DNA of 46,087 nucleotides, from positions 1 through 46,087 of the forward strand of contig VBCM01000192.1 in the NCBI GenBank assembly GCA_005883675.1, given 5' to 3'. Shown here in pieces: positions 1 through 46,087 of the stretch. How positions within the stretch are numbered: position 1 is the first letter of the stretch; every line of letters begins with the position of its first letter. Source of the stretch: Betaproteobacteria bacterium (GTDB lineage: Bacteria; Pseudomonadota; Gammaproteobacteria; Burkholderiales; SG8-39). The notes under the pieces were generated by a model that worked only from the letters and a program-made list of their open reading frames with translations, ran no database searches and was not told the DNA's origin. A program made the translations under genes and the position numbers.

Positions 1-56
1 CCTCGAAAATTACAGGCGCGGGAACGACGATTGGCAGCCCATTCTGAGATTCGTTA

Positions 57-3000
57 GTGCCTGACATCCTCCAGCTCCGGGGACCGTGCGCGGTCTCCGA
101 GTTCCGGCTCGCCAAGCTCGTCGCGCAACTCAGCAAAGTCGATCCCGGCATCCGGGCCGTCGCGGCCGAGTTCCGCCATTTCATCGAGCTCGAGCGCGAC
201 CTCACGCCGCCGGAGCGCAGCATCCTCGAACGGCTGCTCGCCTACGGCGAGCCGCCGGCTGAATCGCACGGGCGCCTGTACCTTGTAGTTCCTCGGCTTG
301 GCACCCTCTCGCCCTGGTCATCGAAGGCTACCGACATCGCGCACAACTGCGGCCTTTCGGCCGTGAAGCGCGTCGAGCGTGGTACCGCTTATTACGTGCA
401 GTCGGAACACGCGGGCGTCGCGCCCCTGCTGCATGACCGCATGACGCAGACGGTGCTCTCGTCATTCGATGAGGCGACGCGGCTCTTCGCGCACGTGCCG
501 CCGCGCCCACTCCAGTCCATCCCCATCGCCGGACTGCGCCAGGCGAACACGCGGCTCGGCCTCGCGCTGAGCGACGACGAGATCGAGTACCTCGAGCGCG
601 GCTACCGCGCGATCGGCCGCGATCCGACGGATGCCGAGCTCACCATGTTCGCGCAGGCGAACTCCGAGCACTGCCGCCACAAGATCTTCAACGGCGACTG
701 GATCATCGACGGCGAGAAGCAGGACCAATCGCTCTTCGCCATGATCCGCCACACGCACGCGGTGAATCCGAAGGGCACCGTGGTCGCTTACGCCGATAAC
801 GCCGCCATCATGGAAGGGCGCAGCGCCCAGCGCTTTCACCCGCGCGCGGATGGCACTTACGCCCGGCATGGCGGGCTCACCCATACGGTGATGAAGGTCG
901 AGACGCACAATCACCCGACGGCGATTTCGCCCTTTCCGGGCGCGGCGACCGGCGCAGGCGGTGAGATCCGCGACGAGGGCGCGACGGGGCGCGGCGCGAA
1001 GCCGAAGGCCGGCCTCGTCGGCTACACGACCTCCTACCTGCGCATCCCGGACCACGAGCATCCGTGGGAGGCGCAATCCCAGGGCAGGCCCGCGCACATC
1101 GCGTCCGCGCTCGAAATCATGCTCGAGGCGCCGATCGGCGCCGCAGCGTACAACAACGAGTTCGGCCGCCCGAACCTCTGCGGCTACTTCCGCGCCTTCG
1201 AGCATCAGAACCGCGGCTATCACAAGCCGATCATGCTCGCCGGCGGCATCGGCAACATCGACGCCGCGCATAGCGCGAAGCGTGAGCTCGCGGCGGGCAC
1301 GCTCCTTATCCAGCTCGGCGGCCCGGGGCTCCTCATCGGCATGGGCGGCGGCGCGGCCTCGTCGATGGGCGCGGGAGCGAACGTCGCCGAGCTCGACTAC
1401 GACTCCGTGCAGCGCGACAACGCCGAGATGCAGCGCCGCGCCCAGGAAGTCATCGACCGCTGCTGGCAGCTCGGCCCGGCGAACCCGATCCTTTCGATCC
1501 ACGACGTGGGCGCGGGCGGGCTCTCGAATGCCGTGCCCGAGCTCGTGTGGTCGGCGCGGCGCGGCGCCAAGCTCGAGCTCCGCGCCATCCCGAGCGAAGA
1601 CACCGGCATGTCGCCGCGCGAGATCTGGTGCAACGAGGCGCAGGAGCGCTATGTGCTCGCAATTGCACCCAAGGATCTGCCGACGTTCGAGAAGCTTTGC
1701 CAGCGCGAACGCTGCCCATTCGCGGTGCTGGGCACAACGACCGACGACGGCCGGCTGCTGGTCACCGACAGCAAATTCGGCAGGAAGCCGGTGGACATCG
1801 ACCTTGCTGTCATCCTCGGAAGACCGCCGAAGATGCTGCGCGACGTCCGCCATGTCGCGCGAGAGCCCGAGCCGCTGGTGCTCGACAAGATCGCGCCCGA
1901 CGCCGCCGCGCACCGCATCATGCGGCACCCGGCCGTCGCGGCGAAGCACTTCCTCGTCTCGATCGGCGATCGCACGGTCGGCGGCCTTTGCGCGCGCGAC
2001 CCGTTCGTCGGGCCATGGCAGGTGCCGGTCGCCGACTGCGCGGTGACGCTGCTCGACTATGACGGCTACGCCGGCGAGGCGATGGCGATCGGCGAGCGCA
2101 CGCCGCTCGCGCTCATCGATGCGCCTGCCTCGGGCCGCATGGCGATCGGCGAGGCGATCACCAACATCGCCGCGGCGCACATTGGCTCGCTCCAGCAGGT
2201 GAAGGTCTCGGCGAACTGGATGGCCGCGGCCGGTTATCCGGGCGAGGACGCGGCGCTCTACGATACGGTGCGCGCGGTGGCGATGGAGCTTTGTCCGGCG
2301 CTGGGCGTCTCGATTCCCGTCGGGAAGGATTCCCTGTCGATGCAAACGCGCTGGGACAGCAAAGAGGTCGTTGCGCCGCTCTCGCTCATCGTCTCCGCCT
2401 TTGCGCCGGTGGAGGACGCGCGCGACACGCTAACGCCGGAGCTCCACACCGACGTGGACGAGACGGAGCTCCTGCTCATCGACCTCGGCTGCGGCAAGAA
2501 CCGGCTCGGCGGCTCGATCCTCGCGCAAACCTTCGCCGCGGGCTACGGCACCGAATGCCCGGACGTGGACGATCCGGCACTGCTGAAGGCGTTCTTCGCC
2601 GCCATCCAGGCGCTGCGGCCGCTCATCCTCGCGTATCACGATCGCTCCGACGGCGGTCTCTTCGCCACCGTGTGCGAGATGGCCTTCGCCGGGCACTGCG
2701 GCGTCACTATCAACATCGATCCGCTTGCGTTCGACGCGGCCACCGACGACGTCGACGCGTTCAAGAGGAACGCCGACGAGCAGCTCGCCGGCCGAGCACG
2801 CGAGCTCGCGCTCGCCGCGCTCTACAACGAGGAGCTCGGCGCGGTTATCCAGATCCGCACGCGCGATCGCGCCAAGGCCATGCAGGTGCTGCGCGAGGCG
2901 GGCCTCGGCGCCTGCACGCACGTCATCGGCCAGCTCAACAACCGCGACGAGATCCGCTTCACGCGCAATAACCAGCCCGTGTACGCCAACAAGCGCGACC

Positions 3001-3920
3001 ACGTGCAGCGCATCTGGAGCGAGCTCACCTACCGCATGCAGGCGCTGCGCGACCATCCCGAGTCGGCGCGCGAGGAGTACGACCGCATCATCGACCTGAA
3101 CGACAGCGGTCTCTCGATGGAGCTCAAGTTCGAGATCAAGCCCGTCTCCACCGGCGCTCGGCCCCGCGTCGCCATCCTGCGCGAGCAGGGCGTAAACGGC
3201 CAGGTCGAGATGGCGGCCGCGTTCGATCGCGCGGGCTTCGAGGCGGTCGACGTGCACATGACCGATCTCCTCGCCGGCCAGCGAACGCTCGCCGGATTCA
3301 AGGGCATCGTCGCCGGCGGCGGCTTCGCCTACGGCGACGTGCTCGGCGCCGGACGCGGCTGGGCAAGCACGATCCTCTACAACGTCCGCGTGCGCGCCGA
3401 GTTCATCAACTTCTTCGCGCGCAGCGACACCTTCGCGCTCGGCGCCTGCAACGGCTGCCAGATGTTCGCCGCGCTGAAGGAGCTCGTCCCCGGCGCCGCG
3501 CACTGGCCCGCCTTCGTGCGCAACAAATCGGAGCAGTTCGAAGGCCGGCTCGTCATGGTGCAAATAGAGCAGAGCCCGTCGCTCTTCTTCGCCGGCATGG
3601 CCGGCAGCCGCATCCCCATCGTCACCGCTCACGGCGAAGGCCGCGCCGAGTTCGCCGGCAGCGAGCCGCAGCTCGTCTGCATGCGCTACGTCGACCATGC
3701 GGGCCAGCCCACCGAAACCTATCCCTACAACCCGAGCGGCTCACCGGAGGGCATCACCGGCCTCACCACCGCCGACGGCCGCTTCACCATCCTCATGCCC
3801 CACGCCGAGCGCTGCTTCCGCTCCGTCCAATACTCCTGGCGTAGCCGAATTCGGAGCCAGGGTCGCAATTCGGTGTCAGGCACTGATTGGCACGAGGCGG
3901 CTTGTCAACTAATCTTTTAG
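57..3920 (+). CDS. purL: Phosphoribosylformylglycinamidine synthase, single-chain PurL with altered C-terminus
   Basis: Converts FGAR to FGAM with glutamine and ATP in purine synthesis (cytosol). At 1287 aa it has the size of the large proteobacterial PurL: N-terminal PurS-like part ([15 protein letters not shown] near residue 90), two AIR-synthase-like halves ([30 protein letters not shown]) and a C-terminal glutaminase with nucleophile Cys1131 in [10 protein letters not shown] and His1249/Glu1251 in [10 protein letters not shown]. The GTG start at 57 gives MPDILQLRG, which matches family N-termini, but no good ribosome site is visible and the start lies inside the motif AGTGCCTGACA (56-66). 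After YSWR (about residue 1258) the usual tail, ending with a GPWxRMFRNAR-like motif, is absent and is replaced by residues read from a dispersed repeat (3847-3885). The catalytic residues lie before the change. Identity is certain; whether the tail matters is unknown. Confidence 0.96.
3847..3885. repeat. Dispersed repeat unit at the 3' end of purL
   Basis: GAATTCGGAGCCAGGGTCG (3847-3865) is followed by a second unit, CAATTCGGTGTCAGGCACTG (3866-3885). The first 19 bases recur exactly at 26641-26659 between two convergent genes. TGTCAGGCACT (3874-3884) is the exact reverse complement of AGTGCCTGACA at 56-66, so inverted copies bracket purL. The sequence is read in frame as the final residues of PurL. 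Downstream, TTGTCAACTA occurs twice (about 3903 and 3931), suggesting further repeat debris before the next gene. Confidence 0.75.
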
Positions 3921-3973
3921 GACGAGAGTTTGTCAACTAGAAAGTCACTAAACAGGATTTAGGCAGCATCCGG

Positions 3974-4411
3974 ATGTCATCGAATGGTTTAAGCATCGCG
4001 GTGGAGGTCGAGCCCGCCGACGAGGTTGTTCGGACGATTTTCGATGGGCTATCCCATTCGAATATAGAGCGAACCGCCGACGGAAAGCTTGAGCGCCTCT
4101 GCCTCGTCGCGCGAAAGACCGACAAGGCAATTGTGGGCGGGATCTATGGCGAGATGTATTGGGGCTGGCTCAGCGTCATGGCTCTTTGGGTAGCGCCCGC
4201 ATTCCGGCGACGCGGTTTGGGGACTCAGTTGCTATCCCGCGCGGAAACGGACGCTGTCGCGAAGGGTTGTCATGACGCCTACCTCGACACGTTTTCGTTT
4301 CAGGATTGTGGGCTGTATATACGCGCGGGCTACGAGGTATTCGGCACGCTGGAGCATTTTCCGGGCAAGCATTCGAGGCAGTTCTTGCGTAAGAGGTTGC
4401 ATGCTGTCTAA
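3974..4411 (+). CDS. GNAT family N-acetyltransferase
   Basis: A 145-aa single-domain GNAT protein expected to transfer an acetyl group from acetyl-CoA to an unknown amine. The acetyl-CoA loop (motif A) is APAFRRRGLGTQLL near residues 74-87, preceded by the beta-4 strand LSVMALWV; the C-terminal part (YIRAGYEVFGTLEHFPGKH) fits motif B and a substrate-side loop. The ATG at 3974 is preceded by a purine-poor leader without a clear ribosome site. By eye its GC content is lower than that of the flanking genes, and it lies directly after the repeat-altered end of purL, so it may be a recent insertion. The substrate cannot be told; the family includes antibiotic, polyamine and protein acetylases. Confidence 0.85.
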   Translation: MSSNGLSIAVEVEPADEVVRTIFDGLSHSNIERTADGKLERLCLVARKTDKAIVGGIYGEMYWGWLSVMALWVAPAFRRRGLGTQLLSRAETDAVAKGCHDAYLDTFSFQDCGLYIRAGYEVFGTLEHFPGKHSRQFLRKRLHAV

Positions 4412-4441
4412 CAACACGATCGGTGGCCGGGACGACACCGC

Positions 4442-4945
4442 GTGGTAGACGATTCTCGAGATAACCGCAGTCTCGAAACTTCCGGGCCGGACGTCGCAAA
4501 CTTTGGGCTGGTCCGTCCGCCGTTCGTCTACCTGGGCTCGATCGCACTCGGCCTGGTGCTTCACCTCCTTTGGCCGGCACGCGTTGTCCCTCCATCGATC
4601 AGCACGCCAGCGGGCGCCATCATTACGGTCCTGGCAATCGCGCTTTTCGTCTCCGCAGTTCGCACCCTCCGGGCAGCTGGCACGCCCATCCCAGGCAACC
4701 GCCCTACGACAGCGATCGTGCGCACGGGACCCTACCGCTTCAGCCGGAATCCCATCTATCTCGCCTTCTCGCTTCTTCAGCTCGGTCTCGCTCTTTGGGT
4801 CAACAGTCTCGCCTTGCTCATTACGCTCATTCCAGCTGTTGCGCTCATGTGGCTCGTGGTCATCCCGAGGGAAGAGCGTTACCTCGAAGCACGGTTTCCC
4901 TCGAAGTACTTACCCTACAAGGCTTCGGTCCGTCGGTGGCTCTAG
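4442..4945 (+). CDS. Isoprenylcysteine/phospholipid methyltransferase-like membrane protein
   Basis: A 167-aa membrane protein of the ICMT/PEMT-like family. Hydrophobic segments lie near residues 28-46, 57-75 and 105-140. The family core is present: RTGPYRFSRNPIYLAF (about 95-110), followed by a hydrophobic hairpin and PREERYLEARFPSKYLPYK, where the family places SAM-binding and acidic residues. Bacterial members methylate poorly known small molecules or lipids. The start is GTG 4442, 30 nt after the acetyltransferase, so the two may be co-transcribed. Composition resembles the GNAT gene rather than the GC-rich surroundings. A distant second member lies at 28862-29488. The substrate is unknown. 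Confidence 0.82.
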   Translation: MVDDSRDNRSLETSGPDVANFGLVRPPFVYLGSIALGLVLHLLWPARVVPPSISTPAGAIITVLAIALFVSAVRTLRAAGTPIPGNRPTTAIVRTGPYRFSRNPIYLAFSLLQLGLALWVNSLALLITLIPAVALMWLVVIPREERYLEARFPSKYLPYKASVRRWL

Positions 4946-4963
4946 CCGACCGACCGCCCAGTC

Positions 4964-5836
4964 CTATTTTGCGACGACGTCGTAGATCTTTCCTGGTGTA
5001 GCGACCCACACGTTTTTCGCATTTGCGACGTGCTGAAGCGCGCGCCGTAGATGACGCAGACGATAAGGCTGGCCGACGATGTAAGGATGGAGCGCGATGC
5101 CCATGACGAGCGGCTGCGCCTTGGCCTGCGCGAGCATCTCGTCGAAGTTGTCGACGATCATGTCGGCGAAGTCGCGGGCGTCCATCTGCCGCGCGATGAT
5201 CATCGGGATGTCGTTCAGCTCCTGCGGATAGGGGATGGACCAGAGCTCGCCATTCTTCGTTTTGAATTTGACCGGCTGGTCGTCGTGGGCCCAGTTGAGG
5301 GTGTACTTGTAGCCCGCCTCGGCGAGGAGGTCGGGCGTGTCGAGGCTCTCTGAGATCCACGGGCTGAGCCAGCCGAGCGGCGCGGTGCCGGATTCCTTCT
5401 TGATGCGCTCGCGGCACTCGACGAGAAGGGCGCGCTCCGCGTCTGGCTTCATCTCGCCCTGGCGCTCGGAGTTGGTGTGGCCGTGCGCGATGAGCTCGTC
5501 GCCGCGCTTGACGAATGCCTCGATGATTTCGGGCGCGTAGTCGTAGAGCGCGGTGTTGATGAGCGCGCCGACGGGGAGCTTCAGCGCGTCGAATACTTCG
5601 AGGCAGCGCCACACGCCGACGCGGTTGCCGTAGTCACGCCAGGAGTAATTGAGGACATCCGGCTCCGGACACTTCGGTCCGAGGCACGCGCCGTGGCCGG
5701 CGCCGAACTCGAAGTGCTCGATGTTGAAGCCGATGTAGACGGCAAGGCGCTTGCCGTCGGGCCAGTCGTAGTCCTTGCGCCCCGTGATCGCCGAGTACGG
5801 GTAGCGCCCGTGCGCTTTGAGCTGGCGCTGCACCAC
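4964..5836 (-). CDS. Polysaccharide deacetylase / PuuE-allantoinase-like protein
   Basis: A 290-aa NodB-fold carbohydrate-esterase-4-like protein of the PuuE-like branch. The family landmarks are RYPYSAITGRKDYDWPDGKR (about 11-30), VYIGFNIEHFEFG (first metal motif region), DELIAHGHTNSE (His-x-x-x-His region) and ALHPYIVGQPYRLRHL near the C-terminus, which resembles the LHPxxxGxPxR signature of PuuE-type hydrolases. The usual catalytic Asp pair of motif 1 reads N-I-E here, so metal use and substrate may differ. The start GTG at 5836 is one base beyond the stop of the NTF2-like gene, so translation is probably coupled. It may act on a cyclic amide or N-acyl compound rather than a polysaccharide; this is inference. 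Confidence 0.8.
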   Translation of the reverse strand: MVQRQLKAHGRYPYSAITGRKDYDWPDGKRLAVYIGFNIEHFEFGAGHGACLGPKCPEPDVLNYSWRDYGNRVGVWRCLEVFDALKLPVGALINTALYDYAPEIIEAFVKRGDELIAHGHTNSERQGEMKPDAERALLVECRERIKKESGTAPLGWLSPWISESLDTPDLLAEAGYKYTLNWAHDDQPVKFKTKNGELWSIPYPQELNDIPMIIARQMDARDFADMIVDNFDEMLAQAKAQPLVMGIALHPYIVGQPYRLRHLRRALQHVANAKNVWVATPGKIYDVVAK

Positions 5837-5837
5837 T

Positions 5838-6236
5838 TCAGGGCTTGGCGAGACCCGCGCGCACCAGGAGCCACTCGGCGCTGTCGTTCCACACTTCCAT
5901 GCGCACGATCTTGCCGCGTCTCACGACGTAGCGGTCCACGTACCGGTTGCCCTCGAACGGCGTGCTGTCGGGCCATTCGCCGTACAAGGTGCCGGTCTGG
6001 TAGACCACCGTCTCCTCATCCGTGCCGCCTTCGGCGACATGCGTCGGGCCGAACTTCTTCTTCACCCACTTGTAGCGCCGGGCGTTGAAGGCGGCGCACT
6101 CGGCGGGGTCGCGCATCGGCAGGTTGCCGGTGAAGCGGATCTCGAATTCCGCGCCGATGTAGCGGCGCGCCGCGTCCGGGTCGGGAATCATGAGCAGGCG
6201 CAGATATTCCTCGACGATCTTCGCGGCCGGATTCAT
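5838..6236 (-). CDS. NTF2-like (SnoaL-type) protein
   Basis: A 132-aa soluble protein with the NTF2/SnoaL cone-fold pattern. An N-terminal helix (AAKIVEEYLRLLMIPDPDAARRYI) is followed by a mixed sheet with FEIRFTGNLPM, GTLYGEWPDSTPFEGNRYVDRYVVRRGKIVRMEVWNDSAEWLL. The block ending in RYVDRYVVRRGKI is typical of SnoaL-like proteins, which include isomerases, hydrolases and non-enzymatic binding proteins. It is the first gene of a two-gene minus-strand unit with the deacetylase-like protein, and it diverges from livK (64 nt between starts). It may act on the same small molecule as its partner; no substrate can be assigned. Confidence 0.75.
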   Translation of the reverse strand: MNPAAKIVEEYLRLLMIPDPDAARRYIGAEFEIRFTGNLPMRDPAECAAFNARRYKWVKKKFGPTHVAEGGTDEETVVYQTGTLYGEWPDSTPFEGNRYVDRYVVRRGKIVRMEVWNDSAEWLLVRAGLAKP

Positions 6237-6300
6237 GGCGCGCAGCCTAACATGGCATGCGACCTGCTAAGCTTGGGCGGTCCACTTCGGGGAGGCTGCA

Positions 6301-7413
6301 ATGAAACGCCTGTTAATCACGCTTGCGCTTGCCGCGGTGCTACCTGCTGCTGCGCAGGAACCGATCAAGATCGGCCTCGTCACCGCGCTCTCCGGACAGT
6401 CGGCGCGCGCCGGCGAGGCGCTGACGCGCGGCCTGCAGGTCGCGATCGACGAGATCAATGCGAGAGGCGGTGTGCGTGTCGGTAACCAATCGGGCAGGAA
6501 ATTGGAACTCGTGCGGCGCGACGACGAGGCGACGCTCTTCGGCGGGCTCGACTCGCCGGTGGCGCTCGCCATCGTGCCGATCGCGAACGAGAACAAGCTG
6601 CCGTTCATGGATCCGTGGGCCGCCGGCACGCCGATCACCAAGAACGGCGCGAAGGACAACTACGTGTTCCGCGTCTCGGCGGTGGATGAGCTCGTCGACA
6701 AGGCGATGCTGCAGTACGCGCAGAAGACTTTCAACGCCAGGAACTGCGGGATGATTTTGGTGAACAACCCGTGGGGCGAGTCGAACGAGAAGGGCCTGCG
6801 CGCGGCGCTCGCGGAGAAGGGCGTGAAATCGGCTGGCATGGAGAAGTTCGAGCCGAACGACATCGACGTGGTGCCGCAGCTCTCGCGTTTGAAGAGCGCG
6901 GGCGCCGATTGCCTGTTCCTCGTCGGCAACGTCGGGCCGTCGTCCCAGGTCGTGAAATCGCTCGACCGCATGGGCTGGATGCCGCCGATCGTCTCGCACT
7001 GGGGTCCGGCGGGCGGACGCTTCACCGAGCTCGCCGGCCCGAGCGCGAAGAACGTGCACTTCGTGCAGACCTACAGCTTCTTCGGCAAACAGTCGGCGGT
7101 GGGCGAGAAGGTGCTGAAGGCACTGATGGCGAAGTATCCGGACATCAAGGGCCCGGGCGACGTCACACCCGCGGTCGGCGTGGCGAACGCCTACGACGCG
7201 ATGATGCTCACCGCGCTCGCCATTCAGAACGCGGGCTCGACCGATGGACCAAAGGTGCGCGATGGGTACTACAAAATCGACCGCTACGACGGGCTCATCA
7301 AGACCTACACCAAGCCTTTCAGCCCGCAGCAGCACGACGCGCTGAACGAGAACGACTATGTTTGGGCACAGTTCATCGATAATCAGATCGTGCCGGTCGG
7401 CGTGAAGCAGTAG
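6301..7413 (+). CDS. livK: Branched-chain amino-acid-type ABC transporter, periplasmic binding protein
   Basis: A 370-aa periplasmic solute receptor. The signal peptide is MKRLLITLALAAVLPAAAQ with likely cleavage after AAAQ or AAA, followed by PIKIGLVTALSGQSARAGEA, a hallmark of the Peripla_BP_6 family. Other family blocks are GGLDSPVALAIVPIANENKLPFM, NNPWGESNEKGLRAALAEKG and VSHWGPAGGRFTELAGPSAKNVHFVQ. GGGGAGG-like purines precede the ATG. About 20 residues that normally lie between the DDEAT strand and LFGGLDS (a PAKGxxxARELIxREKV-like helix) are absent at nt 6529-6535. This is an in-frame shortening in the ligand-binding lobe that could reflect a real deletion or bad assembly. A terminator directly downstream should let the receptor be made in excess over the membrane parts. 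The ligand is unproven: amino acids, amides, urea or aromatic acids are all possible. Confidence 0.9.
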   Translation: MKRLLITLALAAVLPAAAQEPIKIGLVTALSGQSARAGEALTRGLQVAIDEINARGGVRVGNQSGRKLELVRRDDEATLFGGLDSPVALAIVPIANENKLPFMDPWAAGTPITKNGAKDNYVFRVSAVDELVDKAMLQYAQKTFNARNCGMILVNNPWGESNEKGLRAALAEKGVKSAGMEKFEPNDIDVVPQLSRLKSAGADCLFLVGNVGPSSQVVKSLDRMGWMPPIVSHWGPAGGRFTELAGPSAKNVHFVQTYSFFGKQSAVGEKVLKALMAKYPDIKGPGDVTPAVGVANAYDAMMLTALAIQNAGSTDGPKVRDGYYKIDRYDGLIKTYTKPFSPQQHDALNENDYVWAQFIDNQIVPVGVKQ

Positions 7414-7436
7414 CGAGGCGAGAAACAAGAATACGG

Positions 7437-7463
7437 ACGGCCGCTTAGCGCGGCCGTTTTTTT
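7437..7463 (+). terminator. Rho-independent terminator after livK
   Basis: An 8-bp perfect stem, ACGGCCGC (7437-7444) with GCGGCCGT (7450-7457), has a five-base loop and runs into seven T residues (7457-7463). It lies 24 nt after the livK stop. Read-through would continue into the livH repeat region, so this probably acts as a partial terminator that sets receptor-to-permease ratios. Confidence 0.88.
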
Positions 7464-7471
7464 AGGCGATG

Positions 7472-7540
7472 AATTCGGGGACGGAGCCCGAATTGGATTG
7501 GGCTCCGTCCCCGAGAGAGTTCGGGCTCCGTCCCCGAATT
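7472..7540. repeat. Three-arm palindromic repeat upstream of livH
   Basis: A 21-bp arm at 7472-7492 (core GGGGACGGAGCCCGAA) is the exact reverse complement of 7520-7540, and a third partial copy, GGGCTCCGTCCCCG, lies between them at 7500-7513. The layout is arm, spacer, inverted arm, spacer, inverted arm. It fills the space between the livK terminator and the livH start and is in frame with livH, which creates a spurious 25-codon extension. It resembles the other repeats in the window (3847, 10813, 26641) in its AATTCGG-plus-GC-rich design. It could fold as RNA just before the livH start. Confidence 0.85.
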
Positions 7541-7543
7541 GGA

Positions 7544-8413
7544 ATGATAGGTTCCGCGCTCATCTCGGGTCTCGGGCTCGGCAGCATGTACGGGCTGCTC
7601 GCGCTCGGCTTCTACGTCACCTTCGCGGTGTCGAGCACGGTGAACTTCGCGCAGGGCAGCTCGATGATGCTCGGCGCGGTCTTCGCCTATACGTTCAGCG
7701 TGCGGCTCGGCTGGCCGTTCGTGCCGGCCGCGGCAATCGCGCTGCTGCTCTGCGCGCTCTACGGCCTAGCGGTCGAGTTCCTCGCCGTGCGGCCGTTCGC
7801 GAGCCGCGGCTCGAACGCGTGGCTCATGGCCACCGTCGCGCTCGGCATCATCGCCGACAACACCGTGCTCTTCACCTTCGGCAAGGAGCCGCGCGGGCTT
7901 GCGCTGCCTTGGGCGAGCACCGCGACGACCGTGCTCGGCGTCCATGTGTCCACGCTGCAGATCGCGATTCCGGCGGTCGGACTTGCGCTCGCGGCGCTGC
8001 TGCATTGGTTCTCGCGCGTAACCAGGCACGGAAAGGCAATGCTGGCGGTGGTCCAGAACGCCGACGCGGCGCGGCTCATGGGTATCAATGTGCCGCTCGC
8101 CATCATGGCTGCGTACGCTGTCTCCACGATCTTCGCTGGCGCTGCCGGCATCATGATCGCGCCGCTCTCGACCGTGCACTCGGACATGGGCACGGTGTTC
8201 GGGCTGAAGGCTTTCGCCGTTGCCATCCTTGGAGGCATCACGAGCGCCTGGGGCGTGATGCTTGCCGGGCTCATCTTCGGCGTTGTCGAATCGCTCATCA
8301 CCGCGCTGCTCGGCTCCGCCTACACGCAGATCCTCACCTTCACACTGGTGATCGTCGCGCTCGCGCTCATGCCGCACGGCCTCTTCGGCCACGCCGAGCT
8401 GAAGAAGGTATGA
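7544..8413 (+). CDS. livH: Branched-chain amino-acid-type ABC transporter permease LivH
   Basis: A 289-aa inner-membrane permease. From the ATG at 7544 the protein begins MIGSALISGLGLGSMYGLLALG, the classic LivH start; eight or so hydrophobic segments follow, with the family blocks TVNFAQGSSMMLGAVFAY (about 35-52) and GTVFGLKAFAVAILGGITS near residues 220-240. The longer reading from 7469 adds 25 residues translated from the palindromic repeat and is rejected. The ribosome site before 7544 is weak (TTGG), probably because the repeat occupies the leader. The gene overlaps the following fusion gene by ATGA. It forms one half of the translocation path with the LivM domain. Confidence 0.92.
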   Translation: MIGSALISGLGLGSMYGLLALGFYVTFAVSSTVNFAQGSSMMLGAVFAYTFSVRLGWPFVPAAAIALLLCALYGLAVEFLAVRPFASRGSNAWLMATVALGIIADNTVLFTFGKEPRGLALPWASTATTVLGVHVSTLQIAIPAVGLALAALLHWFSRVTRHGKAMLAVVQNADAARLMGINVPLAIMAAYAVSTIFAGAAGIMIAPLSTVHSDMGTVFGLKAFAVAILGGITSAWGVMLAGLIFGVVESLITALLGSAYTQILTFTLVIVALALMPHGLFGHAELKKV

Positions 8414-10812
8414 AGCTCGCGCTGCTGATTGTCGCTTTTGCTGCCGCGATCGCTTTTACCACGGTTGCGAACAGCTACTACGTGTTCATCATGGCGACGC
8501 TCGCGCTCACGGCGGTCGCGGGCATCGGGCTCAACGTGCTGCTCGGTCTCACCGGACAGGTGTCCTTCGGCCATGTCGGCTTCTATGCGCTCGGCGCCTA
8601 TGCGGTCGCGGTGCTCACCGTGGCGGCGAAGTGGAACTTCTGGCTCGCGCTGCCGGTGGCGGCGCTGCTTGCGGGCGCGATCGGCGCGCTGCTCGCGCTG
8701 CCGGCGTTGCGCGTGCGCGGGCCTTATCTCGCCATGGTCACGATCGCCTTCGGCTTCGTGATCGAGAACCTCGCGGTCGAGTGGCGCAGCGTCACCGGCG
8801 GGCAGAACGGCATCATGGGCGTGCCGCAGCCGGCGCTGGGAGCCTTTGCGTTCGGCGAACGCGGCGTGGCCATCGCGGCCATCGTGCTCGCCGCATTGGC
8901 GGCCTATGGATTTCACCTGTTAAATGGAAGCAAGGCGGGCGCCGCGATGCGCGCGGTGAAGGACACGGAGGTGGCGGCCGAATCGATCGGCCTCGATCCG
9001 GTGCGCATCAAGACACTCGCCTTCGCCATCTCGGCCGTGTATGCCGGCGTGGCGGGTGCGTTCTTCGCGTCGCTCTCGGGCTTCGTGACGCCGTCGACAT
9101 TCTCGTTCTCGCAATCGATCCTCTTCGTGCTGGTGGTGATCATCGGCGGCGCGGGTTCACTCGCCGGGCCGCTCGTCGGCGCGACCATCGTGGTGCTCCT
9201 GCCGGAGGCACTCGCCGCGCTCGCGGAGTACCGGCTGCTCTTCTTCGGCGCGCTGCTCCTGGGCGTTCTGTGGCTCGCGCCCGATGGCGTCACTGGGCTC
9301 GTCGCGCGCCTGATAGCGCGGCGGCGCAAGCCGCGCTTTGCGAGCGGTGGCGAGGTGACGCTGCCGCCGGCGCAGCGCCTGACACTCGAAGTGCGCGGGG
9401 TAGGCATCGCGTTCGGTGGCGTGAAGGCGGCGAGCGATGTATCGCTGCGCGCGCCGCCGGGGAAGGTGACGACCCTCATCGGCCCGAACGGCGCGGGCAA
9501 GACCACCGTGCTCAACATGCTGAGCGGCTTCTATCGGCCGGACGCCGGCAGCATCGCGATCGGCGGCCGGGAGATCGCCGGCGCCGCCGCCTGGCGCATC
9601 GCGCGCGCGGGCATCGCGCGCACCTACCAGACGGCACAGCTCTTCGGCTCCATGACGGTCGCGGAAAACCTCGGCATCGCCGGCGGCGGCGAAGAGCTGC
9701 TGGCGTTCGTCGGCTATCGCGGCGATGTCGATGGCCGGTCCGCTGATCTTCCGCACGTGGACAAGCGGCTGGTAGAGATCGCGCGCGCGCTCGCGACGCG
9801 GCCCTCGGTCCTGCTGGTCGATGAGCCGGCCGCCGGTCTCGCGCGCGAGGACAAGGCGCGGCTCGCGACGCTCCTTCGCCGCATCGCGGACAGCGGCGTG
9901 GCGGTGGTGCTGGTCGAGCACGACATGCCGGTGGTGATGGGTATTTCCGACACGGTGATCGTGCTCGATGCCGGTGTCGTTATCGCGGCGGGCGCGCCAG
10001 CGGACGTGCAGCGCAATCCGGCCGTGCGCAAGGCGTATCTGGGCGAGGAAGCTGCGCGGCCGCCGGAGGCCCGAGGGCCGCGGGCGGCGGGCGAGCCGTA
10101 TCTCGCCGTCGGCAAATTGCAGGCCGGCTACGGCGCCGAGCCAGTGCTGAAAGGCGTCGACCTCGAGGTGCGCGAACGCGAGGTAGTCGCCGTGCTAGGT
10201 GCGAACGGCGCGGGCAAGTCGACGCTCATGCGTGCGATCGCCGGGCTGCTGCGGCCGGTGGCGGGCGGCATCGCCTTCGGCGGCGAGGACGTCGCGCGGC
10301 TGCCGGCGCACAAGATCGCGCCGCGCGGCCTCGCGCTCGTGCCGGAAGGGAGGCAGGTGTTCCCCGAGCTCTCGGTGCTGCACAACCTGGAGCTTGGCGC
10401 ATATACGCGTAGAAGCGGGCGCAAAGGGGAGATCGGGAGGGACATCGCGGCGATGCTCGAGCGCTTCCCGCGCCTGCGCGAGCGGCTGCACCAGCGCGCG
10501 GGGCTGCTCTCGGGCGGCGAGCAGCAGATGCTCGCCGTCGCGCGGGGGCTGATGGCGCGACCCAAGCTCCTCCTGCTTGATGAGCCGTCGCTGGGCCTCG
10601 CGCCGATCGTGATCAACGATCTCTTCGCCGCGCTCAATCGCCTGCGCGCCGAGTCGGCGACCATCCTGCTCGTCGATCAGATGGCGGGCCTCGCGCTCGG
10701 CCTTGCCGACCGCGCGTACGTGATCGACGGCGGGCGCATCGTCGCCTCGGGGCCAGCGAACGAAATCGCCACCACCGGTGCGCTGGAAAGGGCTTACCTC
10801 GCTATAACCTAG
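8410..10812 (+). CDS. LivM-LivG-LivF fusion: permease plus two ATPase domains in one chain
   Basis: An 800-aa protein joining three normally separate subunits. Residues 1 to ~305 are LivM (LLGLTGQVSFGHVGFYALGA; final GVLWLAPDGV). Residues ~322-550 are LivG with Walker A GPNGAGKTT at 358-366, Q-loop near TYQTAQLFGS, Walker B LLVDEPAAGL and H-loop VEHDM. Residues ~561-800 are LivF with Walker A GANGAGKST at 597-605, signature LSGGEQQ at 700-706 and Walker B LLLLDEPSLGLAP. The LivG domain lacks the ABC signature: LPHVDK (447-452) stands where L-S/P-Y-G-x-Q is expected, so one ATP site may be weakened. I recall similar LPHVDRR forms in other betaproteobacterial LivM-LivG fusions, so this may be a clade trait. 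The stretch between MTVAENLG and the signature region is also short. It starts by ATGA overlap with livH. Confidence 0.9.
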   Translation: MKLALLIVAFAAAIAFTTVANSYYVFIMATLALTAVAGIGLNVLLGLTGQVSFGHVGFYALGAYAVAVLTVAAKWNFWLALPVAALLAGAIGALLALPALRVRGPYLAMVTIAFGFVIENLAVEWRSVTGGQNGIMGVPQPALGAFAFGERGVAIAAIVLAALAAYGFHLLNGSKAGAAMRAVKDTEVAAESIGLDPVRIKTLAFAISAVYAGVAGAFFASLSGFVTPSTFSFSQSILFVLVVIIGGAGSLAGPLVGATIVVLLPEALAALAEYRLLFFGALLLGVLWLAPDGVTGLVARLIARRRKPRFASGGEVTLPPAQRLTLEVRGVGIAFGGVKAASDVSLRAPPGKVTTLIGPNGAGKTTVLNMLSGFYRPDAGSIAIGGREIAGAAAWRIARAGIARTYQTAQLFGSMTVAENLGIAGGGEELLAFVGYRGDVDGRSADLPHVDKRLVEIARALATRPSVLLVDEPAAGLAREDKARLATLLRRIADSGVAVVLVEHDMPVVMGISDTVIVLDAGVVIAAGAPADVQRNPAVRKAYLGEEAARPPEARGPRAAGEPYLAVGKLQAGYGAEPVLKGVDLEVREREVVAVLGANGAGKSTLMRAIAGLLRPVAGGIAFGGEDVARLPAHKIAPRGLALVPEGRQVFPELSVLHNLELGAYTRRSGRKGEIGRDIAAMLERFPRLRERLHQRAGLLSGGEQQMLAVARGLMARPKLLLLDEPSLGLAPIVINDLFAALNRLRAESATILLVDQMAGLALGLADRAYVIDGGRIVASGPANEIATTGALERAYLAIT

Positions 10813-10860
10813 GAAATCGGGGTCAGAGCCCTATTCTTTTAGGGCTCTGACCCCGATTTC
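10813..10860. repeat. Perfect 20-bp inverted repeat (long hairpin)
   Basis: GAAATCGGGGTCAGAGCCCT (10813-10832), an 8-nt loop ATTCTTTT (10833-10840) and the exact reverse complement (10841-10860). It begins right after the stop of the LivM-G-F gene. The stem would be very stable RNA and could act as a 3'-end protector or terminator for the transporter mRNA, although no T-run follows the stem. The GGGGTCAGAGCCC core is related in style to the GGGGACGGAGCCC core at 7472-7540, pointing to one family of mobile-like intergenic elements. Confidence 0.9.
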
Positions 10861-10871
10861 GTACGAGGCCA

Positions 10872-11468
10872 ATGGCTCGCTTTGGGGTTCTGTTTGCGTT
10901 GCTGGCGCTCGACGCGCTGGCGGATGACGCGGTGCTCGAGCCGTATATCCGCTGCGACGGCTTCGCGGGCGGCGTGCGGGCGGTAACGCTCGACCGTCGG
11001 CCGGCGGACGCGCCGCGCTGGCGCACAGTTGAGCTGCTCGGGAAGACGGAGCGCGTCTCGGTATTGGACGGTTATCGGGTGATGTATTCCTACCCGCGCA
11101 CGCTGCCGTTCGCGCGGCTCAATGCCGAGCACTCGGATCCAGCGCGCTATCAAGCCGACAAGCGCACACTCACCGAATACTTCGCCGGCATCGCGCAGGC
11201 GGATGACAATGCGACGCTCAGCACGATCTCCATCGCAGGCTTCGCCATCCAATCGCTGACGAAGAAGGCGCTCGGCGGCACGACGCTCGGCATCACGCAG
11301 TTCCTCTCGGACGACGATGGCGTGATCGTCACCATCTACTTCCTGAATCAGGTGCCCGAGGTGCGCCAGTTCGAGACCTATGAAGAGTTTGTGCATCTGC
11401 GCGACGAGTTCGTGCGCGGCTACGCCGAATGCGCGGCGGCAAGTCGCGCGCGAGCGAAACAGCGCTGA
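10872..11468 (+). CDS. Secreted hypothetical protein
   Basis: A 198-aa protein that I do not recognise. It begins with a short hydrophobic leader, MARFGVLFALLALDALA, with a likely signal-peptidase site before DDAVLEPY, so it is probably periplasmic. The mature part is mixed in character, with two cysteines (near residues 27 and 188) that could form a disulfide. A strand-rich block around FLSDDDGVIVTIYFLNQ lies before a helical C-terminus that ends in Arg/Lys. GAGG stands about 4 nt before the ATG at 10872. It lies just after the long hairpin, so it probably has its own transcript or depends on read-through from the transporter genes. Confidence 0.7.
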   Translation: MARFGVLFALLALDALADDAVLEPYIRCDGFAGGVRAVTLDRRPADAPRWRTVELLGKTERVSVLDGYRVMYSYPRTLPFARLNAEHSDPARYQADKRTLTEYFAGIAQADDNATLSTISIAGFAIQSLTKKALGGTTLGITQFLSDDDGVIVTIYFLNQVPEVRQFETYEEFVHLRDEFVRGYAECAAASRARAKQR

Positions 11469-11513
11469 GCGGGTAACGTTCTTGCTCGTGCCGCGCTTAG
11501 ACTAAAGTGATAA

Positions 11514-11525
11514 AGCCCGCGGGCT
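11514..11525. repeat. 12-bp GC palindrome between genes
   Basis: AGCCCGCGGGCT is a perfect palindrome in the 85-nt gap between the secreted protein and the RidA-like gene, about 29 nt before the AAGGAGA ribosome site. Without a loop it is more likely a DNA-level dyad than an RNA hairpin; it may be chance in GC-rich DNA. Confidence 0.35.
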
Positions 11526-11553
11526 ATGACAAACGTACCCTCAAGGAGACGCG

Positions 11554-11901
11554 ATGAGCATCGTGCGGCACGACCCAAGCAGCATCCTTTCCAACGCGGT
11601 GGAGCACGCGAGCACCGTCTATCTTGCCGGCGTGGTGGCGAAAGACCTGGCGAAGGACGTCAAAGGCCAGACCAGGGAGGTGCTGGACGAGATCGATCGG
11701 CTGCTCGCGAAGTGCGGCTCGCACAAGTCGAAGCTGCTGCAGGCGCAGATCTGGGTGACTGACATTCGTAACCGGCCGGCGATGAACGAAGTGTGGACGG
11801 CGTGGGCAGACGCCAGGAACCTGCCGGCCCGCGCCTGCGTCGAGGCAAAGCTCGCCGACCCGCGCGCGCTGGTCGAGATTATGCTGGTCGCCGCCAAATA
11901 G
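11554..11901 (+). CDS. RidA/YjgF family protein
   Basis: A 115-aa RidA-fold protein. Family members deaminate reactive enamine/imine intermediates or have diverged roles. Visible family pattern: strand TVYLAGVVAKD (about 20-30), helix GQTREVLDEIDRLLAKCGSHKSKLLQAQIWVTDI, helix MNEVWTAWADARNLPARACVEAKLADPRALVEIMLVAA, where PARACVEAKLADP corresponds to the PxRxxVxVxxLP motif with its conserved Arg. It lacks the more N-terminal residues of archetypal RidA, and the LP is changed to LAD, so it belongs to a Rid subgroup of uncertain activity. A strong site AAGGAGA lies 9 nt before the ATG. Confidence 0.88.
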   Translation: MSIVRHDPSSILSNAVEHASTVYLAGVVAKDLAKDVKGQTREVLDEIDRLLAKCGSHKSKLLQAQIWVTDIRNRPAMNEVWTAWADARNLPARACVEAKLADPRALVEIMLVAAK

Positions 11902-11952
11902 TTCTCATCCTGCTGCGCCGCGGGCTGCCTAAGATGGGCACGCGGGGGCCCC

Positions 11953-12192
11953 ATGATCGTCAGCATCAGGGACGTGAGCGCGCGCTGCGCGCGGTGCGGC
12001 GAGACGGATTTCAGGCAGCAGGACAGCGGCGCGCTGCGGCTCGCCACCGTGATGCGCTGCGTGACCTGCGGCAGAGAGACGACCTACCGGGCTCTCCTCG
12101 ACTCGATCGGCGAAGAAGCGATGCGCCGCGCGAACGAGGCACTTGCAAAGCTTAAAAAAAACTCGCCGCGCCGGCGCAAAGCGCGCAAGTAG
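11953..12192 (+). CDS. Small zinc-ribbon protein
   Basis: A 79-aa protein with two paired-cysteine knuckles, CARCG (near residue 12) and CVTCG (near 37), spaced as in a zinc ribbon. A helix (SIGEEAMRRANEALAKLKK) and a very basic tail ending RRRKARK follow. The fold and basic tail suggest nucleic acid or ribosome binding, but I know no named family. The ATG at 11953 follows GGGGGCCCC. It lies 51 nt after the RidA-like gene and may share its transcript. The zinc site is seen in the sequence; the function is not known. Confidence 0.7.
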   Translation: MIVSIRDVSARCARCGETDFRQQDSGALRLATVMRCVTCGRETTYRALLDSIGEEAMRRANEALAKLKKNSPRRRKARK

Positions 12193-12254
12193 GCTTTCAA
12201 CCTTTCACGGTGTCCCGACAGCGCTGAACGGCGCGGCCTTCTATTCTCGCGGGC

Positions 12255-12587
12255 ATGAAGCCGCCCGCCGTGCTGCTCATCGGAAAGAACCGCCACGAAG
12301 CCACGCTCGCCTCCGCGGCGCTCCACTGCGCGGGCGCGCGCATCGTCACGGCGAGGCCGGATCTCGCGCTCCTCGTCGACGCAAAAGCGCAGCCCAGGCG
12401 CCTCAATGTGCCGCTCGTCGCCATCGTGCCGCCGCGCGAAAAGAGGAGAGCGCTCGCCGCCGGCGCGGATGCCGCCTATGCGCGGCCGACGCAGTGGCAA
12501 GCGTATTCGCGCCTCGTCGAGCGCGTGCTCGCCGAATGGGCGCCTACTCGTAAAGCCGCACGACCGCGTCGAGCCCGCACCAGCTGA
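12255..12587 (+). CDS. Receiver-domain-like small protein, probably degenerate
   Basis: A 110-aa protein whose pattern follows a response-regulator receiver: strand AVLLIGKNRHEATLASAALH, a middle block ending VPLVAIVPPREKRRALAAGADAAYARPTQWQAYSRLVERVLAEW, in which ALAAGADAAYARP matches the A-G-A-x-x-Y-x-x-K-P block with the conserved Lys replaced by Arg. The acidic pocket and phospho-acceptor Asp of true receivers are not apparent (LALLVDAKAQP has one Asp, but the alignment is unsure). So it is likely a non-phosphorylated pseudo-receiver. Its 3' end overlaps the convergent serB 3' end by 44 nt. Coding is likely but not certain. Confidence 0.55.
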   Translation: MKPPAVLLIGKNRHEATLASAALHCAGARIVTARPDLALLVDAKAQPRRLNVPLVAIVPPREKRRALAAGADAAYARPTQWQAYSRLVERVLAEWAPTRKAARPRRARTS

Positions 12588-13374
12588 TCGCGCAGCTCGC
12601 CTGCGCCCGCACCACCGGCTTCGCATGAAACGCCACCGACAGTCCGGCGAGCGCCATCATCTTCAGGTCGTTCGCGCCGTCGCCGATCGCGACGCTCTCC
12701 TTTCGGCGCGCGCCTAGCTCCTTCATTACGGCGGCGAACTTCGCCGCCTTGGCATCCGCGTCCACCACGTCTCCGATCACCCGGCCGGTGAGCTGGCCGG
12801 CATTGATCTCGAGCCGGTTGGAGATCGTGTAATCGATGCCAAGGCGCGCCTTCAGCCGCTCGGTGAAGAAGGTGAAGCCGCCGGAGACGAGCAGCACGCG
12901 CACGTTATGCCGCTGGCATGCGGCGAGAAGCTGCTCGGCGCCGGGCGTTAATCTGAGCCGCTGCTCGTATACGGCGGTGAGCGCGCTCTCCGGCAGTCCG
13001 GCGAGCAGTCCGACCCGCTGGCGCAGGCTCTGCGGGTAATCGAGCTCGCCGCGCATCGCCTGCGCAGTGATCGCTGCGATCTCGCTCTTGCAGCCGGCGA
13101 TGTCGCCGAGCTCGTCGATGCACTCGATCGTGATGAGGGTGGAGTCCATGTCCATCGCGAGGAGCTTGAGATCGGCGAAGCGCCGCCCCTCGGGGATGAA
13201 GGCGTAGTCGATGCGCTCGCTTTCGCAATAGGGCGCGATGGCATCGGCCGGCGCCGCCTTGCGGATGCGCCACGCGTGCTCGGCGATTCGCTCCACCGTG
13301 GAGGACCCGGCGAGACGCGCGAGCTCCTGCGCCTGCGCGGCGATCATGGACGGGCCCTGCGCGATCAGGTTCAC
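12544..13374 (-). CDS. serB: Phosphoserine phosphatase SerB
   Basis: Last step of serine synthesis: phosphoserine to serine (cytosol). The 276-aa protein has an N-terminal ~65-residue appendage and a HAD core: DMDSTL at 75-80 with nucleophile Asp75 and acid/base Asp77, then ECIDELGDIAG, VSGGFTFFTERLKARLG and GDGANDLKMMALAGLSVAFHAKP. The MNLIAQGP start (GTG at 13374) matches SerB proteins of Burkholderiales. TAATAT sits only three bases upstream of the GTG (13377-13382 on the minus strand), which would make a very short or absent leader if it serves as a -10. It lies 25 nt downstream of mfd on the same strand. Confidence 0.95.
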   Translation of the reverse strand: MNLIAQGPSMIAAQAQELARLAGSSTVERIAEHAWRIRKAAPADAIAPYCESERIDYAFIPEGRRFADLKLLAMDMDSTLITIECIDELGDIAGCKSEIAAITAQAMRGELDYPQSLRQRVGLLAGLPESALTAVYEQRLRLTPGAEQLLAACQRHNVRVLLVSGGFTFFTERLKARLGIDYTISNRLEINAGQLTGRVIGDVVDADAKAAKFAAVMKELGARRKESVAIGDGANDLKMMALAGLSVAFHAKPVVRAQASCAISWCGLDAVVRLYE

Positions 13375-13399
13375 AAATATTACGTACTAAGTGCGGAAT

Positions 13400-16300
13400 T
13401 CAGGCCGCGAGCTGGAGGAGGATGTCTTTCACTGCCTGCGCGCGCTCCGGCCACGCCGGCAGCTTGGCCTCGACGCGCAGGCGATCGGGACCGGCGAGGC
13501 GAGCGGCGCGGCCTTTCTTGCGGATGAAGTCGATCACCTTGCCGCCGTCGAGCGGCGGGTTCTTGACGAACTGCAGCTGCACCGCCTCGTGCGTCACATC
13601 GACACGCGCGACGCCAAGGGGCCGCGCGGCGAGGCGCACCTCGTGGCACTGGAGCAGCGCGCGCGCCGGCTCGGGCAGCTCGCCGAAGCGGTCGACGAGC
13701 TCCTCGGTGAGCGCCTCGAGCTCCTCGCGCGTGCCGGCGTCGGCGAGGCGCTTGTAGATCGAGAGCCGCTCGTGCACGTCGTTGCAGTAGGTCTCGGGCA
13801 GCAGCGCCGGCACGTGCAGGTTCACTTCCGTGGAAATGTCGACAGCGTCTTCGACGTCCAGCGCCTTGCCCGCCTTCAAGCGGCGCACCGCGCGCTCGAG
13901 CATGCGCGTATAGAGTGAAAATCCCACCTCCTGGATTTCTCCCGACTGCTCCTCTCCCAGGATCTCGCCCGCGCCGCGGATCTCGAGGTCGTGCATGGCG
14001 AGGTAAAAGCCGGAGCCCAGCTCCTCCATCATCTGGATCGCTTCCAGCCGCTTGAGCGCGTTCTTGCCCAGCGCTTCTTCGGGCGGCGTGAGGAGATACG
14101 CGTACGCCTGGTGGTGCGAGCGCCCGACGCGGCCGCGGAGCTGGTGGAGCTGCGCGAGCCCGAAGCGATCGGCGCGATTGATCACAATCGTATTGGCGGT
14201 AGGGATATCAATGCCCGACTCGATGATGGTGGAGCAGAGCAGCACATTCGCGCGCTGCGCGGTGAAGTCGCGCATCACGCGCTCGAGCTCGCGCTCGGCC
14301 ATCTGGCCATGCGCGACCAGGATGCGCGCTTCCGGCAGCAGGCGCACGAGGCGCTCGCGCATGCGCTCGATCGAGTCCACTTCGTTGTGCAGGAAGTAGG
14401 CCTGCCCGCCGCGCTTTAACTCGCGCATCACCGCTTCGCGGATCAGGCCTTCGGAGAAGGGTGCGACGAACGTCTTGATGGCGAGCCGCCTCTCCGGCGC
14501 GGTAGCGATGACCGAGAAGTCGCGAATGCCTTCGAGCGACATGGCAAGCGTGCGCGGGATCGGCGTCGCGGTGAGCGTGAGCACATCCACTTCCGCGCGC
14601 AGCTTCTTCAGCGCCTCCTTGTGGCGCACGCCAAACCGGTGCTCCTCGTCGACGATAACCAAACCCACCCGGGGCAGCTTGACGTCGCGGCCGAGGAGCT
14701 TGTGCGTGCCGATGACGATATCGAGTTCGCCTTTGCCGAGCTTTTCCAAAATCTCGTTCGACTGCTTGGCAGTCTTGAAGCGCGAGAGCTCGGCGATGCG
14801 CACCGGCCAGTCGGCGAAGCGATCGTTGAACGTATGGAAGTGCTGCTCGGCGAGCAGCGTCGTCGGGCAGAGCACCACGACCTGCTTGTTGTCCGCGACA
14901 GCAACGAACGCGGCGCGCAGCGCCACCTCGGTCTTGCCGAAGCCCACGTCGCCGCACACCAGCCGGTCCATCGGCTTGCCGGCCGCCATGTCGGCGAGCA
15001 CTGCTTCGATCGCCCCCGCCTGGTCGGGCGTCTCCTCGAAGCCGAAGCCCGCCGCGAACGCTTCGACGTCGTGCTGCCGGATGCCGAACGCGTGCCCGTG
15101 GCGCGAAGCGCGCTTCGCATACAAGGCGAGGAGCTCCGCCGCGGTGTCGCGCACCTGCTTCGCGGCGCGCGCCTTCGCCTTGTCCCACTGGCCGCTGCCG
15201 AGCTTGTGCAGCGGCGCCTCCTCGGGCTGCGCGCCGCTGTAGCGGCCGATCACGCCGAGCTGCGACACCGGCACGTAGAGCTTGTCGGCGCCTTGGTACT
15301 CGAGCAGCAGGAACTCGGTTCTCCCGTCCTCGAGGTCGAGCGTGACGAGGCCCTGGTAGCGGCCGATGCCGTGCTCCTCGTGCACCACCGGATCGCCGAT
15401 CTTGAGCTCCGAGAGATCGCGCAGCATGCCCTCGACCGAGCTGCGCTTCTCGGCTGTTCGCGCCCGGCGGCGCACGACGCCCGCGTAAAGCTCCGCTTCG
15501 GTGACGATCGCCCAGCCTTCCGCCGGCGCAGCGAAGCCATGCGCGAGCGGCGCGACGCCGAGCATGAAAGCGGCGGGGCTCTGCTGGAACTGCTCGTAGC
15601 TCGCCGCCGGCGCCGGCTTTAAGCCGTACTCCGCCAGGTAAGACGCCATGGTCTCGCGCCGCCCCGGCGATTCCGCGGCCACGAGGACGCGGAGCTTCGA
15701 GCCTTCGAGGAATGACTTCAGGGGAACAAGCGGATCGTGCGCGCGCCGATCGACGGCGAGCGCCGGCAGGGCAACGGTGGCGAGCGCTCCATCGCCGGCT
15801 TCATCGGCCTCCTGCACGTCGAGGCGCGGATGCTCCTTCGCCCGCAGGTAGAACTCCTCGGCCGCGACGAACATCTGCGCCGGCGCGAGCAGCGGCCGGT
15901 CCGGGTCGCCGCCCTGCATGCGGTAGCGGCTCTGGATGTCGCGCCAGAAATCGTTGATCGCCGCCGACACATCGTGGTGCAGGGCGAGCGTGCAGCCCTT
16001 GGGCAGATAGTCGAAGAGCGTCGCGCTGGATTCGAAGAAGAGCGGTAGGTAGTACTCGACGCCCGCCGCCGGCACGCCGTTCGACACATCGCGGTAGAGG
16101 CGCTTCTTCGACGGATCGCCTTCGAAGAGCTCGCGCCAGCGGCTGCGAAAGCGTGTACGGCCTGCTTCGTCGAGCGCAAACTCGCGCGCCGGCAGCAGGC
16201 GGATCTCGTTCACGCTGTAGAGCGTGCGCTGGGTGTCGACGTCGAACGTCTTGATGCTGTCGATGAGCTCGTCGTCGAGGTCGAGGCGATAGGGGAGCGC

Positions 16301-16807
16301 GCTCCCCATCGGGAAGAGATCGATGATGCCGCCGCGCACGCACACTTCGCCCGGCGCGACGACCTGCGTCACGTGCTGGTAGCCCGCAGTCGCGAGCTGC
16401 GCGCGCAATTGCTCCACATCGAGCGTCGCGCCCGTGCGCAGGAAGAAGGTGTGCGCAGCGATGTACGCCGGTGGGCAAAGGCGCACTAGCGCGGTGGCCG
16501 CCGGCACCACCGCGACGTCGAAGTCGCCGCGCTGGATGCGGTAGAGCGTAGCGAGGCGCTCCGAGACGAGATCATGGTGCGGCGAGAACTGGTCGTAGGG
16601 CAGCGTCTCCCAGTCGGGCAGCAGGCAGACGCGCAACTGCGGTGCGAACCAGCCGATCTCGTCGATCAGGCGCTGTGCGTCATGCGCCGTGGCACTGACG
16701 ACGGCGATCGGGTGCTCTTCCTGCGCCAGGCGCGCGAGCGCGAGCGCGTCGGCCGAGCCGGCGAGCCTCGTATAGCGCCTACGGGCGGGAAGGGAATCGC
16801 GCTGCAT
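13400..16807 (-). CDS. mfd: Transcription-repair coupling factor Mfd
   Basis: Removes RNA polymerase stalled at DNA lesions and recruits UvrA. The 1135-aa protein shows the full domain order: UvrB-like N-terminal part (VCLLPDWETLPYDQFSPHHD), RNA-polymerase-binding CarD-like domain (GDPVVHEEHGIGRYQGL), helicase domain with Walker A GDVGFGKTEVALRAAF and DEEHRFGVRHKEALK, motif VI region HQLRGRVGRSHHQAYAYLL, and the C-terminal TRCF domain. The ATG at 16807 is preferred over a TTG one codon upstream (16810). It diverges from ispD across about 45 nt. Length is close to that of typical Mfd proteins, with no break seen. Confidence 0.97.
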   Translation of the reverse strand: MQRDSLPARRRYTRLAGSADALALARLAQEEHPIAVVSATAHDAQRLIDEIGWFAPQLRVCLLPDWETLPYDQFSPHHDLVSERLATLYRIQRGDFDVAVVPAATALVRLCPPAYIAAHTFFLRTGATLDVEQLRAQLATAGYQHVTQVVAPGEVCVRGGIIDLFPMGSALPYRLDLDDELIDSIKTFDVDTQRTLYSVNEIRLLPAREFALDEAGRTRFRSRWRELFEGDPSKKRLYRDVSNGVPAAGVEYYLPLFFESSATLFDYLPKGCTLALHHDVSAAINDFWRDIQSRYRMQGGDPDRPLLAPAQMFVAAEEFYLRAKEHPRLDVQEADEAGDGALATVALPALAVDRRAHDPLVPLKSFLEGSKLRVLVAAESPGRRETMASYLAEYGLKPAPAASYEQFQQSPAAFMLGVAPLAHGFAAPAEGWAIVTEAELYAGVVRRRARTAEKRSSVEGMLRDLSELKIGDPVVHEEHGIGRYQGLVTLDLEDGRTEFLLLEYQGADKLYVPVSQLGVIGRYSGAQPEEAPLHKLGSGQWDKAKARAAKQVRDTAAELLALYAKRASRHGHAFGIRQHDVEAFAAGFGFEETPDQAGAIEAVLADMAAGKPMDRLVCGDVGFGKTEVALRAAFVAVADNKQVVVLCPTTLLAEQHFHTFNDRFADWPVRIAELSRFKTAKQSNEILEKLGKGELDIVIGTHKLLGRDVKLPRVGLVIVDEEHRFGVRHKEALKKLRAEVDVLTLTATPIPRTLAMSLEGIRDFSVIATAPERRLAIKTFVAPFSEGLIREAVMRELKRGGQAYFLHNEVDSIERMRERLVRLLPEARILVAHGQMAERELERVMRDFTAQRANVLLCSTIIESGIDIPTANTIVINRADRFGLAQLHQLRGRVGRSHHQAYAYLLTPPEEALGKNALKRLEAIQMMEELGSGFYLAMHDLEIRGAGEILGEEQSGEIQEVGFSLYTRMLERAVRRLKAGKALDVEDAVDISTEVNLHVPALLPETYCNDVHERLSIYKRLADAGTREELEALTEELVDRFGELPEPARALLQCHEVRLAARPLGVARVDVTHEAVQLQFVKNPPLDGGKVIDFIRKKGRAARLAGPDRLRVEAKLPAWPERAQAVKDILLQLAA

Positions 16808-16852
16808 CAAAATACGAAGCGTGCAATTATATCGGTCTGAATTAAAACAACT
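16808..16852. promoter_or_regulatory. Divergent mfd/ispD promoter region
   Basis: On the minus strand the sequence contains a perfect TATAAT (within CCGATATAATTGC), placed about 20 nt before the mfd start. The -35 is weak: the best hexamers, AAAGTT or TTGTTT, are off in sequence or spacing. The overlapping plus-strand reading ATTATAT could serve ispD. It is short, AT-rich compared with its surroundings, and the only non-coding DNA between the two genes. Confidence 0.55.
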
Positions 16853-17545
16853 TTGGCCATCTTCGCCTTAATTCCCGCCGCGGGCAGCGGCACACGCATG
16901 CGAGTTGCGATGCCCAAGCAATACGTGCCGCTCGCCGGCCGGCCGCTGCTCTGGCACGCGGTGCGTACTGTGTGCGTGCCGCAGGTGAGCGCCGTGTTCG
17001 TGGTGCTCGCCGCGAACGACGAGCACTTTGCGCGCCAGGACTGGAGCGCATTCGCCGGCAAGGTGAATCCGCTGTACTGCGGCGGCGCGACGCGCCGCGA
17101 CTCGGTGCTGAACGGCCTCGTGGCAGTCGGCGGCGCGGTGGATGCCGACGACTGGATGCTCGTGCACGATGCCGCGCGGCCCTGTCTTCCCGCCGCGGAC
17201 CTGCGCCGGCTGCTCGACGAGGGCGCGGGCGATGCGATCGGGGCGATACTCGCGCTCCCCGTCGCCGAGACCGTGAAGCGCGCGGGAAAAGATGAAGGCG
17301 GCGTGCAGCGCGTCGCGGCGACGGAGGATCGCTCGCAACTCTGGCTCGCGCAGACGCCGCAGCTGTTCCGCACTGGGCTGCTGATCGAGGCGCTCTCGCG
17401 CGCGGTCAACGCCACCGACGAGGCGGCGGCGGTCGAAGCGCTCGGCCACCGGCCGCGCCTCGTGCTCGGCAGCCGCGAGAACCTGAAGGTCACCTATGAG
17501 GAGGACGTGGCGATCGCGGCAGCGATCCTCGCGGGACGGAAATGA
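16853..17545 (+). CDS. ispD: 2-C-methyl-D-erythritol 4-phosphate cytidylyltransferase IspD
   Basis: Third step of the MEP isoprenoid pathway: MEP plus CTP to CDP-ME. The 230-aa protein has the nucleotide-binding start [20 protein letters not shown] (about 4-23), HDAARPC (about 106), and [15 protein letters not shown] with [14 protein letters not shown] near the end, all family hallmarks. The start is TTG at 16853, needed to include the conserved N-terminal strand; no in-frame ATG lies upstream. It overlaps ispF by ATGA, so the two successive non-adjacent steps are made together. The product feeds the squalene genes at 37.7-40.5 kb through farnesyl diphosphate. Confidence 0.95.
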
Positions 17546-18009
17546 GGATCGGGCAGGGCTTCGACGTGCACCCGCTGGTACGCGGCCGCAGGCTGGTGAT
17601 CGGCGGCGTGGAGATCCCATACGAGAGGGGACTGGACGGTCACTCGGACGCGGACGTGCTGCTGCACGCGATCTGCGACGCGCTGCTCGGCGCGGCCGGC
17701 CTCGGCGACATCGGCCAGCACTATCCGGATACGAGCGCGGAGTTCCGGGGTGTCGACAGCCGCAAGCTCCTGCGCGAGGTCGCCAAGAAGCTAGCCGTTC
17801 TCAGCCTGCGCGTGGTTAACATCGACGCCACCATCATTGCCCAGGAACCGCGCATGGCGCCGCACGTGGCACGCATGATCGGCAACATCGCCGCTGATCT
17901 GGGAATCGCACCGGCGATGGTCAACATCAAGGCGACCACCACCGAGCACCTCGGCTTCCTCGGCCGCGTGGAAGGCATCGCCGCGCAGGCGGTGGCGCTC
18001 CTCGAATAG
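17542..18009 (+). CDS. ispF: 2-C-methyl-D-erythritol 2,4-cyclodiphosphate synthase IspF
   Basis: Fifth MEP-pathway step, cyclising CDP-ME 2-phosphate with loss of CMP. The 155-aa protein is the usual size of this trimeric enzyme. The zinc ligands are seen in GQGFDVHPL (Asp8, His10) and [19 protein letters not shown] (His42 region). [26 protein letters not shown] gives the C-terminal CMP/substrate site. It begins by a 4-nt overlap with ispD and shares one base with the next gene (TAGTG), so translational coupling along the operon is likely. Confidence 0.97.
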
Positions 18010-18614
18010 TGTATTCCCCACCCTACAACCGGCTGCAGGACCGAGCGCAGCTCGTCGCCTTCATGCGCCAGCACAACTTCCCGGTGCTCGTCACCGGCAG
18101 CGGCGGCAGCCTGCGCGCTTCGCACCTGCCCGCGCTGGTGCAGGAGGAGGGCGGCGAGCTGGCGCTCGACATGCACATGGCGCGTGCCAACGAGCAGTGG
18201 CGCCATTTTGACGACACCGAGGCGCTCGTCATCTTCAGCGGCCCGCACGCCTATATCTCGCCGCGCTGGTACGAGGATACCGAGCGCGTGCCGACGTGGA
18301 ACTACGCCGCGGTGCACGCGTACGGCGTGCCGCAGCTCGTCGAGGACCGCGCGGCGAAGCACGCGTCGCAGCGCCGGCTCGTCGCCACCCTGGATCCGCA
18401 GTGGCTGCCCAAGTTCGACGCGCTGCGAGGCGAATACGTCGAGCGCATGCTTGCTGCCATCGTCAACTTCCGCATTCCTGTAGTGCGCCTCGAGACGCGC
18501 TGGAAGCTCTCGCAGAACCGCGGCCGGCGCGAAATGGAGCTCATCGCCGCGGCGCTCGAAGAAAGCGGCGAGGCCGCGCTCGCCGCGCTCACGCGCCACC
18601 ACATGGGGGATTAA
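18009..18614 (+). CDS. PaiB-like FMN-binding protein
   Basis: A 201-aa protein of the PaiB/FMN_bind_2 family with a split-barrel flavin fold. Family blocks: MYSPPYNRLQDRAQLVAFMRQHNFPVLV at the start (shown here only in part as a family pattern), HLPALVQEEGGEL, HMARANEQWRHFD, VIFSGPHAYISPRWY and VPTWNYAAVHAYG, then WKLSQNRGRREM. PaiB was described in Bacillus as a negative regulator of sporulation and protease genes, but proteobacterial copies lack that context, and a flavin enzyme or FMN-binding role is as likely. GTG 18009 overlaps the ispF stop by one base. Confidence 0.85.
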   Translation: MYSPPYNRLQDRAQLVAFMRQHNFPVLVTGSGGSLRASHLPALVQEEGGELALDMHMARANEQWRHFDDTEALVIFSGPHAYISPRWYEDTERVPTWNYAAVHAYGVPQLVEDRAAKHASQRRLVATLDPQWLPKFDALRGEYVERMLAAIVNFRIPVVRLETRWKLSQNRGRREMELIAAALEESGEAALAALTRHHMGD

Positions 18615-18616
18615 CG

Positions 18617-19057
18617 ATGAATCGCTATATGTTTTCCTTGGGCCTGGTCGCGCTGGCGAGCGCGATTTATGCGGCCGTCGGCCTGCTCGAGCCCGCGCGT
18701 CTCGGTTGGACCGCACCGGCGCCGATCTGGATGAAGATCACCCTCGGCGTGCTCCTCGGCTTGCCCATCGTGTGGTTGCTCGCGTTTCGCCGCGACCTGC
18801 AATCGCGCTGGGCGCTGACAGATGAAAGCCCGGTTGCAATGGTGGCGCACGTGGAAGTGGACGGGACGGCCTATTACGTCTGCCTGCGCGCCGCTCCGGA
18901 TACACCGGTCCAGCAGCGCATCGCTGTCCATAAGCCGCGCGGCACCATCGATGCGCTGCGCACGCCGCAGGCGGCGCGGGTGTTCGTTGACGGGCGCAGC
19001 GGCAAGCCGCTGGTCGTCGAGCTGGCCGGCCACCGGCTGTGGACCATGGTCGCGTAG
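18617..19057 (+). CDS. Small membrane protein of unknown function
   Basis: A 146-aa protein with two N-terminal membrane segments (about 5-25 and 40-57: LGLVALASAIYAAVGLL and MKITLGVLLGLPIVWLLAF) and a soluble C-terminal domain of about 80 residues rich in beta-strand pattern (VAHVEVDGTAYYVCLRA, AARVFVDGRSGKPLVVEL). I do not recognise the family. It lies between the PaiB-like gene and thpR, with a one-base stop/start overlap to the latter. A longer reading from 18296 runs through the paiB-like gene in another frame and is not supported. Confidence 0.68.
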   Translation: MNRYMFSLGLVALASAIYAAVGLLEPARLGWTAPAPIWMKITLGVLLGLPIVWLLAFRRDLQSRWALTDESPVAMVAHVEVDGTAYYVCLRAAPDTPVQQRIAVHKPRGTIDALRTPQAARVFVDGRSGKPLVVELAGHRLWTMVA

Positions 19058-19563
19058 TGCGCTTGTTCTTCGCGCTTTGGCCGCCGGCGAAGACAGCCCA
19101 CGCGCTCGCGCGGTGGACGCACGAGGTCGCGCACGGCACCGGCGGCACGCCGACAGCGAACGACAGCATCCATCTGACGCTCGCCTTCCTCGGCGAAGCC
19201 GATGCCGCCAAGGCGTACAACGCCGCCCAGCGCGTCCAAGGCGCTCGCCATACGCTGCCGATCGACCATGCTGAGTACTGGAAGCACAACAAGATCGTCT
19301 GGGTCGGGCCGCAGACGATGCCTGCGCCACTGGCGGCGCTGGTTAACCAGCTTCACGGGTCGCTGAGGGAACACGGGTTCGTGCTGGAGGACCGACCGTT
19401 CGCCGCGCACATCACGCTACTGCGCAAGGCGAAGCCGCCGAAGTCGCTACTTCCGCTACCGCGTGTCGAGTGGCCGGTGAACGAGATGCTGCTCATGCGC
19501 TCGCGCACTTCGCCGAAAGGATCGACCTACGAGCCGCTCGAGCGCTTCCCGTTGCAGGCATGA
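19057..19563 (+). CDS. thpR: RNA 2',3'-cyclic phosphodiesterase ThpR (2'-5' RNA ligase family)
   Basis: Opens 2',3'-cyclic phosphate ends of RNA; family members also ligate 2'-5' in vitro. The 168-aa protein carries both catalytic HxTL motifs: SIHLTLAFLG (His39) and AAHITLLRKA (His118), in the two-lobed 2H phosphoesterase layout, starting MRLFFALWPP. GTG 19057 is chosen because it overlaps the previous stop (TAGTG) and gives the family N-terminus; a GTG at 19039 would add six residues. The end overlaps the next start by ATGA. Confidence 0.93.
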   Translation: MRLFFALWPPAKTAHALARWTHEVAHGTGGTPTANDSIHLTLAFLGEADAAKAYNAAQRVQGARHTLPIDHAEYWKHNKIVWVGPQTMPAPLAALVNQLHGSLREHGFVLEDRPFAAHITLLRKAKPPKSLLPLPRVEWPVNEMLLMRSRTSPKGSTYEPLERFPLQA

Positions 19564-20087
19564 AGAGCTATCGTTTCCAGGTGCGCGCAATCCTCGCCGG
19601 CTTGTTGCTGCTTGCCGCCATACCCGCCCGCACGCAGGAGCCGGCCGACGGGCCGAAGCCGATCTTCCGCGATGCATTGATCGACAAGCTCGTCGGCGAG
19701 TGGCGGCTCAAGCGCCGGATCCGTGAGCGCGACGTCGAGAACACGGTGAGCGCCGATTGGGTGCTGAATCACCAGTTCCTGCGCATGCACATGAAGGATG
19801 TCGCCGAGCCGCCCGAGTATGAGGCGCTGGTCTACATCGGCTACCGGCACGCTGAGCAGCGCTATGTCGTGCACTGGCTGGATGGCTACGGCGGCAAGTT
19901 CTCCGCCATCGGCTACGGCAAGCGCGTCGGCGACACCATTGCCTTCGTCTTTCAGTACGACGACGGTCCGTTCTACAACACCTTCAGCTGGGACGCTCGC
20001 GCCGAGACCTGGACCTTCACGATGGAAGCGACCGGCAAGGACGGCAAGCGCGAGCTCTTCGCCGTCGACACGCTGCGTCGGGACTGA
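19560..20087 (+). CDS. Secreted DUF1579-like/lipocalin-like protein
   Basis: A 175-aa protein with a signal peptide (YRFQVRAILAGLLLLAAIPARTQ, cleavage after the ART-Q region likely). The mature domain has the pattern of small beta-barrel proteins of the DUF1579/heme-binding-like group: LVGEWRLKRRIRERD, a strand set with HQFLRMHM, YEALVYIGYRHAEQRYVVHW, FVFQYDDGPFYNTFSWD and TWTFTMEAT. No enzymatic residues are evident. The ATG at 19560 overlaps the thpR stop by 4 nt; a 30-codon upstream extension in this frame is read-through of thpR sequence. Function unknown; the family name is tentative. Confidence 0.72.
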   Translation: MKSYRFQVRAILAGLLLLAAIPARTQEPADGPKPIFRDALIDKLVGEWRLKRRIRERDVENTVSADWVLNHQFLRMHMKDVAEPPEYEALVYIGYRHAEQRYVVHWLDGYGGKFSAIGYGKRVGDTIAFVFQYDDGPFYNTFSWDARAETWTFTMEATGKDGKRELFAVDTLRRD

Positions 20088-20088
20088 G

Positions 20089-20361
20089 ATGCTCTTCATG
20101 GTCATCGAGCGCTATCGCCCCGGCCGGGCGCCGGAGATCTATCGCCGCTTCCGCGATCGCGGCCGCATGGCGCCCGCCGGCTTGCGCTATGTGGCGAGCT
20201 GGGTGGATCTCAACTACGAGTGCTGCTTCCAGGTGATGCAGACCGACGACGAGGCGCTGTTTCGCCAATGGACGGCGAACTGGGACGACTTGGTCGATTT
20301 GGAGATCGTGCCGGTGCGCAGCTCGGCGGAGGCCGCGGCGGCGATTGTGCCGGAAATTTGA
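20089..20361 (+). CDS. DUF3303 family protein
   Basis: A 90-aa protein starting MLFMVIERYRPGRAPEIY, then FRDRGRMAPAGLRYVASWVD, CCFQVMQTDDEALFRQW and WDDLVDLEIVPV, which is the recognisable DUF3303 pattern, a ferredoxin-like alpha/beta dimer fold resembling NIPSNAP/ABM-type domains. No function is established. It follows the secreted protein by one base and ends the ispD operon. The ATG at 20089 is chosen because it gives the complete family start. Confidence 0.85.
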   Translation: MLFMVIERYRPGRAPEIYRRFRDRGRMAPAGLRYVASWVDLNYECCFQVMQTDDEALFRQWTANWDDLVDLEIVPVRSSAEAAAAIVPEI

Positions 20362-20632
20362 AGAAGTCCGTACGGCGAAAGCGCGAAACATCATCGGCGC
20401 ATCGACCGGGGCCGAGGTTCTGGTCGCCGAATCAGCCCACGAGGTCATCGGCCTGATAGTGATCCGGCTCGCCGCGCGCAAGCGCCTCTCGACGCCAAGG
20501 CGTTGGCAGCGCATTGCTGGAAGCGGCATGTGCATGGGCGGATAGCCGAGCTTGCGAGTTCGTCAAAAGGCGGGCTTCCGGACCACAGGCATGCTCATGC
20601 GGCGCGAATTGGCATAGCGCCGGCCGAACGCC
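20362..20632. other. Non-coding or decayed stretch without a supported gene
   Basis: About 270 nt lie between the DUF3303 gene and the 3' end of the convergent DUF6036-type gene. A 66-codon reading (20345-20545) overlaps the DUF3303 stop, lacks a ribosome site and has no family pattern beyond the short AKARNIIGASTGAEVLVAES stretch. I see no repeat, hairpin with T-run or RNA gene. It may be the remnant of a gene. Confidence 0.4.
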
Positions 20633-21157
20633 TTAGGAGAAATCGCGCTCGATGCGGCCGCGTGCGAGCTTGCGCACCGCGGGCGATGCGGGAGTCAGTA
20701 CAAGGCGCGCGAGCAGTTTTTCTTTGCGTACCAGCCCCTCCCGGGCGAGTACGGCGTTGAACGCGAGATCCTTTTCCCGGCCGGCGACATATTTCGAGAT
20801 GGCAAGATCGTGCACCTCGAGACACAGGCCCGAAGTGCCGCGGGTATTTTCGTTACGCACGCGCACGAGCCGCTTGCGCCAGCCCTTGGGCAGCGTAGCG
20901 GTAGACTCGCCTACGCCTTGCGCGTAGTAACCGAACTCCTCATGAAAACGCGAACCTTCGCCGATGGCGCTGTCGATCTTGTCCGCGCGTTCCGGATGAT
21001 TGAGTGGAAAGACGTCGGCCTCCATGGAAGCGAGGAGCGCGGCCGGGGCGTCCGGGTACTGGCCGAGGACGGCCTGGCTGCCGATGACGACAATCTCGCG
21101 GTCGCGGGCGATGGCGCCGGCGGCGCGGATGATGTGCTCAAGCTCGGAACGCGTCAT
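20633..21157 (-). CDS. DUF6036-type nucleotidyltransferase-like protein (putative toxin-antitoxin component)
   Basis: A 174-aa protein with the pattern of DUF6036 nucleotidyltransferase-like proteins. It has an N-terminal helix (SELEHIIRAAGAIARD), the strand IVVIGSQAVLGQYPDAP corresponding to the GS-containing nucleotidyltransferase entry, an acidic strand MEADVFPLNHPERADKID with the E-x-D pair that would hold metal, then YYAQGVGESTATLPKGWRKR, a central NTRGTSGLCLEVHDLAISKYVAGREKD block and a helical tail. In known AbiEii/MNT-type modules such proteins transfer nucleotides to RNA or protein partners; here that is inference. It overlaps the upstream small gene by 20 nt, so the two are one unit. 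Near-identical patterns occur, from memory, in actinobacteria, implying horizontal spread. Confidence 0.82.
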   Translation of the reverse strand: MTRSELEHIIRAAGAIARDREIVVIGSQAVLGQYPDAPAALLASMEADVFPLNHPERADKIDSAIGEGSRFHEEFGYYAQGVGESTATLPKGWRKRLVRVRNENTRGTSGLCLEVHDLAISKYVAGREKDLAFNAVLAREGLVRKEKLLARLVLTPASPAVRKLARGRIERDFS

Positions 21158-21569
21158 GCACGCGCCGGCGCTCCGCGGGCGAGAGCAGCGTCGCGAGCGG
21201 CGAAGACTGGCGCAGGCGTGCCGCGTCCTCGCTTAGCTCCGTCGCCCTTGCCGCCACTTCCGGCCACGGCCGTTGCAGCAACTCCTGCCATTCGCGCAAA
21301 GCCGCAGGCGGCCGCTCGCCGTAGCGCTCGAGCCACCGTGCGACGGTGGCACGGGCGCGCTTAAGCAGGCTCGGGTTGGCGGCGATGCGTCGCGCGGCGA
21401 GCACGTGGAACGCGAGGCTTCGCGCCTCGGCAACGCGGTGATCCGACCAGGCGGGCGTGCTCGAGCGCCAGCGGGTCACCGCGCGCAGGCCGGCGGCCCT
21501 GCGGCGCGCGCGATGGCGCCGCACGCGCTCGGCGGGCGACAGCGGTTTAGCGGTCCGTATCCGGGGCAT
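21138..21569 (-). CDS. Small basic partner of the DUF6036 protein (putative antitoxin/DNA-binding)
   Basis: A 143-aa protein with an Arg-rich N-terminus, LSPAERVRRHRARRRAAGLR (about 9-28), that looks like a short DNA-binding segment; a helical middle with RRIAANPSLLKRARATVARWL and REWQELLQRPWPEVAARATEL; and an ending RLRQSSPLATLLSPAERRRV. From memory, the RQxSPFAGVLSPRERW-like ending recurs in small genes beside DUF6036 genes in actinobacteria, so the pair looks conserved. The ATG at 21569 gives MPRIRTAKPL; a 13-codon longer reading starts at 21608 within the palindrome-bearing leader and is less likely. It is the first gene of the pair and is the likely regulator binding the palindrome just upstream. 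Confidence 0.72.
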   Translation of the reverse strand: MPRIRTAKPLSPAERVRRHRARRRAAGLRAVTRWRSSTPAWSDHRVAEARSLAFHVLAARRIAANPSLLKRARATVARWLERYGERPPAALREWQELLQRPWPEVAARATELSEDAARLRQSSPLATLLSPAERRRVHDAFRA

Positions 21570-21570
21570 A

Positions 21571-21588
21571 ATCGTTACATGTAACGAT
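21571..21588. promoter_or_regulatory. 18-bp perfect palindrome, probable operator
   Basis: ATCGTTACATGTAACGAT is a perfect 18-bp palindrome filling most of the 32-nt gap between the start of the DUF6036 partner gene (minus, 21569) and the start of the LigD-polymerase gene (plus, 21602). It ends one base from the minus-strand start. Each half carries a TAACGAT element that could serve as a -10, so a bound dimer would block both transcripts. It is AT-rich in a GC-rich region. Confidence 0.75.
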
Positions 21589-21601
21589 AGCGAAACTTTG
21601 C

Positions 21602-22840
21602 ATGCCACGCAAACCCAGCTCTGAAGTGCTGGACATAGGCGGCCGCGAGGTGACGATCACAAACGCGGCCAAGGTGCTATTTCCGGGCCCCAAGTACACC
21701 AAGCTCGATGTTGCGCAGTACTACGTCGCGGTGGGCGAAGGCGCGCTGCGCGGCGCGGGCGGCCGGCCCAACATGCTGGTGCGATATCCGAACGGCATCG
21801 ACGGCGAGTTCTTCTACCAGAAGCGCGCGCCGGAGCGGCGGCCGGACTGGGTCGACGTGGTGGAGCTCAAGTTTCCGTCCGGCCGCAGCGCGCTCGAGAT
21901 CGTGCCGCGCGACGCCGCGGCGCTCGCGTGGATGGCGAACCTCGGTAGCCTGGAGCTGCATCCGCACCCGGTGCGCGCCGAGGATCTCGAGCATCCCGAC
22001 GAGCTGCGCGTCGATCTCGATCCGGTGCCGGGCGTGAAGTGGGCGCAGGTGCGCGAGGTCGCGCTAATCGCCAAGGCGGCGCTGGAAGACGTTGGCCTCG
22101 TCGGCTGGCCGAAGACATCGGGTAAGCGAGGCATGCACATCTATGTGCGCATCGCGCAGCGCTGGACGTTCGATGAGGTGCGCCGCGCGGCGCTCGCGCT
22201 CGCCCGCGACGTCGAGCGTCGCGCGCCGCAGCTCGCGACGAGCAAGTGGTGGAAGGAGGAGCGCCACGGCGTCTTCGTCGACTACAACCAGAACGCGAAG
22301 GACCGCACGATCGCCTCGGCCTATTCGGTGCGGCCCACGCCGAACGCGACGGTATCGGCGCCGCTCGACTGGAGCGAGGTCGCGGACTGCGAGCCCGAGG
22401 ATTTCACGCTCGCTAATATGCCGCGCCGGTTCAAGCGGGTGGGCGAGCGCCACGCGGGCATCGACCAGCGCGCCGGCTCGCTCGAGGCGCTGCTCGAGTT
22501 ATTCGAAAAGCAGGGCGGCGGCGACGCACCCTGGCCGCCGCACTACAGGAAGCAGGCGGGGGAGCCGGCCCGCGTGCAGCCCTCGAAGCGCAAGCTCCCG
22601 GTGATCGAGATCGGCCGCGCCAAGCGCAAGGAGGACGCGCTCGCGGGCCTTGAGCGCTGGAAGAAGCGCCATCCCAAAGTGCAGGAGCATCTCGAGCCGG
22701 CGGATATCCTGGTTGACTCCATGCGCGGCCGCTACACGACGTGGACCCGCGTGCGCGTGAATCTGCAGCATGTGCCGGAAAAACTGCGGCCGGCTCAGGA
22801 GCCTTTGGATCCGGACGAGAAGACGCTCTCGAGCTCGTAG
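21602..22840 (+). CDS. LigD-type DNA polymerase/primase domain protein (NHEJ)
   Basis: A 412-aa stand-alone polymerase domain of the LigD family, which fills ends and adds nucleotides in bacterial end joining. Landmarks: NAAKVLFPGPKYTKLDVAQYY (about 21-41), FYQKRAPERRPDWV, the metal-binding ELRVDLDPVPGVKW, the primer/dNTP site TSGKRGMHIYVRI, and DYNQNAKDRTIASAYSVRP followed by TVSAPLDWSEV. A C-terminal extension of about 100 residues (LERWKKRHPKVQEHL and the final RVRVNLQHVPEKLRPAQEPL) is less usual. There is no ribosome site before ATG 21602; the leader holds the palindrome. The gene converges on, and overlaps by 46 nt, the ligase gene. No Ku gene is present in the window. Confidence 0.93.
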   Translation: MPRKPSSEVLDIGGREVTITNAAKVLFPGPKYTKLDVAQYYVAVGEGALRGAGGRPNMLVRYPNGIDGEFFYQKRAPERRPDWVDVVELKFPSGRSALEIVPRDAAALAWMANLGSLELHPHPVRAEDLEHPDELRVDLDPVPGVKWAQVREVALIAKAALEDVGLVGWPKTSGKRGMHIYVRIAQRWTFDEVRRAALALARDVERRAPQLATSKWWKEERHGVFVDYNQNAKDRTIASAYSVRPTPNATVSAPLDWSEVADCEPEDFTLANMPRRFKRVGERHAGIDQRAGSLEALLELFEKQGGGDAPWPPHYRKQAGEPARVQPSKRKLPVIEIGRAKRKEDALAGLERWKKRHPKVQEHLEPADILVDSMRGRYTTWTRVRVNLQHVPEKLRPAQEPLDPDEKTLSSS

Positions 22841-23895
22841 GGCTTGGTGACTTCGAGCTGGTCGTAGCGGCAGTCCGGCGGCGGCTTGTCCGGTCGCCAG
22901 CGCAGGAACGTGGCGGCGTGGCGGAAGCGGTTTCCCTGCAGGTGGTCGTACTTCACTTCGCAGACGCGCTCCGGGCGCAGCGGCTCCCACGAGAGGTCCT
23001 TGCCCGCGCTCCAGCGGCTCTGGCCGCCCGGCATGCGGCTCGCTTCCGCCGCGGCGCCTGCCCAGTCGCGCCAGGGATGCTCGCCGATCGCGTCCTTGCG
23101 CAGCGGCGCGAGCTCCTTCACGAGCTGCTTGCGCATCGTCATGCTGAAGGACGAGGTGACGCCGACGTGCTGGAGCACGTTGGCGTCATCGTAAAGGCCG
23201 AGCAGGAGCGAGCCCACGGCATCCTCGCCGCTTTTGTGCCAGCGGAAGCCCGCTACCACGCAGTCGGCGGTGCGCGCGTGCTTCACCTTGATCATCGCGC
23301 GCTTGCCCGGCTGGTAAGTAAGGCCGGCGGGCTTGGCGATGACGCCGTCGAGGCCTGCGCCCTCGAAGTGCTCGAGCCAGTGCTCGGCCTGGTCGCGCTC
23401 GCGGGTCATCGGCGTGACATACACGGGCGGCTTGCCGCGGCCGAGCAGCCGCTCGAGCGCCGCGCGGCGCGCGCGCTGCGGCTCGCCCATGAGGTTGCGC
23501 CCGCCGACCGCGAGCGCGTCGAAAGCAACGAAGGAGGAGGGCGTCTCTTTGGCGAGCTTCGCGACGCGCGAGGCGGCCGGATGCAGGCGCAGCTGCAGCG
23601 CGTCGAAGTCGAGCCCGTGCGGCGTGGCGATCACGATCTCGCCGTCGAGCACGCAGCCTGCCGGCAGGCCCGCGAGCAGCGCGTCGTGCAATTCCGGGAA
23701 ATAGCGGTCGAGCGGCCGCGAATCGCGGCTCTGGATGAAGAGCTCGCGGCTGCCGCGGAAGACCAGAGCGCGGAAGCCGTCCCATTTCGGCTCGAACAGG
23801 TAGTCGTCCCCGTGCGGCAGCTCCTCGGCGAGCTTCGCGAGCATCGGCTCGACCGGCGGCGCGATGGCATATAACTCGCTTGCGGCGCTGGGCAT
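22795..23895 (-). CDS. ATP-dependent DNA ligase (LigD/LigC-type ligase domain)
   Basis: A 366-aa ATP-dependent ligase without attached polymerase or nuclease domains. Motif I is FEPKWDGFRAL with adenylated Lys37; VLDGEIVI and SFVAFDALA follow as motifs III/IIIa, GLDGVIAKPAG as motif IV and MIKVKH as motif V; the C-terminal OB-fold part includes GFRWHKSGEDAVGSLLLGLYDD and a final RFRHAATFLRWRPDK. It would seal breaks, probably with the facing polymerase protein, giving a split version of LigD. The ATG at 23895 is preferred over 23955 because it starts with MPSAASELYAIAPPVEPMLA. It overlaps the polymerase gene tail to tail by 46 nt and shares a CATG with the divergent membrane gene. Confidence 0.93.
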   Translation of the reverse strand: MPSAASELYAIAPPVEPMLAKLAEELPHGDDYLFEPKWDGFRALVFRGSRELFIQSRDSRPLDRYFPELHDALLAGLPAGCVLDGEIVIATPHGLDFDALQLRLHPAASRVAKLAKETPSSFVAFDALAVGGRNLMGEPQRARRAALERLLGRGKPPVYVTPMTRERDQAEHWLEHFEGAGLDGVIAKPAGLTYQPGKRAMIKVKHARTADCVVAGFRWHKSGEDAVGSLLLGLYDDANVLQHVGVTSSFSMTMRKQLVKELAPLRKDAIGEHPWRDWAGAAAEASRMPGGQSRWSAGKDLSWEPLRPERVCEVKYDHLQGNRFRHAATFLRWRPDKPPPDCRYDQLEVTKPYELESVFSSGSKGS

Positions 23896-24292
23896 GCTGG
23901 CTCGACTGCTACGCGAAGCGCTGTGGGTGCCGGTGGCGATCGTGGTGGCGAGCATGGCCCTCGCCCGCCTGCCGGTGAGGTTGGACCTGTGGTGGCTCGC
24001 GCATCTGGCGGGCGGCGCGGCGCTGGCGTTCTGCTATTTGCGCGCCATTGCTATTGCACGCGCAAAGCTCGGCGCGCTGCGCCCGGCGGGCGCGTACCTG
24101 CTCGCGTTCGCGCTCTCGTGCATGACCGCGCTCGCCTGGGAGATCGGCGAGTTCACGATCGACCAGCTCGCGGGCACGGGGCTGCAGCAGGGGAATTTCG
24201 ACACCATGAGCGACCTCATCCTCGGCACGGCCGGCGCGGCGGCGTATCTCGCGTGGCACGCGCTCACCAAATTCGCTTCATCTCACTGGTAG
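23894..24292 (+). CDS. Small integral membrane protein (YjdF/DUF2238-like)
   Basis: A 132-aa protein with four hydrophobic segments and the block ALAWEIGEFTIDQLAGTGLQ followed by GNFDTMSDLILGTAGA, which resembles the conserved acidic stretch of YjdF/DUF2238 membrane proteins. Function unknown. The ATG at 23894 overlaps the ligase start in a CATG palindrome (23893-23896); an upstream ATG at 23864 would extend it 10 residues into the ligase gene. The 3' end overlaps the convergent sensor kinase gene by 15 nt. Confidence 0.7.
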   Translation: MLARLLREALWVPVAIVVASMALARLPVRLDLWWLAHLAGGAALAFCYLRAIAIARAKLGALRPAGAYLLAFALSCMTALAWEIGEFTIDQLAGTGLQQGNFDTMSDLILGTAGAAAYLAWHALTKFASSHW

Positions 24293-25558
24293 GACGAGCC
24301 GGGCAACGAGGCCGCGCGGCGCGCGCGGCACGAGCTCGAGCGTGCCGCCGTGCGCCTGCGCGGTGCGCTCGACGATAGCGAGGCCGAGGCCCGAGCCGCC
24401 GACGCCAGAGCGCGAGTCGTCGAGGCGCGTGAACGGCCGCTTCAGGCGCTCGACTTCCTGCGGCGGAATGCCGGGGCCGAGGTCGCGCACCTCGATCGCC
24501 ACTTCCGGGTTGCGCGCGAGGAGCTCGATCTCCACCGGCTCGCCCGCGTAGCGCAGCGCGTTGTCGACGAGGTTCGCCACGGCGCGGCGCACCGCCATGC
24601 GCGCGAAGCGAAACGGCTTGACCGGGTGGTGGACGAGGCGCACGTCTTTTCCGATGCGCGCGTAATGCTCGGCGAGCTCGCCCACGACCTCGGCGATGTC
24701 GTGCTCCTCCTTCTGCTCGTCCGCGCCGCGCGCGAAATCGAGGAACTGGCCGATGATGGCGTCGATCTCGTCGATGTCGGCGATCATCGCGTCGGTGGCG
24801 TGCTCGTCAGCGCCGCTCATCTCGAGCGCAAGGCGCAGGCGCGAGAGCGGCGTGCGCAGGTCGTGCGAGATGCCGGCGAGCACCATGGCGCGCTCGCGCT
24901 CCATCGCTTCGAGGTTGCTCGCCATGCGGTTGAACGCGGTGGCGACCGTGCGCATCTCGCGCGGCCCCTGCTCGGGCAGCGGCTCGTGCGGCTGGCCGCG
25001 CCCTAGGCGCATCGCGGCGCGGCGCATCGCCGCGAGCGGCCGCGCGATGTTGGAGGCGATGAACCAGGCGCCGACGAGCGCGAGCACGATCACCGCGGCG
25101 AGCCAGCCGAGCCACTGCAGGCCGAAGCCCGGCTCGAAGCGCTCGCGCGGCAGCATCACCCAGAACTCGTCCTCGTCGATGAAGAAGCTCACCCAGAAGC
25201 CTTCCTCGCCGTCGCGCGAATAGGCGAAGCGCGTCTCCTCGCGGAGCGCGCCGCGCACCTTTTGCACCACGCGCTCGAGCAGCGCATCCTCGGGCAGCGG
25301 CTCGGTCTTCTCGCTCGCCGTCACCGGATAGACGCGCAGGCCCTCGGTCTCGTTCAGCTCAATCAGGAGCTGGCGGCGCAGCACCGGGTCGGCATTGACG
25401 AGCGCCGCGCGCGTCAGGTTGATGGTGCTCACCGTCTGCTGGGCGAGCTCACGGGAGCGCGGCTCGCGCTCGTAGACCCGGTAGATCTGCAGCGATGCGA
25501 GGAGCGCGGCGACGATGAGCAGCGCGATCAGCAGGAACGCGCGTGCGAAGAGTGTCAC
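24278..25558 (-). CDS. EnvZ-like sensor histidine kinase
   Basis: A 426-aa inner-membrane kinase. Two membrane segments (about 4-24, LFARAFLLIALLIVAALLAS, and about 150-170, WLAAVIVLALVGAWFIASNI) enclose a periplasmic domain of roughly 120 residues; HAMP follows (ARPLAAMRRAAMRLGRGQ). The phospho-acceptor is His232 in ISHDLRTPLSRLRLALEM. The ATPase domain shows NLVDNALRYAGEP (N-box), VRDLGPGIP (G1) and GVGGSGLGLAIVERTAQAHGG (G2). The start is GTG 25558, overlapping the response regulator stop by GTGA, so both are made together. The short sensor and layout resemble EnvZ (osmotic/envelope sensing), but the signal is unknown. Confidence 0.93.
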   Translation of the reverse strand: MTLFARAFLLIALLIVAALLASLQIYRVYEREPRSRELAQQTVSTINLTRAALVNADPVLRRQLLIELNETEGLRVYPVTASEKTEPLPEDALLERVVQKVRGALREETRFAYSRDGEEGFWVSFFIDEDEFWVMLPRERFEPGFGLQWLGWLAAVIVLALVGAWFIASNIARPLAAMRRAAMRLGRGQPHEPLPEQGPREMRTVATAFNRMASNLEAMERERAMVLAGISHDLRTPLSRLRLALEMSGADEHATDAMIADIDEIDAIIGQFLDFARGADEQKEEHDIAEVVGELAEHYARIGKDVRLVHHPVKPFRFARMAVRRAVANLVDNALRYAGEPVEIELLARNPEVAIEVRDLGPGIPPQEVERLKRPFTRLDDSRSGVGGSGLGLAIVERTAQAHGGTLELVPRAPRGLVARLVLPVR

Positions 25559-26283
25559 TTGGCCGACTGGTCGTCCGGCACGAACACGTAGCCGAAGCCC
25601 CACACCGTCTGGATGTGCTTCGGATGGGCCGGATCATCCTCCACGATCTTGCGCAGCCGCGAGATCTGCACGTCGATCGAGCGGTCGAACACCTCGTACT
25701 CGCGCCCGCGCGCGAGCTCCATCAGCTTGTCGCGCGAGAGCGGCTGGCGCGGGTGCTGCACCAGCACCTTGAGCACGGAGAACTCGCCCGTCGTGAGCGG
25801 CACGCTCTTGCCCTCGCGCGTAAGGCTGCGCGTGGCGAGGTTGAACTCGAAGCGCCCGAAGCGGTGCAGCTCCCCGCCTGCGGCCGGCGCCCCCGGCGGG
25901 CCGGCAGGCGCGCGGCGGCGCAGCACGGCGTTGATGCGCGCGAGGAGTTCGCGCGGATTGAAGGGCTTGGGCAGGTAGTCGTCGGCGCCCATCTCCAGCC
26001 CGACGATGCGGTCGACGTCGTCGCCCTTGGCTGTCAGCATGATGATGGCTGGCGAGAGCTGCTGGGAGCGCAGGCGCCGGCAGATGGCGAGGCCGTCCTC
26101 GCCCGGCAGCATGAGATCGAGCACCACGAGGTCGTAGCGCTCTCGGCCGAGCTGCTTGTCCATGCCGCGCGCGTCGGGCACCGCCTTGACGTCGTAGCCT
26201 TCGCCGCTGAGGTACTTCACCAGCAGCTCGCGCAGGCGCTGATCGTCGTCCACCACCAAGATGCGCGTCTTGAGCTCAGCCAT
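25555..26283 (-). CDS. OmpR-like response regulator
   Basis: A 242-aa regulator: receiver domain with acidic pocket VVDDDQRL, phospho-acceptor Asp56 in LVVLDLMLPGEDG, a Thr/Lys pair in MLTAKGD and LPKPFNPREL, and a C-terminal winged helix of the OmpR/PhoB type (TTGEFSVLKVLVQHPRQPLSRD, ISRLRKIVEDDPAHPKHIQTVWGFGYVFV). ATG 26283 begins MAELKTRILVVDDD; a 22-codon upstream extension is unlikely. It is the first gene of the pair with the kinase. Two GTTACA/GTAACA elements (26297-26302 and 26343-26348) lie in the 75-nt gap to the divergent small secreted protein and are candidate autoregulatory sites. Confidence 0.94.
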   Translation of the reverse strand: MAELKTRILVVDDDQRLRELLVKYLSGEGYDVKAVPDARGMDKQLGRERYDLVVLDLMLPGEDGLAICRRLRSQQLSPAIIMLTAKGDDVDRIVGLEMGADDYLPKPFNPRELLARINAVLRRRAPAGPPGAPAAGGELHRFGRFEFNLATRSLTREGKSVPLTTGEFSVLKVLVQHPRQPLSRDKLMELARGREYEVFDRSIDVQISRLRKIVEDDPAHPKHIQTVWGFGYVFVPDDQSAK

Positions 26284-26358
26284 CGGGCAACGGATTGTTA
26301 CAAAAATTGGACGGCGCGACACCTCTCGGCGCACGCATCCCGGTAACATCGCCAGCGC

Positions 26359-26640
26359 ATGAAACGCTGCGTTGCGTTCCTCCTCGCACTGGTCGTGGCC
26401 TCCGGGCCCGCTTTTGCGCAGCGCGGCGAACGCGATGGGCGTGGCGCCGGCCCGGGCAAGAACCAGGGCATGAGCAAGGACGAGCGCCAGCGTATGCGCG
26501 ACGACATGCGCGAGGTGTACCGGGATAGAGGGGGCGACCGCAACCGCCAGGACCGCCCGCCGCAGCGCCAGCTCTCGCCGCAGGAGCGCGAGAAGCTGCG
26601 CCGCGACATCCAGGACGCCAACAAGAACCTTCGCAAGTAG
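26359..26640 (+). CDS. Small secreted basic/charged protein
   Basis: A 93-aa protein with a clear signal peptide (MKRCVAFLLALVVASGPAFA, cleavage before QRGERD) and a mature part of about 73 residues made almost only of Arg, Asp, Gln, Lys and Gly. One helix-prone block is MSKDERQRMRDDMREVYRDR and another LSPQEREKLRRDIQDANKNL, so it may be a soluble helical periplasmic protein similar in character to small stress proteins of the Spy/CpxP type, without proven relation. It diverges from the OmpR-like regulator, which may control it. A dispersed repeat follows the stop directly. Confidence 0.75.
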   Translation: MKRCVAFLLALVVASGPAFAQRGERDGRGAGPGKNQGMSKDERQRMRDDMREVYRDRGGDRNRQDRPPQRQLSPQEREKLRRDIQDANKNLRK

Positions 26641-26659
26641 GAATTCGGAGCCAGGGTCG
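26641..26659. repeat. Second copy of the 19-bp dispersed repeat
   Basis: GAATTCGGAGCCAGGGTCG is identical to 3847-3865. It occupies nearly the whole 22-nt gap between the stop of the small secreted protein (plus) and the stop of the DMT transporter (minus). Confidence 0.85.
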
Positions 26660-26662
26660 TGA

Positions 26663-27556
26663 TTACTTCGGCCGGGCGGTTGTCTCCCGCCGGAAGAGGT
26701 AAAGCCCGCTCGCGATGACGATGGCGGCGCCGATCCACACCGCTGCCGCCGGCACGTCGCCGAAGACGAGGTAGCCGAAGGCCGCCATGTAGATCACCTG
26801 CTGGTAGAGAAACGGCGCGATGACGCTGGAGGGCGCATAGCGGTGCGCGAGCGCGAGGAGCTGGTGGCCCGCCGCGCCGAACACTCCGAGGAGGCACGCG
26901 ACCGTCCACTCGAGCCAGGTATCGGGCCACTCCCAGCGCGCGAGCGCGAACGGCGTTAGCAGCAGCGCGGCGCCGACGGCAGGCAGGTACTGGATGGTCT
27001 CCGGCGATTCGTACGCCGCGAGGCGCCGGGTCATCAGCATGAAGACGGCATACATCACGGCGTTCGCCAGCGCGGCAAGCATGGCCGGATGAAACTGCGC
27101 GGTGCCGGGCCGCACGATGACCAGCACGCCGGCGAAGCCGACGATGATCGCGACCCAGCGCCCGGCGTCGAGGCGCTCGCCGAGGAAAAGCGCGCTGATC
27201 AGCGCGATCAGGACCGGCGTGGTGAAGAAAATGGACGAAGTGACCGTGAGCTGCAGGTACTGCAGCGCCCAGACGTTGATGCCGGTCATCACGACGAACA
27301 TCAGCCCGCGCACCGCGTGCCAGCGCCAGTAGCGCGTGCGGACGAGCGCCGCGCCGCGCAGTGGCAGGAGCACCGCGCTCGCGACCAGCGCGTGCATTAC
27401 GAAGCGCAGCCACACCACCGTCACCACCGGCATGCTGGCGACGAGCCACTTGGCGCTGCCGTCGAGCAGCGTGAAGAGCAGGTAGCAGACGGAGACGAGG
27501 CCGATGCCAGTCAGCCGGTTGCGCGCGCTGTCGGCGTGCAGCAGGCTCGCGCTCAC
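26663..27556 (-). CDS. EamA/DMT-family transporter
   Basis: A 297-aa inner-membrane protein with ten predicted hydrophobic segments and two EamA halves. The first ends around SIFFTTPVLIALISALFLGERLDAGRWVAIIVGFAGVLVIVRPG in family style (ALFLGERL is the typical motif), and the second repeats it with APFLYQQVIYMAAFGYLVFGDVP. Such proteins export metabolites or amino acids. The start is GTG 27556, overlapping the SDR stop by GTGA; an ORF continuing upstream to 28003 is only the open antisense-like frame over the SDR gene. It closes a seven-gene minus-strand operon, so its cargo may be the product of the upstream enzymes; this is inference. Confidence 0.88.
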   Translation of the reverse strand: MSASLLHADSARNRLTGIGLVSVCYLLFTLLDGSAKWLVASMPVVTVVWLRFVMHALVASAVLLPLRGAALVRTRYWRWHAVRGLMFVVMTGINVWALQYLQLTVTSSIFFTTPVLIALISALFLGERLDAGRWVAIIVGFAGVLVIVRPGTAQFHPAMLAALANAVMYAVFMLMTRRLAAYESPETIQYLPAVGAALLLTPFALARWEWPDTWLEWTVACLLGVFGAAGHQLLALAHRYAPSSVIAPFLYQQVIYMAAFGYLVFGDVPAAAVWIGAAIVIASGLYLFRRETTARPK

Positions 27557-28218
27557 CACGGAATCGGCGAGCCGTCGTGCGACAGGAATTTCCCGCTGTC
27601 CGCTGCCCGCAGGCCGCCGATCACCTTGCGCAAGCCGGCGACGGACGCCTCGGGGGCGAGCGGCGCTGTTGCGCCGCCCATGTCGGTGCGCACCCAGCCG
27701 GGGCTCAGCGCCACCACGATCGCGCCCTTGGAGGCGAGCGTGGCGGCAAGGCCCTTCACCAGCATGTTGAGCGCCGCCTTGCTCGTTGCATAAGGCAGCG
27801 TCATGCCGCTCGCCTCGGCGATCGAGCCGAGGCGGCTCGACATCATCGCGATCACCTTGCGCTCGCCCGCCAGGATGTTCGGCAGCAGCGCCTCCGTGAC
27901 TGCGGCTGCGCCAAGCAGATTCACCCGCAGCACTTCCTCCCACGAGTCGTAATCGAAGCTGCCGAGCGCCATGCCGCGCTTGCCGCTGATCCCGGCATTG
28001 CAAAAGAGCACATCGAGCGCCATGCCGCGCAGCGCGCTCGCGAGCGCGGCGATCTGCTTGCGATCGCTGACGTCGACAATCTGCCGCTCGACGCCGGCGG
28101 GCAGCTTGGCTTGCGCACTGCGCACCGTGCCGATCACGCGCCAGCCGTCGGCAGCGTATTGACGCGCGAGCTCGTAGCCGAGGCCGCGTCCCGCGCCGGT
28201 GATGAGGATCGTGTTCAT
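27553..28218 (-). CDS. Short-chain dehydrogenase/reductase
   Basis: A 221-aa classical SDR. The NAD(P)-binding glycine motif is ITGAGRGLGYELA (about 6-18), followed by CNAGISGKRGMALG, the catalytic Ser in MMSSRLGSI and the YxxxK pair in LPYATSKAALNMLVKGLA, then LSPGWVRTDMGG. The substrate is unknown; the protein is shorter than typical (no long C-terminal lid) but resembles the C-factor/CsgA-like group. It overlaps the O-methyltransferase gene (ATGA) upstream and the transporter (GTGA) downstream. Confidence 0.92.
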   Translation of the reverse strand: MNTILITGAGRGLGYELARQYAADGWRVIGTVRSAQAKLPAGVERQIVDVSDRKQIAALASALRGMALDVLFCNAGISGKRGMALGSFDYDSWEEVLRVNLLGAAAVTEALLPNILAGERKVIAMMSSRLGSIAEASGMTLPYATSKAALNMLVKGLAATLASKGAIVVALSPGWVRTDMGGATAPLAPEASVAGLRKVIGGLRAADSGKFLSHDGSPIPW

Positions 28219-28865
28219 TTCACCACCAGCGCGATGGCGAAGCCGTCGTAGCCCTTGACGCCCACTGTCTGCACCGCGGTCGCGGCGACCCGCGGCTCGG
28301 CCGCGATCAGCTCGTACAGGCGCCGCACGCCCTGCACGGCGGCATCGCGCGAGCGCGCATCGATCACCGCACCGTCACGCACCACGTTGTCGACGATGAT
28401 CAGGCTGCCGGGTCGCGAGAGCTTGAGCGCCCAGCGGAAGTATTCGGCGTTGTTCTGCTTGTCCGCGTCGATGAACGTGAGGTCGAATGGGCGCGCGAGC
28501 TGCGGCAGCGTGTCGAGCGCCTTGCCGACGCGAATCTCGACGCGATCGGCGAGCCTCGCCCGCTCCAGGTTTGCGCGCGCGACGGCGGCGTGCTTCTCCA
28601 GCGCTTCCAGCGTGATGAGCCGCCCGCCGGGGGCGAGGCCGCGCGCGAGCCAGATGGCGCTGTAGCCGCCGAGCGTGCCGATCTCGAGAATGCGTTTCGC
28701 GCCAACCGTGCGCGCGAGGAGCGAGAGCAGCTTGCCGTGCGCGGGCGAGACGCTGATCGCCGGCAGGCCGGCGGCGTCGCTCGCCTCGAGCGCGGCGGCG
28801 AGCGCCGCGTCCGGCTGCACCAGTGTGTCGCTGATGTAGCGGTCGACCTCGTCCCAGCGCTTCAT
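28215..28865 (-). CDS. O-methyltransferase (catechol/caffeoyl-CoA type)
   Basis: A 216-aa class I SAM methyltransferase. SAM-binding: KRILEIGTLGGYSAIWLARGL (about 60-80); substrate/metal part: FDLTFIDADKQNNAEYFRWA with the metal-binding Asp and the IIVDNVVRDGAVID block of the caffeoyl-CoA/catechol family. The expected reaction is O-methylation of a catechol-like or hydroxylated compound. ATG 28865 (MKRWDEVDRYISD) is preferred because it overlaps the preceding stop by ATGA. It may act in sequence with the neighbouring SDR and membrane methyltransferase. Confidence 0.92.
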   Translation of the reverse strand: MKRWDEVDRYISDTLVQPDAALAAALEASDAAGLPAISVSPAHGKLLSLLARTVGAKRILEIGTLGGYSAIWLARGLAPGGRLITLEALEKHAAVARANLERARLADRVEIRVGKALDTLPQLARPFDLTFIDADKQNNAEYFRWALKLSRPGSLIIVDNVVRDGAVIDARSRDAAVQGVRRLYELIAAEPRVAATAVQTVGVKGYDGFAIALVVK

Positions 28866-29488
28866 TGGCCGTTCCACTTGCCGATGCCCGGCACCAGCCG
28901 CCCGACGCGCTGCGCATAGGTCCGATACTGGGCGCCATAGGTGCGCGAGAGATATGCCTCTTCGGCGGCGATCTGCAGTCGCGTGCCGACGTAGGCGCCC
29001 GCGAGCAGCGCTAACGAGAGCAATGTCGGGATCAACAGCGTGTAGCCCGCGACGATGATGAGTAGCGCGAGGAAGATCGGATTGCGCGAGCGCCCGTAGA
29101 GGCCGCTCGTCACGAGCCCCGGCTTCGCCGCTTCATCTATCCCGATGCGCCACGACGCGCCAAGCTCGAGCTGCGCGGTGACGAGCAGCACCAGGCCAGT
29201 GAGCATGAGCAGCGCGCCGAGGCCGAGCCGCAGCCCGGCCGGGGCGCGGCGATCTGCTTGCGCGAGCAGCAGCGATTCCGGTGCGAGCGCGGCAACGAGC
29301 GATTGCGCGAGCAGCAGGGCGAAGAGCGCCACGGCGAAGGCGTCGCGCAAGTGCTGTGCCGGACCGCTCGCGCGGAACAGCAGGATGCCGTATGCGCCGT
29401 AGCGGCGCCGCTGCAGCCACGGGCGCCAGCCGAAGGCAACCACGAGCGTCGCGAGCACTCCGGCGAGCGGCAGGAAGCGCGGGATCAA
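28862..29488 (-). CDS. Isoprenylcysteine/phospholipid methyltransferase-like membrane protein
   Basis: A 208-aa membrane protein with five or more hydrophobic segments and the ICMT/PEMT core VTSGLYGRSRNPIFLALL (about 133-150), then EEAYLSRTYGAQYRTYAQRVGRLVP. Compared with the other member at 4442-4945 it has a longer N-terminal membrane region. No ATG fits; TTG at 29488 is the closest start that follows the upstream gene, and the upstream reading to 29599 lies in the shadow of the histidine phosphatase gene. The start is therefore uncertain, although the family assignment is not. Confidence 0.8.
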   Translation of the reverse strand: MIPRFLPLAGVLATLVVAFGWRPWLQRRRYGAYGILLFRASGPAQHLRDAFAVALFALLLAQSLVAALAPESLLLAQADRRAPAGLRLGLGALLMLTGLVLLVTAQLELGASWRIGIDEAAKPGLVTSGLYGRSRNPIFLALLIIVAGYTLLIPTLLSLALLAGAYVGTRLQIAAEEAYLSRTYGAQYRTYAQRVGRLVPGIGKWNGQ

Positions 29489-29492
29489 GCCG

Positions 29493-29981
29493 CTAGTAGC
29501 GCAGGCGCATGAATGCGGGCGCGTCCTCGGGGCGCGGCACCACGACGAAGAGGTTGCCGTAGTCCGGCGCCTCGATCTTGATGTCGGCCGGATGGCCAAG
29601 TGCCCCGAGCAGTCCCGGCAGCGTGTCCGTGTGGCCGACGAGCAGCACCGTCTCGCGCGCGTGGTTGGCGCGCAGACGCGCGACCAGTTCCTTCGGATCG
29701 CCCTTCGGCAGGACGGTTGGCTCCTTGCCGATGGCGCGCGCCAGCGGTTCCGCGGTCTTTTGCGTGCGCACGAAGTCCGTGACGTAAATCGCGCCGATGC
29801 TCGCGTCCTTCAGCATGGCGGCGAGTCGTTCGGCGCGCGCTTCACCCGCCTCCGAGAGCGGCAGGTGTTTGGGCTCGGCCATCGCCGCGCCCTGCAACTC
29901 CGCATGGCGGACGAGCAGCACCGCTTGCTGTGCGTAGACCGGAAACGTAAACGCGACAATCGCAATGACGAGTGCTTTCAT
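29493..29981 (-). CDS. Secreted histidine phosphatase (SixA/phosphoglycerate-mutase-like)
   Basis: A 162-aa protein with a signal peptide (MKALVIAIVAFTFPVYA) and a histidine phosphatase fold. The nucleophile is in LLVRHAELQG (R-H-A), with Arg in YVTDFVRTQKTAEPLARAIG and the second His in VLLVGHTDTLPGLLGALG. Substrate range is wide in this family (phosphoproteins, sugar or nucleotide phosphates); its periplasmic location argues for a small molecule. AGGAG sits 4-10 nt before the ATG. It follows the broken dehydrogenase by 11 nt and precedes the membrane methyltransferase. Confidence 0.88.
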   Translation of the reverse strand: MKALVIAIVAFTFPVYAQQAVLLVRHAELQGAAMAEPKHLPLSEAGEARAERLAAMLKDASIGAIYVTDFVRTQKTAEPLARAIGKEPTVLPKGDPKELVARLRANHARETVLLVGHTDTLPGLLGALGHPADIKIEAPDYGNLFVVVPRPEDAPAFMRLRY

Positions 29982-29991
29982 GAGGTCTCCT

Positions 29992-30925
29992 TTAAAGCGC
30001 GGCGAGCACCGCCTGCGTGACGTCGCGCGTACGCGCGTTGCCGCCGAGGTCCGGCGTGAAGATCTTCTGCGCCGTCACTTTTTCGATCGCGCGCATGATG
30101 CGCGCCGCCGCGCGCGCTTCGCCCAGGTGCTCGAGCATGAGCGACGCGGTCCAGAACGTGGCGATCGGATTGGCGACGCCCTTGCCGGTGATGTCGAAGG
30201 CCGAGCCGTGGATCGGCTCGAACATCGACGGGAATTTGCGCTCCGGATTGAGATTCGCGGTCGGCGCAATGCCGAGCGAGCCGGACAATGCGGCCGCCAA
30301 GTCCGAGAGAATGTCCGCGTGGAGGTTGGAGGCGACCACGCTGTCGATGGCCGCGGGGTTGAGTACCATGCGCGTCGTCATTGCATCGACCAGCACCCGG
30401 TCGGTCTTGACGTCGGGGAAATCCTTTGCCACGGCGTAGAAGATCTCGTCCCACAGCACCATGCCATGGCGCGAGGTCGCAGTGGAGGTGTCGACCTTCA
30501 CGCGCAGTGGCGTCGAGCGCATTCACCGCTTCGCCTTCGGTGTTCTCGCGCACGATGACCCAGTCGATTTGCGCGCCGTTCTTAAGCGGCGACGGCACGC
30601 CGGGGAGCACGCGCGCCGGCCGCACGTTCGCGTACTGGTCGTAGCCCTGGCAGATCGGCAGGCGCAGGCCCCAGAGCGAGACATGGTCGGGCACGTCGGG
30701 CGCGCCCACGGCGCCGAAGAAGATCGCATCAAAGCTCTTCAGCCGCTCGAGGCCGCCGTCGGGAATGTATTGCCCGGTTTCGAGGTAGCGCTTGGAGCTC
30801 CAGTCGAAGTGCGTGAATTCGAGCTGGAAGCCATCGGCCGCGCGCTCGAGCACCTCGATGCCCGCGGGGATTACCTCGTCGCCGATGCCATCGCCGGGAA
30901 TCGCGGCGATGCGGTACGTTTTCAC
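29992..30925 (-). pseudogene. Second tartrate/malate-type dehydrogenase, broken
   Basis: The N-terminal half reads from GTG 30925 (MKTYRIAAIPGDGIGDEVIPAG; FDAIFFGAVGAPDVPDH; VIVRENTEGE) in one frame. The C-terminal half (HGMVLWDEIFYAVAKDFPDVKTD; VASNLHADILSDL; FEPIHGSAFDITGKG; ending VTQAVLAAL at 29992) continues in another. Around 30,480-30,545 only about 58 nt connect ENTEGE to the RHGM motif, whereas roughly 50-55 codons are expected, so about 100 nt are missing and the frame is lost. The intact paralogue lies immediately upstream (GTGA overlap). The intact enzymes oxidise and decarboxylate D-malate or tartrate with NAD. Decay or a sequencing/assembly error are both possible. Confidence 0.85.
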
Positions 30926-32001
30926 GCCGGCACTTTGGATTGCGCGCGAACGGCCTCGGCAACGGCGGCGCCGACTTCAGCGGTGCTCGCCTTGGCCTTC
31001 ATGTCGGGCGTGTGTGGCCCTTCGAGGATGACGCGCTCGACCGCCCGCACGACGTCCGCGGCGGCGGCGCGGTGGCCGAGGTGCTCGAGCATCAGCGCGC
31101 CCGACCAGATAGTGGCAAGCGGATTGGCGATCCTGCGTCCCGCAATATCGGGCGCCGAACCGTGCACCGGCTCGAAGATCGACGGCGCCGTGCGCTCGGG
31201 ATTGATATTGCCCGAGGCCGCGATGCCGATCGTGCCGGCGGTGGCCGGGCCGAGGTCGGAAATGATGTCGCCGAAGAGATTCGACGCCACGATGACATCG
31301 AAGCGATCGGGATTCAGCACCATCTGAATGGTGAGGCCGTCGATGTGGTACTGGTCGGTGCGCACGTCGGGGTAGTTCTTCGCCATGAGCGCGAAGCGCT
31401 CGTCCCAGTACGGCATGGTGATGGAGATGCCGTTCGACTTGGTCGCAGACGTCACATGCTTCTTCCTCGTGCGCGCGAGCTCGAACGCGTATTTCATGAT
31501 GCGGTCGGTCGCCTTGCGGGAGAACGTCGCGAGCTGGGTTACCACTTCGCGCTCGGTGCCTTCGTACATGCGGCCGCCGACGTTGCCGTATTCGCCCTCG
31601 GTGTTCTCGCGGATCACGACGTAGTCGATGTCGCCGGGCTTGCGGCCGGCGAGCGGGCAGGGCATGCCTTCGAAAAGGCGCACCGGCCGCAGGTTCACGT
31701 AGAGATCGAACCAGCGGCGGAAGTTGATGAGCAGTCCCCACACGGCGATGTGGTCGGGGACCAGCGCCGGGTTCCCCACCGCGCCGAAGTACACGGCGTC
31801 GAAAAGGCGCAGCGTATCGGCCGCGTCGTCGGGACACATTTTGCCGTGCGCCTTGTACCAGTCGCAGCTCCACGGGAATTCCTTCCACGCGAACTTGATC
31901 CCGTGCCGCGCGCCGGCCGCCTCGAGCACGCGCACGCCTTCGGGGATCACTTCACGACCGATGCCGTCGCCGGGGATGACTGCGATGCGATGTTCTTTCA
32001 T
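30922..32001 (-). CDS. Tartrate/D-malate dehydrogenase family (isopropylmalate dehydrogenase-like)
   Basis: A 359-aa decarboxylating dehydrogenase close in pattern to the E. coli DmlA/YeaU and TtuC group: KEHRIAVIPGDGIGREVIPEG, YFGAVGNPALVPDHIAVWG, VVIRENTEGEYGNVGGRMYEG, KHVTSATKSNGISITMPYWDE, VASNLFGDIISDLGPA and SIFEPVHGSAPDIAGR. The catalytic Arg/Lys/Asp framework is present, as is the ENTEGEY block of 2-hydroxyacid decarboxylating enzymes. ATG 32001 is the start. It leads the minus-strand operon and diverges from tsaB across only 24 nt. The substrate (tartrate, D-malate or isopropylmalate-like acid) cannot be fixed from sequence. Confidence 0.92.
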   Translation of the reverse strand: MKEHRIAVIPGDGIGREVIPEGVRVLEAAGARHGIKFAWKEFPWSCDWYKAHGKMCPDDAADTLRLFDAVYFGAVGNPALVPDHIAVWGLLINFRRWFDLYVNLRPVRLFEGMPCPLAGRKPGDIDYVVIRENTEGEYGNVGGRMYEGTEREVVTQLATFSRKATDRIMKYAFELARTRKKHVTSATKSNGISITMPYWDERFALMAKNYPDVRTDQYHIDGLTIQMVLNPDRFDVIVASNLFGDIISDLGPATAGTIGIAASGNINPERTAPSIFEPVHGSAPDIAGRRIANPLATIWSGALMLEHLGHRAAAADVVRAVERVILEGPHTPDMKAKASTAEVGAAVAEAVRAQSKVPA

Positions 32002-32025
32002 GGCGGGCAGTATATAGAATCGGCC
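32002..32025. promoter_or_regulatory. 24-nt divergent promoter between the dehydrogenase operon and tsaB
   Basis: GCAGTATATAGAATCGG holds a minus-strand TATACT (32014-32009) and plus-strand TATATA/TAGAAT (32011-32020). With normal spacing, start sites fall at about 32002 and 32023-32027, next to the ATG codons at 32001 and 32026, so little or no leader is left on either side. -35 matches are weak. Confidence 0.5.
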
Positions 32026-32697
32026 ATGCCGCCTCTCCTCCGATTCGCAGCATTTGAGACATCGAGCGAATGGTGTTCGGTAGCGCTTTACAGCGATGGC
32101 GAGATCGCGGCGCTCGAGCGGCGCGCCGGCCAGCGCCACTCGGAGCTCGCGCTGCCGATGCTCGAACGACTGCTCGCCGACGCCGGCCTTACGGCGGCGC
32201 GGCTCGATGCAGTGGCGTTCGGCGCCGGGCCCGGTTCGTTCACGGGCCTGCGCATTGCATGCGGAATCGCGCAGGGCCTCGCGCTGGCGCGTGATTTGCC
32301 AGTGCTCGGCATATCGTCGCTGGAAGCGATCGCGCAGGAATCGGGCGCGACGCGCGTGGTCGCCTGCGTCGATGCGCGGATGCGCGAAGTGTATTATGCG
32401 GCGCTCGAAAAGGATGGCGCGCGCTGGCGCGAAGTGATCAGCACGCGGTGCATCGCGCCGCTAGCGGCGCCGCGGCCGCCAGGCGATGACTGGCTCGGCG
32501 CGGGAAATGGATTTGCGGTGTACGGAAACCTCGGACTGACCAAGGTGCTGCCGGAAGTGCATCCCATTGCGCTCGCCGTCGCCCAGCTCGCCGCGCCGCG
32601 TCTCGCGGCCGGCGAGGGCGTCGATGCGGCGGCGGCCGCGCCGCTGTACGTCCGGGACAAGGTGGCATTCACGCGCGAGGAACTCGCGAGCCGATGA
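32026..32697 (+). CDS. tsaB: tRNA threonylcarbamoyladenosine biosynthesis protein TsaB
   Basis: Partner of TsaD in making t6A37 in tRNA. The 223-aa protein has the ASKHA-like start RFAAFETSSEWCSVAL, the HSELALPMLERLLADAG helix, the typical FGAGPGSFTGLRIACGIAQGLA block (about 62-83) and CVDARMREVYYAA. The ATG at 32026 directly follows the small divergent promoter. It overlaps rimI by ATGA, a common tsaB-rimI arrangement. Confidence 0.95.
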   Translation: MPPLLRFAAFETSSEWCSVALYSDGEIAALERRAGQRHSELALPMLERLLADAGLTAARLDAVAFGAGPGSFTGLRIACGIAQGLALARDLPVLGISSLEAIAQESGATRVVACVDARMREVYYAALEKDGARWREVISTRCIAPLAAPRPPGDDWLGAGNGFAVYGNLGLTKVLPEVHPIALAVAQLAAPRLAAGEGVDAAAAAPLYVRDKVAFTREELASR

Positions 32698-33155
32698 GCG
32701 CGGTACTCAAGGAGAAGCCCGAGCTCGCGCCGATGCGGGAGCACGACCTCGCCGAGCTAATGCCGATCGAAAGCGCGCTCTACACGCATCCGTGGACACG
32801 CGGCAACTTCGCCGACTCGCTGCGCGCGGGCTACGAATGCCGGACCTATCGGTTGCACGGCGAGCTGATCGGCTACTTCGTGCTGATGGCGGCCGCGGGC
32901 GAGGCGCACCTTCTCAACCTCTCGGTCGCCGAGCCGCATCAGCGCCGAGGCTACGGCACGGCGCTGCTGAACGAGGCTGCCGCGCTCGCACGCGCGCTCG
33001 ACGCGAAGAACGTCTTCCTCGAGGTGCGGCCGAGCAACCGCGCTGCGCAGGAGCTCTATTCGCGTTACGGGTTTCGCAAGATCGCCGTGCGGCGCGACTA
33101 CTACCCGGCGCGCGGCGGGCGCGAAGACGCGCTCGTGTTCTCGCTCGCGTTGTGA
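32694..33155 (+). CDS. rimI: Ribosomal protein S18 alanine N-acetyltransferase RimI
   Basis: A 153-aa GNAT enzyme that acetylates the N-terminus of S18. Motif A is [20 protein letters not shown] (about 80-99), preceded by [30 protein letters not shown] completes motif B, and DALVF ends the domain. The name rests on the pattern plus the position between tsaB and a uracil-DNA glycosylase. It overlaps tsaB (ATGA) and the glycosylase gene (GTGA). Confidence 0.93.
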
Positions 33156-33793
33156 GCCGGCGCGAGGAGCTGCTCGCCGAGATGGGGCTCGCGCCCATCT
33201 GGCGGCTGCGCACGCGGCCGACGGCGGAAAAGCGCGCCGCGGGCCAATGGATCGAGCTCAAGCAGGCGGTGCCGGCGTGCACGGCGTGCGCCCTGCACAA
33301 GACGCGCGCGCAGACCGTGCTGGGGGTCGGCGACGAGGACGCCGACTGGATGCTCATCGGCGAGGCACCGGGCGCGGAAGAAGACCGGCTCGGCGAGCCG
33401 TTCGTCGGCCAGGCGGGCAAGCTCCTCGACAGCATGCTCGCCGCGATCGGGCTCAAGCGCGGCGACAACGTCTACATCGCCAACGTGCTCAAGTGCCGTC
33501 CGCCCGGCAACCGCAATCCCGAGCCCGAGGAAGTGGCGAAGTGCACGCCGTTCCTCAAGCAGCAGATCGCGCTCATCCGCCCGAAGCTCATCATCGCCAT
33601 GGGCCGCTTCGCCGCGCAGACGCTGCTCGCGAGCGACGCCACCATCTCGAGCTTGCGCGGGCGCGTGTACCGCTACGAGGGCGTGCCGCTCATCGTCACC
33701 TATCACCCGGCGTATCTGCTGCGCAACCTGCCGGACAAGGCCAAGGCCTGGGCGGATCTCGTCTTCGCCAAGAAAACCATGGCGACCCTATAA
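33152..33793 (+). CDS. Type IV-like uracil-DNA glycosylase with iron-sulfur cluster
   Basis: A 213-aa glycosylase that removes uracil from DNA. Motif [21 protein letters not shown] with [15 protein letters not shown]; motif [20 protein letters not shown]. Four cysteines suited to a 4Fe-4S cluster lie in [13 protein letters not shown] and in [25 protein letters not shown] 33152 overlaps the rimI stop; the longer frame from 32567 is not coding. It lacks the long N-terminal region seen in some proteobacterial members. It converges with the lplT-like gene, 18 nt apart. Confidence 0.93.
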
Positions 33794-33811
33794 CAAAACC
33801 GGTTGCCCTTT

Positions 33812-35107
33812 TCAGTTCCTGGTGCGGGGAGGTGGATCCTCGGCGCGCGCGAAGGCGAGCAGGCGCTCGACTTCATCGGCATGCACGCGCCGGTTGCGCC
33901 AGAACCAGAGCTGCACGAGGCCCATGGCGCAGGCGACGAAGAGGCCGAAGAGCAGGATCACCAGGTAGATCGAGTGGCCGACGTTCAATAGCAGCGAGTA
34001 CATCGCGATCATGAAAAGGATCGAGGTGTTCTCGTTGAAGTTCTGCACGGCGATGGAGCGGCCGGCGCCCACCAGGTGATGGCCGCGATGCTGGAGCAGC
34101 GCGTTCATCGGCACGACGAAGAAGCCCGCCATGGCGCCGATCAGGATCATGAGGCCCACCGCGAGCCAGACCTGGTTGACGAACATCATCGAGACCACGA
34201 CGATGCCCATCACCATGCCGAGCGGAATCACGCGCACCGCGCGGTGGAGCGAGACCCAGGCGGAGGCGAGTACCGCGCCGATGGCGATGCCCACGGCGGT
34301 CACGCCCTGCAGGATGGCCGCCTTCGACAGGTCGAAATGCAGCGCAACACGGGCCCACTCGATGACGATGAACTGCAGCGTCGCGCCCGCGCCCCAGAAA
34401 AGCGTCGTCACCGCGAGCGAGATCTGGCCGAGGCGGTCTTTCCACAGGTAGGCGACGCAGCGGCCGAAGTCGGCGATCGTATCGAGCGGGTCCGCCGGCA
34501 GGTGCTTCAGGATCACGCCGGTGCGCGGCACTTCCAGGTTGAAGAGCGCCGCGATGGCGTACACCACGACGATGATGGCGATCGCCGCCTCGCCCGGCGT
34601 ATCGATGCCGGTGTCGATGAACGGAAAGTCGAAGTGCAAAAGCACTCCGGACACCCTCGCGTGCAGCAGCACGCCGCCGAGCATCGTGCCGAGGATGATC
34701 GAGGCGACGGTGAGCCCCTCGATCCAGCCGTTCGCCAGCACGAGCTGCCGGTGCGGCAGGTATTCTGTGAGGATGCCGTACTTCGCCGGCGAATAAGCCG
34801 CCGCGCCCAGCCCGACCACGGCGTACGCGGCAAGCGGATCGATGCCCCAGAGCATGAGCACGCAGCCGACGATCTTCACGCCGTTGGCAAGGAACATCAC
34901 CTGACCTTTGGGCAGGCGGTCGGCGAACGCGCCCGCGTATGGCGCGAGCAGCACGTAGGAGATGACGAAGAAGAACTTGAGGTACGGCGTGAGCCATGAC
35001 GGCGCGTCCGCTTGCATGAGCAGCGCGATGGCGGCGACGAGCAGCGCGTTGTCGGCTAGCGACGAGAAAAACTGCGCCGCCATGATGATGTAGAAGCCGC
35101 GGTTCAC
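33812..35107 (-). CDS. LplT-like lysophospholipid transporter (MFS)
   Basis: A 431-aa MFS protein with about twelve membrane segments, like LplT, which moves lysophospholipids into the cytoplasm for reacylation. Family pattern: FYIIMAAQFFSSLADNALL near the start, FADRLPKGQVMFLANGVKI (the RLPKG loop of MFS motif A type), AAYSPAKYGILTEYLPHRQL, LANGWIEGLTVASIILGT and QNFNENTSILFMIAMYSLL. GTG 35107 is chosen for its AAAGG site and family-like N-terminus; a frame reaching 35179 would overlap the divergent alr start. No acyltransferase (Aas) gene is next to it. Confidence 0.88.
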   Translation of the reverse strand: MNRGFYIIMAAQFFSSLADNALLVAAIALLMQADAPSWLTPYLKFFFVISYVLLAPYAGAFADRLPKGQVMFLANGVKIVGCVLMLWGIDPLAAYAVVGLGAAAYSPAKYGILTEYLPHRQLVLANGWIEGLTVASIILGTMLGGVLLHARVSGVLLHFDFPFIDTGIDTPGEAAIAIIVVVYAIAALFNLEVPRTGVILKHLPADPLDTIADFGRCVAYLWKDRLGQISLAVTTLFWGAGATLQFIVIEWARVALHFDLSKAAILQGVTAVGIAIGAVLASAWVSLHRAVRVIPLGMVMGIVVVSMMFVNQVWLAVGLMILIGAMAGFFVVPMNALLQHRGHHLVGAGRSIAVQNFNENTSILFMIAMYSLLLNVGHSIYLVILLFGLFVACAMGLVQLWFWRNRRVHADEVERLLAFARAEDPPPRTRN

Positions 35108-35172
35108 GTGCCTTTGATAGCGCTGGCGAGCTCGATCCTTGGAGAGCGGGCGTTTATAGCACAATAGGAAAA
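35108..35172. promoter_or_regulatory. Divergent lplT-like/alr promoter region
   Basis: This 65-nt gap has a minus-strand TATAAA (in GTGCTATAAACG) at a fitting distance before the lplT-like gene, and a plus-strand TTGGAG with CAATAG 17 nt downstream before alr. AGGAAAA is a fair ribosome site for alr. The elements are inferred from consensus only. Confidence 0.4.
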
Positions 35173-36152
35173 ATGCCACGCCCGATCCGCGCCACCATCT
35201 CGGCGGGCGCTCTTGCGCACAACCTGCGCATCGCGCGCACGCACGCCGGCCGCGCGCGCATCTGGGCGGTGATCAAGGCGAACGCCTATGGTCACGGCCT
35301 GGAGCGCGCGGCGCGCGCGCTGGGCGCCGCCGACGGCTTCGCCGTGCTCGACTTCGCCGAAGCCGAGCGCCTGCGCCGCGCGGGCGTGACGCAGCCGATC
35401 CTGATGCTGGAAGGCATCTTCACCGCCACCGACGTGCCGCTCCTCAACGAATATGCGCTCACACCGGTCATCCACCACCCTCGCCAGATCGAGCTCCTCG
35501 GCGCGCTGGCGCGGCCGGTCGACGTCTACTTCAAGGTCAATAGCGGCATGAACCGCCTCGGCTTCACCACGGCGAATGCGCAGGCGGGCTATCAGGCGCT
35601 GCGCGCGCATCCGAGGGTAAACACCGTCACGCTGATGACCCATTTCGCCGACGCCGATGGTGCAACGGGCGTGAGCGCGCAACTCGAGCGCTTCGCCGCG
35701 CTCACAGAAGCTTTCTCCGGTCCGCGCTCGCTCGCCAATTCCGCGGCGCTCGTGCGCTTTCCCGAGACCCACGCCGACTGGGTGCGGCCCGGCATCATGC
35801 TCTATGGCTGTTCGCCCTTTGCCGACCGCAGTGCCGAGGCGCTGGGTCTAAAGCCGGCGATGACGCTCGCCTCGGAGATCATCGCGACGCAGGAGCTCGC
35901 GCGCGGCGAAGGCGTCGGCTACGGCCTTGGCTATCGCGCGGAGCGCGAGATGCGCATCGGCGTGGTGGCCTGCGGCTACGCCGACGGCTATCCGCGCCAC
36001 GCGGGCGCCGGCACGCCGGTGCTTGTCAACGCCAGGCGCACCCGCGTCGTTGGTCGCGTATCGATGGACAGGTCGCGGCCGCCGCCGGCACGCTCAGCTA
36101 CGAGCTCCTCTGCGCGGCTGCGCCGCGCGTCCCCGTCGTAGAGGTGCGATAG
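35173..36152 (+). pseudogene. alr: Alanine racemase gene, frame broken near its 3' end
   Basis: Makes D-alanine for peptidoglycan. The frame is intact up to Asp299: Lys35 in WAVIKANAYGHG (PLP), FKVNSGMNRLGF, and Tyr250 in GEGVGYGLGYRAE, then CGYADGYPRHA and RVVGRVSMD. After nt 36069 the expected run of about 30 residues (the DxxxxDxTxxP-to-PxDxxA region) is missing. The normal ending VAAAAGTLSYELLCAAAPRV plus PVVEVR resumes in another frame at 36072 and stops at 36152. The translated ORF ends with unrelated residues at 36141. If real, the enzyme lacks a piece of the C-terminal barrel that forms the dimer active site. An assembly error is plausible, because alr is usually needed. Confidence 0.88.
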
Positions 36153-36153
36153 C

Positions 36154-37506
36154 GTGGCGAAGGCGAAAACGGCCTATGTCTGCGCCGAGTGCGGCGCCTC
36201 CGCGCTGCAATGGTTCGGCAGCTGCCCCTCCTGCGGCGCGGCCGGCACGCTGAGCGAAACGACGCTCGAGAAGGGCCCGGCGCATCGCTACGCCGCCGAA
36301 GCGGCGAAGCCGCTCATGCTCGACGCGGTGCCCGCTGCGGAACTCGAGCGCACGACGAGCGGCGTCGCCGAGCTCGATCGGGTGCTCGGCGGCGGCCTGG
36401 TTCCCGGGCAGGTCGCGCTCCTCGGCGGCGATCCGGGCATCGGCAAGTCGACGCTGCTCCTGCAGGCGCTGCACGCGCTCTCGGCGTCGCTCCCCGCGCT
36501 CTATATCAGCGGCGAGGAATCGGCCGAGCAGGTAGCGCTGCGCGCGCGGCGCCTCGCGCTGCAATCCGGCGCGCTGCGGCTGCTGGCCGAAACACAGCTC
36601 GAGCGCATCATCGCGGCGCTCGAAGCGACACGCCCTCGCGTAGCGGTAGTGGATTCCATCCAGACGCTCTGGTCCGAGACGCTGCAGTCGGCGCCGGGTT
36701 CGGTCGCCCAGGTGCGCGAGTGCGCGGCGCAGCTCACGCGCCACGCCAAGCGCAGCGGCACCACGCTCATCTTCATCGGCCACGTGACGAAAGAAGGCGC
36801 CATCGCCGGCCCGCGCGTGCTCGAGCACATCGTCGACACGGTGCTCTATTTCGAGGGCGATCCGAACTCGGCCTTCCGCCTGGTGCGCGCGGTGAAGAAC
36901 CGCTACGGCGCGGTGAACGAGCTCGGCGTGTTCGCCATGACCGACAAAGGCCTGCGCGGCGTGAGCAACCCGTCTGCCTTGTTTTTGTCCACGCACGAGA
37001 AATCGGTTGCGGGGTCATGCGTGCTCGCCACCATTGAAGGCACGCGGCCGCTGCTGGTGGAGATCCAGGCGCTCGTCGATGCGGCGCACGCGCCCAATCC
37101 GCGCCGCCTTTGCGTCGGGCTGGAACAGAACCGCCTCGCCATGCTGCTCGCCGTGCTGCACCGGCACGCCGGCATCGCCACCTGGGAGCAGGATGTCTTC
37201 GTCAATGCCGTGGGCGGCGTACGCATCGCCGAGCCGGCCGCCGATCTCGCCGTGACGCTCGCCGTCGTCTCCTCGCTCACCGACCGGCCGATCGCCGAAA
37301 AGCTCGCCGTCTTCGGCGAGATCGGCCTTGCCGGCGAAGTGCGGCCCGCGCCGCGCGGGCAGGAGCGCCTGCGCGAAGCGGCGAAGCTCGGCTTCGCGAA
37401 AATGATCATCCCGCGGGCAAATCAGCCGAAGGCGAAGATCGGCGGCCTGGAAGTGCTTGCGGTCGAGCGCGTCGACCAGGCAGTGCAGCTCCTGCGCAAC
37501 CTCTAA
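36154..37506 (+). CDS. radA: DNA repair protein RadA
   Basis: A 450-aa helicase-like protein for processing recombination intermediates. N-terminal zinc finger CAECG and CPSCG (about residues 10-28), RecA-like Walker A GGDPGIGKSTLLLQALHAL, then the RadA-specific VKNRYGAVNELGVFAM (KNRFG-type motif) and a Lon-protease-like C-terminal domain (VGLEQNRLAMLLAVLHRH; ADLAVTLAVVSSL; EIGLAGEVRP). GTG 36154 lies 2 nt after the remnant end of alr. Normal length, no break. Confidence 0.96.
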   Translation: MAKAKTAYVCAECGASALQWFGSCPSCGAAGTLSETTLEKGPAHRYAAEAAKPLMLDAVPAAELERTTSGVAELDRVLGGGLVPGQVALLGGDPGIGKSTLLLQALHALSASLPALYISGEESAEQVALRARRLALQSGALRLLAETQLERIIAALEATRPRVAVVDSIQTLWSETLQSAPGSVAQVRECAAQLTRHAKRSGTTLIFIGHVTKEGAIAGPRVLEHIVDTVLYFEGDPNSAFRLVRAVKNRYGAVNELGVFAMTDKGLRGVSNPSALFLSTHEKSVAGSCVLATIEGTRPLLVEIQALVDAAHAPNPRRLCVGLEQNRLAMLLAVLHRHAGIATWEQDVFVNAVGGVRIAEPAADLAVTLAVVSSLTDRPIAEKLAVFGEIGLAGEVRPAPRGQERLREAAKLGFAKMIIPRANQPKAKIGGLEVLAVERVDQAVQLLRNL

Positions 37507-37697
37507 AGCCCGGCCCGGTTGATCGCGAACAACAACACCGCGATTACGATCGCGGTTGATGCACCCACAATGCTGCCCAGCCACATCACGAGGCTCGCTT
37601 TTGCTTCGGACACATCAGCCTTGGTCGCAAGCGTAGGCAGGATCGTATCCAGCCTCGTTTCGAGGATGCCGAGCCGATTTTCGATCCCGTTATCCAT
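37503..37697 (-). CDS. Small coiled-coil/membrane-anchored protein
   Basis: A 64-aa protein: an N-terminal amphipathic helix MDNGIENRLGILETRLDTIL, a linker PTLATKADVSEAKASLVMW and one membrane segment LGSIVGASTAIVIAVLLFAI ending in RAGL. The arrangement resembles short XhlA-like/DUF1640-like membrane proteins often found in phages or near them, but there is no phage here. GGGGAG lies 9 nt upstream of the ATG, which supports translation. It converges on radA with a 4-nt overlap. Function unknown. Confidence 0.68.
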   Translation of the reverse strand: MDNGIENRLGILETRLDTILPTLATKADVSEAKASLVMWLGSIVGASTAIVIAVLLFAINRAGL

Positions 37698-37727
37698 TCA
37701 AAGCCGCTCCCCTATTCTATTCCTGCG

Positions 37728-38966
37728 TCAACGCGCCAGTTCCAAAACGGATGACGCGGCGCGAACGCCGCTGCGTACCGCGGCCTCTAGCGTCGGTGGA
37801 TATTCGGGATCGGTGTAATCGCCGGCGAATGACACGCCCGGCAGCGATGGCAGCGCGTTGCGTTGCTTGATGCCCGGCGAGCAGGTGATGGTGGCGCGCT
37901 TTTCGGCGATGACGCGCGACCACGTGGGCTTTTCTTCGACGATGTTCGCCTGCACGAGCTCGCGATGGCAGCGCTCGGCGAGCTCGTCGAGCGAAAGCTG
38001 CTGGTGGTCGCCCTGCGCGCTGATGACGCACGCGAGGCGGCCTTGCTCGCCGAGCAGCGTGCCGCGATCGAACACCCACTGCACCAAGCCGTCAGCCAGC
38101 CCGAGCATCGGAAACGGCAGACGGACGCTATCAGCGTATTGCAGATAGCAGGTGTAGATCGGCTGGTACGAGTACTCGGGCGCATCGGCGATCAGCGTTT
38201 TAAGCTGATGCGGGGCGACGGCGACGATCACCTGGTCGTACGACTGCCGCAGCGCGCCGAGATCTTTCACTGGCGATTGCAGCCGCAATTCGCCGCCGTG
38301 CGCGCGCACGAAGTCGGCCGCCGGCTCGGGGAAAAGGCGCGAGAGATCCACGCGCGGCAGCACGAGATCGCTCGCCGCGCCGCCCGCGCCAAGCGTGTCG
38401 CGCAGCACGGCGAGAAAGACGTTCGCCGAGGCGAGCGCCGGCGGGGTGTTGAGCGCCGAGACGCAGAGCGGCTGCCAAAGATAGTGAGCGATGCGCGCGC
38501 CCTGGCTCTCCTGCGCGAGGAGCTCGCTCACGCTCATGTCGGTCGCGAGGCGGAAGCGCGTGCGCCGCAGCCGCGCGATGAAGCGCGCGGCGCCGAGCCG
38601 CTCCGCGAGCGGCATGCCGCGAGCGGTGAGCAGCGCGCCCGCGAGGCCGAACGCGCCGCGGCGCAAATGGAAGCGCCCGGCGTAGCGCACCTCGAGGGGC
38701 AGGCGCAGCACGGCGTTCACTGCCACGCCCACCGTGCGCATGAGCTCGTAGAGCGCGCGGTAGGCGCCGATCAGGATGTGCTGACCGTTGTCGAGCGCGT
38801 GGCCCTGCGACTCAACGCGCCGTGCCCGTCCACCCGGCACGGCCGCCGATTCGAGCACTGTCACCTGCACGCCGCGCTCGGCAAGCGACACCGCGGCCGC
38901 CATGCCAGCGTAGCCGGCACCGACGATGGCGACGCGTCGCCCTACGCCGCGACCCAGGTGCGCCAC
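37728..38966 (-). CDS. hpnE: Squalene-associated FAD-dependent desaturase HpnE
   Basis: Last step of the three-gene route to squalene: reduces/deoxygenates hydroxysqualene. The 412-aa protein has the dinucleotide motif RRVAIVGAGYAGMAAAVSLAE (about 8-28), then GHALDNGQHILIGAYRALYEL, LWQPLCVSALNTPP and, near the end, FAGDYTDPEYPPTLEAAVRSG. GTG 38966 gives the complete FAD domain and overlaps the end of hpnD by 25 nt; the open frame extending to 39659 is hpnD shadow. It lies in the order hpnC-hpnD-hpnE. The squalene-hopene cyclase gene is not in the window. Confidence 0.92.
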   Translation of the reverse strand: MAHLGRGVGRRVAIVGAGYAGMAAAVSLAERGVQVTVLESAAVPGGRARRVESQGHALDNGQHILIGAYRALYELMRTVGVAVNAVLRLPLEVRYAGRFHLRRGAFGLAGALLTARGMPLAERLGAARFIARLRRTRFRLATDMSVSELLAQESQGARIAHYLWQPLCVSALNTPPALASANVFLAVLRDTLGAGGAASDLVLPRVDLSRLFPEPAADFVRAHGGELRLQSPVKDLGALRQSYDQVIVAVAPHQLKTLIADAPEYSYQPIYTCYLQYADSVRLPFPMLGLADGLVQWVFDRGTLLGEQGRLACVISAQGDHQQLSLDELAERCHRELVQANIVEEKPTWSRVIAEKRATITCSPGIKQRNALPSLPGVSFAGDYTDPEYPPTLEAAVRSGVRAASSVLELAR

Positions 38967-39726
38967 GCGATCCAGAATTTGCGCAGCGGCGTAAGCGAAG
39001 TACGCTGCGTGAGCACGCGAAAGCCGTCGCGCTGGATCTCCTCGAGGAGCGCGCGGTAGATCGCCGCCATGATGAGTCCGGGACGCTGCGCGCGGCGGTC
39101 GGCCGGCGGCAGCGCCGACATCGCCGCTGCGTAATAAGCGCGCGCGCGCTCGGCCTCGAATTGCATGAGTTCGCGGAAGGCGGGCGTCTCGCGCGCCTGC
39201 AGGATGTCGGCAGCGGGCACGCCGTAGCGGCGCAGATCCTCGACCGGCAGGTACACGCGGTTCTTGCGCGCGTCTTCGCCGACGTCGCGGATGATGTTGG
39301 TGAGCTGGAAGGCGATGCCGAGATGCTTTGCGTAGTCGAGCGTGCGCGCATCGCGATAGCCGAAGATGCCCGCGGCGAGGAGTCCGACGACGCTCGCCAC
39401 GCGATAGCAATACGCTTCGAGCCCCGCCCAGTCGAGATAGCGCGACTGCTGGAGATCCATCTCCATGCCGTCGATGATCTCGTTCAAGTGCGCGGCGCTC
39501 AGGCCGTACTTGTCGCGGTGCGGCTCGAGCGCGCGCGTCACCGGATGCTGCGGCCGGCCGGCGAATAGATTCGCCACCTCGGCGCGCCACCACGCGAGCT
39601 TGGCGGCGGCGAGCTGCGGCTCCATGCCTTCGTCCACGATGTCGTCGACCTCGCGGCAAAAGGCATAGAGCGCGGTGATGGCACGCCGCCGCTCGCCGGC
39701 TGCCGGCAGTACTCGTCAGGCGTCAT
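38942..39726 (-). pseudogene. hpnD: Presqualene diphosphate synthase HpnD, broken near its start
   Basis: Joins two farnesyl diphosphates to presqualene diphosphate. The start MTPDEYCRQ is read from ATG 39726 (overlapping the hpnC stop by ATGA). After nt 39691 the frame shifts and the protein resumes as RRAITALYAFCREVDDIVDEG in another frame, continuing intact through YLDWAGLEAYCYRVASVVGLL, FQLTNIIRDVGEDARKNRVYLP and the C-terminus at 38942. The conserved KAAASGSSFYYSFLFLP-type segment between these parts is missing (about 45-50 nt). The catalytic DVVDE-like motif and the second NxxRDxxED motif remain. As it stands the frame is broken; this may be a true mutation or an assembly error. Confidence 0.87.
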
Positions 39727-40526
39727 GCCGCTCGCAGCAGCACGAGCGGCCAATCGAAGGCGCCGAGCACCGGGCGGCGCCGAAAGACATCGAAGTCGAC
39801 GCGCTCGATCTTCTCGAGAATCCGCAGACCGCCCTGGATCGTGGCGCGGATCTCGAGGCCGATGCGCCCGGGGAGCGAGCGGGCGAGCGGCTGGCCGCGC
39901 AGGATCATTTCCCGGCTGCGGTTCACCTGGAACACGAGCAGCGAGCGCCATGCGGCATCGCAGCGGCCCTCGGCGATGTGGCGCTCGCTCACGCCGTGGC
40001 ACGCCATTTCGTCCTGCGGCAGGTAGATGCGGCCCTTGGCAAAATCGAGCTCCACGTCCTGCCAGAAGTTGATGAGCTGCAGCGCCGAGCACACCGCGTC
40101 GGAGGCGGCGAGATCGGTCTTAGACGTGCGTTTGAATAAGTGCAGCAGAAGCCGTCCCACCGGATTCGCCGAGCGGCGACAGTAATCGGCGAGCTCCGCG
40201 AAGCTCGCGTAGCGTTTCTTGGTCACATCCTGTGCGAAGGCGTCGATGAGATCGCGGAATAGGCCGAGCGGCAGGTCGTATTCGCGCACGATTCTCGCTA
40301 CGTCGTGAAAGAGCGGCGCGTCGGGAACCTGGCCGCCGGCGATGTGCTCGAGCTCGCTCCGGTAGACGCTTAATCGCGATAGCCGTACATCGTCTGCGGC
40401 GGTGCCTTCGTCGGCAATGTCGTCGGCGCTGCGCGCGAACCGATAGATGATCTCGACCGGCGGCCGCAGTCGCCGGGGCAGGAGCAGCGAGGCGACCGGG
40501 AAGTTCTCGTAATGGCCGACCGGCAT
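39723..40526 (-). CDS. hpnC: Hydroxysqualene synthase HpnC
   Basis: Turns presqualene diphosphate into hydroxysqualene. The 267-aa protein belongs to the squalene/phytoene synthase fold: PVGHYENFPVASLLLPRRLR at the start (a typical HpnC beginning), FARSADDIADEGTAADD (first Asp-rich motif), then ALQLINFWQDVELDFAKGRIYL (second Asp-rich motif) and FQVNRSREMILRG. Full length, no break. It is the first gene of the squalene operon and starts 55 nt from tRNA-Leu on the opposite strand, with a shared promoter element. Confidence 0.93.
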   Translation of the reverse strand: MPVGHYENFPVASLLLPRRLRPPVEIIYRFARSADDIADEGTAADDVRLSRLSVYRSELEHIAGGQVPDAPLFHDVARIVREYDLPLGLFRDLIDAFAQDVTKKRYASFAELADYCRRSANPVGRLLLHLFKRTSKTDLAASDAVCSALQLINFWQDVELDFAKGRIYLPQDEMACHGVSERHIAEGRCDAAWRSLLVFQVNRSREMILRGQPLARSLPGRIGLEIRATIQGGLRILEKIERVDFDVFRRRPVLGAFDWPLVLLRAA

Positions 40527-40580
40527 GGGACCGAAAGGTATAATACGTTGTTTTTTTCGCGTTTTTTGGTAGTTCGAGCG
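40527..40580. promoter_or_regulatory. Probable bidirectional promoter for hpnC and tRNA-Leu
   Basis: The plus strand holds a perfect TATAAT (40539-40544) in the near-symmetric GTATAATAC, whose reverse reading TATTAT fits a -10 for hpnC. The -35 for the tRNA is weak (CCGACC). T-runs (7 and 6 T) follow on the plus strand. The expected tRNA transcript start is around 40551, about 30 nt before the mature tRNA. Confidence 0.6.
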
Positions 40581-40665
40581 GCGAGGGTGGCGGAACTGGT
40601 AGACGCACCAGCCTTAGGAGCTGGCGCCGCGAGGCGTGTGGGTTCGAGTCCCTCCCTTCGCACCA
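40581..40665 (+). tRNA. tRNA-Leu (anticodon UAG)
   Basis: An 85-nt tRNA including an encoded CCA. The acceptor stem GCGAGGG (40581-40587) pairs with CCTTCGC (one G-U), followed by discriminator A and CCA. The anticodon arm is CCAGC-CTTAGGA-GCTGG with anticodon TAG. A variable arm of type II size (GCCGCGAGGC region) and T-loop TTCGAGT are present. It lies directly upstream of tig, an arrangement common in betaproteobacteria. Confidence 0.96.
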
Positions 40666-40698
40666 TCGGGTAAAGGTCGCAACGGCGGATCAGAAGGA

Positions 40699-42000
40699 AT
40701 GGCCAACGTGGAAACGCTGGGTACGCTGGAGCGGCGCGTATCGATGTCAGTGCCCGCGGCGGAGATCGAGCGCGAGGTCGACACTCGTCTGAAGAAGCTC
40801 GCGCGCAACGTGAAGATGCCGGGCTTCAGGCCGGGCAAGGTGCCGCTCAAGCTGATCGCGCAGACCTACGGCCCGCAGGTGCGCTCGGAAGTGCTGAGCG
40901 ATGCAGTGCAAAAAGCGTTCACCGATGTGGTCAAGGAAGCGAATCTCAAGGTCGCGGGCTTTCCGCGCATCGAGAAGAAAGACGGCGGCGATACGGCGGC
41001 GCTCGAGTTCAGCGCCACGTTCGAGGTCTACCCGGAAGTAAAGCTCGGCGATCTGGCGGGCGTCACGATCGAGCGGCCGCAGGTGACGGTCGACGACGCG
41101 GCCGTGGACAGGACTATCGGCATCCTGCGCAAGCAGCGCACGCGCTTCGTACCGGTCGAGCGTCCGGCAAAGGAGGGCGATCGGCTGACCGTGGATTTCA
41201 GCGGCACGATCGACGGCGAGCCCTTCGCCGGCGGCAAAGGCGAAAACTTCGTGTTCGCGCTCGGCGAGGGGCGCATGCTGCCCGAATTCGACGCCGCGGC
41301 GCAGGGCATGCGCGCGGGCGAGACGAAAACTTTCGAGCTCACGTTCCCCGCCGATTACCACGGCAAGGAAGTCGCCGGCAAGCGTGCGTCGTTCGAGCTC
41401 AGCATGAAGAGCGTGGAAGAGCCGCAGCTGCCGGAGGTGGATGCGGAGTTCGCCAAGTCGCTCGGCATCGCCGAGGGCGACGTGGCCAAGATGCGAAGCG
41501 AGATCCGCGCCAATGTCGAGCGCGAAACGAATAAGCGCATCGAGGCGCGTGTGAAGGCGCAGGTGCTGCAGGCGCTCCTCGATCGCACGCCGCTCGAGCT
41601 GCCGAAATCGCTCGTGCAGATGGAAGCCCAGCAACTCGTCGAGCGCGCGGCCGCCGATTTGCAGGCGCGGGGCATGAAACCCGGGCAAATTCCGCTCGAT
41701 CCCGCGGCATTCGAGGCGACCGCGAAGCGCCGCGTCGCGCTCGGGCTCATCATCGGCGAGCTCGCACGTGCGGAAAATCTCCAGCCGAAGCCCGCCGAGG
41801 TGCGCGCGGCGGTGGAGCAGGAAGCAGCGACCTACGAGAGTCCTGCCGAGGTAGTAAAATGGTTTTACATGCAGCCGCAGCGGCTTTCCGAGATGGAAGG
41901 CATGGCGCTCGAGGCGAATGTCGTTAAATGGGTGCTCGGAAGAGCGACCGTAGTGGACAAGCCGGTCGCGTTCGATGATCTGATGGGAAGCAACGCGTGA
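40699..42000 (+). CDS. tig: Trigger factor
   Basis: Ribosome-associated chaperone and prolyl isomerase. The 433-aa protein shows the ribosome-binding signature [17 protein letters not shown] (about 40-56), the FKBP-like domain [20 protein letters not shown] to [19 protein letters not shown], and the long helical C-terminal arms. ATG 40699 with GAAGGA gives [18 protein letters not shown]; a longer reading starts inside the tRNA. The GTGA overlap with clpP couples chaperone and protease genes. Confidence 0.97.
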
Positions 42001-42620
42001 ACTGGCAACACGATTCTCAAGTGAACGACCTCGGGCTGATCCCGATGGTCATCGAGCAGTCGGGGCGCGGCGAGCGTGCCTACGACATTTATTCGCGGCT
42101 GCTCAAGGAGCGGGTGGTGTTCCTGGTCGGGCCCGTGACGGAAGTCACGGCGAACCTGATCGTGGCGCAGCTCCTTTTCCTCGAGTCGGAGAATCCCGAC
42201 AAGGACATCTTCTTCTACATCAACTCGCCGGGCGGCTCGGTGTCGGCGGGCCTTGCGATCTACGACACCATGCAGTTCATCAAGCCCGACGTCAGCACGC
42301 TCTGCGTCGGCCAGGCGGCAAGCATGGGTTCGCTGCTGATGGCGGCGGGCGATGCCGGCAAGCGCTTCTGCCTGCCCAACTCGCGCGTCATGATCCACCA
42401 GCCGATGGGCGGCTTCCAGGGGCAGGCGACCGACATCGAGATCCATGCCAAGGAAATCCTCTACCTGCGCGGCCGCCTGAACGAGATTCTTGCCAAGCAC
42501 ACCGGCAAGCCCATCGAGACCATCGCGCGGGACACCGAGCGTGACTTTTTCATGGGCGCGCAAGAGGCGGTAAAGTACGGCATAGTGGATAAGGTGCTAG
42601 TCTCACGGGAAAACACCTAA
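41997..42620 (+). CDS. clpP: ATP-dependent Clp protease proteolytic subunit ClpP
   Basis: A serine protease forming the ClpXP/ClpAP chamber. The 207-aa protein contains the catalytic triad: Ser109 in [11 protein letters not shown], His134 in [10 protein letters not shown] and Asp183 in [26 protein letters not shown] is also characteristic. The start is GTG 41997 (GTGA overlap with tig). It is followed after 4 nt by clpX. Confidence 0.97.
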
Positions 42621-42624
42621 CACC

Positions 42625-43899
<1,275 letters not shown>

Positions 43900-43917
43900 C
43901 TGGGCCTGTTGGCCCAG
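43900..43917. other. Hairpin after clpX
   Basis: CTGGGCC (43900-43906), a four-base loop and GGCCCAG (43911-43917) form a 7-bp perfect stem directly after the clpX stop. No T-run follows, so it may be a weak or Rho-assisted terminator, or an mRNA stabiliser, in front of lon. Confidence 0.55.
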
Positions 43918-43951
43918 CAGCGACTACATTTGGTCACCGTTTGCGCATTGC

Positions 43952-43977
43952 AGCGTAAGCACGTTTACGTGTACGCT
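43952..43977. promoter_or_regulatory. Nested palindrome upstream of lon
   Basis: AGCGTA (43952-43957) and TACGCT (43972-43977) form an inverted repeat that encloses CACGTTTACGTG (43960-43971), itself an inverted repeat. The 26-bp dyad lies 73 nt before the lon start and overlaps a weak promoter candidate (TTGCGC at 43941, 17-nt spacer, TTTACG). It may be a regulator binding site for lon. Confidence 0.5.
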
Positions 43978-44049
43978 CTGCTCATTGATTTTTCTCGGGG
44001 AACCCGCATCTACGGTGTGAGCCGCAACCCCTTGACGAGGCTAATCTAA

Positions 44050-46087
44050 ATGTCCGAGCAATCCCCCACCCCCGAGATCGTCCAGTATCCGCTGCTGCCG
44101 CTGCGCGATGTCGTGGTGTTCCCCCACATGGTGATTCCGCTCTTCGTGGGGCGGCCCAAGTCGATCAAGGCGATGGAAACCGCGATGGAAGCAGGGAAAT
44201 CGATCCTGCTGGTGGCGCAGAAATCCGCCGCCAAGGACGATCCGGGCCCGCAGGACATGTACGCCATCGGCTGCGTCTCGAACATTCTGCAGATGCTGAA
44301 GCTGCCGGATGGAACGGTCAAAGTGCTCGTAGAGGGCGGCACGCGCGCGCACATCCGCGACGTGATCGATGTGCGCACGCACTGGGTGGCGGAAGCCTCC
44401 GCCGTGGCGGCCGAAGGCGCGGGTGCGCCCGAGGTAGAAGCGCTGCGCCGCGCGCTGCTCTCGGCGTTCGATCAGTACGTCAAGCTGAACAAGAAAATTC
44501 CGCCGGAGATCCTCACCTCGCTCTCCGGCATCGATGAGGCCGGGCGCCTCGCCGACACGGTCGCCGCGCACCTGCCGCTCAAGCTCGAGCAGAAGCAGCA
44601 GGTGCTCGAGATGTTCGATGTGAAGCAGCGCCTCGAGCATCTGCTCTCGCAGCTCGAGACGGAGATCGACATCCTCCAGGTCGAGAAGCGCATCCGCGGC
44701 CGCGTCAAGCGCCAGATGGAGAAAAGCCAGCGCGAGTACTACCTGAACGAGCAGGTGAAGGCCATCCAGAAGGAGCTCGGCGAAGGCGAGGAGGGCGCGG
44801 ACCTCGAGGAGATGGAGAAGCGCATCAAGCGCGCGCACATGCCGAAGGACGCGCGCAAGAAAGCCGAGTCCGAGCTGAAGAAATTGAAGCTCATGTCGCC
44901 GATGTCGGCGGAAGCCACCGTGGTGCGCAACTACATCGAGACGCTCGTCAACCTGCCCTGGAAGAAGAAGTCGAAGATCTCCAAGGACATCAAGCAGGCC
45001 CAGGAGATCCTCGACAGGGACCACTACGGCCTCGAGAAGGTGAAAGAGCGCATCGTCGAGTACCTCGCGGTGCAGACGCGCGTCGAGAAGATGAAGGCGC
45101 CGATCCTGTGCCTGGTGGGCGCACCGGGCGTCGGCAAGACCTCGCTCGGCCAGTCGATCGCCCGCGCGACCAACCGCAAGTTCGTGCGCATGTCGCTCGG
45201 CGGCGTGCGCGACGAGGCGGAGGTGCGCGGCCATCGCCGCACCTATATCGGCTCGATGCCCGGCAAGATCCTGCAGAACATGAGCAAGGTCGCGGTGAAG
45301 AATCCGCTCTTCCTGCTCGATGAAGTGGACAAGATGGGCATGGACTGGCGCGGCGACCCGTCGAGCGCGCTGCTCGAGGTGCTCGATCCCGAGCAGAACC
45401 ACACCTTCGTCGACCATTACATCGAGGTCGAGTACGACCTCTCGGAAGTGATGTTCGTCGCCACCGCCAACACGCTCAACATCCCGCCGGCGCTGCTCGA
45501 CAGGATGGAAGTGATCCGTCTCTCGGGCTACACCGAGGACGAGAAGATGAACATCGCCACCAAGTACCTGCTGCCCAAGCAGATGAAGAATGCCGGGCTG
45601 CAGGAAGGCGAGCTCTCGGTCTCCGAAGCCGCGATCCGCGACATCGTGCGCTACTACACGCGCGAGGCGGGCGTGCGCGCCATGGAGCGCGAGATCTCCA
45701 AAATCTGCCGCAAGGCGGTAAAGCAGCTCCTGACGGACAAGAAGGCGGGTGACGACAAGCCACACCGCATCACTGTCACGCCGAAGAACCTCGACAAGTT
45801 CTTGGGCGTTCGCCGCTACACCTTCGGCATGGCCGAGAAGCAGAACCAGGTGGGCCAGGTCACCGGCCTCGCGTGGACCGAGGTGGGTGGCGAGCTACTG
45901 ACGATCGAAGCGGCGACGATGCCCGGCAAGGGCAAGACCATCACCACCGGCAAGCTCGGCGACGTGATGCAGGAATCCATCCAGGCGGCGCTCTCGGTGG
46001 TGCGCGCGCGCTCGCGCCGGCTCGGCGTGAAAGAGGACTTCTACCAGAAGCACGACATCCACATTCACCTGCCCGAGGGCGCGACGC
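44050..46087 (+). CDS. lon: ATP-dependent protease Lon, cut by the window edge
   Basis: 679 residues of Lon (family length about 780-800); the 3' end lies beyond the window. N-terminal substrate domain with [20 protein letters not shown], central coiled coil ([20 protein letters not shown]), AAA+ module with Walker [10 protein letters not shown] at 357-365 and Walker [12 protein letters not shown], followed by the start of the protease domain ([20 protein letters not shown]). The sequence ends at IHLPEGAT, just before the catalytic Ser of the family. ATG 44050 matches other Lon starts. The region upstream holds a hairpin and a palindrome. Confidence 0.96.

Follow-up and report, generated by a model that had tools for sequence, protein, structure and literature searches.

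The window analysed here, a stretch of 46,087 nucleotides, comes from a betaproteobacterial draft assembly (G000; 299 contigs, 92% complete, 4.0 Mb). It carries a purL gene, encoding FGAM synthase, whose 3' end lies beside a dispersed repeat and is unlike the ends of the other purL genes examined. How did a conserved gene come to lose its final codons at such an element, and was the element the cause? The open reading frame (57..3920, forward strand, GTG start) is identified as PurL by the model TIGR01735, with a score of 1746 bits against a cut-off of 1123; the match stops at position 1286 of 1307 in the model, leaving the C-terminal end incomplete. Homology to other PurL proteins runs to W1261 (3837-3839), and R1262 (CGT, 3840-3842) still matches PurL of the related genome G010. 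The homologous part of the gene spans 57..3842, with TGG CGT as its last codons. Foreign sequence begins at 3843, where the frame reads AGC CGA ATT CGG AGC CAG GGT CGC AAT TCG GTG, and this replacement tail (3843..3920) comprises 25 codons and a TAG at 3918-3920. In its place about 22 conserved C-terminal residues are absent, which bears out the claim, made in an earlier sequence-only reading of this DNA, that the final 25 or so residues of PurL are missing.

The consensus of the glutaminase domain (48 domains) has the C-terminal end SWxPxxWGEDSPWMRMFRNARxWVG. This tail is kept in 107 of 108 full-length PurL proteins among the matches listed, the window protein being the sole exception, and its replacement tail recurs in none of the others. 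A strict motif, AALMRMFRNAR, is missed in three of the 107, yet the tail is plainly there. Profile matches to PurL were obtained in 58 of 61 genomes, and 30 of these loci were opened for reading of the tail; the 108 proteins were drawn from 110 opened loci (30 + 80 among the matches listed). Two loci were set aside, one from G010 in which the match begins at residue 28 (L017) and one in which the gene is cut by a contig end (L018). The tail is nonetheless intact in the former, and the genome of the latter, G009, has an intact purL end on another contig (L046).

The lost tail was also sought elsewhere, as the sequence-only reading had proposed. No remnant was detected in 3843-4500, where the best score was equalled by 170 of 500 shuffles, or in the whole window (64 of 100 shuffles). 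A search of the 92% complete G000 assembly gave two weak matches at E ≤ 10, the better of them with an E of 0.11 within a 616-amino acid frame. Relocation of the tail was rejected, no genomic match being convincing, as was a second copy of purL, since G000 contains a single PurL match.

Within the foreign codons lies a first repeat unit, G + AATTCGGAGCCAGGGTCGCAATT (3847..3870, forward), a member of a dispersed family of about 74 copies, whose core 19-mer GAATTCGGAGCCAGGGTCG (3847-3865) is read within the purL frame. It is followed by a second, diverged unit, AATTCGGTGTCAGGCACT (3867..3884, forward), and then by an 18-base box, CTTGTCAACTAATCTTTT, with a second box, GTCAACTA (together 3901..3939, forward). 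The second unit is nearly unique in G000, where it is found as itself and at one place with three mismatches, and its sequence is therefore not that of a dispersed repeat of this genome. The frame does run through the repeat and its neighbour (3847-3884) before stopping, as had been claimed, but the neighbour is not itself a dispersed repeat. In the window, the 19-mer is found at two places with up to three mismatches (3847 and 26641), against 0.02 expected in shuffles. The second is an exact copy (26641..26659, forward) and stands directly 3' of a TAG (26638-26640), which closes a 97-codon open frame from 26347 that is a putative gene at most. At the thresholds used, no Rfam element or terminator-like site was found at the unit.

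Among genomes with a PurL match, G010 has the protein most similar to that of the window (81% of residues), the two genes sharing 81.4% nucleotide identity over residues 30-1261. The G010 protein has an intact C-terminus, ...YSWRPPGLGEDSPWMQLFRNARRWVG*, and its gene carries a repeat unit exactly on the stop codon (TAATTCGGGGCCAGGGTCG). The end of the gene reads ...CGC TGG GTC GGC TAA TTCGGGGCCAGGGTCGTAATTATTCGGGG..., the AA of the TAA being common to stop and unit. What follows stands in the same order in both genomes: the unit is succeeded in G010 by TCGGGGTCAGACCCCTG and then CTTGTCAACTAATCTTTT, and in the window by AATTCGGTGTCAGGCACTG and then the identical 18 bases, the correspondence of TCGGGGTCAGACCCCTG to the second unit being drawn from a global alignment only. 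The sequence 3' of the first unit gives a score of 36 between the two genomes, where 2000 shuffles reach 27 at most; the 18-base box alone accounts for this score. At the junction (3842..3843), the stretch separating TCCTGGCGT from AATTCGG measures 67 bases in G010 and 5 (AGCCG) in the window. The net loss, counted by hand on the aligned sequences, is 62 bp, which is not a multiple of three and therefore shifts the frame. Among the genus members read, G001, G002, G006, G007 and G009 have an intact purL tail and no unit there. In the comparison of purL ends with and without the repeat, suggested earlier, the tail is intact in these five and also in unit-bearing G010.

From the anatomy of the locus, the intact G010 gene with its unit on the stop and the absence of the tail from the window, we infer an order of events in which, probably, a resident unit outside purL came first and a deletion beside it followed, rather than an insertion into the gene. 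A terminal-repeat unit of the RAYT/TIRYT type would have lain at the purL stop or immediately 3' of it, as in G010, with the protein unharmed. A short deletion (net 62 bp), with one end in the codons after W1261 and the other 4-5 bases from the unit, would then have removed the stop together with the last 20 or so codons, putting the sequence beyond in another frame. Translation would now run through the unit in a stop-free frame, ending at the TAG after the 25 foreign codons. The deletion may have arisen by slippage or microhomology, CTGG being present at both ends in G010, or through activity at the unit. In this single case, the position of the unit end, 4 bases from the breakpoint, does no more than suggest that the repeat was the cause.

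The sequence-only reading had instead proposed that the repeat inserted into purL or recombined at its 3' end. Plain insertion into an otherwise intact gene is not favoured, because the unit of G010 follows an intact purL and a clean insertion would have left the tail downstream, where it is absent. Nor is an exchange of the 3' flank by recombination between distant copies favoured, as the flank resembles that of G010, though part of it is also found elsewhere. The truncation is known from one genome assembly, and repeats are weak points of short-read assemblies; a draft in 299 contigs, 92% complete, might thus have dropped 62 bases where the assembler met the repeat. Such an artefact is quite improbable, as the breakpoint lies outside the repeated word and both sides of the junction resemble the same G010 locus. 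Furthermore, the longest junction-spanning word that recurs in the other G000 loci compared (at most about 185 kb of 4.0 Mb) is 12 bases. A chimera is unlikely on these last two grounds.

A separate matter is whether the purL units of G000 and G010 descend from one insertion. In a purL tree (1189 codons, 10 genomes), G010 groups with G009 and G000 falls outside, with support of 98 and 100 for nucleotide and protein sequences, respectively; a tree of a dioxygenase gene (253 codons, 8 genomes) gives the same grouping, with support of 93 and 98. At purL, G009 lacks a unit, and its 77% complete assembly yielded no copy of the family. As G010 groups with a genome that lacks the unit, a single shared insertion at purL needs a loss in G009. 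A parallel pattern is seen at hutI, where G000 has a unit, G010 a diverged, unit-like end and G009 none. The purL units also differ in subtype, that of the window having GGAGCC, which is frequent in G000, and that of G010 having GGGGCC, and a copy on another G000 contig (C137) has 28 bases in common with the purL unit of the window. Boxes like CTTGTCAACTAATCTTTT are found elsewhere in G007 and G010 as well, in G010 again behind a second-type unit. Subtype, the C137 likeness and these box relatives would argue against a simple shared history; the common order of unit, second unit and box would speak for one insertion. There may have been a single old insertion that G009 later lost, or this gene end may have received a unit twice.

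The differences of subtype, the 28 identical bases and the grouping of G010 with unit-less G009, together with empty sites elsewhere that show the family to insert, leave room for an independent event. A G000-type unit would have entered the last codons of purL, the displaced tail being lost with it or afterwards, and the unit on the G010 stop would be separate. This is unlikely, as it requires both an insertion within the gene and a deletion of its other side, and the second unit and the 18-base box stand in the same order in the two genomes. Moreover, no remnant of the tail lies downstream of the window purL, and units elsewhere leave the testable proteins whole. The conclusion that a deletion took place beside the unit rests on the missing tail and is independent of whether there were one or two insertion events.

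With up to three mismatches, the 19-mer is found at 75 places in G000, against one for a reversed control. Across the genus the family occupies 74 places in G000, 17 in G010, 3 in G005 and 1 in G007; none were found in the other 7 of the 11 members, several of whose assemblies are incomplete. Many units are arranged as inverted pairs. Two such dimers were folded and form long hairpins (z -3.87 and -9.95), and the folds of the purL unit (z -0.93) and the unit at 26641 (z -0.52) do not beat shuffles. Family units lie on both sides of a Y1_Tnp gene at one of seven places (L011, at 1122 on the forward and 1934 on the reverse strand). At the other Y1_Tnp places, with up to five mismatches, diverged inverted repeats stand on both sides at two, on one side at one and on neither at three. 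Three other Y1_Tnp genes adjoin repeats with GGGGTCAG or GGGGACAG, which fit the motif GGGGWSAS, and the family unit carries GGAGCCAG, GGGGCCAG or similar, an inexact fit. The family looks mobile because a unit pair flanks a Y1 transposase and two sites are empty in G010; the earlier suggestion that these elements move thus gains support. The unit-flanked transposase (L011, G000:C285:9149-9478) lies within an 841-residue open frame and is perhaps inserted in frame in another gene. On its sequence features, the family appears to resemble RAYT/TIRYT terminal repeats, a known kind. Its units are presumably unrelated in sequence to the BOX elements of pneumococci.

There are 74 distinct unit contexts in G000, and the best coding frame runs towards the unit in 64, is antisense in 9 and is too short in 1. 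The frames come from a codon-usage score, for which three genes of the window served as the training set, and not from annotation; certain calls are weak, and among the small frames there may be some that are not genes. In 50 of the 64 sense-coding contexts (including L001, L181 and L183) the stop codon occupies one of four fixed registers on the unit. The stop ends at -1 (TAG|GAATTC) in 8 of the 64, at +1 (T|GA) in 10, at +2 (T|AA) in 18 and at +21 in 14, the frames of this last group gaining a C-terminal NSxPGS or a near-variant and then TAA. Of the remainder, 10 have the stop upstream (-3 to -59) and 4, including purL, further downstream. Among the 54 units with a stop at -1 or later, the frame goes with the preceding base. 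The TAA-giving frame is found at 18 of 20 units preceded by T, against 1 of 26 preceded by G (not TAGG; p 1.2e-9), and the TGA-giving frame at 10 of 15 preceded by TG, against 1 of 11 with another base before the G (p 0.005).

When 20 of the 54 listed unit-adjoining proteins were submitted to NCBIfam, 4 of the 20 exceeded its cut-offs, and all 4 reach to within two positions of the model end: NtrC (463/463), HutI (376/377), HutG (261/263) and EgtD (299/301). Where tested, units thus spare the protein as a rule, purL being the exception. In G010, the convergent stops at fdhD overlap in GCCTAGGC, and G000 has GCCT|GAATTCC...GGAATTC|AGGC, an arrangement such as would be left after clean insertion at CT^AG without duplication. 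At the dioxygenase gene of L001, the dimer of G000 corresponds in G010 to TAATCA, in which two convergent stops abut.

Units may lie on stop codons because the element chooses such targets or because harmless insertions are the ones that survive. Transposition directed to stop codons, or to the CTAG-like sites where convergent stops overlap, would cost no residue and could leave a two-way hairpin, and purL would then be a register broken by deletion; we hold this view tentatively, as possible but rather doubtful. If it is true, units may have reached the stops of purL and hutI more than once. With the fixed registers and the empty sites in a relative, it becomes possible to test how a RAYT-type transposase chooses its targets.

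Repeats of this general kind have been described. The TIR repeats of TIRYTs, which are RAYT-like Y1 transposases (Di Nocera et al. 2013, PMC3733652), likewise number in the tens, as single units or as inverted pairs, and in G000 one pair flanks a Y1_Tnp gene (L011). The motif GGGGWSAS is common to only some TIRs, and the unit AATTC(C/G)G(A/G)(T/G)CCAGGGTCG is not named in the accessible text of that paper. According to the same source, REPs lie mostly at the 3' ends of genes, with some inside coding regions, and GTAG REPs can supply stop codons; TIR units on stop codons, as seen for the G000 family, are not mentioned in the part of its text available to us. The accessible part of the account of GTAG REPs and RAYTs (Nunvar et al. 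2010, PMC2817692) describes small repeats tied to IS200/IS605-like tyrosine transposases and arranged in inverted pairs, as here. Unlike those REPs, the G000 units do not have a conserved GTAG at the unit end, GTAG standing near only a few of them (39 contexts, by eye). Pneumococcal BOX elements overlap 58 genes; for 36 of these, whose 3' ends fall within a BOX, the element provides the stop, and there is no strong evidence that the genes are truncated. Small repeats are also enriched between convergent genes (PMC3049150, as far as its text was available). Like BOX, the G000 units lie at gene ends; unlike BOX, the unit at purL stands beside a truncated gene, and the host is unrelated. A literature search, with most subscription papers outside its reach, found no report of the unit or of a stop-codon register of TIRs. 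The purL case is ordinary in kind, and it is the surrounding genome-wide pattern of placement that is interesting. Accounts of transposase-linked small repeats at the ends of genes usually treat them as harmless. The purL of the window, a conserved purine gene present in single copy, is truncated beside such a repeat, and the C-terminus that annotation gives for PurL will in reality be repeat sequence.

The glutaminase cysteine region (GACNGCQMF) and the H and E of MPHAE, which we take to be the catalytic residues, are present in the window PurL. Since the body of the protein and these three residues look intact, PurL is probably still made and at least partly active, perhaps weakened; this is likelier than a dead enzyme. 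It is nonetheless conceivable, if somewhat unlikely, that purL is dying, whatever the origin of the truncation, with loss of the tail ending the use of glutamine and the protein drifting. Ten of 395 sites that are invariant in the other 27 family and order sequences are changed in the window protein (tied second of 28), as are 4 of 261 invariant sites in the larger set, the second highest count among the 108 sequences from the matches listed. These changes may be a hint of relaxation. One substitution, P1250A (3804-3806), lies within the MPHPE motif, between its H and its E, but MPHAE is also seen in 6 of 68 other PurL tails picked up by a loose pattern. Amino-acid to synonymous changes number 26/36 in the G000 lineage and 14/30 in that of G010, so that the ratio is not significantly raised (Fisher p 0.32). 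Besides this, 1262 codons remain open in a gene that is single copy in G000.

Some minor features of the locus may be recorded. The start of purL, GTGCCTGACATC (57-69), is similar to the second unit read in reverse complement; that it is a repeat copy was considered and judged a coincidence, as relatives begin alike (VPQILRLRG, VPQVLQLRG). Boxes of the GTCAACTAA type, present at 3901-3939 of the window and in L147, L152, L153 and L154, sometimes occur in twos or threes, about 26 bases apart. At purL and in L154 they stand next to units of the second type; others lie elsewhere. Downstream of purL, TCTAACAACACGATC (4400-4460), which follows a GNAT open reading frame (3974-4411), and GTTAGGC in G010 look like possible ends of integron attC sites. 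The genes neighbouring purL differ among G000, G010 and G009, as cassettes would.
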